Assembly: GCA_017503015.1 (NCBI GenBank)
Contig: JAFVTX010000015.1
Span: forward strand, 1-46,000
Length of the DNA: 46,000 nucleotides
Reading direction: 5' to 3'
DNA from: Fibrobacter sp.
Lineage (GTDB): Bacteria > Fibrobacterota > Fibrobacteria > Fibrobacterales > Fibrobacteraceae
The position numbers and the translations under genes were made by a program. Below are positions 1-46,000 of this stretch, piece by piece. A model generated the notes under the pieces. The model searched no databases, was not told the DNA's origin, and saw nothing but the letters and a program-made list of their open reading frames with translations. Position 1 is the stretch's first letter. Every line of letters begins with the position of its first letter.

Positions 1-607
<607 letters not shown>

Positions 608-757
608 GACAGCCTCCATCGTTTTAAGCTTCTGGAGTTTGCCCCGTTCTGCAAACAACACCACCAAATTTTGCACGAATACAAGAAAGGCGCAGATCGT
701 TGCATTTATCCATGTGAGGCTGTGCATGCCTAAGAATGATAAACACAAACGACCCAC

Positions 758-844
758 GCCCCAAAAGGGCTGTTGCTGTTTGGTCATACAACCAAAGACC
801 GACTTAAAAGCCGGTACAGCAAACCGAGATACACCGCAAAGCGG
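758..844 (-). ncRNA. Candidate structured 5' leader RNA upstream of the collagen-like gene
   Basis: The 608-1069 stretch has no gene but holds several hairpins upstream of the ATG at 607. Read on the minus strand they are: CCGC/GCGG with a 3-nt loop (844-834); then a three-way-junction-like arrangement closed by GCTGT/ACAGC (820-816 with 779-775) enclosing a stem at 815-798 and a TTTGGT/ACCAAA stem (796-779); then GCCC/GGGC (770-758). About 150 nt separate the structure from the start codon. I tried to match c-di-GMP, SAM and TPP riboswitch core motifs by eye without success. It could be a regulatory leader; the strand is inferred from the downstream gene. Confidence 0.35.
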
Positions 845-1069
845 CATACCTGCGTGAGCGTTCGCCTTGTCCTCATTCTTTTGAAATTTGCACATTTCAC
901 ATGGAGAACAAGAGCTAAACTCTCTAATATGTCCAATTTAAAAATAACTTAAATACGGGCTAAACGCACGGAGAATTTACAAAAACAAGCGTTTTTGTGA
1001 CGAAACCGACGAATTTGGGGCAAATTGTAAAGGGAATGGGGTGTTCCAAAGCGGGAAACAGCCACAATT

Positions 1070-1336
1070 TTAGTGATCGCCGTAGTGGCTTTTGCAAGCG
1101 ACAATCTCAAGTACACCGTCTTTTACAGCGTAAACCAGTCGGTTTGCATCATCAATGCGGCGACTAAAATAACCGGACAAGTCGCCCTTTAGCGGTTCGG
1201 GTTTACCAATGCCCTCAGACGCCCCGTTTCGTTCAATATCCTGAACTAGGGCATTTATTCTTTTGAGAGTTTTCTTGTCCTGAACCTGCCAATAGAGATA
1301 TTCTTCCCACGCACTGTCGTGCCAAACTTTTTTCAT
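1070..1336 (-). CDS. yoeB: YoeB-family mRNA interferase toxin
   Basis: This 88-residue protein matches the YoeB/RelE fold family over its full length, with the family features KPEPLKG, LSG, SRRI, RLVYAV and the C-terminal HYGDH. By alignment from memory with E. coli YoeB (E46, R65, H83, Y84), the catalytic residues would be E47, R66, H84 and Y85, all present. Such toxins bind the ribosome A site and cut mRNA during translation; the paired antitoxin neutralises them. The ATG lies 2 nt after the stop of the upstream small gene, the usual antitoxin-toxin order. It looks intact. Confidence 0.93.
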   Translation of the reverse strand: MKKVWHDSAWEEYLYWQVQDKKTLKRINALVQDIERNGASEGIGKPEPLKGDLSGYFSRRIDDANRLVYAVKDGVLEIVACKSHYGDH

Positions 1337-1338
1337 GT

Positions 1339-1527
1339 TTAGGCCTCGATCAATTCGTGTTCAGCGCAGTTCCGCCCAGCCTTCAAATCTTCAATTCTGC
1401 TTTTCAAGACAGCAGAATCCTTCGTGCGGGAAACCTGTCTCGACGCCAAAAAGAGGGCAAAATCGAACAGTTCCCGCTGAGCTTCTGGACTTATCGTTTC
1501 GTAGAGTTCCATCAGTGCTTCAGCCAT
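1339..1527 (-). CDS. Antitoxin of the YoeB-type toxin (62 aa)
   Basis: Translation from ATG at 1527 is preferred over the upstream start at 1587 because AAGGGAGG lies just before it. The 62-residue protein begins MAEALMELYETISPEAQREL and ends ELIEA. Its N-terminal helical part (SPEAQRELFDFALFLASRQ) resembles DUF2281-type antitoxins rather than the classical YefM/Phd fold; the acidic C-terminal tail would wrap the toxin. It sits directly upstream of yoeB and probably represses the shared promoter, as is usual for type II systems. Family placement is tentative; the role comes from context. Confidence 0.75.
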   Translation of the reverse strand: MAEALMELYETISPEAQRELFDFALFLASRQVSRTKDSAVLKSRIEDLKAGRNCAEHELIEA

Positions 1528-1739
1528 AATCGCCTCCCTTGGTTGTTTATACACCTTTAATATACATTTTTTTGCGTTTAAACGCAAGATTGTGCCAAGG
1601 GTGGCCTATAAACGAACTTTTTTAGTACAAAAACTTGAATAAAATCCGTGTTTTCCAACAATTATGACATTTGAAAACTGATTAGAGTTAAGCCCGGGCG
1701 TTGCGGCCTTTGGACATTTAGCACTTTTATACGATACTT

Positions 1740-1827
1740 GGTGCTTTAGCACCTTAGTAGAGTTATCCTCTTTGGGGAAGTGCTTATGTGTACATGGCCA
1801 CCTTTAGGTGGTGCGGGACACTTCCCC
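1740..1827. other. Paired stem-loops in a gene-free stretch
   Basis: The 1588-1950 interval has no convincing gene. It contains a perfect hairpin GGTGC-TTTA-GCACC (1740-1753) and a longer stem GGGGAAGTG (1774-1782) with CACTTCCCC (1819-1827), enclosing CCACC-TTTA-GGTGG (1798-1811). This could be a small structured RNA or a decayed mobile-element end. It does not carry the signature motifs of SRP RNA, tmRNA or RNase P RNA that I know. Strand and function are undetermined. Confidence 0.35.
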
Positions 1828-2168
1828 CTTTATACAACGGCGAATTTTTACACAGGCCATCCAGAGATTCCGGCAGCCGAGGAAAAATACTTCGTCAGAA
1901 AAATTCGAGCGAGACCGAGCGCAAGCAGGAACGAGACCTGGTGTAAATAAATGTCCCCATTCAACCTTGAAAGCTCTCCCCTGATGCAGCGCATCGTGGA
2001 GCTCAAGGAAAACGGCTACGCCGACAAGGACAGCTTTGAGTATGTGTTGGACGTGCTCGAAGTCGCAGGCGACATCACCGCGAACACGATTCCACTTTTC
2101 TACGTTTTCAAAAATTTACTTGACAGTGTTTTTTTTAATTTACTTTTGCTACAGAAAAAGAGGTTGTT

Positions 2169-2453
2169 ATGCCCCAAAAAAGCTGGAGCAAGGCGGAAGA
2201 ATACATTTTCTCATTTTTATGCATCAAACAGTATGTGGTTCCATCCCTTACAGTAGAAGAATTTTTGGATTTCGCTCAAAAAAGTTTGCCACGATTATCA
2301 AAATCCTCCTTAAAAGCAAAGCTTTCAAATGTTAAGCATCTGTTGGACTCCCAAAAGATATCAAATACCATTCCTCTTAAACCATTAAGAAATTTTTCAA
2401 AAGCAAATGAAGACGCCATCAAAGACTTGATAGAGTCTTTCAAGTTAAGGTAG
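2169..2453 (+). CDS. Small hypothetical protein inside the broken dehydrogenase
   Basis: This 94-residue, Lys/Ser-rich protein starts at ATG 2169 behind AGAGG (6 nt spacing). A TTGACA box at 2120-2125 with an AT-rich spacer could be its promoter. It has no membrane segment or motif I recognise; the pattern suggests a small helical protein. Its low GC differs sharply from the dehydrogenase fragments on either side, which points to arrival by insertion. Its role is unknown. Confidence 0.55.
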   Translation: MPQKSWSKAEEYIFSFLCIKQYVVPSLTVEEFLDFAQKSLPRLSKSSLKAKLSNVKHLLDSQKISNTIPLKPLRNFSKANEDAIKDLIESFKLR

Positions 2454-2490
2454 TTTCCATTACACACATGAAAAAAAGGATAAAAAAATA

Positions 2491-2895
2491 ATGTCAGATA
2501 AAATGTATCAGTGTTATTTTTGTGGTCGGTGGATAAAACCAGCTTTTTTTGATATTGGAAATACCGGCTTATACAAACTACGCCCAACATGTCCGGCCTG
2601 CCGTAGAAAAAGAAGTGCAGAAAGCAAAAGACAATTTAACGAAGGCGTACAAGACATAAAGGACGCCTTAGGTGAATTTAACGAAAGCGTCAATAGTTCC
2701 GATGATTCTAAAAGCTCTTCAAAACGAAGTTGTGGCTGTGGTTGTCTCCTGATCGTGATTATCCTCGCAGTGCTAGCAGCTATAGGGGCACTTAGTGAAA
2801 AAAAGGAAGGCTCCGAGGCAAAAACATCCCAAATTTTTTCTATTCCTGCCAAGGTTACAAGCATAAACATCAACACGGATTCGTCGAATTTTTGA
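2491..2895 (+). CDS. Zinc-ribbon protein with one membrane segment
   Basis: This 134-residue protein begins with a CXXC pair (CYFCGRW) and a second pair (CPACRRKR), a probable four-Cys zinc ribbon in residues 8-38. A charged, Ser-rich linker follows, then a Cys-Gly stretch (CGCGC) and one hydrophobic segment (LLIVIILAVLAAIGAL) at about residues 86-101, and a short tail. It lies 37 nt after the previous small gene and within the same inserted segment. It may be a small membrane-anchored protein; no function can be assigned. Its codon use is AT-rich like its neighbour. Confidence 0.6.
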   Translation: MSDKMYQCYFCGRWIKPAFFDIGNTGLYKLRPTCPACRRKRSAESKRQFNEGVQDIKDALGEFNESVNSSDDSKSSSKRSCGCGCLLIVIILAVLAAIGALSEKKEGSEAKTSQIFSIPAKVTSININTDSSNF

Positions 2896-3103
2896 TATAG
2901 AAGGGATCATGAGCAAAGAAGTGCGAGCGTAGGGAAGGCTTTTCCCTCTCTATATACAAGAACGCGAAGGCGGAACTCTGTGGCCGCCGCAAGTTCGGCC
3001 TCATCAAGTACGTGATGGCCCTCATGAACGGTGCACGTCTCGGCATTGCCGCACAGTCCGTGGGCATCAGCCAGATGGCATACAACGAAGTTCTCGCCTA
3101 CGC

Positions 3104-3199
3104 GGTGAGCCAAAAGCGACTCGTATTAACGAGTCGTGTCGGCGAGAGTGAGAGGATATCGTATGTTCTTTTTTGCGTAAGAGCCGAACGGTCTTATAA
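3104..3199. repeat. In-frame palindromic insertion in the pseudogene
   Basis: Between two conserved parts of the dehydrogenase (MAYNEVLAYA and AANCVMSQFM) lies about 90 bp that keeps the frame but encodes unrelated residues. It contains a perfect inverted repeat, CGACTCGT-ATTA-ACGAGTCG (3117-3136), followed by GAG-rich sequence. It resembles short palindromic elements known to insert in coding regions of other bacteria. The ends are approximate because they rest on where family-like residues resume. Confidence 0.5.
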
Positions 3200-3408
3200 G
3201 GCCGCCAACTGCGTGATGAGCCAGTTCATGCTCCGCGACGCCACCAAGGCACCGGAACTGTTCGAAAAGAGCATGAAGGTGTACCTGAACCTCGCCGAAA
3301 GAGCCTGTGCTGAGTTTATCGAAGCAAAGTCGCCAAGCACTACAACTTCGTGAAGAGCGTGGATGTGGAAGCGATGGAGAGCTACAAGCAGGCGTAAGCC
3401 TGCAGGAT

Positions 3409-3436
3409 GTCATCCCCGCGAAGGCGGGGATCTCCC
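3409..3436. repeat. Dispersed palindromic repeat, copy 1
   Basis: An inverted repeat with core CATCCCCGC-GAAG-GCGGGGATC just after the pseudogene stop. It belongs to a family with ends GAGATCC and GGATGACA also seen at 3601-3645, 6588-6614 and 34781-34807. This copy is in the opposite orientation to the others. Confidence 0.75.
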
Positions 3437-3446
3437 TTTAAAACTT

Positions 3447-3478
3447 AAAGACCTCGGCAGTTCAATGCCGGGGTCTTT
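3447..3478 (+). terminator. Intrinsic terminator of the former dehydrogenase gene
   Basis: A 12-bp stem AAAGACCTCGGC / GCCGGGGTCTTT (one G-T pair) with an 8-nt loop, 50 nt after the pseudogene stop. The A-run on the left and T-run on the right would allow function in both directions. Confidence 0.7.
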
Positions 3479-3551
3479 GGTTTCTTAGACTGCACAATGA
3501 TTTTGACAACTCGGTTTCACTCATGTTAAACCGCATTACCCCATTGTTCGC

Positions 3552-3584
3552 ATATATAAAATGGTCGCCCCGGATGGGACGACC
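3552..3584 (-). terminator. Intrinsic terminator after tsf
   Basis: On the minus strand GGTCGTCCC and GGGGCGACC pair around a 4-nt loop (3584-3563) and are followed by ATTTTATATA. It lies about 70 nt after the tsf stop and would end the rpsB-tsf transcript. Confidence 0.6.
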
Positions 3585-3600
3585 AAATTAATTGTAGCTA

Positions 3601-3645
3601 GAGATCCTTCGACTTCGAGGCTTCGCCTCTCCGCTCAGGATGACA
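3601..3645. repeat. Dispersed palindromic repeat, copy 2 (longer variant)
   Basis: GAGATCC and GGATGACA ends enclose an inner GAGGC-TTC-GCCTC hairpin. It shares the outer ends with the other copies but has a longer, different middle. Confidence 0.65.
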
Positions 3646-3652
3646 CAGCTAA

Positions 3653-4537
3653 TTAGTTTCCGCGTTCGAAGCGGATGAAGTTCACGACCTTCAGGCTAGC
3701 AAGGCCCAGCTGCTTGGCAACGACTTCCTGGAGGTAGTCCTTGACGCTGAGCTTCTTCGGGTTCTTGTCAGTCATGAAGAATTCCTGGTCTTCAAGAACG
3801 ATTTCCTTGAGCACCTTAGCCACGCGACCGTCGATCTGACGCTGCATGAATTCGGGCTTGGTCTGCTTGCCGGAAGCTTCGATCTGGGCCTTGGCGATTT
3901 CCTTTTCCTTTTCGATGGTTTCGGCCGGGACGGCGGCATCGTTCAGGGCCACCGGAGCAAATGCGGCGGCCTGCATAGCGATGTCCTTAGCAGCCTGCTT
4001 GAGAGCGGCTTCGTCAGAAGCGCTGCCTTCGAAAGAAAGTTCGGTAATCACGCCGATCTTGCCCTTCATGTGGCTGTAAACGCCAAACACGGAGTTGGCA
4101 ACCTTCTTGATTTCGGCGAACTTGCGGAAGTCGATGTTTTCCTGGATCTTGACGAGCACGTCCTGGAGCACATCGTTAATCTTCTTGCCATCGACCACGG
4201 CGTTCTTCAGGTCGTCGACAGAGGCGATAGCCTGAGTTTCGACAGCCTTAACAGCCATATTGGCAAGAGCAACGAAGTCGTCGTTGTTGGAGACCGGTTC
4301 GGTTTCGCAAGAGAGTTCGAAAGCAGCGGCCTTGTCGGCGGTTTCGATCAAGTAGATGCGGCCTTCCTTGGCGGCCTTGTCGGCGCGCTTGGCGGCAACA
4401 GCAGCACCCTGCTTGCGGAGGAGTTCAACGGCCTTGTCCATGTCGCCGTCAGTTTCGGTGAGGGCCTTCTTGCACTGCATCATGCCCACGCCAGTCTTCT
4501 GGCGGAGTTCATTAACGAGGGAAGCGGTAATCTGCAT
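3653..4537 (-). CDS. tsf: Translation elongation factor Ts
   Basis: This 294-residue protein is EF-Ts, which exchanges GDP on EF-Tu during elongation. The N-terminal UBA-like domain is clear (LVNELRQKTGVGMMQCKKAL, then ETDGDMDKAVELLRKQG). The core follows, with the coiled-coil region toward the C-terminus. The ATG is 1 nt after the rpsB stop, with GAGGAAG inside the rpsB end as ribosome site, so translation is probably coupled. One oddity: the highly conserved TDFV motif that contacts the EF-Tu nucleotide site reads TEPV here (SCETEPVSNNDDF, near residue 80). The rest looks intact and the rpsB-tsf order is the common bacterial one. Confidence 0.97.
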   Translation of the reverse strand: MQITASLVNELRQKTGVGMMQCKKALTETDGDMDKAVELLRKQGAAVAAKRADKAAKEGRIYLIETADKAAAFELSCETEPVSNNDDFVALANMAVKAVETQAIASVDDLKNAVVDGKKINDVLQDVLVKIQENIDFRKFAEIKKVANSVFGVYSHMKGKIGVITELSFEGSASDEAALKQAAKDIAMQAAAFAPVALNDAAVPAETIEKEKEIAKAQIEASGKQTKPEFMQRQIDGRVAKVLKEIVLEDQEFFMTDKNPKKLSVKDYLQEVVAKQLGLASLKVVNFIRFERGN

Positions 4538-4538
4538 A

Positions 4539-5282
4539 TTACTTTTCTTCCTCGCCGTTGTCGAACTTCTTCACTTCTTCCTTGTCGGCCTTCTTGTTGT
4601 CGTTGGTGCGAACCTTGACGTTTGCAGCAATGTAGTCAACAATGAGCTTCAGGGACTTCACGGCGTCGTCGTTGGCCGGGATCGGGTAATCCACGAGGGT
4701 CGGATCCACGTTGGTGTCGCAGATGCCGATGATAGGAATGTGGAGGCGACGGGCTTCGGCCACAGCAATCTTTTCGTGCTGAAGGTCGGTCACGACCACG
4801 AGGCCAGGAAGGTTCACCATTTCGCGGATGCCACCGAACACGCCCAGCAGCTTTTCGCGTTCGCGGTTCTTGTCCAGGACTTCCTTCTTGGAGAGGGCCT
4901 GGAAGGTGCCGTCCTGTTCCATGGCGTCGATCTTGTCGATCTTCTTGATGGACTTGCGCACCGTCTGGAAGTTGGTGAGCATGCCGCCGAGCCAGCGGTT
5001 GGTGACGGAGAACTGGTTGCAAGTAGAGGCGGCGTCCAGCACGCACTGACGGGCAGTGGGCTTGGTGCCGACGAACAGCACGGTCTTGCCAGATTCAGAA
5101 ATCTTGGCAGCGGCCTTGCCAGCTTCTTCCAAAAGTTCACGGGTCTTGGACAGGTTCAGAACGTAGATACCGTTCTTTTCGGCCAAGATGTAGGGTTTCA
5201 TTTTCGGGTTCCAGCGCTGAGTCTGGTGACCAAAGTGGGAGCCTGCAGCAAGCAGATCTTCAACGGAAGGCAGATTTGCCAT
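4539..5282 (-). CDS. rpsB: 30S ribosomal protein S2
   Basis: Start ATG at 5282 (MANLPSVEDLLAAGSHFGHQ) is chosen over an upstream in-frame start at 5378: AAGGA lies 9 nt before it and the sequence then matches the S2 N-terminus. The 247-residue protein has the S2 hallmarks GSHFGHQTQRWNPKM, KTRELLEEAG, NRWLGGMLTNF and PIIGICDTNVDP. S2 sits on the back of the small subunit. The C-terminal tail is acidic and Lys-rich (KKADKEEVKKFDNGEEEK). It is followed by tsf with 1 nt spacing and preceded by a 158-nt structured leader and a promoter. Confidence 0.98.
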   Translation of the reverse strand: MANLPSVEDLLAAGSHFGHQTQRWNPKMKPYILAEKNGIYVLNLSKTRELLEEAGKAAAKISESGKTVLFVGTKPTARQCVLDAASTCNQFSVTNRWLGGMLTNFQTVRKSIKKIDKIDAMEQDGTFQALSKKEVLDKNREREKLLGVFGGIREMVNLPGLVVVTDLQHEKIAVAEARRLHIPIIGICDTNVDPTLVDYPIPANDDAVKSLKLIVDYIAANVKVRTNDNKKADKEEVKKFDNGEEEK

Positions 5283-5440
5283 AATGTATTCCTTTTCGGT
5301 TGTTACTACCCGGACTGCAAATAAGCCGCGAAGCGATGCCCGGAATCCAGGCGAACCTGGGGTTCTGGACCGCGCCACCGAAGCGACTCTCGCAAGCCGG
5401 TGATTGGTTTTACCCTGACGAAATTGCCAAGGCGGGGCAA
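5283..5440 (-). promoter_or_regulatory. Structured rpsB leader, candidate autoregulatory site
   Basis: Between the rpsB promoter and ATG lie about 150 nt with strong stems: CACCG/CGGTG enclosing GCGA-GAG-TCGC (roughly 5398-5371), and CCAGG-TTCG-CCTGG, a UUCG-loop hairpin (roughly 5363-5350). In several bacterial groups S2 binds its own leader to repress rpsB-tsf. The same role is inferred here from position and structure only. Confidence 0.45.
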
Positions 5441-5469
5441 AATATAGAAAACAAAAAGGGCCCCGGCAA
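5441..5469 (-). promoter_or_regulatory. rpsB promoter
   Basis: On the minus strand TTGCCG (5469-5464), a 17-nt spacer and TATATT (5446-5441). The -35 box lies in the stem of the rpsI terminator, so the two signals overlap. Confidence 0.6.
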
Positions 5470-5485
5470 TACCGGAGTCCCCTTC
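5452..5485 (-). terminator. rpsI intrinsic terminator
   Basis: Downstream of the rpsI stop, minus strand GGGGACTCCGG and CCGGGGCCC form a stem with a TATTG loop, followed by TTTTTG. It would end the rplM-rpsI transcript. Confidence 0.7.
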
Positions 5486-5503
5486 GAATAGCAGTTTCGC
5501 AGA

Positions 5504-5908
5504 TTAGCGCTTGCTGAACTGGAAGTGCTTACGAGCCTTCTTGCGGCCGAATTTCTTACGTTCGACAGCACGGGAGTCGCGAGTCATGAGTCCTTCCTTC
5601 TTGAGGGCGGGCTTGTCTTCGGCGTTGTTAGCGACGAGAGCGCGAGCGATGCCCAGACGGACAGCGCCCATCTGACCAGCGATTCCACCGCCACGGGCGG
5701 TGACTTCCACGTCCCATTCTTCGGCGTTGCCGAGAATAGAGAACGGAAGGTTAGCAATCATGTTCTGCACTTCGGAATGGAAGTAATCCTTGAAATCACG
5801 ACCATTGATAGTGCGCTTGCCGGAACCCGGCTTCAGGATCACAGCGGCGATGGCGTTCTTGCGGCGGCCCGTGCCACGGTAGATCTTCTTGTTCTTTGCG
5901 GTAGCGAT
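5504..5908 (-). CDS. rpsI: 30S ribosomal protein S9, apparent ATC start codon
   Basis: From codon 5908-5906 the frame reads (M)ATAKNKKIYRGTGRRKNAIA and continues through VILKPGSGKRTINGRDF to the typical S9 C-terminus KKARKHFQFSKR, 134 residues in all. No ATG, GTG or TTG lies upstream in frame near a ribosome site. The first conventional in-frame start is GTG at 5842, which would remove the conserved YRGTGRRKNA segment. GGAGG at 5921-5917 is 8 nt before the ATC, an ideal distance. I therefore place the start at ATC. S9 lies at the 30S P-site, where its C-terminal Arg contacts tRNA. It follows rplM by 23 nt, the standard operon. Confidence 0.9.
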   Translation of the reverse strand: MATAKNKKIYRGTGRRKNAIAAVILKPGSGKRTINGRDFKDYFHSEVQNMIANLPFSILGNAEEWDVEVTARGGGIAGQMGAVRLGIARALVANNAEDKPALKKEGLMTRDSRAVERKKFGRKKARKHFQFSKR

Positions 5909-5931
5909 AGAGGTATCCTCCGTTCTAAAGA

Positions 5932-6360
5932 TTAGAAGTCAACGACTTCGGGGTTTTGTGCCGCGTGCGGATGTTCGGCGCCGGCATAGATTTTGAGTTT
6001 CTTGACCATCTTGTGGCCCAGTGCGCTGTGAGGGAGCATGCCCCAGATGGCAGCTTCCAGCGGAGCGGTGGGGTGCTTTGCCAAAAGGTCGGCAAAGTTG
6101 ATCCAGCGTTCGCCAGCGATGTGACCGGTGTGGTGGAAGTACTGCTTCTGAAGGTTCTTGTTACCGGTAACGGCAACCTTTTCAGCGTTGATGACAACCA
6201 CGTAATCGCCGGTATCGACGTTGGGGGAATAGATGGCCTTGTGCTTACCCATGAGGAGGCGGGCAACTTCGCTTGCGACGCGACCCATAGGCTTGCCCGC
6301 TGCATCCACAAGCTTCCACTTGCGGGTGACGGACTTGGGGTTTACCGTAATGGTCTTCAT
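5932..6360 (-). CDS. rplM: 50S ribosomal protein L13
   Basis: This 142-residue protein is the normal length for L13, an early-assembly protein of the large subunit. It shows WKLVDAAGKPMGRVASEVAR, GDYVVVINAEKVAVTGNK and WGMLPHSALGHKMVKKLKIY. The ATG at 6360 follows AGAGGA by about 6 nt. It is the first gene of the rplM-rpsI pair and is preceded by its own promoter near 6417-6445. Confidence 0.98.
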   Translation of the reverse strand: MKTITVNPKSVTRKWKLVDAAGKPMGRVASEVARLLMGKHKAIYSPNVDTGDYVVVINAEKVAVTGNKNLQKQYFHHTGHIAGERWINFADLLAKHPTAPLEAAIWGMLPHSALGHKMVKKLKIYAGAEHPHAAQNPEVVDF

Positions 6361-6416
6361 GTAAATCCTCTAGTTAGATGATTCTGGGACAAAGGCGTCC
6401 CGAGAAATGCGAGCTA

Positions 6417-6445
6417 AATATAGAAGGATTTGGGCCGGCCCACAA
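6417..6445 (-). promoter_or_regulatory. rplM promoter
   Basis: Minus strand TTGTGG (6445-6440), a 17-nt spacer and TATATT (6422-6417), about 57 nt before the rplM ATG. The TATATTTAG context recurs at other likely promoters in the window. The rest of 6446-6587 is AT-rich and shows no gene. Confidence 0.5.
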
Positions 6446-6587
6446 GGGTCAAAAACACTTTTTTAACGAAAAATGTTGATATATAAGGGTTTAAAGTTCT
6501 ATCAATTATATGAATTGTCATAATTATTATATTATCTTGGCCCTTATTATACCGAAACGAAGGGGATTGAGTTGTGAGTTATCTAGC

Positions 6588-6614
6588 AGATCCCCGACCA
6601 AGTCGGGGATGACA
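6588..6614. repeat. Dispersed palindromic repeat, copy 3
   Basis: AGATCCCCGAC-CAA-GTCGGGGAT followed by GACA. It matches the family at 3409, 3601 and 34781 in arm sequence and in the terminal ATGACA. Confidence 0.75.
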
Positions 6615-6617
6615 TTC

Positions 6618-6716
6618 CTCACCCCTCACACCTCGCACCTCGAGCCTTCGAACCTAACCCCTAACCCCTAAATCCTAGATCCTAGCCCCTAGATACTAAC
6701 CCCTAAATCCTAGCCC
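6618..6716. repeat. Degenerate 7-bp tandem repeat next to a stop codon
   Basis: Fourteen consecutive units of the form CTNNNNC, mostly CTAACCC, CTAAATC, CTAGCCC and CTCGCAC, with a single 8-nt unit (CTTCGAAC). The array ends exactly at the stop codon of the CNNM-type gene (6717-6719, itself CTA on this strand). On the minus strand it reads GGGTTAG-like. It is non-coding and would lie in the 3' end of the operon transcript. Confidence 0.7.
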
Positions 6717-7778
6717 CTACTTCCTTTCCGAAGCGGCTTTCCGCATAAAGGCCAGGGCCTTGCTCCGGCGGCGGGCGGTCTCCTGCAGGTTCACGGACTC
6801 GTCGTACTCGTCCACAATCTCGCGACCGAGGATTTCTTCCAGCACGTCTTCCAGGGAAACAATTCCCGCGATGGCGCCGAACTCGTCCACAACGCCCACC
6901 ATGTGGCCCCGCTGTTTCAAGAACCGGAGCAGCAACTTTTCAAGAGTCACGCTGTCGGGGATCAGCTGCAAGGGGCGCATCAGCTTGCGGAGCTTGATAT
7001 CACGCTTGCCTTCGGCCAGGTAGTTGTAGGCGTCCCGACGCAGCACGATGCCAATCCATTCGTCCTTCTTTTCACCATAAAGCGGAATCCTGGAAAAGGG
7101 CCAGTTGCCCCGTTCGTCTAGGGTTTCCCCGATGGTCTTGTCGGCCGGGAGGCTGAACACCACGTGCCTGGGCGTCATCACCTTGCGGGCTACCACGGAT
7201 TTCAGGGCCAGAATGTTCTTGATGACCGCCGCCTGATGATTGTCAATCACCTCTTCCCTGAGGCCAAGGCTCACCAGACTGTTGATATCCTCAATGCTCA
7301 CCTCTTTTTTCTCTTCGTCTTCGTGAGTCCAGTGTTTGGTGAGGGAGAGGCAGAGCCAGATGATTCCCGTCCAGCTCAAGACCTTGGTAATGTAATAGAA
7401 CGGCACCGCTACAATGGGGGCCATCACCTTGGCCTGTTTAACGCCCAGAGTCTTGGGAGTGATTTCGCCAAAAAGCAAGATGAGGATAGTGAGCGCGATG
7501 GGGAGAGCAAACTGCCCCGATTCCGGCAGGCGACGCACGGCGAGGGCCGTAGCCAGGGAAGCCCCGATGGTGTTCGCGATGGTGTTCACCACCAGCACCG
7601 AGGCAATATAACGGTCAATATTTTCTTTGACGTGAGTCAGGTACTTGGCGGTAAAACTCTTGCGGCGCTGCAGGGATTCTACCGTGCTGGGGGGCACGCT
7701 GTAAAACGACGCTTCCGTTACCGAACAGAAGGCCGAAAAGAAAAGACAGCAAAGAACGGTGATGACTATAGAGAGCAT
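6717..7778 (-). CDS. CNNM/CorC-type membrane protein with CBS domains
   Basis: This 353-residue protein starts with a DUF21 (CNNM) transmembrane domain of about 180 residues with four hydrophobic helices (LSIVITVLCCLFFSAFCSVT; FGEITPKTLGVKQA is typical). A CBS pair follows (MTPRHVVFSLPADKTIGE, then FLKQRGHMVGVVDEFGAIAG and IVSLEDVLEEILGREIVDEY). The usual CorC_HlyC C-terminal domain appears to be missing, as the protein ends about 30 residues after the CBS pair. Relatives affect Mg2+/Co2+ homeostasis, probably as transporters. It follows sppA by 3 nt and is the last gene of its operon. Confidence 0.88.
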   Translation of the reverse strand: MLSIVITVLCCLFFSAFCSVTEASFYSVPPSTVESLQRRKSFTAKYLTHVKENIDRYIASVLVVNTIANTIGASLATALAVRRLPESGQFALPIALTILILLFGEITPKTLGVKQAKVMAPIVAVPFYYITKVLSWTGIIWLCLSLTKHWTHEDEEKKEVSIEDINSLVSLGLREEVIDNHQAAVIKNILALKSVVARKVMTPRHVVFSLPADKTIGETLDERGNWPFSRIPLYGEKKDEWIGIVLRRDAYNYLAEGKRDIKLRKLMRPLQLIPDSVTLEKLLLRFLKQRGHMVGVVDEFGAIAGIVSLEDVLEEILGREIVDEYDESVNLQETARRRSKALAFMRKAASERK

Positions 7779-7781
7779 AAT

Positions 7782-10154
7782 TTACGGTTCAAAATTCAGC
7801 AGGTCGGGTTCCACGGCCCAGAACTGGGTGCGTTCTGCCTCCCTGAAAAAGTCCATGACAGCCTTAGAGCTGGGCACCGGCACCAGATAAGATTTCTCGG
7901 TGGCGAACTGTACCAGTTCCACATCGGTAGATTCCCCGATGTCGGCAAGGCGCTTGGCTTCGGCAATGGCCACGTCCAACCCGCCCAGCTTGTGAACCAG
8001 TCCCGCCTCCAAAGCCTTCCAGCCCACAAAGACCCGGCCTCCGCCGTAAGCGGTGTCGATTTTCGCCTTTTCTACGCCGGTGGCCTGGGAGACCACCCCG
8101 ACGAACCTGCCGTAGAATTCGTCCATGTAGTCCTGCAGGGCCTTCTTTTCCTCGTCGGTCCAGGGCCTGGTGAAAGTTTCGGCATCGGCGTAATCGTGGG
8201 TCTTGACGGTTTCTGCCTTGAGCCCAAGCTTTGAAAGCAAGCCGGACGCATCTACTTTGCCGCCGTAGATGCCGATGCTCCCGACAAAGGAGAAGGGTTC
8301 GGCCACAATCTCGTCGGCGCCACAGGCGATGTAATACCCGCCAGAGGCGCCCATGTTCCCGATGCTCGCCACAATAGGCAGCCCCTGCTTGTGCAGGTTC
8401 TTCAGCGCCGCCCAAATCTTGTCGGAAGCGATAGCGGAACCGCCCGGCGAAGAAATGCGAACCACCAAAGCCGACACGCCCCCGCCGCTGGCAAGTCTGT
8501 TCAATGTGGCAGACACGGACTTTTCCATAGCGCCGTCGATAGTTCCGTCAATATTCAGGAGGCCGATGCGAGCCCGGTGAGACCAGCTTTCGTTAAAGAT
8601 TTTTCGGTCCGTCGGCTTCCAGGTGACATAGCCCGCATAGGGAGCGTCCAGTCCAAAGAAGGTCTTCAAGGCGTAAGACGGCACCTGGTCTATATAAAGA
8701 ATGGAATCAATGACTCCCGCCTGCAGGGCCGCCCTGGCGCTCACCACAGGAACCTTCGCCAAAGAATCCAAAGACGCGGCGGCCTTTTCCACAGGCATCT
8801 GCTTGCGGAAAGCCATGCGGCCTGCCACGTAGGCGTTCATCATCTTCCAGAAATCGCTGTAGAGTTCAAGCCGGTTTTCGCGGGACTCCGCCGACATGGA
8901 GTCCGCAATGTAGGGTTCTACCGCCGACTTGTAGGCGCCATGCCGCAGGAACTCCACCTTCACGCCAAGCTTGTCCAGCAGGCCCTTGTAAAAAAGCGTG
9001 TTTCCGCCTACGCCACGCCAGGAGAAATGGGCCGAAGGCTCCACCACGATTCGGTCCACGGAGGAAGCCGCCAACAAAACAGAAGGCCGCACATCGTCCA
9101 TGTAGGCGATGACCTTCGCACCGCGGGCCTTCAGCTTCATGACACCGCGGTTGATTTCGTTGGAAACACCTACGTTCCCCTTGTAGCCTGAAAAGTCCAA
9201 CAGCACGATACTTGCCGACGGATCACGGAGCAGGTGCTCGAACAGGGTCCGCACCTTCATGAGGGCGATGGACTGGGGCCGTATAAAGGAGAAGGGGCTT
9301 TCCACTTCGGAAACTTCCATGTCCAAAGGCACACGGACAATCTGGGCGAACATGGTGGCGTTCGGATTCCGTGCGGAATGGTAACCCCAGGTCACACCCT
9401 TGGGCAGGTAGTCATCGTAGAATTTTACTGCCAAGTTGTTGGAACCGCCGAAGGGCATGGACATGGTGAGGGTGTATTCGTCATCGTCACCGTAAACAGG
9501 CATCTTGAAACCGTAGCGGGTGCCGTACAGTTCCAGCTCAAAAAGTAGGCGGTGTTCCTCCCAATCCTCCACATCGTAGCTCACGCTCAAGTTCCGCCCA
9601 AGCCGCAGGGTAGCGCCCGCGTTATGAACGCGGTCCATCGATTTCGGACCTGCGTACAGCAGGTTGTCGCAGGAATACCCGAGGGACAAGAACCTGAAAG
9701 GCCTGAGCATCACGCCTTGAGTGTAGGACCATTCCGTGCCTTCGAAGGCGGAGCTCCTGAAGGCCGTCAGTCGGCTGCCCCAGAAAAAGTAGCGCCGGAG
9801 AATGTCGGTGGAATACGTCAAGCTCCAGCGGGATTCATCCAGCCCCTTGTCCGCATAGCGGTACTCGAAGCCCGCGCCAAAGTGGTCCAGATTACCGCCC
9901 ACGCGGAACTGGGAAATCTCGTCGTCATACTGGTAGTCCAGCAAGGTTCCCCAGGAATCAAAAGCCGTAAGGCCGGCGGGGTTTCCGAAAACGCCGTGGG
10001 CACCTTCTAAAGACACAAAGCCGGATTCCCCCGGCAGGTAGGCGAAAGCGGGGGCGAGAAGGAACAGGCAAAGACGAAAGAACGGACCTACGGCCTTACA
10101 GACGAAAGACGAGAGATGCCGCAGGAAACAATACTTCTGGTAACCTTGTCGCAT
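7782..10154 (-). CDS. sppA: SppA-type signal peptide peptidase with beta-rich N-terminal domain
   Basis: This 790-residue protein has a signal-like N-terminus (hydrophobic to about residue 39, cut near AFAY). About 245 residues with alternating, aromatic-rich strands follow, including a GNPAGL motif common in outer-membrane barrels. From about residue 290 come two tandem SppA/ClpP-fold domains. The expected Ser-Lys dyad of 67K-type SppA is present: K409 in [11 protein letters not shown] and S604 in [15 protein letters not shown]. coli SppA degrades leftover signal peptides at the inner membrane. The extra N-terminal domain and signal suggest a periplasmic or outer-membrane-linked form here. 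AGGA precedes the ATG by about 8 nt. Confidence 0.88.
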
Positions 10155-10172
10155 TCGTGACCGTCCTGTGGT

Positions 10173-11009
10173 TTACGGGAATTCTGCCCTTAAATATAGT
10201 TCCACCTTGTGGCCCGTCTCAAAGCCGAACAGGTTCCCGCGATTCATTTCATAGGCCATGCCTATGCCGAAGGGGAACGGGAACCAGCCCACATAGCGGG
10301 CGATATCACCCCGCATCCTGAATCCACGGTACAGGTCGTCCATCTTCTGATAGTCTTTTGCCAGATTGTGGTTTTCCGATTCCTGGATACGCCAGCGGAA
10401 AAGGAACACGTAACCCACTTGCCAACCCGTGCGGGAGTACTTATCCCAGAAGACGTTCCAGACAAAGGAGGTTTTCGCCCCCAGTTCGTCACCGGGTTGG
10501 TAGTTCCTGTCTTCGATGAAAGAGTAATACTGCCCCGAAAGTCCCAAAAGCATGTTCGGGCTAAAACGGTACACGCCCATGGGCTCGATTCCCAAGCGTT
10601 CAAAACGTTCCACCCGGCTTCCGTCACCAGGCTTAAAGCGCCAGCTCACATTCAGGCCGAAATACTGTATCGGGAAAAACTTCATTCCCACAAAAGATTC
10701 ATTTAAACCGTTCACCTGCAGGTTCACCATTTCATGAATCTGATCGTGAAGCATTGTTTGCCACTCGTAGCTGACAAATCGATACGACATATCGGTGTAA
10801 AAACTCAGGCAGTTACAAGGAGCCACCTCTACAGACCATTTCAGGTCCGCACTGTAAACGTCGTCCCGAAGCTCGCCAACACCGCCTACCATAATGGCAT
10901 TCTGGGGTGGCAAAACTGGCTTTAGTGGTTCTGTTGCAAAAACGGAAACAATGAACGTTACAATAAAAAACGGAACGAGCCGCAGGGTATGCCCTGCAGC
11001 CCGCAGCAT
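10173..11009 (-). CDS. Predicted outer-membrane or periplasmic beta-rich protein
   Basis: Start ATG at 11009 (MLRAAGHTLRLVPFFIVTFI) is chosen because earlier in-frame starts would run into the kinase gene, which stops at 11020. The 278-residue product has a signal peptide cut near VFATEP, then many amphipathic strands rich in Tyr/Phe/Trp and a final aromatic segment KVELYLRAEF, typical of outer-membrane barrels. No family is recognised. It sits 9 nt after the Wzc-like kinase and 18 nt before sppA, so a role in polysaccharide export or envelope structure is possible but unproven. Confidence 0.65.
   Translation of the reverse strand: MLRAAGHTLRLVPFFIVTFIVSVFATEPLKPVLPPQNAIMVGGVGELRDDVYSADLKWSVEVAPCNCLSFYTDMSYRFVSYEWQTMLHDQIHEMVNLQVNGLNESFVGMKFFPIQYFGLNVSWRFKPGDGSRVERFERLGIEPMGVYRFSPNMLLGLSGQYYSFIEDRNYQPGDELGAKTSFVWNVFWDKYSRTGWQVGYVFLFRWRIQESENHNLAKDYQKMDDLYRGFRMRGDIARYVGWFPFPFGIGMAYEMNRGNLFGFETGHKVELYLRAEFP
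10193..10222 (-). promoter_or_regulatory. Possible internal promoter for sppA
   Basis: Minus strand TTGAGA (10222-10217), an 18-nt spacer and TATATT (10198-10193), 38 nt before the sppA ATG and inside the end of the upstream gene. It could let sppA and the CNNM gene be transcribed apart from the kinase gene. Confidence 0.4.
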
Positions 11010-11019
11010 TACAAGCAAA

Positions 11020-13113
11020 TTAGTATTTTCCGTACTTGTAGCCGTATCCATCCTGGCTGCCATGTTCGTACTTGTTGATGACAATAGAGGCATGGGCGTT
11101 GGGATTGCCCTTGAGAATCTGGCTCATACCATCCTGAATAGCTTCAATGGAATGCTTGTCATATTCAATAACCATCACAACTTGGGCAGCCACACGGCAA
11201 GCAAGGGCAGCATCCGTCACCAACATGATAGGCGGAGTATCGATGATAATCAAGTCGTACTGCGTCTTGAATTGTGCAATCAGTTCTGCATAATGCTTGG
11301 AACCAAGCAATTCCGCCGGATTTGTCGGAACGTTTCCACAGGGCAGCACAAACAGGTTTTCCACTTCGGTAGAGGAGATGACTTCTTCGGGTTGGACCTC
11401 CCGCAGCAGCACTTGGGAGAATCCCTTGCCGCGCTTGATACCGAATTCCTTATGCAGGCGTCCCTTACGCAGGTCTGCATCTATAAGCAGCACCTTCTTT
11501 CCAAGACCCGCATACAGGGCAGCAAGGTTCACAGAGATAAAGCTCTTACCCACCCCAGGAATAAGACCACTTACGCCGATAACCGGCTGATCCGATTCCA
11601 TCATAGAGAACTCTAGAGAAGAACGCAGAGCGCGCAGGGATTCCACGGCCACGTCGTCGGGTTCCACAACGGCAAGCGGGCGTGTGCCCTTTGTACCCTT
11701 GGGGTTACCCTTGGGCACCTTGGCATAGACAGTAAAGCCCGTTTCCTTTTCGATAAAGGTGGCACTCTTGACACCGCCGCTAAGCTTATCCTTGAGCGAG
11801 ACGATAGCCAAGCTGAGCAACAGACCTAAGAACAGGAAAATGCCGAGGATAATCTTTTTTCTCGGCTTTATCGGCTTCGTGGTCTGTTCTGCAAAGTCCA
11901 CAATACGCACGGAACCCACTTCGCCGGCAGAAACAAGTCGCAACTGCTGCACACTGTTCAGCATATTGGTGTAGAGCACCTTGTTCAATTCCACTTCGCT
12001 AGTCAGCTTCAGCACTTCTTGTTGGGTCTCCGGCAAATCCTTCACATCCCTTGACGTTGCAGCCAATTCGCGACGTATCGCACGTTCCTGATCTTCAAGA
12101 GTCTTAACCGTGGGGTGTTCCGCATGAAACAAGCGAATGGCTTCTTGCTTTTTCTGTTGAATTTCCAAAATCTTCTGTTCCAACTGCATGCGCTTTTGGA
12201 GCACAATCTGGGTCTCGGCGGCCACGTCCACGGACCCCACCCTGTTTTGGTAGGCATTCATGTTCATCAGCGAAGAATCCAACCTGGCCTTCAAGTCCGG
12301 TAGCTGCTTTTCCAGGAACTCCAATGTCTGCTGGGCCTCGGCATTGCGTTCCTCCACGTTCTGCCGCAAATAAGAGGTCGCCACCTCGTTCAGCACATCC
12401 ACAGCACGGTCCGGGTAGACATCTTGGTAGGAGAATTCCAATATGCCGGTACGCTTGCCCTTCTCTGCCACCTCGAAGTTTTTACGGAAGGCCTCAACCG
12501 CATCCAAGTACGTCATCTTGCCTACAGAAAAGCGCTGCCCCTTCCTGGCTTCCATCCGGTAGATTCCAAAGGAGGCCGTATCACCTGCATAGGGGAAGTG
12601 GTAAGTCTGTCCAACAACGCCGTTCAAAACACGCTTGTCGTCGTGGTCGTACAAAACAAAGTTCACCGAATCCGACGCCTTGGCCGTCCAGGGCTTTTCC
12701 CTGTCATCTAGGGGAACACCTTCCCAGGGAACCTCAAAATTCATCAATTCCATACGGCCTTCCCGATGGAAGAGCCTATCCCATTTCCCCTTCGGGATAG
12801 CGTAGAACTGCAGGCGCTTTGACTCCACAGTAGTTCCAAGCACCTTGCGGCTCTTAATCAGTTCTATTTCTGTTTCAGCAGGGCTTGTGGTGGTGAACAT
12901 GGCCGCCATATCTCCCATCATGGCGCTTCCCTTGCTGTTCTTGCTTTCTATCTGCAACAAGGCATCCACCTGATATACTGGTCGAATCCACATTGCAACA
13001 AAGACTCCCACCGCAGCAGCAAAAAGCATGCACGGCAGTACGATGAACCAATTTTTCATCAGGTTCTGCAGCAGTTCAAAAAGATCCGTTTCTTCTTTCT
13101 TTTTAGATGCCAT
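11020..13113 (-). CDS. wzc: Wzc-like chain-length regulator and tyrosine autokinase
   Basis: Start ATG at 13113 (MASKKKEETDLFELLQNLMK) follows GGGGAA; an earlier in-frame start at 13200 lacks a ribosome site. The 697-residue protein has a Wzz domain with a first membrane helix (about residues 20-42), a long periplasmic coiled coil (about 250-375), a second helix (about 420-440) and a cytoplasmic BY-kinase domain. Walker A is GVSGLIPGVGKS (about 513-524), Walker A' is VLLIDADLRKG, and Walker B is LIIIDTPPIM. The tail is Tyr-rich (DGYGYKYGKY), the autophosphorylation cluster. Such proteins control capsule or exopolysaccharide polymerisation and export. It diverges from the polysaccharide locus starting at 13191. 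Confidence 0.95.
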   Translation of the reverse strand: MASKKKEETDLFELLQNLMKNWFIVLPCMLFAAAVGVFVAMWIRPVYQVDALLQIESKNSKGSAMMGDMAAMFTTTSPAETEIELIKSRKVLGTTVESKRLQFYAIPKGKWDRLFHREGRMELMNFEVPWEGVPLDDREKPWTAKASDSVNFVLYDHDDKRVLNGVVGQTYHFPYAGDTASFGIYRMEARKGQRFSVGKMTYLDAVEAFRKNFEVAEKGKRTGILEFSYQDVYPDRAVDVLNEVATSYLRQNVEERNAEAQQTLEFLEKQLPDLKARLDSSLMNMNAYQNRVGSVDVAAETQIVLQKRMQLEQKILEIQQKKQEAIRLFHAEHPTVKTLEDQERAIRRELAATSRDVKDLPETQQEVLKLTSEVELNKVLYTNMLNSVQQLRLVSAGEVGSVRIVDFAEQTTKPIKPRKKIILGIFLFLGLLLSLAIVSLKDKLSGGVKSATFIEKETGFTVYAKVPKGNPKGTKGTRPLAVVEPDDVAVESLRALRSSLEFSMMESDQPVIGVSGLIPGVGKSFISVNLAALYAGLGKKVLLIDADLRKGRLHKEFGIKRGKGFSQVLLREVQPEEVISSTEVENLFVLPCGNVPTNPAELLGSKHYAELIAQFKTQYDLIIIDTPPIMLVTDAALACRVAAQVVMVIEYDKHSIEAIQDGMSQILKGNPNAHASIVINKYEHGSQDGYGYKYGKY

Positions 13114-13190
13114 AAAGGTTCCCCATACAAACAGGGAATAAAATAGAAAAAAAACTCCAGATTTATTAAATTTACTGCGAATTATCCACG

Positions 13191-14459
13191 ATGGCAGCAC
13201 ATTTCCACAGTCCCATCTTCAAATCACCCCCGGTTCGTTTCTGCATCGGAGTCCTTGTCGCGCTTTGCGGCATTTGCATGGCATGCTGCGGATGCGTGTG
13301 GAACGATACCGAGGACGCCCCCAACCACCTATCGCTAGACGATTCCGAATACCCGTACGCCGGTATCCCCAGATTAGTTATTGAAACCGAAAATTTCAGC
13401 CAAATCCGCAACAAGACAAGCAAAATTCCATCACAGTTACAAATTTGGGAAGAAAAGCAGCCTAGTAGCGAAGTTATAGAACTAAGCGTCAATGGCCGCG
13501 GTAATTCAAGTTTCACTATGGCAAAACACGGGATTAGGCTACGGTTAGTCCAAAAGCAAGCCCTTTTCGGAATGCCTAAAGACAAGGACTGGGTCCTGGT
13601 GGCAAACCAGCGCGACAAAAGCCTATTGCGAAATTTCATTACCTATCAACTAGCACAAATCCTGCAAGATAACTATTCTCCAAGATGCCACTTTGTAGAA
13701 GTATTCTTGAACCGGCAATACATGGGAGTCTACCTGCTTGTAGAATACCCTAAAATTTCAAAATATCGAATAAACATCGCCGAGAACGATTCCAGTTTCT
13801 TCTTTGAGAAAACAAAAGAGTGCGACCCAGACGACGTTTTTTTCAAAAGTCGACTTGGCCACACTTTTGTTATCCGGCAACCCAAGAACGCCTCACCAAA
13901 GTCGATTGCCCTATTAAAAGCGCATATTGACAAACTCGAACAGAAACTCGAAATGAACGATATCAACCTAGGAGAATGGGTTAATGTCAACGATTTTATC
14001 AGGTATTACTGGATTCAAGAATTTTCAAAAAATATGGACGGGGCATTCGGCCGCAGCATATTCATCACATGGCAACCAGGGAACTTGATTGAAATGGGAC
14101 CCGTGTGGGACTTTGATCTAGCATACGGCATCGGAAATACGAAAATCATGAGTTCTAGCGACTGGTATGTCCGCTACCAAGGATGGTACAAGTATCTATT
14201 CCAAAACGAGTACATAAAAGAACTCGCAAGACAATATTGGAAAGAGCATCGGCAGCAGTTTATGGCTCTGGCCGACTCCATAGAATCAGCATCTAAAATT
14301 CTCACTTCTGCGGCTCGCAACAACTTTAAACGTTGGCCCGTGTTGGAAAAAGATGATTACTGGCCCTTTGTAGATTCTTACAAAAACTACGAAGAAGCCG
14401 TCAACACCCTTAAAGAATGGACCCAAAAACGCGTCCGGTGGATTGACGAACACCTATAA
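13191..14459 (+). CDS. CotH-family kinase, lipoprotein form
   Basis: This 422-residue protein has a hydrophobic N-terminus with a possible lipobox (ACCGC near residue 34). The CotH motifs follow: VNGRGNSSF, KDWVLVANQRDKSLLRN, a segment FVEVFLNRQYMGVYLLVE, and GPVWDFDLAYG with the Asp pair expected for metal and ATP binding. CotH proteins are atypical kinases that phosphorylate secreted proteins (known for Bacillus spore coat). Here the enzyme would act at the cell surface. It is the first plus-strand gene of the polysaccharide locus, 77 bp from the divergent wzc start. I see no clear ribosome site before the ATG, so the start is uncertain by a few codons. Confidence 0.85.
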   Translation: MAAHFHSPIFKSPPVRFCIGVLVALCGICMACCGCVWNDTEDAPNHLSLDDSEYPYAGIPRLVIETENFSQIRNKTSKIPSQLQIWEEKQPSSEVIELSVNGRGNSSFTMAKHGIRLRLVQKQALFGMPKDKDWVLVANQRDKSLLRNFITYQLAQILQDNYSPRCHFVEVFLNRQYMGVYLLVEYPKISKYRINIAENDSSFFFEKTKECDPDDVFFKSRLGHTFVIRQPKNASPKSIALLKAHIDKLEQKLEMNDINLGEWVNVNDFIRYYWIQEFSKNMDGAFGRSIFITWQPGNLIEMGPVWDFDLAYGIGNTKIMSSSDWYVRYQGWYKYLFQNEYIKELARQYWKEHRQQFMALADSIESASKILTSAARNNFKRWPVLEKDDYWPFVDSYKNYEEAVNTLKEWTQKRVRWIDEHL

Positions 14460-14492
14460 TTTCTTATGTTTACAGTAAAACTGGAATAAAAG

Positions 14493-15263
14493 ATGGTAAA
14501 GGGATCTGTAAAACTCTTAAATACGCGGATAGACAACCTTACTGTCAAAGAGTTGCTCGAGCAGTTAAACAAAGGGGTCCTTGTCACCCCCAATGTCGAC
14601 ATCATCATGAAACACCAGCGGGACAGGGAATTCCACGAGATGGCGGATCAGGCCGAATTTTCCGTCTGTGATAGTAAGGTTGTGAAACTCTCTGCAAAGT
14701 TGCTAGGACTCTCTCTAAAGGAAGCCATTCCGGGCTCAAGTTTTTTCCCTCAATACTGCGATTACCACGCCAAGGACGAAAATATCAAGATTTTTCTCCT
14801 TGGCGCAAAAGAAGGCGTCGGACTCAAGGCTCAAGAGAGAATCAATAAAAGAATTGGCCGCAAAATTATCGTAGGAGCCTATTCTCCACCGTTTGGTTTT
14901 GAAAAAGACGATGCAGAATGCGAGCACATTCTTAACGTCATCAAGGAATCCTCTGCGAACGTGGTACTTGTGGGGCTTGGCGAGCCCAAACAAACCAAGT
15001 GGATTTACAAATACAAAGACAGGCTACCAGGCATAAACGTGTTCATGGCGCTGGGTGCAACTATCGACTTTGAAGCCGGCAACATCAAGCGTGCCCCCGT
15101 CATCTTCCAAAAAATGGCACTTGAATGGCTTTACCGCCTCATCCAAGAACCCAAGCGCCTGTGGCGACGCTATTTCTTGGAAGACCTTCCGTTCTTTTGG
15201 TTGTTTTTCAAGCAGGTATTAGGCCTTTATCGGGACCCCTGGGGTAAAGAGGAAAAGGGATAG
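14493..15263 (+). CDS. WecG/TagA/CpsF-family glycosyltransferase (GT26)
   Basis: This 256-residue protein matches the GT26 family. It has TPNVDIIMKHQRDREFHEMA near the N-terminus with the catalytic Asp of the family, FLLGAKEGVGLKAQERI, the G-x-P patch VVLVGLGEPKQTKWIY, and GALGAT-like FMALGATIDFEAGNIKRAP. The C-terminus is basic and aromatic (EWLYRLIQEPKRLWRRY), used for membrane attachment in relatives. These enzymes add a sugar such as ManNAc or ManNAcA to a polyprenyl-linked intermediate early in glycan assembly. GGAAT precedes the ATG. Confidence 0.9.
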   Translation: MVKGSVKLLNTRIDNLTVKELLEQLNKGVLVTPNVDIIMKHQRDREFHEMADQAEFSVCDSKVVKLSAKLLGLSLKEAIPGSSFFPQYCDYHAKDENIKIFLLGAKEGVGLKAQERINKRIGRKIIVGAYSPPFGFEKDDAECEHILNVIKESSANVVLVGLGEPKQTKWIYKYKDRLPGINVFMALGATIDFEAGNIKRAPVIFQKMALEWLYRLIQEPKRLWRRYFLEDLPFFWLFFKQVLGLYRDPWGKEEKG

Positions 15264-15343
15264 CCGTTCATTGCGATACTCTGTCCAACACCCCAACACC
15301 CCAAAAAACTATATTTAGAGCACCAAGACAATGGAGTTTCTTC

Positions 15344-16654
15344 GTGGCTAAAATTGTATACCTAGGAATGATCGGGGATATCATGCACCCGGGCCTCATC
15401 AACATTATCAATGAAGGTGCCAAGTACGGTGACGTGATGATTGGACTTTTCACCGACAAGGCGATTGCGACCCATAAGCGTCTGCCTTACCTGAACTACG
15501 AGCAGCGCAAGAACGTGATTGAGAACATCCGCGGGGTCTCTAAGGTGGTTCCGCAGGATGAATGGAGTTACGTAGAAAATCTGAAGAAATACAAGCCCGA
15601 CTACATTATCCACGGCGATGACTGGCTTTACGGGCCGGACAAGTTCATCCGCGACGAAGTCTTCAAGGTGATGGAAGCCCAGGGCGGGAAGGTCATCGAG
15701 ATCCCGTACACCAAGGGGATCACCTCCGCCGGTCTCAAGAAGGAAATGGACTCCCTCGGAACGACCCCACAGGCGAGGCTTTCTTCATTACGTCGCCTGA
15801 TCGCGGCAAAGCCCATTGTCCGCATACTGGAATCGCACAACGGCCTTACGGGCCTCATCGCGGAACACACCAGCGTGGAGATAAACGGCTGCGTCCGCGA
15901 GTTTGACGGTATGTGGTCCTCATCCCTTACCGACTCCACCAGCAAGGGCAAGCCGGATATCGAGGCGGTGGACCTCACGACCCGCCTGCACGACCTGAAC
16001 GACACCCTTGAGGTCACGACCAAGCCAATCATCTTCGACGGCGACACGGGCGGAAAGGTGGAACACTTCGGCTTCACGGTGCGCACGCTCGAACGCCTCG
16101 GCATTTCCGCGGTGATCATCGAGGACAAGGTGGGCCTCAAGCAGAACTCGCTCTTCGGAACCGACGCCATCCAGACGCAGGACACCATCGAAGGGTTCTG
16201 CACCAAGATCCGTGCGGGCAAGGAAGCGCAGGTCACCGAGGACTTCATGGTGATTTCCCGCTGCGAATCCCTTATTGCGGGCAAGTCCGTGGACGACGCC
16301 CTGGAACGCTGCCACGCCTACGTGTCGGCGGGCACCGACGGCATCATGATCCACTCCAAGGACAAGAGCGGCGAGGACATCAAGGAATTCTGCAGGCGCT
16401 TCCGCGAGAAGGATGCTCACACTCCGATTGTCGCCGTGCCTACAACCTACAACCAGTTCACCGAAGAGGAACTGGCGACCTGGGGCATCAACATCGTCAT
16501 CTATGCAAACCACATGCTGCGTTCTGCATACCCTGCTATGGTGAAGTGCGCTGAATCTATCTTGACGCATAGCCGTAGCCTGGAAGCCTCCAACGACTAC
16601 TGCATGCCCATCAAGCAGATTCTGAACCTCATTCCCGGAACGATGAAGAAGTAA
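15344..16654 (+). CDS. pepM: Phosphoenolpyruvate mutase fused to a nucleotidyltransferase-like domain
   Basis: Start is GTG at 15344; GGAG lies 9 nt before it, and an ATG at 15331 is out of frame. The 436-residue protein has an N-terminal cytidylyltransferase-like domain (about 1-130; GDIMHPGLINII, LPYLNYEQRKNVIENI) and a C-terminal PEP mutase domain (about 145-430). The mutase motif EDKVGLKQNS (260-269) and the metal-binding FDGDTGG (231-237) are intact, as is MWSSSLTDSTSKGKPDIE. It makes the C-P bond, converting PEP to phosphonopyruvate, the first step of nearly all phosphonate synthesis. In the N-domain the usual HxGH motif reads HPGL, so nucleotidyl transfer may be altered. It is followed 13 nt later by the decarboxylase. 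Confidence 0.95.
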   Translation: MAKIVYLGMIGDIMHPGLINIINEGAKYGDVMIGLFTDKAIATHKRLPYLNYEQRKNVIENIRGVSKVVPQDEWSYVENLKKYKPDYIIHGDDWLYGPDKFIRDEVFKVMEAQGGKVIEIPYTKGITSAGLKKEMDSLGTTPQARLSSLRRLIAAKPIVRILESHNGLTGLIAEHTSVEINGCVREFDGMWSSSLTDSTSKGKPDIEAVDLTTRLHDLNDTLEVTTKPIIFDGDTGGKVEHFGFTVRTLERLGISAVIIEDKVGLKQNSLFGTDAIQTQDTIEGFCTKIRAGKEAQVTEDFMVISRCESLIAGKSVDDALERCHAYVSAGTDGIMIHSKDKSGEDIKEFCRRFREKDAHTPIVAVPTTYNQFTEEELATWGINIVIYANHMLRSAYPAMVKCAESILTHSRSLEASNDYCMPIKQILNLIPGTMKK

Positions 16655-16667
16655 CGGTATTCTATCT

Positions 16668-17795
16668 ATGATCAGCCCGAAGTTTTTTATCGACACGCTG
16701 GGCTCCTACGGCATTGACTTTTTTGCCGGAGTCCCCGATTCTTTGCTCAAGAACATCTGCGCCTACATTGCCGACAACAAGGATGCAAAGCATAACGTGA
16801 TTGCCGCGAACGAAGGCGCCGCTGTGGGACTTGCCGCGGGTTACCACCTGGCGACCGGCAACATCGGTGTTGTTTACATGCAGAATTCAGGCGAAGGCAA
16901 CATCATCAACCCGCTCGCTTCGCTTACGGACAAGGAAGTCTACAACATTCCGGTGCTGCTCCTCATTGGCTGGCGCGGTCGCCCCGGCGTTCATGACGAA
17001 CCGCAACACGTGAAGCAGGGCAAGGTGACGACCGGCATCCTCAATACGATGGGCGTGAATTACGACGTGCTCTGCAAGGAAGAGGACAAGGCGACAAAGC
17101 AGATTGCGAAGGCCGTCAAGACGATGAAGGAAACGGGCGAGGTCTATGCGCTTGTCATCGAGAAGGACTCCTTCGAGGATTACAAGCTCCAGAGCGTTGA
17201 GAAAAACGACCTCACGATGAGCCGCGAAGAAGCCATCCAGACGGTGGCTGCTGCGCTCGGCGAAAAGGACGTGATTGTCTCTACCACGGGCATGATCAGC
17301 CGCGAACTTTTTGAATACCGCGCCCAGAAGGGTGAAGGTCACGAGCGCGACTTCTTGACGGTGGGCTCCATGGGACACGCCTCGCAGATTGCGCTTGGCA
17401 TCGCGATGGAAAAGGAAGACCGCAAAGTATGGTGCTTTGACGGTGACGGTGCGACCATCATGCACATGGGTTCCATGGCGATTGTCGCGAGCAAGTCTCC
17501 TGCAAATTACGTTCACGTGGTATTCAACAACGGTGCACACGACTCTGTGGGCGGCCAGCCGACGGTGGGCTTGAAGATTGACCTTCCTGCAGTCGCGAAG
17601 GCCGTAGGTTATCGCGATGCCCTGACTGCCGACAGCAAGGAATCGCTTGCGGCGGCCCTCGGAAAGTTGAATGGCATGCAGGGCCCCGTGCTCCTCGAAG
17701 TCAAGGTGAAGAAGGGCAACCGCAAGGATCTGGGCCGCCCGACGACGACACCTATCGAAAACAAGAACGCGCTGATGGAGTTCCTGAGGAAATAA
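16668..17795 (+). CDS. ppd: Phosphonopyruvate decarboxylase
   Basis: This 375-residue thiamine diphosphate enzyme converts phosphonopyruvate to phosphonoacetaldehyde and makes the unfavourable mutase step irreversible. The N-terminal pyrimidine-binding half has FAGVPDSLLKNICAYI and AANEGAAVGLAAGYHLATG, with the conserved Glu. The C-terminal half has the cofactor-binding GDGATIMHMGSMAIVAS and NNGAHDSVGGQPT. It directly follows pepM, the standard pairing. Length and motifs look complete. Codon choice is GC-rich, like the other genes from pepM to 21457. Confidence 0.95.
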   Translation: MISPKFFIDTLGSYGIDFFAGVPDSLLKNICAYIADNKDAKHNVIAANEGAAVGLAAGYHLATGNIGVVYMQNSGEGNIINPLASLTDKEVYNIPVLLLIGWRGRPGVHDEPQHVKQGKVTTGILNTMGVNYDVLCKEEDKATKQIAKAVKTMKETGEVYALVIEKDSFEDYKLQSVEKNDLTMSREEAIQTVAAALGEKDVIVSTTGMISRELFEYRAQKGEGHERDFLTVGSMGHASQIALGIAMEKEDRKVWCFDGDGATIMHMGSMAIVASKSPANYVHVVFNNGAHDSVGGQPTVGLKIDLPAVAKAVGYRDALTADSKESLAAALGKLNGMQGPVLLEVKVKKGNRKDLGRPTTTPIENKNALMEFLRK

Positions 17796-17797
17796 AA

Positions 17798-18526
17798 ATG
17801 CGACTTGCCCTGTTGTCGGACATCCATGCGAACGTGACGGCATTGAATGCGGTGCTCGAAGAAGTTGGACGCCGCCATGTCGACAAGTTTGTGTTGCTGG
17901 GTGACCTTGTCAATTACGGCATGCGCCCGAACGAGATTGTAGAAATGGTCCGCGACATGGACGATAAGTTTGTCGCGAAGATTTGGGGCAACCACGAAAA
18001 GGCGGTGATGGACAACGATACGACCCGCTTTGCCACAGATCGCGGGCGCGCCATCCTCCACTATACGCAAAAGCGCCTCTCGCAGGAATCCATCGACTTC
18101 ATCAATAACAAGATGAACCGCGACGGCACTTGTTCCCTGGAAATCGACGGCAAAAAGTTCCTGCTGGTGCACGGCATCCCGGGCGACCCGTACTGGGGCA
18201 AGTTTACGCCGGCGGAACTCATGCGTGAAGAGTATGTTCCGTACGATTTCGTGCTGACGGCGCATTCCCATGTGTGCCATTACTTCGAGGTGCTTTTCAA
18301 GGCGGATTCTCCGAGCACGAGGAACAAGAAAAAAACCGTTTTTATCAATCCCGGTTCCGTCGGGCAGCCGCGCAACATCAATCCCTGCGCACAGTTCGGA
18401 ATTCTCGACACCGAGACGACGGAATACGAACATGTTTGTGTCCCGTACGATATCGTGGCGGAACAGGAACTTTATACGGACGAGGTAGATGTGTTCTACA
18501 AGGATCGTCTGACTTTAGGAATTTAA
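17798..18526 (+). CDS. Calcineurin-like metallophosphoesterase
   Basis: This 242-residue protein has all five metal-site blocks of the family in order: SDIHAN (7-12), GDLVNYG, GNHEK, a VHG block and AHSHV. It resembles the YfcE/ApaH-type small phosphodiesterase group. It starts 2 nt after the decarboxylase stop, so it is probably co-translated with the phosphonate genes. Its substrate is unknown; a phosphate or phosphodiester in phosphonate or nucleotide-phosphonate processing would fit the context. The Pfam-level family is certain; the role is inference. Confidence 0.85.
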   Translation: MRLALLSDIHANVTALNAVLEEVGRRHVDKFVLLGDLVNYGMRPNEIVEMVRDMDDKFVAKIWGNHEKAVMDNDTTRFATDRGRAILHYTQKRLSQESIDFINNKMNRDGTCSLEIDGKKFLLVHGIPGDPYWGKFTPAELMREEYVPYDFVLTAHSHVCHYFEVLFKADSPSTRNKKKTVFINPGSVGQPRNINPCAQFGILDTETTEYEHVCVPYDIVAEQELYTDEVDVFYKDRLTLGI

Positions 18527-18539
18527 ACAGAGGCTTAGC

Positions 18540-19538
18540 ATGAAGAAAAATCTGTATGTCATAAGTGGTGCCACCGGCATGACCGGCAGTGAACTTTCGC
18601 ACCAGCTGCTGAAAGAAGAAAACATCGTTGTCGGTTTTGACAACTTCTTCGCCAGTTCCATCGACACGGTCAAGGACCTGGTCGGTCGCGATGACTTTGT
18701 CTTTTTTGAATACGACATCAACAATGCCGAACACATGGCCGCTGTCGCCGACAAGGTGAAGAGCCTCAAGGGTTCGTATTCTGGCCGCCTGATATTTATC
18801 AACTGCGCTGCAGTAGTCCACACGAAGCATTTCTACGAAGTGGAACATACGTTCCAGACGAACGTCATCTCGATGAAGACCTTCCTCGAAATGGCAATCG
18901 CCCTCGGTGCCGACACCTACATCAACTGCTCTACCTCCGAAGTGTATTCCATGCAGTCGTGGAACGCGAACGGCGGCGTCCACGAAGACGATTTCTTGGT
19001 CATGGCGACGGCGGAACATAGCCAGCGCACAAGCTATGCGGTGGGCAAGCTCCTTACGGAATTCTTCATGAAGGATGCCGTGGACAAGGGCAAAATCAAG
19101 GGCTGCTCCATCCGCTTTGCGAACGTGTACAGCAAGCACGAACGCTTTGCCGACCACATTATCCCGCACATCATTAACAACCTTCTCGAAAAATCAGAAG
19201 TTACGTTGCTCGAGAATTCGAAGGTCAACAAGCGTACGTTCCTCCACAATATCGACAGCTGTCGCGCCGTGATGGAACTCATGGAATCGCCCGAAGCTCT
19301 CGACGGTACCGTCTATAACGTCGCGACCGACGAGGAAATCTCCATTGTGGACTTGACCAAGCTTATCGCGAAGAAGATGGGCATGGACGACGTGAAAATC
19401 AAGTTCGAAGGTTTCCGCAAGTCCGACCCGGAACGCCGCCTGCTCAATACCGACAAGATTCGTACGCGTACTCACTGGAAACCCATTGTGACTCTCGACG
19501 AAGGCCTTGAAATGTGCGTGAAGAGTATTGAAAGATGA
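18540..19538 (+). CDS. NAD-dependent epimerase/dehydratase (extended SDR)
   Basis: This 332-residue protein has the N-terminal nucleotide motif SGATGMTG (9-16), a catalytic Ser/Thr patch INCSTSEVYS (about 128-137) and YAVGK with Tyr166 and Lys170. It is close to GalE/RmlB-type sugar-nucleotide enzymes. Its substrate cannot be read from sequence. It lies between the metallophosphoesterase and a nucleotidyltransferase, with a 4-nt overlap to the latter, so it acts in the same pathway, possibly on the sugar that receives the phosphonate. Confidence 0.85.
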   Translation: MKKNLYVISGATGMTGSELSHQLLKEENIVVGFDNFFASSIDTVKDLVGRDDFVFFEYDINNAEHMAAVADKVKSLKGSYSGRLIFINCAAVVHTKHFYEVEHTFQTNVISMKTFLEMAIALGADTYINCSTSEVYSMQSWNANGGVHEDDFLVMATAEHSQRTSYAVGKLLTEFFMKDAVDKGKIKGCSIRFANVYSKHERFADHIIPHIINNLLEKSEVTLLENSKVNKRTFLHNIDSCRAVMELMESPEALDGTVYNVATDEEISIVDLTKLIAKKMGMDDVKIKFEGFRKSDPERRLLNTDKIRTRTHWKPIVTLDEGLEMCVKSIER

Positions 19539-20278
19539 AGTACTTGATTATTACTGTTGCCGGGACGGCGACCCGCTTTAACAGGGATACCGAAAAGGAA
19601 ACCCTGAAGTGCCTTTACTATAAGGATTCCCCGAAGTTTGCGCTGTTGAACCAGCTTATCAAAAACTGCGGTGAACACGACAAGTACATCATCGTGGGCG
19701 GTTACCTCTATTCGGCTCTCGAAGAATACGTGAAGGAAAATCTCCAGGCCTACGGCGACAAGATTGAACTGGTTTATAACGAGCACTTCAAGGACTACGG
19801 TTCGGGCTACAGCTTGTACAAGGGCATCGAGGCCGTGAAGAAACCGGGCAATGTCACCTTCGTCGAAGGCGACCTGTTCTTCTTGAAAGAAAATTTCAAG
19901 AAGGTCTACGATAGTGAGAAGAGCGTGCTCACGATAAACCGTGAACCCATCTATTCGAACAAGGCTGTGGCGCTTTATGTATCAACGGATGGCCGCCCCC
20001 ATTACCTGTACGACACGAACCATTCTTCGCTTACGATTCCGGAACCGTTCCTGGCGGTATTCAATTCTGCGCAGATGTGGAAGTTCCAGTCGGCAGAAAA
20101 ACTGCACGAGGCCGTCGCATCCCTTACCGAAAAACAGCTCCAGGGTACGAACCTCGAGATTATCCAGGCGTATTTCAACAGGCTCTCCCGTGAAGAATAT
20201 GACGTGGTCACGTTCGATGCCTGGTACAACTGTAACACCGTTGTGGACTACAACATTGTCCGCGAACTTATGGAGTAA
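19535..20278 (+). CDS. LicC/PntC-like nucleotidyltransferase
   Basis: This 247-residue protein has a Rossmann-like nucleotidyltransferase fold: TVAGTATRFN (7-16) in place of the common GxGxR loop, a KCLYY patch, and EGDLFFL near residue 107 with the metal-binding Asp. YGSGYSLYKGIEAV resembles the substrate region of choline-phosphate cytidylyltransferases (LicC) and of phosphonate cytidylyltransferases (PntC). Its position after pepM-ppd suggests it makes a CMP-activated phosphonate for transfer to glycan. Unlike the Treponema type PntC, no aminotransferase domain is fused. ATGA overlap with the SDR gene indicates coupled translation. Confidence 0.7.
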   Translation: MKYLIITVAGTATRFNRDTEKETLKCLYYKDSPKFALLNQLIKNCGEHDKYIIVGGYLYSALEEYVKENLQAYGDKIELVYNEHFKDYGSGYSLYKGIEAVKKPGNVTFVEGDLFFLKENFKKVYDSEKSVLTINREPIYSNKAVALYVSTDGRPHYLYDTNHSSLTIPEPFLAVFNSAQMWKFQSAEKLHEAVASLTEKQLQGTNLEIIQAYFNRLSREEYDVVTFDAWYNCNTVVDYNIVRELME

Positions 20279-20281
20279 GAT

Positions 20282-21457
20282 ATGGATATCCTGAACAAGA
20301 AAATTGCCTTGCTCAAGTCCAAGGTCGAAAAGAACGAGACGATTACGATCATGATTATCGGGCTCGGGAGCGTCGGTACGTTCCTGCTCGACTTTTTGGT
20401 GAGCCTCCGTGACCCGCAGCTGAAAATTGTGGTCGCAGGCCGCAATGCCGCCAAGATGCAGATGGACGTGAACATCGTCCGCACGGCAGCGACAATCCGT
20501 CGCGAACTGCGCAGCCAGATTGAAATTCTCGGCGACTGCGACCTGAACGATGTCGACAGCATCGCCGCGACCATCAAGAAGGCTAATCCCGACTTTATCG
20601 TGAACAGCAGCCGCGTGTATTCGGGCCTCAAGTACGGGAGCATCTCGTGGAGCAACCTGCGCGCTTACGGCATCTGGTCTCCGCTTTCTATCCGTTACGC
20701 GAAGAACATCATGGCCGCTTACGAAAAGACTGGCTCGAACGCCGTCACCATCAATACCTCGTATTCCGATGCCGTGATCCCCTGGCTCAAGTCTGCGGGC
20801 AAGACTTACTTTGATTTCGGTAGCGGTAACCTGAACCACCTGATTCCGCGCATGAAGTTCTTCATGGCCAAAAAGTACAACATCGACAACCTGAACGATA
20901 TCGATGTGACACTTGCGGTGAGCCATTTCCACGACGTGGTGATTTCCAAGGAAGGCCACGCCGAAGGCCAGACGCTGCTCTTGAATTTCAAGAAGGATGG
21001 AAAGGACTTGCCTTTTGACCAGGCCGAAGTGCTTGCTGCCTGCTCCATCCCGATGCCTGTAGATCAGAAGCGCAACATGATGAACGCTTCGAGCAATTTC
21101 AACATAATTGATTCCATCTTGACCGCTCTCCGCGAAAAGACGGTGACCAAGGTGCATGCGCCCGGTGTCGATGGCGAAATCGGGGGCTACCCGGTACTCA
21201 TTGACGGTGCGAAGGCGGAAGTCTCTTTCGATACTTCGCTCTTTGGCATGGACGACATGCGTGCTGCAAACCGCAAGTCTATTTACTGCGACGGCATCGA
21301 AAACGTGGAAAACGGTACGCTCGTCTATACCGACGAACTTGTGGCGAAGGTGAAGAAGGCTTTCAACGTCGATTTGCCGAAGCGCGTCGCGTTCGAAGAC
21401 ATCGAGAAGACGGCCGACTTTATCATCAAGAACATTATCGAGCCGTTTGTCAAATAA
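20282..21457 (+). CDS. Unassigned Rossmann-fold oxidoreductase in the phosphonate cluster
   Basis: This 391-residue protein has an N-terminal NAD(P)-binding motif MIIGLGSVGTFLLDFL (about 24-39), VAGRN after strand 2, and NPDFIVNSSRVYSG. It looks distantly like saccharopine-dehydrogenase-type or malate-dehydrogenase-type enzymes, but I cannot place it. It is 3 nt after the nucleotidyltransferase. Since no transaminase is present, it could act on phosphonoacetaldehyde, either by reduction to the hydroxyethyl compound or by reductive condensation with an amine as saccharopine reductase does. Both ideas are inference from context. Confidence 0.6.
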   Translation: MDILNKKIALLKSKVEKNETITIMIIGLGSVGTFLLDFLVSLRDPQLKIVVAGRNAAKMQMDVNIVRTAATIRRELRSQIEILGDCDLNDVDSIAATIKKANPDFIVNSSRVYSGLKYGSISWSNLRAYGIWSPLSIRYAKNIMAAYEKTGSNAVTINTSYSDAVIPWLKSAGKTYFDFGSGNLNHLIPRMKFFMAKKYNIDNLNDIDVTLAVSHFHDVVISKEGHAEGQTLLLNFKKDGKDLPFDQAEVLAACSIPMPVDQKRNMMNASSNFNIIDSILTALREKTVTKVHAPGVDGEIGGYPVLIDGAKAEVSFDTSLFGMDDMRAANRKSIYCDGIENVENGTLVYTDELVAKVKKAFNVDLPKRVAFEDIEKTADFIIKNIIEPFVK

Positions 21458-21458
21458 A

Positions 21459-22907
21459 ATGGCCTCCATAAAACAACAGACGATCAATAGTTCTAAATGG
21501 AACTTCATTGAGCGTGTTTCAACCCAAGGAATTCAATTTTTCCTTGGCATCATTATGGCCAGGCTCCTAGTCCCAGCTGATTTTGGGATAATAGGCATTC
21601 TTGCAATTTTTTTCACCATCTCCCAAACAATCATTGATAGTGGATTCAACGCGGCCCTCATCCGAAAAAAAGACGTTTCCGAAAAAGACCTAAGTACTGT
21701 TTTTTTCTTCAACATCTCTGTATCCATAATCGCATACGCGATATTGTTTTTCACTGCGCCGTGGATTGCTGATTTCTTTGGAATATCCATCATCAAAAAT
21801 GTTCTAAGGGTTCAATCAGTCATCTTAATCATCAACGCAATTGTTGCTGTTCAAGTCGCCATTCTCAACATCAAACTGGACTTTCGGTCTCTCGCCAAAA
21901 GAAATGTAGCGTCCACCTTAATCTCTGGATGTTCTGGTGTTTCCCTTGCATACTTAGGCTTCGGAGTTTGGGCACTCGTTTACCAACAAATCATTGCGGC
22001 AGTCGTCAACCTTATAATTATAAGCTTCATCTGCAGATGGTACCCCAAAACCTGGATTAGTAAAAATTCATTCAAAAGTTTAGGCTCTTTTGGAAGCAAA
22101 CTTTTAATCTCTAGTTTAATTCACACTTTTTATGTAAATTTAACCACATTTGTTATAGGAAAATTCTATTCCGCAAAAGACCTTGGTTTCTACACAAGAG
22201 GGCTTCACTTCGCCGAATTGCCTAACAACACCGTAAACGGAGTTCTTGGGACCGTCACCTATCCAATTCTTTCTCGAATACAAGACGATGACGATAATCT
22301 GATCAGAGTGTACAGGCGATATATCAAAATTTCTTCTTTGGTCATTTTTATATCAGCCGGGTTAATCTGTGCACTCGCCAAGCCCATCGTACTCCTATGC
22401 CTTTCCGACAAATGGGCAGAATCCATTATCTTTCTTCATATTTTCGCGTTTTCAGGGATGTTCGACCACCTAAGTACAATCAATCTAAATCTTCTAAAAG
22501 TCAAAGGCCGATCGGATTTATTCTTGAAACTCGAAATAATCAAAAAAAGCATCTCTATTGCAATGCTTGTAGTCGCTATTCCACATGGCGTCCTGGCAAT
22601 ATGCATTTCCAGACTACTGTATAATCAAATTGCTGTATTCATCAACACCTACTACACCGGGAAGCTCTTTAAATTGGGCTATATACAGCAAATCAAAGAC
22701 TTTTCCCCCTATTTACGTTGTTGCCTCGCCGGATGCATTCCCGCCTATCTTATTACTTTACTAGATTATCCACATATTGTCACGATTTTATTAGGTGCAA
22801 CTATATCTTTTTCAATTTACTGGTTTTTGCTTCGCAAAGATCAAGAAATGCAAGAAGTTGTTAGGATTGCTACAAAAATGCTAAGAGGAAATCATGAAAA
22901 TTCTTAG
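21459..22907 (+). CDS. Wzx-type lipopolysaccharide/O-unit flippase
   Basis: ATG at 21459 (MASIKQQTINSSKWNFIERV) is 1 nt after the upstream stop; a TTG at 21447 in frame is less likely. The 482-residue protein has about 12-14 hydrophobic helices and matches the polysaccharide transport family (ASIKQQTINSSKW at the N-terminus, LLVPADFGIIGI). It would move the undecaprenyl-linked repeat unit across the inner membrane. Codon use turns strongly AT-rich exactly here, compared with the GC-rich genes just upstream. Confidence 0.92.
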   Translation: MASIKQQTINSSKWNFIERVSTQGIQFFLGIIMARLLVPADFGIIGILAIFFTISQTIIDSGFNAALIRKKDVSEKDLSTVFFFNISVSIIAYAILFFTAPWIADFFGISIIKNVLRVQSVILIINAIVAVQVAILNIKLDFRSLAKRNVASTLISGCSGVSLAYLGFGVWALVYQQIIAAVVNLIIISFICRWYPKTWISKNSFKSLGSFGSKLLISSLIHTFYVNLTTFVIGKFYSAKDLGFYTRGLHFAELPNNTVNGVLGTVTYPILSRIQDDDDNLIRVYRRYIKISSLVIFISAGLICALAKPIVLLCLSDKWAESIIFLHIFAFSGMFDHLSTINLNLLKVKGRSDLFLKLEIIKKSISIAMLVVAIPHGVLAICISRLLYNQIAVFINTYYTGKLFKLGYIQQIKDFSPYLRCCLAGCIPAYLITLLDYPHIVTILLGATISFSIYWFLLRKDQEMQEVVRIATKMLRGNHENS

Positions 22908-24183
22908 AAAAGCACATACCCTTTTTGATACATTTGTCAACTCTATAACGAAAAAAGATAGCCATTCCATACTCTTTTACCCCCATCAAAATTGCCTTGC
23001 GGACAACTACGACATTTTTAACGGAGATTCAAGTAATACATTATGCCTTTTAAAGAGCATCATAAGCGATATTCAATTTGATGGTTATCGGCTTTACGTT
23101 GTGTATTACCACAAGGACAAGTTACAATCTTATATCGAATACAGCAAGTCCATCCAAAACAAAGAAATCCTATTCATTTACGAAAAAGATTATTCCACAT
23201 TTAAAAAAGCTTTTATTAAATGCCCTACAGTTTTTACAGACTGTGATTACATTACATTCCCCTATAGAGTCCATTCACAGACTATTATTTGCTTAAATTA
23301 CTATGCTGGTCCATTTAAAAAAGAATTTCATCGATGGACAAACCATGGTGGATTCAAAAGATACCTAAAGGAACAAAAGAAAAAATTTAGGGAATACGAT
23401 TACCATTTATCAATTTCGGACATCTTTTCCAAACTCATTGCTGTTGACATTGGTCATTATTATCCACATCTTCTTTCCCTTGGCTTTCCTCGAAACGATG
23501 TCCTTTTAAACAAAAATACCAACCTTCGCAACGAAATAGAAAAACAGATCGGATTCAAAATAAATCACTTAATAACATACGTCCCAACGCATCGTGATTA
23601 TGAAAATCCCGGACGCGAGTTTTATTCCCCTGACCAGGTAAAAACAAGATCTATCTGGGGCAACGTTTCAAACGATGAACTCAATGCTTTAGAAAACTTT
23701 TTGGAAGAATCCGGCACGGTAATTATTGCTAAGGCGCACGCAATTCAAGCGGCACAAGTATCCAACGTAAAAAAAGAGAACAGCAAATGCATCCTGTTTT
23801 TTGACGATTTAATCAAAAAAATCAATACAAGCCTATATCCCATTTTATCCATATCGGACGCCATCATATCGGATTACACCTCTACCGCCTACGATTTCCT
23901 TTACACCGGACGTCCTATCATCTATTATTTTTTCGATATTGATGCTTACCGAGCGGCAAGAGGTTTTTTCATAGAACCCATAGAATCTATTTGCGCCGGC
24001 CACTTGACATACAATATCAACGAACTAATCGAAGCCATCAAGGACGTAATAAACGGCAATGACCCATACAAAGCAAAAAGAGAAGTTCTTCAACAAATTT
24101 TTGCTCCTCACATAGACAACCATTCAACCGAGCGGATAAAAAATTTCTTTTTCGGCCCTAAAAAAAAGGATAAATTTCCGTGA
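22894..24183 (+). CDS. CDP-glycerol glycerophosphotransferase family protein (TagB/TagF-like), first copy
   Basis: This 429-residue protein has the family motifs YVPTHRDYENPGREFY (about 230-245) and IISDYTSTAYDFLYTGRPII (about 325-345), with the His and Asp/Ser residues used for CDP-linked donors. Family members transfer glycerol- or ribitol-phosphate from CDP donors to glycans. Here it may use a CMP-phosphonate made by the genes upstream, since it is on the same transcript. It overlaps the flippase gene by 14 nt and has AGAGGAAATC just before the ATG. AT-rich like the flippase. Confidence 0.85.
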   Translation: MKILRKAHTLFDTFVNSITKKDSHSILFYPHQNCLADNYDIFNGDSSNTLCLLKSIISDIQFDGYRLYVVYYHKDKLQSYIEYSKSIQNKEILFIYEKDYSTFKKAFIKCPTVFTDCDYITFPYRVHSQTIICLNYYAGPFKKEFHRWTNHGGFKRYLKEQKKKFREYDYHLSISDIFSKLIAVDIGHYYPHLLSLGFPRNDVLLNKNTNLRNEIEKQIGFKINHLITYVPTHRDYENPGREFYSPDQVKTRSIWGNVSNDELNALENFLEESGTVIIAKAHAIQAAQVSNVKKENSKCILFFDDLIKKINTSLYPILSISDAIISDYTSTAYDFLYTGRPIIYYFFDIDAYRAARGFFIEPIESICAGHLTYNINELIEAIKDVINGNDPYKAKREVLQQIFAPHIDNHSTERIKNFFFGPKKKDKFP

Positions 24184-25241
24184 TTCTGTTTTACATCGGA
24201 ATCATCCTGTTATGTTTTTACGGAATGAAGCGGGCGACTTCCGGTAGTTTTCATGACGACTTTTTGTCAAAAGACCAATGTAATGCAATAAAAGGCTTTT
24301 TTATTGTATTTGTTTTTATCCGGCACGTTCTTCAATACGTAAGAAGAAGCGGCTACGACTTCAATTCCGCACCCGACACAATTCTAACCTTGGTCGATCG
24401 AGAACTTGACCAACTCATCGTTGTCATGTTCCTGTTTTATTCCGGATACGGAATCATGGAATCCATAAAAAAGAAGGGATTCCCATACATAAAGGGGATG
24501 CCCTTAAAAAGGATTCTTCCGACCATTTTGAATTTTGACATAGCTGTATTATTCTTTCTTATAACCGCCTTATTATTGAACACCGATATAACAGTCTCGC
24601 AGGCTCTCCTATCCTTTACCGGCTGGGACTCTCTTGGCAACAGTAATTGGTATATCTTCGCGATAGTCCTTCTCTATTTTATTACGTGGCTATCATTTTT
24701 CTTAACGAACAGAAAAAAACAAAATTTCCATAACGCCCTCGTTATGTCTATCGGTTTATGCTTTATCCTACTTTTCATATTATACCAATATAAAGAAACC
24801 TTTTGGTACAACACCTTGTTTGCCTACATCGCAGGAACACTGATTTCATTCCATCAAGACAAACTCATCCCTCTTTTCAAAAAAAACTTTTGGCCTTTTT
24901 TTGCCCTGTTCTTGATTTCAACAGTTTTATGCAAATTAGACCATCATGATTTCATGTGCCTAAAGTTCAACATAACGAGCATTACATTTGCACTCACTAT
25001 AATGCTATTCACCATGAAGGTTAAAATTCAAAACAACATCTTGATTTGGCTAGGTTCGCACCTATTCCCGCTGTACATATACCAGAGAATCATCATGATT
25101 GTGCTTTACAACGTGGACGGTGGATTATTTGTAAAAGCCCATCCGGTTGTCTTTGTCACCTTGAGTTTCGTGGCAATGATTGTATGGGGATTTCTGTTTA
25201 AATATTGGGATTTAACGAAGCTTATACGACCAACAAAGTAA
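24180..25241 (+). CDS. Acyltransferase-3 family membrane protein
   Basis: This 353-residue protein has about ten hydrophobic helices. Near the N-terminus it has a family-like segment NAIKGFFIVFVFIRHVLQYV with the catalytic-type His. Members O-acetylate or otherwise acylate sugars of surface glycans. It overlaps the previous gene by 4 nt (coupled), and its 3' end overlaps the convergent glycosyltransferase gene by 30 bp. It is AT-rich. Confidence 0.8.
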   Translation: MILFYIGIILLCFYGMKRATSGSFHDDFLSKDQCNAIKGFFIVFVFIRHVLQYVRRSGYDFNSAPDTILTLVDRELDQLIVVMFLFYSGYGIMESIKKKGFPYIKGMPLKRILPTILNFDIAVLFFLITALLLNTDITVSQALLSFTGWDSLGNSNWYIFAIVLLYFITWLSFFLTNRKKQNFHNALVMSIGLCFILLFILYQYKETFWYNTLFAYIAGTLISFHQDKLIPLFKKNFWPFFALFLISTVLCKLDHHDFMCLKFNITSITFALTIMLFTMKVKIQNNILIWLGSHLFPLYIYQRIIMIVLYNVDGGLFVKAHPVVFVTLSFVAMIVWGFLFKYWDLTKLIRPTK

Positions 25242-26045
25242 ACGTGCAAGCATTTTTAGCGACGTCTTGAATTTAAACGCCATTCGAATCATTTTCCATC
25301 GCATTTTTCTATCGGAAACACAAAGGGCATTGCGCAAAATATCACGTGCGACTCTATCTCGAGATGACGCGTAAGTCACCATAAAATCGGGGTGCTTTTG
25401 CAGCATCAGATTCCAGGCCTGCAAATACCTTTCTGGTTTTTTTGAAATGGAATCATCTTGCAAAAGATAATCTACCAAGGCGTCATCCATACAGTAAATA
25501 GAAAAACTCTTTTGGATACGCACCAACATTTCAAATTCCTGGAATCTCGTCATTTCCGGATCAAACTTTTCCTGTTTAAACACAAGGCTTTTGCCGATTA
25601 GCGTTTGCGTTCCAATAGACATGGGCAGTTCATTTTTGGGCAGGAACCCGCTTTTAAAATAGTCCGACACAAGGCCCACTTTTTTACCGCTCACAACGCG
25701 ATTCATTCGGCAGAACAAGACATCGGCACCTTGCTTGGTTAAAGCCTCTAGTTGCAGTTCTAGCTTATTGCTATGCCACAAGTCGTCGCTATCGTGAAAA
25801 GCGATATAATCCCCGGTAGCCTCGTCTACGCCACGATTCCGAGCAACGCAGGCGCCGCTATTTTTTTGATAAACATAGCGAACCCTAGAGTCCTTGAATT
25901 TACCTACAACCTGTGCAGTGTCGTCCGTCGATCCGTCATCAACAACAATCAACTCTATATCAGAATAACTCTGATTCAGCACGCTTTCCATGGCCCGCTT
26001 TAAAAGTGGGGCTCGATTGTATGACGGGATGACAACAGAAATCAT
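25212..26045 (-). CDS. Family 2 glycosyltransferase
   Basis: This 277-residue GT-A enzyme shows the GT2 start SVVIPSYNRAPLLKRAMESV, then VVDDGSTDDTAQVV and the acceptor/metal block YIAFHDSDDLWHSNKLELQL. It is the last gene of the minus-strand glycan operon and overlaps the upstream SDR gene by 4 nt (ATGA). Its 3' end overlaps the convergent acyltransferase gene by 30 bp. Donor and acceptor sugars are unknown. Confidence 0.92.
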   Translation of the reverse strand: MISVVIPSYNRAPLLKRAMESVLNQSYSDIELIVVDDGSTDDTAQVVGKFKDSRVRYVYQKNSGACVARNRGVDEATGDYIAFHDSDDLWHSNKLELQLEALTKQGADVLFCRMNRVVSGKKVGLVSDYFKSGFLPKNELPMSIGTQTLIGKSLVFKQEKFDPEMTRFQEFEMLVRIQKSFSIYCMDDALVDYLLQDDSISKKPERYLQAWNLMLQKHPDFMVTYASSRDRVARDILRNALCVSDRKMRWKMIRMAFKFKTSLKMLARLLCWSYKLR

Positions 26046-27112
26046 TGCAGCGAACCACCTTTCATACTTTCAATCGTCCGTTTAAACATCTGAAACAAGT
26101 CAAAAGAGGGGTTCCAGCCCAATTGCTTCAATTTACGGACATCCAGATTTATCTTCATAACAGGGTTGTAGCCTAATTTTTCTGCATTTTCGGCGATATC
26201 AAAAACAACATGACTTTTTCCATTTGAAAAATTGTCACAAACAAACTGAGCCATATCTGCAATTGTTATTGCCGTTTCTCGGTTTGCCACATTATAGGCT
26301 TCGCCGACGACACCCTTCAAAAGGATTGCCAACATGGCAATCACTGCATCCGCCACATAACAATAACTACGCAGCGTTTCTCCCTTGGTTTTTAAAACAA
26401 TATCCTTACCCTCTATGGCACAACGAGCAAACTGGGCAAACACGCGTCCATCATTGTAGGCCACCCCCGTACCAAAAGTCTGCGTCAGTCGGGCAATTTT
26501 TACAGGGATTCCATATTCTGACGCGTAAGACGCGCACAAACATTCCGCCATCCGTTTCCCTTCGGAATAGCAACTACGGACTTTTAGCGGGTCAATATAT
26601 CCCGAATAGGATTCATCTATGTCAACAATTCCTTCCGAGGGCATTCCATAAACCTCTAGCGATGAAAGGTACAGGATACCTTTTAACTTCATTGACTTTA
26701 AACGAGATAGCAACTTATCGGTACCATACAATGCCGTATGAATTGTTTCTACAGGCACCGTCACAAACGCTTTTGAACTCGTCTCGCTTGCGGCATGAAT
26801 CACATAATCGATTTTTTCGGGTAACTGATAATCACCCGACATATCCCCGACCACCAAGCTGATTTTACCACATTGCAACAATTCGCCAAACATCGACTGT
26901 GCTTTTTCCCCATTACGAACCATCGCATAAATGTTAATTGACGAATCGTAAAGGCGATTTCTGCATGCCAAGGCCCTTACCAAATGGGAACCCAAAAGCC
27001 CTGTCGCTCCAGTCACAAGGATCGACGAGCCTTCTAGTTGTGACCAGGGAACCACCGGAGAATTTGCAACATATTCCAAATCCTCTTGCATCAAGGGATC
27101 CTTAGTTTCCAT
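26042..27112 (-). CDS. NAD-dependent epimerase/dehydratase (SDR) next to a TarI-like gene
   Basis: ATG at 27112 (METKDPLMQEDLEYVANSPV) is preferred; an earlier in-frame start lies inside the ispD-like gene. The 356-residue protein has ILVTGATGLLGSHLVRAL (about 32-49) and YSEGKRMAECLCAS with the catalytic Tyr and Lys. It resembles UDP-glucuronate decarboxylase or dTDP-glucose dehydratase-type SDRs. The pair with a TarI-like cytidylyltransferase suggests it works on a CDP-linked or related sugar, not established. Nine G residues lie just before its start codon. Confidence 0.85.
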   Translation of the reverse strand: METKDPLMQEDLEYVANSPVVPWSQLEGSSILVTGATGLLGSHLVRALACRNRLYDSSINIYAMVRNGEKAQSMFGELLQCGKISLVVGDMSGDYQLPEKIDYVIHAASETSSKAFVTVPVETIHTALYGTDKLLSRLKSMKLKGILYLSSLEVYGMPSEGIVDIDESYSGYIDPLKVRSCYSEGKRMAECLCASYASEYGIPVKIARLTQTFGTGVAYNDGRVFAQFARCAIEGKDIVLKTKGETLRSYCYVADAVIAMLAILLKGVVGEAYNVANRETAITIADMAQFVCDNFSNGKSHVVFDIAENAEKLGYNPVMKINLDVRKLKQLGWNPSFDLFQMFKRTIESMKGGSLQ

Positions 27113-27114
27113 TA

Positions 27115-27123
27115 CCCCCCCCC
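27115..27123 (-). repeat. Homopolymer of nine G before the SDR start
   Basis: On the minus strand the ispD-like stop TAG runs into G9, then TA and the SDR ATG at 27112. The tract occupies the ribosome-binding position. Slippage would change spacing to the start without altering the ispD-like protein. Confidence 0.75.
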
Positions 27124-27851
27124 TACAAGCCAAAGACCTGCGAATTCTGCTGCGCTTCGTATATGGCCTTGAACAAGAAGAAGTCCATTGGCGTAGTAAT
27201 CTTTATATTCTCAGAAGGGCCCTCGACCATTTGCAAAGAAAATCCATAATGTTTCATCAAGCAGGCCGAATCAATCATATTTAATATGTTTTCTGAACGG
27301 GCACGAACATGGGCACTCAACAAATCATCCAACAGAAAACTTTGCGGGGCACGTGCAAAATGGCAGCGGTCGCGATTATAGATTTCTTGGACCTCAAATT
27401 GCTCATTAGATGTAATTAAGGTTTCTATCGCGGGTGCAACCGTTATGGCAGAGCCATAGCGGTCAACACACTCTATATTATCAGAAATAACCTTCTCCGA
27501 TATCAACGGGCGCACCCCGTCATGAACCAAAACAACGCTCCCCGGTTCAGTTTCGCCGCTTTCATGAATGGCCTTAAGGCCATTGTATATCGATTCCTGG
27601 CCGGTTGATCCTCCCGGCACAATCCAGCGAACCTTCTTAATCGAAAAACGCGCCAGCAGGTCCTTTAGATAATCAATCCAAGATTCCAAACAAACAACGC
27701 AAATAGCATCTATTTTCGGATGATTTTCAAAATGCATCAACGTGTGAATGATAATAGCCCGACCATCCAGTTCCAAAAACTGCTTTGGACGAGCCTTGTT
27801 GTTCATTCGCGTTCCCGTTCCGCCAGCAAATATCAATGCAATATTTTTCAT
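27123..27851 (-). CDS. IspD/TarI-like CTP cytidylyltransferase
   Basis: This 242-residue protein has the IspD-family motifs FAGGTGTRMNN (8-18), RPKQFLEL (21-28), VLVHDGVRPLIS (about 101-112) and the C-terminal PSENIKITTPMDF. AGAGG is 6 nt before the ATG. IspD (MEP isoprenoid pathway) and TarI (CDP-ribitol synthesis) share these motifs. In this glycan operon, next to a TagF-like transferase and an SDR, a TarI-type role making a CDP-alditol is the likelier one; a housekeeping IspD role cannot be excluded without the rest of the genome. Confidence 0.8.
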   Translation of the reverse strand: MKNIALIFAGGTGTRMNNKARPKQFLELDGRAIIIHTLMHFENHPKIDAICVVCLESWIDYLKDLLARFSIKKVRWIVPGGSTGQESIYNGLKAIHESGETEPGSVVLVHDGVRPLISEKVISDNIECVDRYGSAITVAPAIETLITSNEQFEVQEIYNRDRCHFARAPQSFLLDDLLSAHVRARSENILNMIDSACLMKHYGFSLQMVEGPSENIKITTPMDFFLFKAIYEAQQNSQVFGL

Positions 27852-27859
27852 ATCAACCT

Positions 27860-29050
27860 CTACGGTTCAATATAGCATTTATGGCAAATCGCCCGAAATA
27901 TGTTTTCGCTATAACAAGTGCCCGAAATGGACTTGTCTTCGAAAAGGTCGTTCAACAGGTTCGTCGCCGTCATGTTTCCTGTTTCAAGAAAAGCGATAAG
28001 ATCATCCACCGTCTTTGCCCGTTCTTTTACGACACGACCATATGCATCGTTCAGCGAGGAATACGACAGGTAGTCCTCTTCGTCGGGCACAAAGAACACA
28101 ATTGGCCGGTTTAGCAGGGCATAATCAACACAACAGCTGGAATAATCCGTCACAAGACAGTCGGCAGCCATAAGCAAATGCTGGACCGATTTTACGTTTT
28201 TATCACTAAGTACCCGGAAATGCGGATTGGAGGAGTCTATCTTGAACGAAGAGAGCGGGTGAAGTTTTACCAAGAAGAGAATGTTATGAGCCACCAAGAA
28301 ATCATTGAATTTCTGGCTAGCCACCAATTCTTCAAGAATATCCTTGACCATATCACGGCGGATATTTGGACTCACACGGTACGTCGGCATGTAAAGGACC
28401 ACTTTAGAAAACGCGGCGACATCAACATCCGACAGCAAATCCTGCTTTTGCATATCCGAAAAGAACAGGTCGTTGCGCGGCTGTCCTGTAATGACAATGC
28501 TGTCTCGCTTGACACCAAACTGTTCCATGGAACGTTCTGCGGTATATTCCGACGTTGCCAGAGAATAGTCTCTGTAGACCCAGTTGAAAAAACAATCCAG
28601 CGTCTTTTTCAGTTTGAGTTTTTTGCCATGATAATTTTCATTGTAGATTTTTTTGAATCCGCCTACACCATGCCACAAAGAAACAATTTTGGCACCACCC
28701 ACCAAGGGGAGTAAGCCAAAATCATCAAGTCCGTTTGTCATTATGGCGACACCACAACGTAAAGACGTCCACACCCCTTTTAGCGATGTGCTCACGCAGG
28801 CTTCGTAACCCAACTCACGAACCTTCTGCGCAACGGATTTTTTTCGAGTCAGCCAGACGCACCTGATTCCAGGGTAATGCTTATTGACATATTCAAATAG
28901 AAATTTGGAATTGTCGTCATACTTCATTCCTTTCCAGCACCCGAAAACCCACAGTTTCCTGTCACGGATAGAAAGAACCTTCAAGACATGAAAAACAAGT
29001 GCCGCAAGGGGCAACGAAATTTTTCGCCATTCCAATACTTTTTTCAACAT
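27860..29050 (-). CDS. CDP-glycerol glycerophosphotransferase family protein, second copy
   Basis: This 396-residue protein has LWVFGCWKGMKYDDNSKFLF near the N-terminus, VSLWHGVGGFKKI with the conserved His, VLYMPTYRVSPN, and LVTDYSSCCVDYALLNRPIV. These are the core motifs of the TagF/TarL/CapsuleSynth-type transferases that move polyol phosphate from CDP donors. It is followed 8 nt later by the IspD/TarI-like gene, which would supply the donor. Presence in a Gram-negative-type genome suggests a phosphodiester-modified glycan. Confidence 0.88.
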   Translation of the reverse strand: MLKKVLEWRKISLPLAALVFHVLKVLSIRDRKLWVFGCWKGMKYDDNSKFLFEYVNKHYPGIRCVWLTRKKSVAQKVRELGYEACVSTSLKGVWTSLRCGVAIMTNGLDDFGLLPLVGGAKIVSLWHGVGGFKKIYNENYHGKKLKLKKTLDCFFNWVYRDYSLATSEYTAERSMEQFGVKRDSIVITGQPRNDLFFSDMQKQDLLSDVDVAAFSKVVLYMPTYRVSPNIRRDMVKDILEELVASQKFNDFLVAHNILFLVKLHPLSSFKIDSSNPHFRVLSDKNVKSVQHLLMAADCLVTDYSSCCVDYALLNRPIVFFVPDEEDYLSYSSLNDAYGRVVKERAKTVDDLIAFLETGNMTATNLLNDLFEDKSISGTCYSENIFRAICHKCYIEP

Positions 29051-29057
29051 TTCACTT

Positions 29058-29894
29058 TCAGCGGCTGAAATTTATTCTCTTTACCCGTTTGTTGTTCTTT
29101 ATTTTGGCGCTATGCTTGGAATACAGGACCAGCAGCCAAACAGGCATCAACAAATAAATCCACTTTTTTAGAGTGCCGTAGGAGAAAATTTCTTTCCGAC
29201 AGAACCGTTTCCAGAAATACGCCCCAACAACGTTCTCCAAGACCGGATTTTCAGAGCCGGCGTCGCGCCAACTTCCAAGACCGTTGTGAACACAAACATT
29301 ATTTCCATCGAAGGTGTTGATGGTAAAATAAGAGTCCGGATAAATAGTCATATCGGAAAAGTTCAAGGGCCTGCCATCAAACTTGACCAATTCCCCCTTG
29401 TATCGGTACATCTCCATAAAAACTTTCGTTATTATACAAGGCATTGCATTCATGTCGCAACTGCCGTCAGGTAAAATAAAATGCCGATCCTTGTAGTACT
29501 CAAGACACTTCTGAATAAAGGGATGATGCGGTTTGGCGCCAATGACATGCGCCGCCACCTGGTCAGTAAACTCCGTCCCAACAAAAAGTTGGTTGTCCAG
29601 GAACCTGTCAAAATTCCCATAGACAGTCACGTCGGCATCCAGATAAATTCCGCCATACTTCTCAAGAACCCATAAGCGAAAATAATCCGTAACAAAAGCC
29701 CATTTCTGCTTGGAGTACGCTTCCCTGGCGTATAAAAAGTCGTTAAAGGGGAAATTATCCTTGTTCCATTCGACTATCTCATAGCCCTCCAGGCATTCGC
29801 GCCAAGACTGAATACACCTCTCCACCCGTTCGTCCTTCTTGTCAGACAACCAGAGATAATGAATCTTCTTCTGAATAGCCACTATATGCTCCAC
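29058..29894 (-). CDS. GT32-type glycosyltransferase with DXD motif
   Basis: This 278-residue protein has the OCH1/GT32 pattern: IPKKIHYLWL-like start (AIQKKIHYLWLSDKKDERV), CIQSWRECLEGYEIVEWN, FVTDYFRLWVLEKYGGIYLD with the DAD metal-binding motif, then VTVYGNFDRF. It adds a sugar using a nucleotide-sugar donor. It overlaps the preceding glycosyltransferase gene by 13 nt. A basic C-terminus (KNNKRVKRINFSR) may attach it to the membrane. Confidence 0.9.
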   Translation of the reverse strand: MEHIVAIQKKIHYLWLSDKKDERVERCIQSWRECLEGYEIVEWNKDNFPFNDFLYAREAYSKQKWAFVTDYFRLWVLEKYGGIYLDADVTVYGNFDRFLDNQLFVGTEFTDQVAAHVIGAKPHHPFIQKCLEYYKDRHFILPDGSCDMNAMPCIITKVFMEMYRYKGELVKFDGRPLNFSDMTIYPDSYFTINTFDGNNVCVHNGLGSWRDAGSENPVLENVVGAYFWKRFCRKEIFSYGTLKKWIYLLMPVWLLVLYSKHSAKIKNNKRVKRINFSR

Positions 29895-30799
29895 AAACGT
29901 TTGAAATGTTTACGGGTAGACCTAAAAATATAGGGAGAAAACCACTGCACAGCAATCATCAACTTCAAAAAAAATGGCAAAATGCGGGAAATGTTCTTTT
30001 TCGTGTAATAAACTTTTGATATTTCGGACTGAATCATCGAAAAGGAACCATAGCGGGCAACGTCGTCTTGCCTGCCACGACCACCGCGTATCAAGTGAAC
30101 AACGCTAGGTCCATCGATTATGGCGCGTTTCAACCCCTTTTTTGCCATACGCCACTGCAAATCTGTTTCTTCGTAATACAAGAAGAAATTTTCGTCAAAA
30201 CGTGCGTCCGGAGTGTTCCTTACAAACAGGTCCGCTCCGACAACATAGTCAACATTTCCCACAACCCGCTCGTAATGGGGTATCGGCCGGAGTTTCGAGA
30301 AGTCCAGGCGCAATAATTTCATTATGTTCTTCACATAGAAGGCAGCCACGTGATGCAGGCCCGCCATAAAGATTTTGCGCCCCTGCGGGAACCTATTGTA
30401 CGACTCCGTCCATTGCCCCTCGGCATCAATAAGATTACACCCTAACGCCCCAAGGTTCTCTGACTCGTGGTCCTTCCAGAAATCCAAAAAACATTTAATG
30501 GCGTTGTTCTTCAAAAGTGTATCGCTATTCAAGTAAAAAACAAATTCCCCACGGGCAACATCCAATCCGCGATTATTCGCCGTCCCAAACCCAAGATTAG
30601 CGCGATTTTCCACCAGAACAGCCTGCGGAAACTCACGCTTCACCATTTCCACAGAGCCATCCGCGGAACCATTGTCAGAAACAATCACCTCAAATGAAAC
30701 GCCCTCGGTCTGTTCGTAAACCGAATGCAGGCAATCGCGCAACAAATCACAAGTGTTAAAACTGACTACAATGACAGAAGCATCTATGGAGGGGTTCAT
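29882..30799 (-). CDS. Family 2 glycosyltransferase (rhamnosyltransferase-like)
   Basis: This 305-residue protein shows ASVIVVSFNTCDLLRDCLHS, VSDNGSADGSVEMVK, ENRANLGFGTANNRGLDVAR and FVFYLNSDTLL, the pattern of WbbL/WcaE-like GT2 enzymes. The C-terminal YYEETDLQWRMAKKG block is also typical. It overlaps the Wzy gene by 4 nt and the next gene by 13 nt, so all are co-translated. The sugar is unknown. Confidence 0.92.
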   Translation of the reverse strand: MNPSIDASVIVVSFNTCDLLRDCLHSVYEQTEGVSFEVIVSDNGSADGSVEMVKREFPQAVLVENRANLGFGTANNRGLDVARGEFVFYLNSDTLLKNNAIKCFLDFWKDHESENLGALGCNLIDAEGQWTESYNRFPQGRKIFMAGLHHVAAFYVKNIMKLLRLDFSKLRPIPHYERVVGNVDYVVGADLFVRNTPDARFDENFFLYYEETDLQWRMAKKGLKRAIIDGPSVVHLIRGGRGRQDDVARYGSFSMIQSEISKVYYTKKNISRILPFFLKLMIAVQWFSPYIFRSTRKHFKRLWSI

Positions 30800-32100
30800 T
30801 TGCCGGCCCCCTTTGCTGTAGAATCTTCGTCCTGATCATCACTCTCAACAGCAGGGCGTTTATACTCTTCCTCCAGCGTTTCCCGACGTTCAAACTTGTT
30901 TATAATATGCCCTATACAGAACCAATAAAGGAAGGGTTGCAGGGTTCCCAATTCCCAAACTGCCGCACCAATCATGGCAACAAAGCAAAAGCACAATGTA
31001 CAAACTTCGAAAAACGCATATTTGAAAATCTTAGCCCCACAAAACAGCGCATAAAAGCACACCCCGAGCAATGACGCAAAACCAAACATACCTAATTCAG
31101 CGGGAACGCGCACGTAGTCACTATCGGGGATTCCCTGATAGCCCATCTCAATCGCCCCGTGGCTATAGCACCCCAATCCAGAACCCAAAAGCGACAGTTT
31201 TTCAATAAATTTATCAAAAAGGGAGATTCTATCGCCAACAAGGTTCCCTTCATAGTTCAGGCTCCTATTCAACACGTACTCAACAAAATCCACGCTCATA
31301 TAGTTCATCACAACAAAAACAATGCCTACGCAAAAAACAATCGCCGAACCCCACAGGATATACAATAGTTTTACAGAAGGCAAGCGCTTGATTGTTGCAT
31401 AAACGGTCAATGCCAAAAAGAACGCTAAACAGAAAGCAATCGAAACACGTTGCTGGGCAAAGAACAAGCAGAAAAAACTAAGTGCAAAACAAGCCAAATC
31501 CAATTTATTGTAGTAATTGTCAACGACTATCTTTTTTGATGAATACATAAACAAGAACAGTGAGGAATAGCCCATAAAATAGGAATGAGGCCAAAAGGAC
31601 GAAAACCTGGTCAACTCATACAAAACATGCCCTGAAAGTGTACTTATGTCAGAATTAAAGTCATTCCAAATGACCGACGCCTTATAAGCCACATAAAATC
31701 CAGGCTGGAAGAAATAGAAATACACCCCGCAAAGCATGGCAAAAAAGAGCGGAGCCCTAAAATTCTCGAAAAAGTCGTCTGACTTGAATTTTTCCGAGCG
31801 CGCCATGTAGTAAAAGAGTATCGGTATAATTTGCGACCGGACACCAAGATAGTAAAGACGCAAGGGATAGGTGTTTTCAACAAAGAAATAGGAACTAAGG
31901 CTGTATAGCAATAAAAGAAATACCAAAAGGTCTATCTTTTCCCATTTTATCGAGGAAAGGCACAGTGCCGTAACCAAAATGACTAAAACAATGAGTAATG
32001 AGGAAACGTCCCTAGCACCAAAAACAAGGCTTGCAGCTATAAGAACTAACAGCCAGTAATAATTTTTGATTACCTTAACTAGAAAGTTTTCCAAAAGCAC
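30796..32100 (-). CDS. Wzy-like O-antigen/capsule polymerase
   Basis: Start is GTG at 32100, with AAGGA just upstream. The 434-residue protein has about 10-11 hydrophobic helices with a larger loop near residues 275-325 (YVLNRSLNYEGNLVGDRISL, GSGLGCYSHG), as in Wzy and O-antigen ligase-type proteins. It would join repeat units in the periplasm. It is the first gene of the minus-strand operon. The C-terminus is a charged tail. Such polymerases are poorly conserved, so the call rests on topology and context. Confidence 0.8.
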   Translation of the reverse strand: MLLENFLVKVIKNYYWLLVLIAASLVFGARDVSSLLIVLVILVTALCLSSIKWEKIDLLVFLLLLYSLSSYFFVENTYPLRLYYLGVRSQIIPILFYYMARSEKFKSDDFFENFRAPLFFAMLCGVYFYFFQPGFYVAYKASVIWNDFNSDISTLSGHVLYELTRFSSFWPHSYFMGYSSLFLFMYSSKKIVVDNYYNKLDLACFALSFFCLFFAQQRVSIAFCLAFFLALTVYATIKRLPSVKLLYILWGSAIVFCVGIVFVVMNYMSVDFVEYVLNRSLNYEGNLVGDRISLFDKFIEKLSLLGSGLGCYSHGAIEMGYQGIPDSDYVRVPAELGMFGFASLLGVCFYALFCGAKIFKYAFFEVCTLCFCFVAMIGAAVWELGTLQPFLYWFCIGHIINKFERRETLEEEYKRPAVESDDQDEDSTAKGAGK

Positions 32101-32277
32101 TATTCCTTAAAAAGACACTCTCTTCACTTCCACCCACAAAACAACCGCAATAGCCAGTCGGGCCACAACAAAAATCACCTGTATTTAACCGAGTTCCTCC
32201 TTTCGTATAATTTAGAAAAAACTCCATTTACAAACAATCCGGATCTTTTTTAAATTAGTGTCATAACGATATAAAAC

Positions 32278-33324
32278 ATGCTTGCGCAAAAAGAAAAATC
32301 ATCATCGCTGGTACTTTCTTTTGAAAAGAACGGCTACGACCCTTTTATCGATTTTTTAAAAGGCGTTTGTATCGTTTTAGTCGTTATAACACACTGCCTT
32401 CCTTCGGTAGTAGAAAAATACACCCTGTTCCATTTATGGGGAAGAACCGCTGTCCCCATTTTTTTGATAATCCAGGTTTTCCACGCTTATAAACATGGCC
32501 TTATTTTCCGATTGCCCAAGATAACAAAGTTGTGGAACAGAATTGCCAGGCCATTCATTATCACTCAGTTGGCCATTGCCGTTTTTTTATTTCTGTTCAG
32601 CAAAAACATATCCGTTTCCATATACCTCAACAGGATCCTGGACAAAGGGTACGGACCGGGAGAATATTATCCGTGGATTTATTTACAGTTCGCACTAATT
32701 CTGCCGCTATTGTCCCCAGTAATCAAAAAATTGGGAAAACCGTGGAAAGTCGCACTTTTTTTTATCCTTGTATCACAACTGTTTGAATTCCTTTGTTGTC
32801 TCATCAATCCGCAGGAATGGCCCTTCTACAGTCGTTCCTTCTTCCGATATTTCTTTTTGATCTATCTGGGCTATATTGCAGCAGCCACGGGATTTTCTAT
32901 CAATAGGAAGACATTCCTTTTATCCTTGCTTAGTTTGGCCGCTACAATCTTTTTCGTCTTTTTCAATTATAACCTAGAGCCATTCTTCTTTAAAAACTAC
33001 CAATGGCATTATTGTCACTGGCCCTGCTATTTCTATATAGCCTACCTATTCATCTTTATTTTGAACAAATTTTACACCATTGCGAAGACGCATTATCTAA
33101 GCAAATTCATTATCAGGGCAGGCAAGTACTCCTACGAGATTTTTTTGTTCCAGATGTTCTATTTTATAATCTGCGGGTCCCACTTAAAAAAAATCATCGG
33201 TTCCATAACAAACCTCAACATCGCCAGCGGAATCCTTTTCATTTTGATTTCCATCCTTTCATGCGTCTTGATTCCCCTAGCATTCGAGGCCATAAAAGAA
33301 AGGAACTCGCAAAAAAACAAATAA
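32278..33324 (+). CDS. Acyltransferase-3 family membrane protein, second copy
   Basis: This 348-residue protein starts YDPFIDFLKGVCIVLVVITH after a 20-residue polar leader, with the conserved catalytic-type His of the family in helix 1. About ten helices follow. It probably adds an acyl group to the surface glycan. It is transcribed divergently from the Wzy operon across a 177-bp AT-rich gap (32101-32277) that must hold both promoters. No ribosome site is evident before its ATG. A strong terminator follows. Confidence 0.82.
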   Translation: MLAQKEKSSSLVLSFEKNGYDPFIDFLKGVCIVLVVITHCLPSVVEKYTLFHLWGRTAVPIFLIIQVFHAYKHGLIFRLPKITKLWNRIARPFIITQLAIAVFLFLFSKNISVSIYLNRILDKGYGPGEYYPWIYLQFALILPLLSPVIKKLGKPWKVALFFILVSQLFEFLCCLINPQEWPFYSRSFFRYFFLIYLGYIAAATGFSINRKTFLLSLLSLAATIFFVFFNYNLEPFFFKNYQWHYCHWPCYFYIAYLFIFILNKFYTIAKTHYLSKFIIRAGKYSYEIFLFQMFYFIICGSHLKKIIGSITNLNIASGILFILISILSCVLIPLAFEAIKERNSQKNK

Positions 33325-33330
33325 ATGCAC

Positions 33331-33359
33331 AAAGCGCTTCTCCCAAGAGAAGCGCTTTT
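33331..33359. terminator. Bidirectional intrinsic terminator
   Basis: A perfect 12-bp stem AAAGCGCTTCTC / GAGAAGCGCTTT with a CCAA loop between convergent genes (acyltransferase on plus, ugd on minus). The A- and T-runs on each side allow function on both strands. Confidence 0.88.
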
Positions 33360-33380
33360 ATTATGCATTACAGATAAAGA

Positions 33381-34751
33381 TTACTCCGCCTTCCCCTTAC
33401 CAATGCTGGACACCTCGAAACCAATCTTACGGAGAGCGTCAGCATCCAAGATGTTACGACCATCGAACACAAAAGCAGGCTTGGCCATAGAACTGTAGAT
33501 ACGTTTCCAGTCCAGTTCGGCAAAACATTTCCATTCGGTGCAGACCACCACCGCATGAGCGCCTTCGGCAGCCTTGTAGGGGTCTTCTTCGAATGTCACC
33601 TGGTCAAGCACGTCCTTCAGGTCGCGCTTGGCGTCGGGAATGGCCTTGGGGTCGGTCACCACCGGCACCGCATGTTCATTGAGCAGGTCCCGAACCACCA
33701 GGTTCGCCGGGCTTTCGCGGGTGTCACCGGTATTGGCCTTGAAGGCGAAACCGAACACTGCAATCTTCTTGCCCGCGATGGTATTGAACATGGTCTCCAG
33801 CATACGGTCCACCACGCGGTGGGTCTGCCATTCGTTAATCTTAACCACGGATTCCCAGTAGGCGGCCACCTCAGGGAGACCATAATAGCCGCAAAGGTAC
33901 ACTAGGTTCAATATATCCTTCTTGAAGCAACTGCCGCCAAAACCGATAGAGGCCTTGAGAAACTTGGGGCCTATGCGGGTGTCCTTGCCCATCACAAAAG
34001 CCACCTCGTCCACATCGGCACCGGTCTTTTCGCAAAGGGCGCTGATGGAGTTGATGGAACTGATACGCTGAGCCAAGAAGGCGTTGGCGGTAAGCTTGGT
34101 CAGTTCGGAACTCCAGAGGTTGGTGGTGAGGATTCGGTCACGGGGAACCCAGTGGGCATACACGTCTACCAGTTTCTGGCAGGCGGCAAGTCCCGATTCC
34201 GTCTGGTGGGACCCGATAAGCACACGGTCCGGTTCAAACAGGTCCTTGATGGCGGTTCCTTCGGCCAGGAACTCGGGGTTCGACAGAACCTCAAAGTGCA
34301 GGCCCTTGTCGTTGCTGTTCAAAATTCGTTCCATAGCGGCAGCAGTACGAACCGGCAGGGTGGACTTTTCCACGATAATCTTGCCTTCGTCGGCAATTTC
34401 CAAAATGTTGCGGGCGGTCTTTTCCCAGTACTGCAGGTCAGATGCCTTTCCGGCGCCATGACCAAATGTCTTTGTGGGAGTGTTCACAGACACGAAGATA
34501 ATGTCCGCTTCCTTGATAGCTGCGGGAATGTCGGTGCTAAAGAAGAGATTGCGGCCACGGGCACGCTTTACCACGTCGTCCAGGCCGGGTTCAAAAATCG
34601 GGAGGTTTTCGCTATTCCAGGCATCGATACGAGCCTGGTTGATATCCACCACGGTCACCTTCACATCGGGGCACTTGTCGGCGATAACGGTCATGGTGGG
34701 GCCACCGACGTAGCCCGCACCAATACAAAGAATCTTGGTATTGAAACTCAT
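33381..34751 (-). CDS. ugd: UDP-glucose 6-dehydrogenase
   Basis: This 456-residue protein oxidises UDP-glucose to UDP-glucuronate, a precursor of acidic glycans. The N-terminal Rossmann domain begins [30 protein letters not shown] and [17 protein letters not shown] follow, and the catalytic Cys lies in [20 protein letters not shown]. The C-terminal NAD domain has [17 protein letters not shown]. It resembles the longer, animal-like class of UGDH. It is transcribed toward the polysaccharide locus and probably supplies it. Confidence 0.96.
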
Positions 34752-34780
34752 AGTACCAAGAATTTAGCAAAAAAGATAAG

Positions 34781-34807
34781 GAGATGCCCGGTCAAGCCGG
34801 GCATGAC
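34781..34807. repeat. Dispersed palindromic repeat, copy 4
   Basis: GAGATGCCCGGT-CAA-GCCGGGCAT followed by GACA, between ugd and the CotH/lamin-tail gene. The arms differ from the other copies by compensating changes, so the pairing is kept. Confidence 0.75.
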
Positions 34808-34817
34808 ACCCTTACTA

Positions 34818-37604
34818 TTACTTAAAATTCGCCGTCAGGGAGTTCACATCTTCGGGCATGATAGTGCGGGTCTTTTCCGTAACCTTGTCACTCCAGCCGG
34901 TAAAGGTTCCGCCGTTCTCCTGGGCCGTAATGGTGACCGGCATCCCCCTGAAGAAGGAGATGGTCATCGAAGACCTATCCAAAGGTAGGTTATGGACCAA
35001 AATCTTTCCTGACCCGCTGACAGAAAAGGTCACTTTTATTACTTCGCCTAGTCCAAAAAATTCCGCCATTTCAGACAAGATGACGTCTTGACGGGTTCCG
35101 GCGAAAGTTTTTATTTTATTAAGTTGACCATTCATGTAAGAGGCATTTAGATTCCACCTCCGCTGATCCCTGGAAATTTCCGATTCGATTTCGCCCATCA
35201 TAGCATTGATTCGAGCAAGGAGCCTTGACTTTTCGAAGTTCATGGCCAAAAGCACAGGGAATCGGTTGATAAATGCCGTCTTGAAATTTTCGTTTTCCAA
35301 AAGCCTACGAAGCAACAAGGTAGAAGCAGGGCCGTTTGGCCAATCGGGTCCATCTTCGGCTGTTGCAAATTCGAAAATGTTGTTCTTGAATTCGCTGTAC
35401 TCATTGCCAAATCCAAAATCCATATCGTAAATAAACCACTTCCACTTGGTCTTTGGGTTCGTTCCCCGCCATTTTTTCAGATTGTTGGCCGGCCAGTCGC
35501 GATTGTTCATGAATAGTTCCGTCTGCATGTAATTAATAAAATTATCCACATCAATCTGGTCGGCAACATAAGCATAATTTTTATCATTATCTAGATGGTT
35601 CGTTGCCAGCCAATCCATTAAAGCTTCGTAATCCGCAGGTGACCCTGCCGTAGCTGAATTATCCGCCTTCAGCAAATCAATTTCGTCGGGATTCAATCCG
35701 TAGTGGGTCTCGAAATAGTATTCCGTAGAACGTTCCCGAATATTGTGTATGCCGTAGTATTCCCCATTGTAATAAACCACCACACCACGCCCACGCTGAT
35801 AATCCACATCCATGCCTTCCGTCACAGAACTGCAAAGTCTGTCACGGATATAGTCGCCCCCAAAATTACTTCCGTTGCTGCGCAACAAGAACACCTTGAA
35901 CTTCTTGAGATTTGGAAAATCCGGGAATAGCGGGTATTCCAGGCGTTTATCGCCATACTTTTCACGGAACACGATGGCTACCGACTTCTTTTTATTGGCA
36001 CGGCTATAGTTTCCGAAAATCTGGAACCCGGCATTTTTTGCAAAAGCCGGCGACTTGCCACCCTTTTCCAGAAGTTCCACAAATACGGGGATTTCCCTAT
36101 CTTCCCAGTAGTTCGCTCCATAATGCGGGTCCTTCGCCTGGGCGTTGGGACCTTCCATGTAGATTCCCGTATCGGGGTCAAACAGGGACTTGGGATTGGC
36201 CGTCAAGAAAACTACAGGTGTCTGGGGTTGCGTTTCGAATACGTATGTGCGGGTCACCACATCGCTGGCGACGCTATTCGCAGCAAAGTTCGCGCAACGA
36301 AGGACGGTTGTGTTGATGATTCGGATGCTGTCTAGGCGGGCGCTACTTTCGGTAGGCGTATTGCCTCCCGTTTCACAGCGGACATTCGGCACGCTGGAAA
36401 GGTCTATGGTAAAGGCGGAATTGTAGAATCCCGATGCCGGGAAATTCACTTTTGTTTCGGGACTGGGTTCGCGTTTTGCCATAATGGCGTTCTGGCCGTA
36501 GGCGAACGGCGACGGCGACCCATAGCCCCAGCCTTCACCATCAGTGAATACCTTGTTGCCATCTTTGTCAATGTAATTGTCGGTATAAGAATAGCTCCAA
36601 CTCTTTCCAAGAGGCAGTTCCGGATAGGTGACGGAATCCACAAGTGTTCCGTCCGGTTTCATCAAGAAAAGAGAACCGCCTGATTTTTTCAGTTTGAAAT
36701 TCGCATGGGGTTCATGACCGCGGTTTCTTGCGATATAGGAGTTTACCTTGAAAGCCGTCGAGCGCAGTTCCTGATCGTCCGGGCTAAACCTCGTGCCGTA
36801 GATATGAGCTAAATCGGGAAGCGTTGAACCCGTAGGAAGGGTAATGCGGTATGTGTAAGACGAATCCCCAGTTCCCGTAAGGACCTTGGCCCAGCCCTTC
36901 CAATCATCCAAATCTGTTTGGGCGAGGCGCAATTGAAGCTTTCGGTCTTTTTCGATATAACCTGTCAACAAGATTTCGTTGGTTCCACTCAAATCTTTCG
37001 CATCTGCAGAATTCCCCCTATCTCCGATTCCCACAAAGAAAGAGATGGAATGCCAGCCCAGTTCCGTATTTTCACCAAAGTGCATTACGCCACCGAACTT
37101 ACGAATACCCGATTCATTAAAACAAGGATGAGAGCCGTTCAAATACTGGACCGAACTTTCCCCCTTGACGGACGTGTTTTGAGAGTCTGTCCAGACCCAG
37201 CAACCGTTACCGACCAAATTGATTGAATCGTGAGGAGCTACGTAATCCGGAAGGTTCTTGCCCGACATGAACACCAGCATCAGGCCCCAGGGCGGTATGG
37301 TCACGTTTCCGAAAGTCCATTTTTTCGGGTTGTCTCTGGAATCAGTCAAAACCATTCCCGACAAATCTACGACGCTGTCTGTCGGGTTAAAAAGCTCTAT
37401 CCAACCCGCATCGTCGCCTTCGTGGTCCTTATAAACCAAGTTGACGGGGTCCACTTCAGAAAAGACGACAGGACCCCGGAAAATGTTGTCCGGATTTTCA
37501 CTTTCGCAATCCAGACATTCAACGATGGTAACGGTTCCATCATCCGAGGAACAGGCAACAAGCCACAGGGCAAAGAACAAGACCGAATAGTTTTTCCATC
37601 CCAT
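34818..37604 (-). CDS. CotH kinase and lamin-tail domain lipoprotein
   Basis: ATG at 37604 (MGWKNYSVLFFALWLVACSS) is chosen because it gives a perfect lipoprotein signal (lipobox LVAC). The 928-residue protein has a lamin-tail domain (about 45-140; GWIELFNPTDSVVDLSGMVL), a second LTD-like or beta segment to about 370, chitobiase-like beta repeats, and a CotH domain (about 470-830; FGNYSRANKKKSVAIVF, KVFLLRSNGSNFGGDYIRDR, WKWFIYDMDFGFG). A C-terminal beta domain (VTFSVSGSGKILVHNLPLDR, TITAQENGGTFTGW) follows. It would be a large surface protein with kinase activity on other exported proteins. TATATT lies 7 nt before the ATG and no ribosome site is visible. Confidence 0.87.
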   Translation of the reverse strand: MGWKNYSVLFFALWLVACSSDDGTVTIVECLDCESENPDNIFRGPVVFSEVDPVNLVYKDHEGDDAGWIELFNPTDSVVDLSGMVLTDSRDNPKKWTFGNVTIPPWGLMLVFMSGKNLPDYVAPHDSINLVGNGCWVWTDSQNTSVKGESSVQYLNGSHPCFNESGIRKFGGVMHFGENTELGWHSISFFVGIGDRGNSADAKDLSGTNEILLTGYIEKDRKLQLRLAQTDLDDWKGWAKVLTGTGDSSYTYRITLPTGSTLPDLAHIYGTRFSPDDQELRSTAFKVNSYIARNRGHEPHANFKLKKSGGSLFLMKPDGTLVDSVTYPELPLGKSWSYSYTDNYIDKDGNKVFTDGEGWGYGSPSPFAYGQNAIMAKREPSPETKVNFPASGFYNSAFTIDLSSVPNVRCETGGNTPTESSARLDSIRIINTTVLRCANFAANSVASDVVTRTYVFETQPQTPVVFLTANPKSLFDPDTGIYMEGPNAQAKDPHYGANYWEDREIPVFVELLEKGGKSPAFAKNAGFQIFGNYSRANKKKSVAIVFREKYGDKRLEYPLFPDFPNLKKFKVFLLRSNGSNFGGDYIRDRLCSSVTEGMDVDYQRGRGVVVYYNGEYYGIHNIRERSTEYYFETHYGLNPDEIDLLKADNSATAGSPADYEALMDWLATNHLDNDKNYAYVADQIDVDNFINYMQTELFMNNRDWPANNLKKWRGTNPKTKWKWFIYDMDFGFGNEYSEFKNNIFEFATAEDGPDWPNGPASTLLLRRLLENENFKTAFINRFPVLLAMNFEKSRLLARINAMMGEIESEISRDQRRWNLNASYMNGQLNKIKTFAGTRQDVILSEMAEFFGLGEVIKVTFSVSGSGKILVHNLPLDRSSMTISFFRGMPVTITAQENGGTFTGWSDKVTEKTRTIMPEDVNSLTANFK

Positions 37605-37674
37605 AGGATTAAATATACACGAAAAAAAAAAGCAAAGCGGCACAAGAAAAGCGGACGCCCACAAAAAACATCCA

Positions 37675-38517
37675 CTAACCTGCGGATTTTTTGCGTCTGG
37701 GCCTGCGGACAATAAACAGGCAAGCACCGATAAGCACCAAGGTCACTGAAATGGCCTTGCCCATGGGGAACGCCTCGGAGAACACCAGGGCCCCCGCCAG
37801 CGTGGGAACTGCCGCCCCTACGGCGGCACTGAAGGGAATAATGAACAGCGCCCGCCCGCGGGAGAAGGAAATCTGGGAATAAAGGAAGGCAATCCCGTAA
37901 GTCGCAAAGTAGCCGAGAGTCCTAAAGTCCAGCAACAGGTTCGCCACCGACGAAAGTTCAATGTGGTCCAAATCGAAATCCATAGCCAGGCTCTTGTAGA
38001 AGGCCGCCGAAAGCCCGAAGCCCACACCCATAATGAGGGAATCCACCATTTCCCGATCCTTCACGAACAAATGGGCAAACAGTGTAACCGCACAAAGCCC
38101 ACCGGCATAGGCCCATAACATGGGGATGTTCTGCAGGGCCGTAGATTCGCCCAGGTTTTCCACGGAATACAAGAGGCCCGCCACCACAAAGCAGATGGCC
38201 ACCACGATGCGCTTTGTCAGGGCCTCTTTCAAAATGCAAAAGCCCATCAGGGCGGTAAGCACCGGATTCAGGACCATCATGGGCTGAACCTGGCTCAGGT
38301 CGTACTGCGCCATGGCGATGTAGTAGCCCAGCGTAGCAAGGCCGGAACAGCAGATGCCCAGCCACCAGAACTTGTTGGTGACAACGCCCTTGAAAAACTC
38401 CCAAGGTTTAGAAGTACCGCCAGTACGCTTGCCCACGGCAGAAACCCCGGACTTTTCCAGGATGTTCCCGCAGGCAAAGAGAAACGCCGGACCGATTGTT
38501 AGGAGCAAGAAAAGCAT
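37675..38517 (-). CDS. EamA/DMT-family transporter
   Basis: ATG at 38517 (MLFLLLTIGPAFLFACGNIL) is the likely start; one at 38562 is also in frame. The 280-residue protein has ten predicted helices in two EamA-type halves (for example VVAICFVVAGLLYSVENLG and ISVTLVLIGACLFIVRR). The QVQPMMVLNPVLTALMGF segment is typical of the family. Substrate unknown; relatives export or import small metabolites. It lies 70 bp upstream of the CotH/LTD gene on the same strand. Confidence 0.85.
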   Translation of the reverse strand: MLFLLLTIGPAFLFACGNILEKSGVSAVGKRTGGTSKPWEFFKGVVTNKFWWLGICCSGLATLGYYIAMAQYDLSQVQPMMVLNPVLTALMGFCILKEALTKRIVVAICFVVAGLLYSVENLGESTALQNIPMLWAYAGGLCAVTLFAHLFVKDREMVDSLIMGVGFGLSAAFYKSLAMDFDLDHIELSSVANLLLDFRTLGYFATYGIAFLYSQISFSRGRALFIIPFSAAVGAAVPTLAGALVFSEAFPMGKAISVTLVLIGACLFIVRRPRRKKSAG

Positions 38518-38618
38518 GAGCCATGAAAAATATACAAAAATACGGCCCTGCAAGATATACAACAGATTCTCGCATTCGCGAGAATGGCGAGATTAGGGGA
38601 GGTACGGCAAATCAGGCC

Positions 38619-40526
38619 CTAGCCACAGGAGCCATACTTGCCGATTTTATACAACTTGACCGTGTTAGTCTTGTATTCGTAACCATCGACATGGCGTGGA
38701 GCGAACTCGAACTGGAACGAAGACGCCTTCATCAGCATATTGTTTATAGTTCCCTCATTCTCTTGCCAATCGTAATCATGAATGTCATTCTTAAAATCAA
38801 TGTTTATCACGCTCTTGGTTGCACTTGCGGGAATTAGGTACCAGAACTGGTCTGAAATTACATTGGAATGTATCTTGAAGTCAAAATCATACCCGGAGGA
38901 ATATTCCAGACAGATGCCCTTCCCGAAACTGGTGGTCAAATCAACAAAGCCTTTATCCGTACACCCATACGTCAACTCAAAACCAAAGGCGGCATCAGCC
39001 CAGCCCATGTCGGCATCCACATTGGTGAGTTTTGCCTGCAGGTAATTCGCCTGGTACGAAATTTGGGCAACAGATTCGCCGCCGCTGGCGGAATCGGTAT
39101 AGGTGTACCACCATCCAGAGGGGTCATCCGTATAGAAGCTGTACTCGTCCACATCGCCAAAATAGGTGCGTGCCTTTTTCCCATAGGAGGGTTTCCACAT
39201 CACACCATCCTCGAATTCAACCGCCTTGACACCCAGCTCCACATCGTTGTTCTTGGGGCACTTGCCGTATTCACCAATCATGTAAATCCTTATGTTGTTT
39301 GTAAAAGTCTGTTCCTTACACTTGCTCGGATTCGCTTCAAAGCAATGGACGGTGTTCCTATACGGAGACTCAATTTGCATAGAAGCTATCTGGGTCAGTG
39401 CCTTGGAAAGCGTCGTGGAATTCGTCTGCCACCAGGTTGCAGGCAGGTTACTGAATTTCAGGTTCGCGGTCCGCTTGCTGGAACTTCCCGGCACCCAAAC
39501 ATCCCAGTAGTCATACGTATTCGACGACGAACCTTTGGAGACAAACTCCAGTCTGAAGTCATGCTGTGACGAATAAACAACGCACATGCCTTCTTGCTTG
39601 CTAATATCGGCATAACCTTTCGGGGCAAGGTTGAAGGCTGCCATGGCGTAGGGTTCCGGGCTTGCAATATTCATGCCATTTTCGCCCTTCATCCAGTCCC
39701 CATAGACAAGCGTTGTCTTGATTGTCGCATATTCGGAGCCAATAGTTATGGACGCCGTCGATTTTCCCAAATTGTCTGCGTCTGTGCCTGTACGCCACCA
39801 GTCGTTTGTGGTGGAATCATCAAGGAAGGTGTATTCATCGGCATCGCTGCTGAACCCCCGCACACGCTTGCCATAGCTTGGCTTCCAGAGGACGCCCTCC
39901 TCGAATGTGACCTGCTTGGCCTTTGCGCTGCTGCTGGATTTTGAATCATTCTTGGCAGACGAAGAACTGCCCGCATCCTCGTCCCAGGTGAAGGTACTGC
40001 TGCTGGATTTCGGCTTGTCCTTGGCGGGCGATGAGCTCCCCGTATCAGAGGCTTCGGCACCCGATCCTCTCCATTCGCCATCGGTACAGACCTGAATTTT
40101 ACCCATTTCTTCTACGAAAGCGGCATCTCCCTCCCGCTTCGCGGTGCAGTTGGGCAGGTCGTCTTCGGTCTTGTAGATGGTGGCAACTTCGGACCATTTT
40201 CTATCGGCGCAGACAAAGAGTGCCTGGCCCACCACAGCGTTCTCGCCATCGTTCTTCTTGCCGCAACTGGGCAGGTCATCTTCGCTAGCGTATGACTGTA
40301 CGGGTTTTTCGTACTCGACCCACTTTCCACCCTGGCATGCGTATGTCAAACCGTCATCGGTTACATCCACCGTTTCCCCTTCGCGATTCTTGCTACAGTT
40401 GGGCAGGTCGTCGAACGTATCAACCGCAGCAGCCGTCTCGGGCTTGCGAGCCGATGCGCCATCATCATTGCAGGCGGCAAGCATCAGGGCAGATGCAGCC
40501 ATCATAGAAAATACGGTTCCCTTCAT
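38619..40526 (-). CDS. Surface lipoprotein with LPNC modules and two CBM11-like domains
   Basis: This 635-residue lipoprotein (lipobox LAAC, residue 19) carries three copies of a short module, DDLPNC...EGE...C.DG.W, at about 40-150. A Ser-rich linker (about 155-205) follows, then two related domains: 207-425 (EEGVLWKPSYGKRVRGFSSD) and 431-635 (EDGVMWKPSYGKKARTYFGD). Each includes GICLEYSSGYDF or GMCVVYSSQHDF and a YW..(I)P(A/G)S strand, a pattern like CBM11/CIA30 beta-sandwich modules. A role in binding plant polysaccharide is inferred. AAGGAG lies 7 nt before the ATG. It is the last gene of the lipoprotein group. Confidence 0.82.
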   Translation of the reverse strand: MKGTVFSMMAASALMLAACNDDGASARKPETAAAVDTFDDLPNCSKNREGETVDVTDDGLTYACQGGKWVEYEKPVQSYASEDDLPSCGKKNDGENAVVGQALFVCADRKWSEVATIYKTEDDLPNCTAKREGDAAFVEEMGKIQVCTDGEWRGSGAEASDTGSSSPAKDKPKSSSSTFTWDEDAGSSSSAKNDSKSSSSAKAKQVTFEEGVLWKPSYGKRVRGFSSDADEYTFLDDSTTNDWWRTGTDADNLGKSTASITIGSEYATIKTTLVYGDWMKGENGMNIASPEPYAMAAFNLAPKGYADISKQEGMCVVYSSQHDFRLEFVSKGSSSNTYDYWDVWVPGSSSKRTANLKFSNLPATWWQTNSTTLSKALTQIASMQIESPYRNTVHCFEANPSKCKEQTFTNNIRIYMIGEYGKCPKNNDVELGVKAVEFEDGVMWKPSYGKKARTYFGDVDEYSFYTDDPSGWWYTYTDSASGGESVAQISYQANYLQAKLTNVDADMGWADAAFGFELTYGCTDKGFVDLTTSFGKGICLEYSSGYDFDFKIHSNVISDQFWYLIPASATKSVINIDFKNDIHDYDWQENEGTINNMLMKASSFQFEFAPRHVDGYEYKTNTVKLYKIGKYGSCG

Positions 40527-40545
40527 GTTCGCTCCTTAAAAGACT

Positions 40546-42189
40546 CTATTTCAGGTTCGTGCGGATGTAGAAATCGGCACCGTTGGTGTTCCTGGACATC
40601 TTGAAAATATGGATATGGTGGGTTGACCCGTCGGCCCAGCCCCCATCACCCGCCCCATTGCAATTCTCGTAAGCCGAGAGCGGTTCGTCGGCATGACAGC
40701 CGTGGTTATTTTGTGCCAGAAGGGCCATATCGACCCTTCCCGGAGCAGGAATATGGGTACCGCCCAAATCCGAGACCAGCACCCCATCCACATACACCCA
40801 GATATCCTCGCTACTGGCAAAATCAAGATATCCGCCCTTCTTGGCGTTGTACGTGAAAGGCAAATGTCCCATCATGGAATAGTGGTAGTTCCGCAGGTGA
40901 ACCGCCGCAAAGTTCACCCCGTTTTCGTCAGCAGGCCATTTCTTCGTCAGGGAGACCGCCGCCTTGGTTGCCCTAGGCCCGCCCCTTTCCAGCCATTGGC
41001 TACAGAGCCCGGCAGTGCTTGCGCCCATAAAATCATACTGGGTTGAAGCCCACTTGTAGGCGTAAGGCGGGCAATACGTAGAAAAGCTCTGGGGGCCAAA
41101 GGTCTCGCACTTGCCGTTCGGCTGGATTTCTGCATTGCAGGGGGCGTCCCCCGTCCGCTCCAATGTCGCCGGGTCTATGGCATCCAGCGGGAAGAACCCG
41201 TCGTTGTTCCAAGTCCGGCTGAAGACATAGCTGTCACCATCGTAGGCCAGTTCCAGAGTCGAATTCACCCGCAGGTTCACACCCTCCACATCGGCAAACC
41301 ACTGGTCGAAATTCTTGTTGTCGCACAGGTCGGCCGCCTTGCGGACATGCACGCCGTCAAGCATGTCAATCTTGCCGTCCTTGCCCGCGTCGAACTTCAG
41401 GAAACTTTTCACCATGCCAGGCGTCACATAGACAGGATTGTCCCAGTTGACAAGTTTCTCCTCGCAAATCGGGGCAGTGGTGCTGGTGGCGTTCAGGAAC
41501 CCGCGCCTTTCGGCCTTTGACGTGGAATCGGAGAGGCAGCCCCCGTATTTCAGCACCTCCTGCGTAGACACGTCCTGCAGATAGTCGGGCAAGAAGGGGT
41601 CTATCTTCTTGGGAAGCCCATCCGCACCCAGGGCCACCCCAGTAGTGGAGACCTGGTTCCCGCAGGTCAGGTGGTAGTCCTCGTCGGCGGCCCACGCCAC
41701 GTCGTAGCCCACATAGCCGCCCTTCAGAATCGCAGAGGAGTGCTCCATGTACTCTTCCGAAAAATTCTCAAAGTCGCTGTGGCCCGAATTGAAATCGCGG
41801 TAAACCACGTCAATTACCAGCGGGGAACCGTCGGGATCCTCGCTCCAGAAGCCGTCGGCGCAGGTCCAGGTGCTGGTGGTGGATTCCACGTAAGCCTTTT
41901 CGCCACTTCGCTTGCCGGAACAGTTGGGCAGGTCGTCTTCGGAGGCATAGACTGCGGCCATCTCGGTCCAGCGGCCATCGGTACAGACATACGCCACCCC
42001 CTCGTCCTCCACGTTCGCCTTTTCGCCCTCCCGCTTCGCGGTGCAGTTGGGCAGGTCGTCAAAAGAGGCGAAACTTTCCAGTTCCGAGCCCGTTGCGGAC
42101 GAATCGTCCGACGAACAGGACACAAGGAGAATGCCGAAAACAAGCGGCAAAAGAGGCTTTCGTCCATGCAACGGCAAATTTCCCAACAT
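40546..42189 (-). CDS. Fibro-slime domain lipoprotein
   Basis: ATG at 42189 (MLGNLPLHGRKPLLPLVFGI) follows GGAGG by 6 nt. The 547-residue protein has a lipobox LLVSC, two LPNC...EGE...C.DG.W modules (about 38-110), and a fibro-slime domain (about 120-547) with FNSGHSDFENF, YFYFLDASSEDIWV-like FASSEDIWVYVDGVLVSDLG and HHIHIFKMSRNTNGADFYI. Fibro-slime proteins are typical of Fibrobacter and some slime-forming bacteria; they are thought to be surface or adhesion proteins. It is followed 19 nt later by the CBM11-like lipoprotein gene. Confidence 0.9.
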   Translation of the reverse strand: MLGNLPLHGRKPLLPLVFGILLVSCSSDDSSATGSELESFASFDDLPNCTAKREGEKANVEDEGVAYVCTDGRWTEMAAVYASEDDLPNCSGKRSGEKAYVESTTSTWTCADGFWSEDPDGSPLVIDVVYRDFNSGHSDFENFSEEYMEHSSAILKGGYVGYDVAWAADEDYHLTCGNQVSTTGVALGADGLPKKIDPFLPDYLQDVSTQEVLKYGGCLSDSTSKAERRGFLNATSTTAPICEEKLVNWDNPVYVTPGMVKSFLKFDAGKDGKIDMLDGVHVRKAADLCDNKNFDQWFADVEGVNLRVNSTLELAYDGDSYVFSRTWNNDGFFPLDAIDPATLERTGDAPCNAEIQPNGKCETFGPQSFSTYCPPYAYKWASTQYDFMGASTAGLCSQWLERGGPRATKAAVSLTKKWPADENGVNFAAVHLRNYHYSMMGHLPFTYNAKKGGYLDFASSEDIWVYVDGVLVSDLGGTHIPAPGRVDMALLAQNNHGCHADEPLSAYENCNGAGDGGWADGSTHHIHIFKMSRNTNGADFYIRTNLK

Positions 42190-42345
42190 TAAGACCTCCG
42201 ATTTTCCATCAACCGTCAAATGTAAACAAAAAAAAACAAAATCAAGTGCCCAAAAGAGCACAATCTTAAATTTAGTTCCGTTTTGGCCGGTTGTGCACCC
42301 CACAATACGGGAAAATAAACTTTCACAATACGCCTGGACCGCCCT

Positions 42346-43446
42346 CTAGTCGCATGTGCCGTAAGCGCCCAGCTTATAGATGAAGAAATCGCCCGTAACG
42401 GCACTTTCCGTCAGGTTTTCGATAGCGAACTGCACGCCGATCATTTGCTTGATGGCCTCAGCGACATCGACCCTGGCATTGCCGAAACCGGTAAAGTCAT
42501 CGAAAATCGCCCAGGGCAGGTTCACCACCTTCTTCTTGGTGCTGGCGGGCAACTTGTACAGGGGACGGCCCCAGCTATTATTCCCATCGTCTGCATATTG
42601 GATTCGCACCTGGACCGTGTCAAAGTCGCTCTGGTACTGTAGACAAATTCCGAGCATCTTGTCTGTTGGCCAAGGATTTTCGCCACTAAAGCCAATTTGG
42701 GCAAATCCGGCCCAATACTCACCAGGGGAATGCTGCCACAGCGACCCTACCGAAATTTCTCCACCTATTTCATCGCCACTACACCACGTCGTGTTATCAG
42801 AGGATTGTTCCTTGTAAACATTGGCCCCAATCTTTATATAACTTTCCCCTGACGTACGACCGTCCGCCCCATCATTGAAATAGTACCAGTAATCTGTACC
42901 ACTTCCGACTTGGGCGGAACACCCGTTACTTGGCCTCCAGCTTATGCCAGTCCCTTTCTGGCCCAGGAGCAGCTTGTTGTAGTATTCCAGCGTCAGGGCC
43001 GTGTTGACATCGCCATCCTTGCCTGGCTCACCCGGGTTGCCGTCAACTCCGTTCCACACCACGCCCTTGAGGGTGTCCGCACAGAGGAGCTTGTACCCCA
43101 TGCGCTCCACATCGTTCTCGTCGGCATAGGAGGTATCGGCCACGGTGCAACTCGTTCCTGGTTCTCCAGGGGTTCCTGGCTCGCCCGGTTCTCCAGGTTC
43201 ACCGTTTTCACCATTCAAAACTGTGCCGACGGTTTCGCCGCCGCATTTCAGCTCGTAGCCGGAACCATCCTTCAACTTCTTTGCCGTGCAGCTTTCGCCG
43301 GGTTCGCCCTGTTCGCCTTGCACTCCTGCAACGCCCTGTGCGCCATCCGCCCCGTCTTGGCAGGCGGAAAGGCTCAGGCTTCCCGATATGGCCACAGCCG
43401 CACATACGGCAAGCCTCGATGTGTTCTTCAAGAAACTCCTTTTCAT
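42346..43446 (-). CDS. Collagen-like lipoprotein with C-terminal CBM11-like domain
   Basis: ATG at 43446 (MKRSFLKNTSRLAVCAAVAI) follows GGGAGA by 8 nt. The 366-residue protein has a lipobox LSAC, a collagen-like stretch (GADGAQGVAGVQGEQGEPGE), CTAKKLKDGSGYELKC, a second Gly-X-Y stretch (GEPGEPGEPGTPGEPG), a Cys-rich repeat of the same short module (YKLLCADTLKGVVWNGVDG), a third short collagen segment, and a C-terminal beta domain (GICLQYQSDFDTVQ, YKLPAS) like those in the 38619 protein. It is the paralogue of the partial gene at 1-607. First gene of the minus-strand lipoprotein group. Confidence 0.88.
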   Translation of the reverse strand: MKRSFLKNTSRLAVCAAVAISGSLSLSACQDGADGAQGVAGVQGEQGEPGESCTAKKLKDGSGYELKCGGETVGTVLNGENGEPGEPGEPGTPGEPGTSCTVADTSYADENDVERMGYKLLCADTLKGVVWNGVDGNPGEPGKDGDVNTALTLEYYNKLLLGQKGTGISWRPSNGCSAQVGSGTDYWYYFNDGADGRTSGESYIKIGANVYKEQSSDNTTWCSGDEIGGEISVGSLWQHSPGEYWAGFAQIGFSGENPWPTDKMLGICLQYQSDFDTVQVRIQYADDGNNSWGRPLYKLPASTKKKVVNLPWAIFDDFTGFGNARVDVAEAIKQMIGVQFAIENLTESAVTGDFFIYKLGAYGTCD

Positions 43447-43625
43447 GTCTAGATTCTCCCATTTTGAATATACACATGCCATAATATAAACCACCGCGGA
43501 CCACTGCACTCGCGCACACCAACCGTATTGTTCATTTTACTTCAAATTTTACAATACACTCTACAATACAAAACACATTTCCTTTATGTAACGCATAAAA
43601 ACAAGTTTTATTGAAATATTTTGTA

Positions 43626-43653
43626 TTGCTAAATGCGCTCTTTTTTATATATT
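43626..43653 (+). promoter_or_regulatory. Promoter of the TIGR02147 regulator, apparently leaderless
   Basis: TTGCTA (43626-43631), a 16-nt spacer and TATATT (43648-43653) lie only 6 nt before ATG 43660. Transcription would start at or next to the start codon, with no room for a ribosome-binding site. The rest of 43447-43625 must hold the promoter of the divergent collagen-like gene. Confidence 0.5.
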
Positions 43654-43659
43654 TCAGAT

Positions 43660-44496
43660 ATGCCCCGAATTTACGACTACATTGACTATCGCAAATTCAT
43701 CGTTGACTACTACCAAGAACAAAAGGCTTCTTGCGGTTTCACCTGGCGGAACTTCGCCTGTGCCGCATGCTTCAAGAACCCAGTCTACCTCAAGCAGGTA
43801 AGCGACGGCAAGTACAACCTGAGCAAGGATGCCGCACCACGCGTAGCCCTTTCCATGAAACTGAACAAGGTCCAGGCGCAGTTCTTCTGCCTGCTGGTGG
43901 AGTTCGGGAACGCCAGGGGCCGCAAGGAAAAGTCGAACGCCTACCGAAAACTCCTGGAAATTTCAAGGGAGCACAAAGTGAAAATCCTGGGGAGTGACTA
44001 TTTCACCTACTTCAACTCCTGGAAGAACCCCGTGCTGCGCGAACTCGCCCCCATGATGCCCGGGGCCGCCCCCCTAGCCATGGCCCACGCGCTCCGACCG
44101 CAAATATCGGCGGCGGAAATCCGCAAGTCGCTCCAATTCCTGGAAAAGAAGCACTTGCTGGTCATGGACAGCAAGGGACGCTACCGCCAGACGGACAAGG
44201 TGATTTCCATGGGGAGTTACGAAATCGTCCCCCTTGTAGCAACCAACATCCAGCGCGAAATGGCGGCATTCGCCATGGAAGCCATCGACGGCCTACCCGT
44301 GAAGGAGCGCGACATATCGGGCATCACCATGAGCCTTTCAAAAGAGGCATACAAGAAGGTTGCGCACCAGATTGCCGTCTGTAGAAAGAACATCATGGAC
44401 ATCGTGCGGAAGGACCACAACGAAAGCCGCATTTACAGGGTGAACTTTCAGTTGTTTCCGTTGACAGAGGATCTGGATTGCAGGAATGAGGAGTGA
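43660..44496 (+). CDS. TIGR02147 family protein, probable regulator
   Basis: ATG at 43660 (MPRIYDYIDYRKFIVDYYQE) is preferred over one 27 nt upstream because members start with this IF.Y.DYR.FL.DYY pattern. The 278-residue protein has an N-terminal helix-turn-helix-like region (SGKYNLSKD.., reading SDGKYNLSKDAAPRVALSM) and a DUF4423 region (ISAAEIRKSLQFLEKKHLLV, then DISGITMSLSKEAYKKV). The family is expanded in Fibrobacter and is thought to regulate neighbouring genes. It is flanked by lipoprotein genes on both sides, so they are candidate targets. The gene appears leaderless. Confidence 0.87.
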   Translation: MPRIYDYIDYRKFIVDYYQEQKASCGFTWRNFACAACFKNPVYLKQVSDGKYNLSKDAAPRVALSMKLNKVQAQFFCLLVEFGNARGRKEKSNAYRKLLEISREHKVKILGSDYFTYFNSWKNPVLRELAPMMPGAAPLAMAHALRPQISAAEIRKSLQFLEKKHLLVMDSKGRYRQTDKVISMGSYEIVPLVATNIQREMAAFAMEAIDGLPVKERDISGITMSLSKEAYKKVAHQIAVCRKNIMDIVRKDHNESRIYRVNFQLFPLTEDLDCRNEE

Positions 44497-44506
44497 GGAG
44501 CGGTTT

Positions 44507-46000
44507 ATGAAATTCTGGTTGATGGCTATTGGTATAGGGCTGGTTTGCCTTGCGGGCTGTTCTTCCGACCCGAAGGTTTCGGGCGGCACCGAGGACCACG
44601 GAATCGTGGCGCTTGTGGACAAGGACATTGTAGGGGTGTCCCAGAAGGGGCCGTTCATAAAGGGTTCCAGCATTTCGCTATACAGTCTAAACGAGAACTT
44701 CGCGCAGACCGGCATGAGTTTTAGCGGGAAGATACTTTCAGACAACGGAGAATTCTCGTTCCAGAAAATAAGCACTCCATCGCAGTACGCTTCCCTGGTG
44801 GCGAACGGCTACTACCGAAACGAAATCACGGGAGAACTTTCCGAAGGACCGATATCGCTCTATGCCATATCGGATTTGAGCGGGCGCGATTCCGTGAACA
44901 TCAACCTGCTGACCCACCTGGAATACGAATGCGTATTCTCCCTGTTGAACAAGGGCATTCCCTTCGAGGAGGCCAAGAAAACCGCCAAGGGAAATGTCCT
45001 CTCATCCTTCTACATAACAGGCAATTTCAGCGGTTCTGAAGAGATGAATATATTGGAAAATGGCGAAAGTAACGGAGTCCTGCTGGCGATTTCAGTCCTA
45101 TTGCAAAGGGATTTGAATGCGGCAAAACTGACACAGGAACTACAGGAAATATCGGGCGCAATCGCCCTGGACGGAGAATGGGCCAACAATTCCATAGAGG
45201 CCGAAATCGCCGACTGGGCAGAAGGCGCCAACCTGTCCAAAATCCGCAGGAACATTCTTGCGTGGAAACTGGGCGACGACCTGCCCGATTTCGAGAAATA
45301 TGTCAACCGTTACTGGTGGAAAGTCTACAAGTTGCCAGACTGCACCACAAAGAATAATGGAGACACGGCAAGGGTATCGAACAAACTAAGCGTGAACGAC
45401 GGCAGGGATTTTATCTGCACAGACAACAACTGGAAAAAAATCCTGCTACCTGGAGAAGGCAAAAGGACCGTACAGTTGGAAAAGGGGGTACTCTGGGTCC
45501 CTGCCTACAAGGACAAAATCCGTCCGCTGGTCTTTGACGGAGATGAGGACGGAATCTACGATTTGGAAGAAGGATTCGGAGGATGGATCAGTTTCGACGA
45601 CAAGGACAATGGCGGAAACTCCGAAATCAGCGTAAAGTACGGCATTGACAATATGGAAATATCGTTCAAGGTTTTCTATGGGAACTGGGTAAGCGTAGGG
45701 AGCGGAAACCAGCCTTCGCCCTATCCTTTCGTCGGTTTCGGCTTCGACTTGGACAATTCCGTGAGGGAGACCGATGTCAGCGATTACGAGGGCATCTGCC
45801 TGCAATATTCCCTTTCCAGAACCATCCGACTGCAACTGACTTCCGGGACAAACTACTGGTACCAAATCCTGAAAAGCACCGGGGGTGAAATCAAGGCCGC
45901 AAACATCAAGTTCCTCGATTTCAGGAACGGATGGAAAGTAAACGAGATGACCATCTCCGAAGGCCTGAGAAATGCCGGAACCTTCCATTTCACAGCACCC
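44507..46000 (+). CDS. Lipoprotein with LPDC module and CBM11-like domain, 3' end outside window
   Basis: ATG at 44507 follows GAGGAG closely and lies 10 nt after the regulator stop. The frame stays open for 498 codons to the right edge. It has a lipobox LAGC (MKFWLMAIGIGLVCLAGCSS), an N-terminal beta domain (VSQKGPFIKGSSISLYSLNE, as in Fibrobacter surface proteins), a helical middle (about 110-280), one LPDC...C.DN.W module (about 286-320), and a CBM11-like domain (EKGVLWVPAYKDKIRP, GICLQYSLSRTIRLQL, YWYQI). It is probably co-transcribed with the TIGR02147 gene. Function: unknown, likely cell-surface binding. Confidence 0.85.
   Translation, partial: MKFWLMAIGIGLVCLAGCSSDPKVSGGTEDHGIVALVDKDIVGVSQKGPFIKGSSISLYSLNENFAQTGMSFSGKILSDNGEFSFQKISTPSQYASLVANGYYRNEITGELSEGPISLYAISDLSGRDSVNINLLTHLEYECVFSLLNKGIPFEEAKKTAKGNVLSSFYITGNFSGSEEMNILENGESNGVLLAISVLLQRDLNAAKLTQELQEISGAIALDGEWANNSIEAEIADWAEGANLSKIRRNILAWKLGDDLPDFEKYVNRYWWKVYKLPDCTTKNNGDTARVSNKLSVNDGRDFICTDNNWKKILLPGEGKRTVQLEKGVLWVPAYKDKIRPLVFDGDEDGIYDLEEGFGGWISFDDKDNGGNSEISVKYGIDNMEISFKVFYGNWVSVGSGNQPSPYPFVGFGFDLDNSVRETDVSDYEGICLQYSLSRTIRLQLTSGTNYWYQILKSTGGEIKAANIKFLDFRNGWKVNEMTISEGLRNAGTFHFTAP

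Follow-up and report, generated by a model that had tools for sequence, protein, structure and literature searches.

Most bacterial capacity for making phosphonates serves cell-surface tailoring. The later steps of this tailoring were called enigmatic by Rice et al. (2019; PMC6697681), and the words dehydrogenase and reductase are absent from the main text of that paper. The closest described systems of phosphonate activation are those of Fom1 and PntC (PMC6697681). The locus analyzed here resembles them in having a Fom1-type cytidylyltransferase (CyTase) domain on its PEP mutase (PepM) and a LicC/PntC-like nucleotidyltransferase, DUF6564. It differs from them in that the CyTase domain carries HPGL in place of HxGH and in that DUF6564 is a separate family.

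The locus is part of a 46,000-nucleotide stretch of DNA from a Fibrobacter sp., which we call the window. Six genes make up a phosphonate cassette, which encodes a fusion of an N-terminal Fom1-type CyTase domain with a C-terminal PEP mutase, phosphonopyruvate decarboxylase (Ppd), a metallophosphoesterase (MPE), an SDR, DUF6564, and the protein of interest here, hereafter the target (Table 1). PepM would form phosphonopyruvate, and decarboxylation by Ppd would yield phosphonoacetaldehyde. The DUF6564 fold is close to those of inositol-1-phosphate cytidylyltransferase, LicC, and PntC-AEPT, and the protein would convert the finished product to a CMP conjugate, from which a LicD- or TagF-type transferase would pass it to a surface glycan. 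LicD probes match 40 of the 51 target loci described below. No LicD match was found in the window, where a TagF-like protein is present instead, and LicD was rejected as the transferase there.

Table 1. Features of the phosphonate cassette and the genes that follow it (window positions).
Feature	Position	Strand	Evidence and remarks
CyTase-PepM fusion	15344..16654	+	TIGR02320, 405.9 bits; PF01467; PDB 5x3d (Fom1 CyTase), E 6e-44
Ppd, phosphonopyruvate decarboxylase (product phosphonoacetaldehyde)	16668..17795	+	TIGR03297, 522.7 bits, above cut-off
MPE, calcineurin-like (YfcE-like) metallophosphoesterase	17798..18526	+	PF12850; cassette position kept; homolog in phage Va2
Extended SDR, epimerase/dehydratase type, YxxxK	18540..19538	+	PF01370; in nearly all cassettes
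DUF6564 nucleotidyltransferase, LicC/PntC-like fold	19535..20278	+	PF20202, 311 bits
Target, LDH/MDH-fold, probably NADP(H)-dependent oxidoreductase	20282..21457	+	AlphaFold2, Foldseek, VIA, weak hhalign register
Wzx-type flippase	21447..22907	+	PF13440; glycan export context, not a conserved cassette part
TagF/TarF-like glycerophosphotransferase	22894..24183	+	PF04464; candidate for transferring the CMP-activated group

The target open reading frame has an ATG start and encodes 391 amino acids; it begins a few bases 3' of the DUF6564 gene, and its end overlaps the flippase gene. The original prediction had been unable to place the protein in a family, and indeed no curated family claims it. 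An NCBIfam profile search gave no match above cut-off, and neither phmmer nor hmmsearch found a significant sequence relative in the PDB. The best Pfam match is to the saccharopine dehydrogenase NADP-binding domain (Sacchrp_dh_NADP, PF03435); it covers residues 23 to 111 only and scores 23.6 bits, below the cut-off of 25.1. The carboxynorspermidine dehydrogenase equivalog NF043000, whose cut-off is 800 bits, gives 13.3. Since some relatives score higher on PF03435 (best E, 4.7e-8), automatic annotation may name the family saccharopine dehydrogenase, a reading against which we caution. The nearest matches are Fibrobacter succinogenes metagenome-assembled genomes (MAGs), with up to 100% identity over the best segment, and full-length homologs occur in other phyla at 55 to 67% identity with about 100 invariant columns. 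Given this conservation across phyla, the alignments argue that the family is real far beyond chance.

An AlphaFold2 model of the target, built with 31 relatives, has a mean pLDDT of 90.3 and a pTM of 0.92; it is soft only around residues 111 to 130, in a flexible loop after the fourth strand. The GLGSVG motif that had been read as part of an N-terminal dinucleotide fold (residues 27 to 32) does lie in a Rossmann fold of the model. In a Foldseek search of the PDB, the best 50 listed matches are all lactate or malate dehydrogenases (LDH/MDH; best E, 2.0e-8; probability, 1.00), and the same is true of the 50 best listed by VIA-align (Z of 21.4 over 281 to 292 residues, at 11 to 17% identity). 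No saccharopine-, opine-, or carboxynorspermidine-type enzyme is among the 50 matches listed by either program, an absence that is not excluding in itself. The predicted fold is thus that of LDH/MDH rather than, as far as these lists show, that of saccharopine dehydrogenase, whose likeness to the target is weak, confined to the Rossmann half, and below the family cut-off, with the remainder of the protein unmatched; we rejected a saccharopine or carboxynorspermidine dehydrogenase identity on this basis. Of the two families between which the original prediction had wavered, the saccharopine-like one, with its reductive amination, is therefore not borne out, whereas the malate dehydrogenase-like one is supported at the level of the fold, and with it the view that a simple alcohol is the likelier product.

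The target shares with the LDH/MDH superfamily (Ldh_1) a fold over about 285 residues, the Rossmann GxGxxG motif, the flexible loop after the fourth strand, a His ending the equivalent strand, and an Arg in the equivalent helix. An hhalign comparison with MDH using a wider alignment is weak (probability, 3.5%; E, 0.012) and in register, and with E. coli MDH as a single sequence no match was obtained. In this weak alignment, the catalytic His of E. coli MDH (H177; LDH H195) falls on H215, which is invariant across all compared sequences, distant homologs included, and the Arg that binds the substrate carboxylate (R153; LDH R171) falls on R190, which does not vary within the pepM-linked clade. 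By contrast, the dyad Asp that pairs with the His (D150; LDH D168) falls on L187, and this Leu is invariant in the same clade. The target also has conserved motifs of its own (INTSYSDAVIPW, DFGSGNxNHLxPR, HFHDVxISKEG, MPxDQKRNMMNASSN, and GGYP) and does not match the Ldh_1 profiles PF00056 and PF02866 at an E value of 0.1; neither profile is among the families listed at an E value of 1 for 31 members of the target family. Two features of Ldh_1 membership, the sequence profile and, by this weak alignment, the dyad Asp, are therefore lacking, and for this reason the target should be treated as a separate family. The model suggests an enzyme with the shape, and probably the mode of action, of an LDH/MDH. 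Its second strand has no terminal Asp and bears an invariant R54, which points to NADP(H) as the cofactor, so that the target is probably an NADP(H)-dependent oxidoreductase. The host carries a separate, ordinary MDH as well. By eye, the LNH and HFHD motifs of GH4 hydrolases, which belong to the same fold class, resemble those of the target; hhalign comparison with the single sequences of MelA and ChbF gave no match with a target profile that is shallow (Neff of 2). PbfF, an NAD-dependent HAEP racemase, was considered as a precedent and set aside as unrelated (pfam02826, with a D-lactate-dehydrogenase-like structure).

How might such a protein serve a phosphonate pathway? We tentatively favor the reading in which the target, as an LDH/MDH-fold and probably NADP(H)-dependent oxidoreductase of phosphonate biosynthesis, would reduce phosphonoacetaldehyde to 2-hydroxyethylphosphonate (HEP), with H215 as the proton donor and with R190 and other basic residues holding the phosphonate. 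We infer the catalytic residues, substrate, direction, and product, and on our best reading the substrate would be phosphonoacetaldehyde or its immediate product. We count the fold, the linkage to pepM, the exclusion of other finishing enzymes, and the gene set of a phage, the last three of which are described below, in favor of this reading. Against it we count the replacement of the dyad Asp by L187 together with the weakness of the hhalign alignment, and also the fact that LDH/MDH enzymes normally act on 2-hydroxy or 2-keto acids, not on aldehydes.

To place the target in its genomic context, we compared 51 homologous loci from Fibrobacter, Bacteroidales/Prevotella, Lachnospiraceae and other Bacillota, Methanobrevibacter, Treponema, and a Thermoguttaceae MAG. 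A PepM gene lies near the target in 41 of these loci, in Bacteria and Archaea alike; in nine of the other ten, the relevant flank ends at a contig end, and the tenth (L051) is a 65-amino-acid remnant without pepM. Linkage to pepM is thus conserved among close homologs. It does not extend to distant ones (23 to 28% identity, eight loci examined), and the association of homologs with pepM on which the original prediction had been staked holds for the first group and not for the second. The position of the target is less constant: it ends the phosphonate module in the window, as had been stated, whereas Ppd follows it in archaea and Lachnospiraceae and PepM-Ppd follow it in Hoylesella. Since glycan genes are its neighbors, the target could instead supply that surface glycan with a sugar or polyol, its link to pepM reflecting only the clustering of glycan loci. 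We consider this the least probable of the readings, since the surrounding glycan genes change from one phylum to another and the cassette, together with pepM, is preserved whole.

MPE, SDR, and DUF6564 adjoin the target in nearly all 51 loci, and strong full-length DUF6564 matches adjoin it in the same Fibrobacter genomes. There are two exceptions. The Thermoguttaceae locus (L048, 4036-9137) keeps PepM, Ppd, MPE, DUF6564, and the target without the SDR, which we count in favor of the target carrying out the carbonyl step; a second Fibrobacter copy (L011) keeps SDR and target and has neither MPE nor DUF6564. Some Bacteroidales cassettes are interrupted by a CTP_transf-GFO_IDH fusion, a short SDR, and LicD (L015, 4296-5645; L028, 4249-5610), and in one Fibrobacter locus (L002, 1689-4080) a target cassette that is otherwise normal is preceded by an inverted Ppd, 49% identical to that of the window, with a class I/II aminotransferase adjacent to this Ppd.

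The pairwise divergence of the target correlates with that of MPE, SDR, and DUF6564 at r values of 0.93 to 0.94 and with that of PepM at 0.82, and the four genes covary at r values of 0.91 to 0.94 as one block in bacteria and archaea. This block suggests a different role, at a later or carrier-bound step. DUF6564 would first make a CMP conjugate, SDR and target would oxidize or reduce it, and MPE would cleave a phosphoester, giving an undescribed head group distinct from both AEP and HEP. The usual substrates of extended SDRs are nucleotide-linked, and all four genes together would be superfluous for simple HEP or AEP. A one-step reduction needs neither an MPE nor a second dehydrogenase, which counts against the HEP reading, and the neighboring SDR could equally reduce the aldehyde. 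Because MPE and SDR would have nothing to do in a bare reduction, we hold the later-step reading to be nearly as likely as the reduction of phosphonoacetaldehyde. What speaks against it is that the L011 block persists without MPE and DUF6564, so that coupling to a CMP intermediate is not universal, and that it calls for a nucleotide-substrate site that is so far hypothetical.

The sister loci of Fibrobacter bear directly on the carbonyl step. Among 80 Fibrobacter genomes, 24 encode PEP mutase, 20 the target, 4 PhnW, and 3 an iron alcohol dehydrogenase (Fe-ADH) linked to the cluster, and no genome has two of the last three (P = 0.0005 for zero overlap among pepM genomes, a statistic that ignores kinship). 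Genomes G078, G098, and G111, which appeared to have the target without pepM, were discarded as such cases because the target or its cassette ends at a contig end. G133 and G116 combine PhnW with Ppd and a CyTase-PepM that is 94 to 98% identical per domain to that of the window. The CyTase-PepM of G102, G122, and G065 is more distant, and Fe-ADH and Ppd come after it; in the two of these three that were measured, the PEP mutase domain is 80% and the CyTase domain 51% identical to that of the window. G110 has PepM-Ppd followed by a LicC-like NTP transferase, and two PepM copies. The sister loci with other tails are L083, L084, L085, L086, and L088. A near-identical PepM-Ppd head (95 to 97% identity between the window and the PhnW-bearing sister genomes) thus carries different tails, of which the block of MPE, SDR, DUF6564, and target is one swappable finishing tail. 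PhnW/AepZ (TIGR03301) and the cluster Fe-ADH (PF00465) fill the same slot as the target beside CyTase-PepM and Ppd, although their folds and chemistry are unrelated to its own. The target seems to take the place of these usual finishing enzymes and would replace PhnW (transamination) or Fe-ADH (reduction) at the carbonyl step. The mutual exclusion also speaks against a sugar- or polyol-making role. Given a defined gene block, a predicted fold, residues that may be catalytic, and swap partners that nature provides on near-identical heads, the fate of phosphonoacetaldehyde where PhnW and Fe-ADH are missing becomes a direct enzyme question.

The exclusion of PhnW agrees with the earlier view that the target sits in the slot usually held by a transaminase, which does not in itself establish amination. 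The target might nonetheless perform a reductive amination in PhnW's stead, with ammonia, an amine, or an amino acid as the partner of phosphonoacetaldehyde. The CyTase domain of the window (15344-15760) is 94 to 95% identical to that of the PhnW type and both have HPGL, so that the CyTase may expect the same amine, and the subthreshold PF03435 match would fit as well. The LDH/MDH fold makes amination less likely, with no saccharopine-, opine-, or carboxynorspermidine-type enzyme among the best structural matches listed. HPGL also occurs in the target-type loci of Fibrobacter, Bacteroidales, and Hoylesella, and HPGI occurs in Treponema, whereas the second His is kept in Fom1 (HPGH), in the Fe-ADH type (HHGH), and in the target-type loci of archaea and Lachnospiraceae (HDGH or HEGH). 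Both His residues of HxGH are important in this enzyme class. The motif therefore suggests that the fused CyTase may be impaired and that DUF6564 may perform the activation instead, in which case the identity of the CyTase may tell little about the product. Since the CyTase matches the PhnW type and not the HHGH of the Fe-ADH type, the cassette is unlike the Fe-ADH one, which we also count against the reduction to HEP.

Nearly the same gene set is found in a phage. Vibrio phage Va2 (MW073017.1) has homologs of five of the six cassette genes (PepM, Ppd, SDR, MPE, and target), which share one strand and lie in the region from 86 to 123 kb (L130, 12007-13158; L138, 6838-24526). Its target homolog shares at best 32% identity (E, 6e-55), its SDR 34%, and its MPE (121782-122525) 35% with the MPE of the window and 41% with the best other. 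Va2 also encodes a Ppd-like protein and one that resembles PEP mutase and contains EDKNPSAKINS; the latter scores 89 bits where the cut-off is 320, a divergence that leaves its activity uncertain. Among 50,697 phage records, Va2 is the sole carrier of a target homolog and the sole MPE match at an E value of 1e-10, and IMG/VR viral contigs yielded no further homologs. The only confident viral structural match in BFVD is A0A873WBD4 (383 amino acids; TM score, 0.83 to 0.85), which has the same length as the Va2 homolog, and we infer that it is that protein. In the Va2 record, 111069-111530 is named epimerase and 111676-112713 metallophosphatase; the latter is in fact the SDR.

Independent evidence for joint action of target, MPE, and SDR with PepM and Ppd comes from the Va2 gene set. 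The retention of all five together favors the later-step reading, and the fact that no DUF6564 was detected in Va2 weighs against it; a C-terminal extension of the Va2 PepM was considered as a DUF6564 equivalent and found no support. No glycan locus is evident in the parts of Va2 viewed, which tells against the target as a maker of glycan sugars. As for the purpose of a phage phosphonate, modification of DNA or capsid is a guess. The target is a new, unnamed enzyme type with the shape of a malate or lactate dehydrogenase, which travels with genes for making the C-P bond in gut bacteria, archaea, and one virus. It is possible, and we hold this only tentatively, that MPE, SDR, DUF6564, and target constitute an undescribed finishing pathway, with this family at its center, whose head group would differ from AEP and HEP and which gut bacteria would share with methanogenic archaea and a Vibrio phage (there with no detectable DUF6564).

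More distant homologs, at 23 to 28% identity, are found in 15 plasmid records from rhizobia, Rhodobacterales, and Planktothrix. No pepM was found near them in the eight loci examined, with tblastn of the cassette included, which suggests that the wider superfamily has other substrates; the rhizobial and Planktothrix loci lend the sugar or polyol reading some support. The Va2 homolog retains R111, K117, R190, and the K263-R264 pair, which most distant relatives do not have. The obvious residues to suspect of binding the phosphonate are the basic ones that set the pepM-linked and phage clade apart. On the rhizobial plasmids (L110, L111, L112, L115, and L116), the distant homologs lie in a recurrent cluster with an alanine-racemase-like protein, a HAD hydrolase (TIGR01459), a DMT transporter, and a C45 peptidase, and such clusters often include an opine-oxidase-like FAD/2Fe-2S trio.
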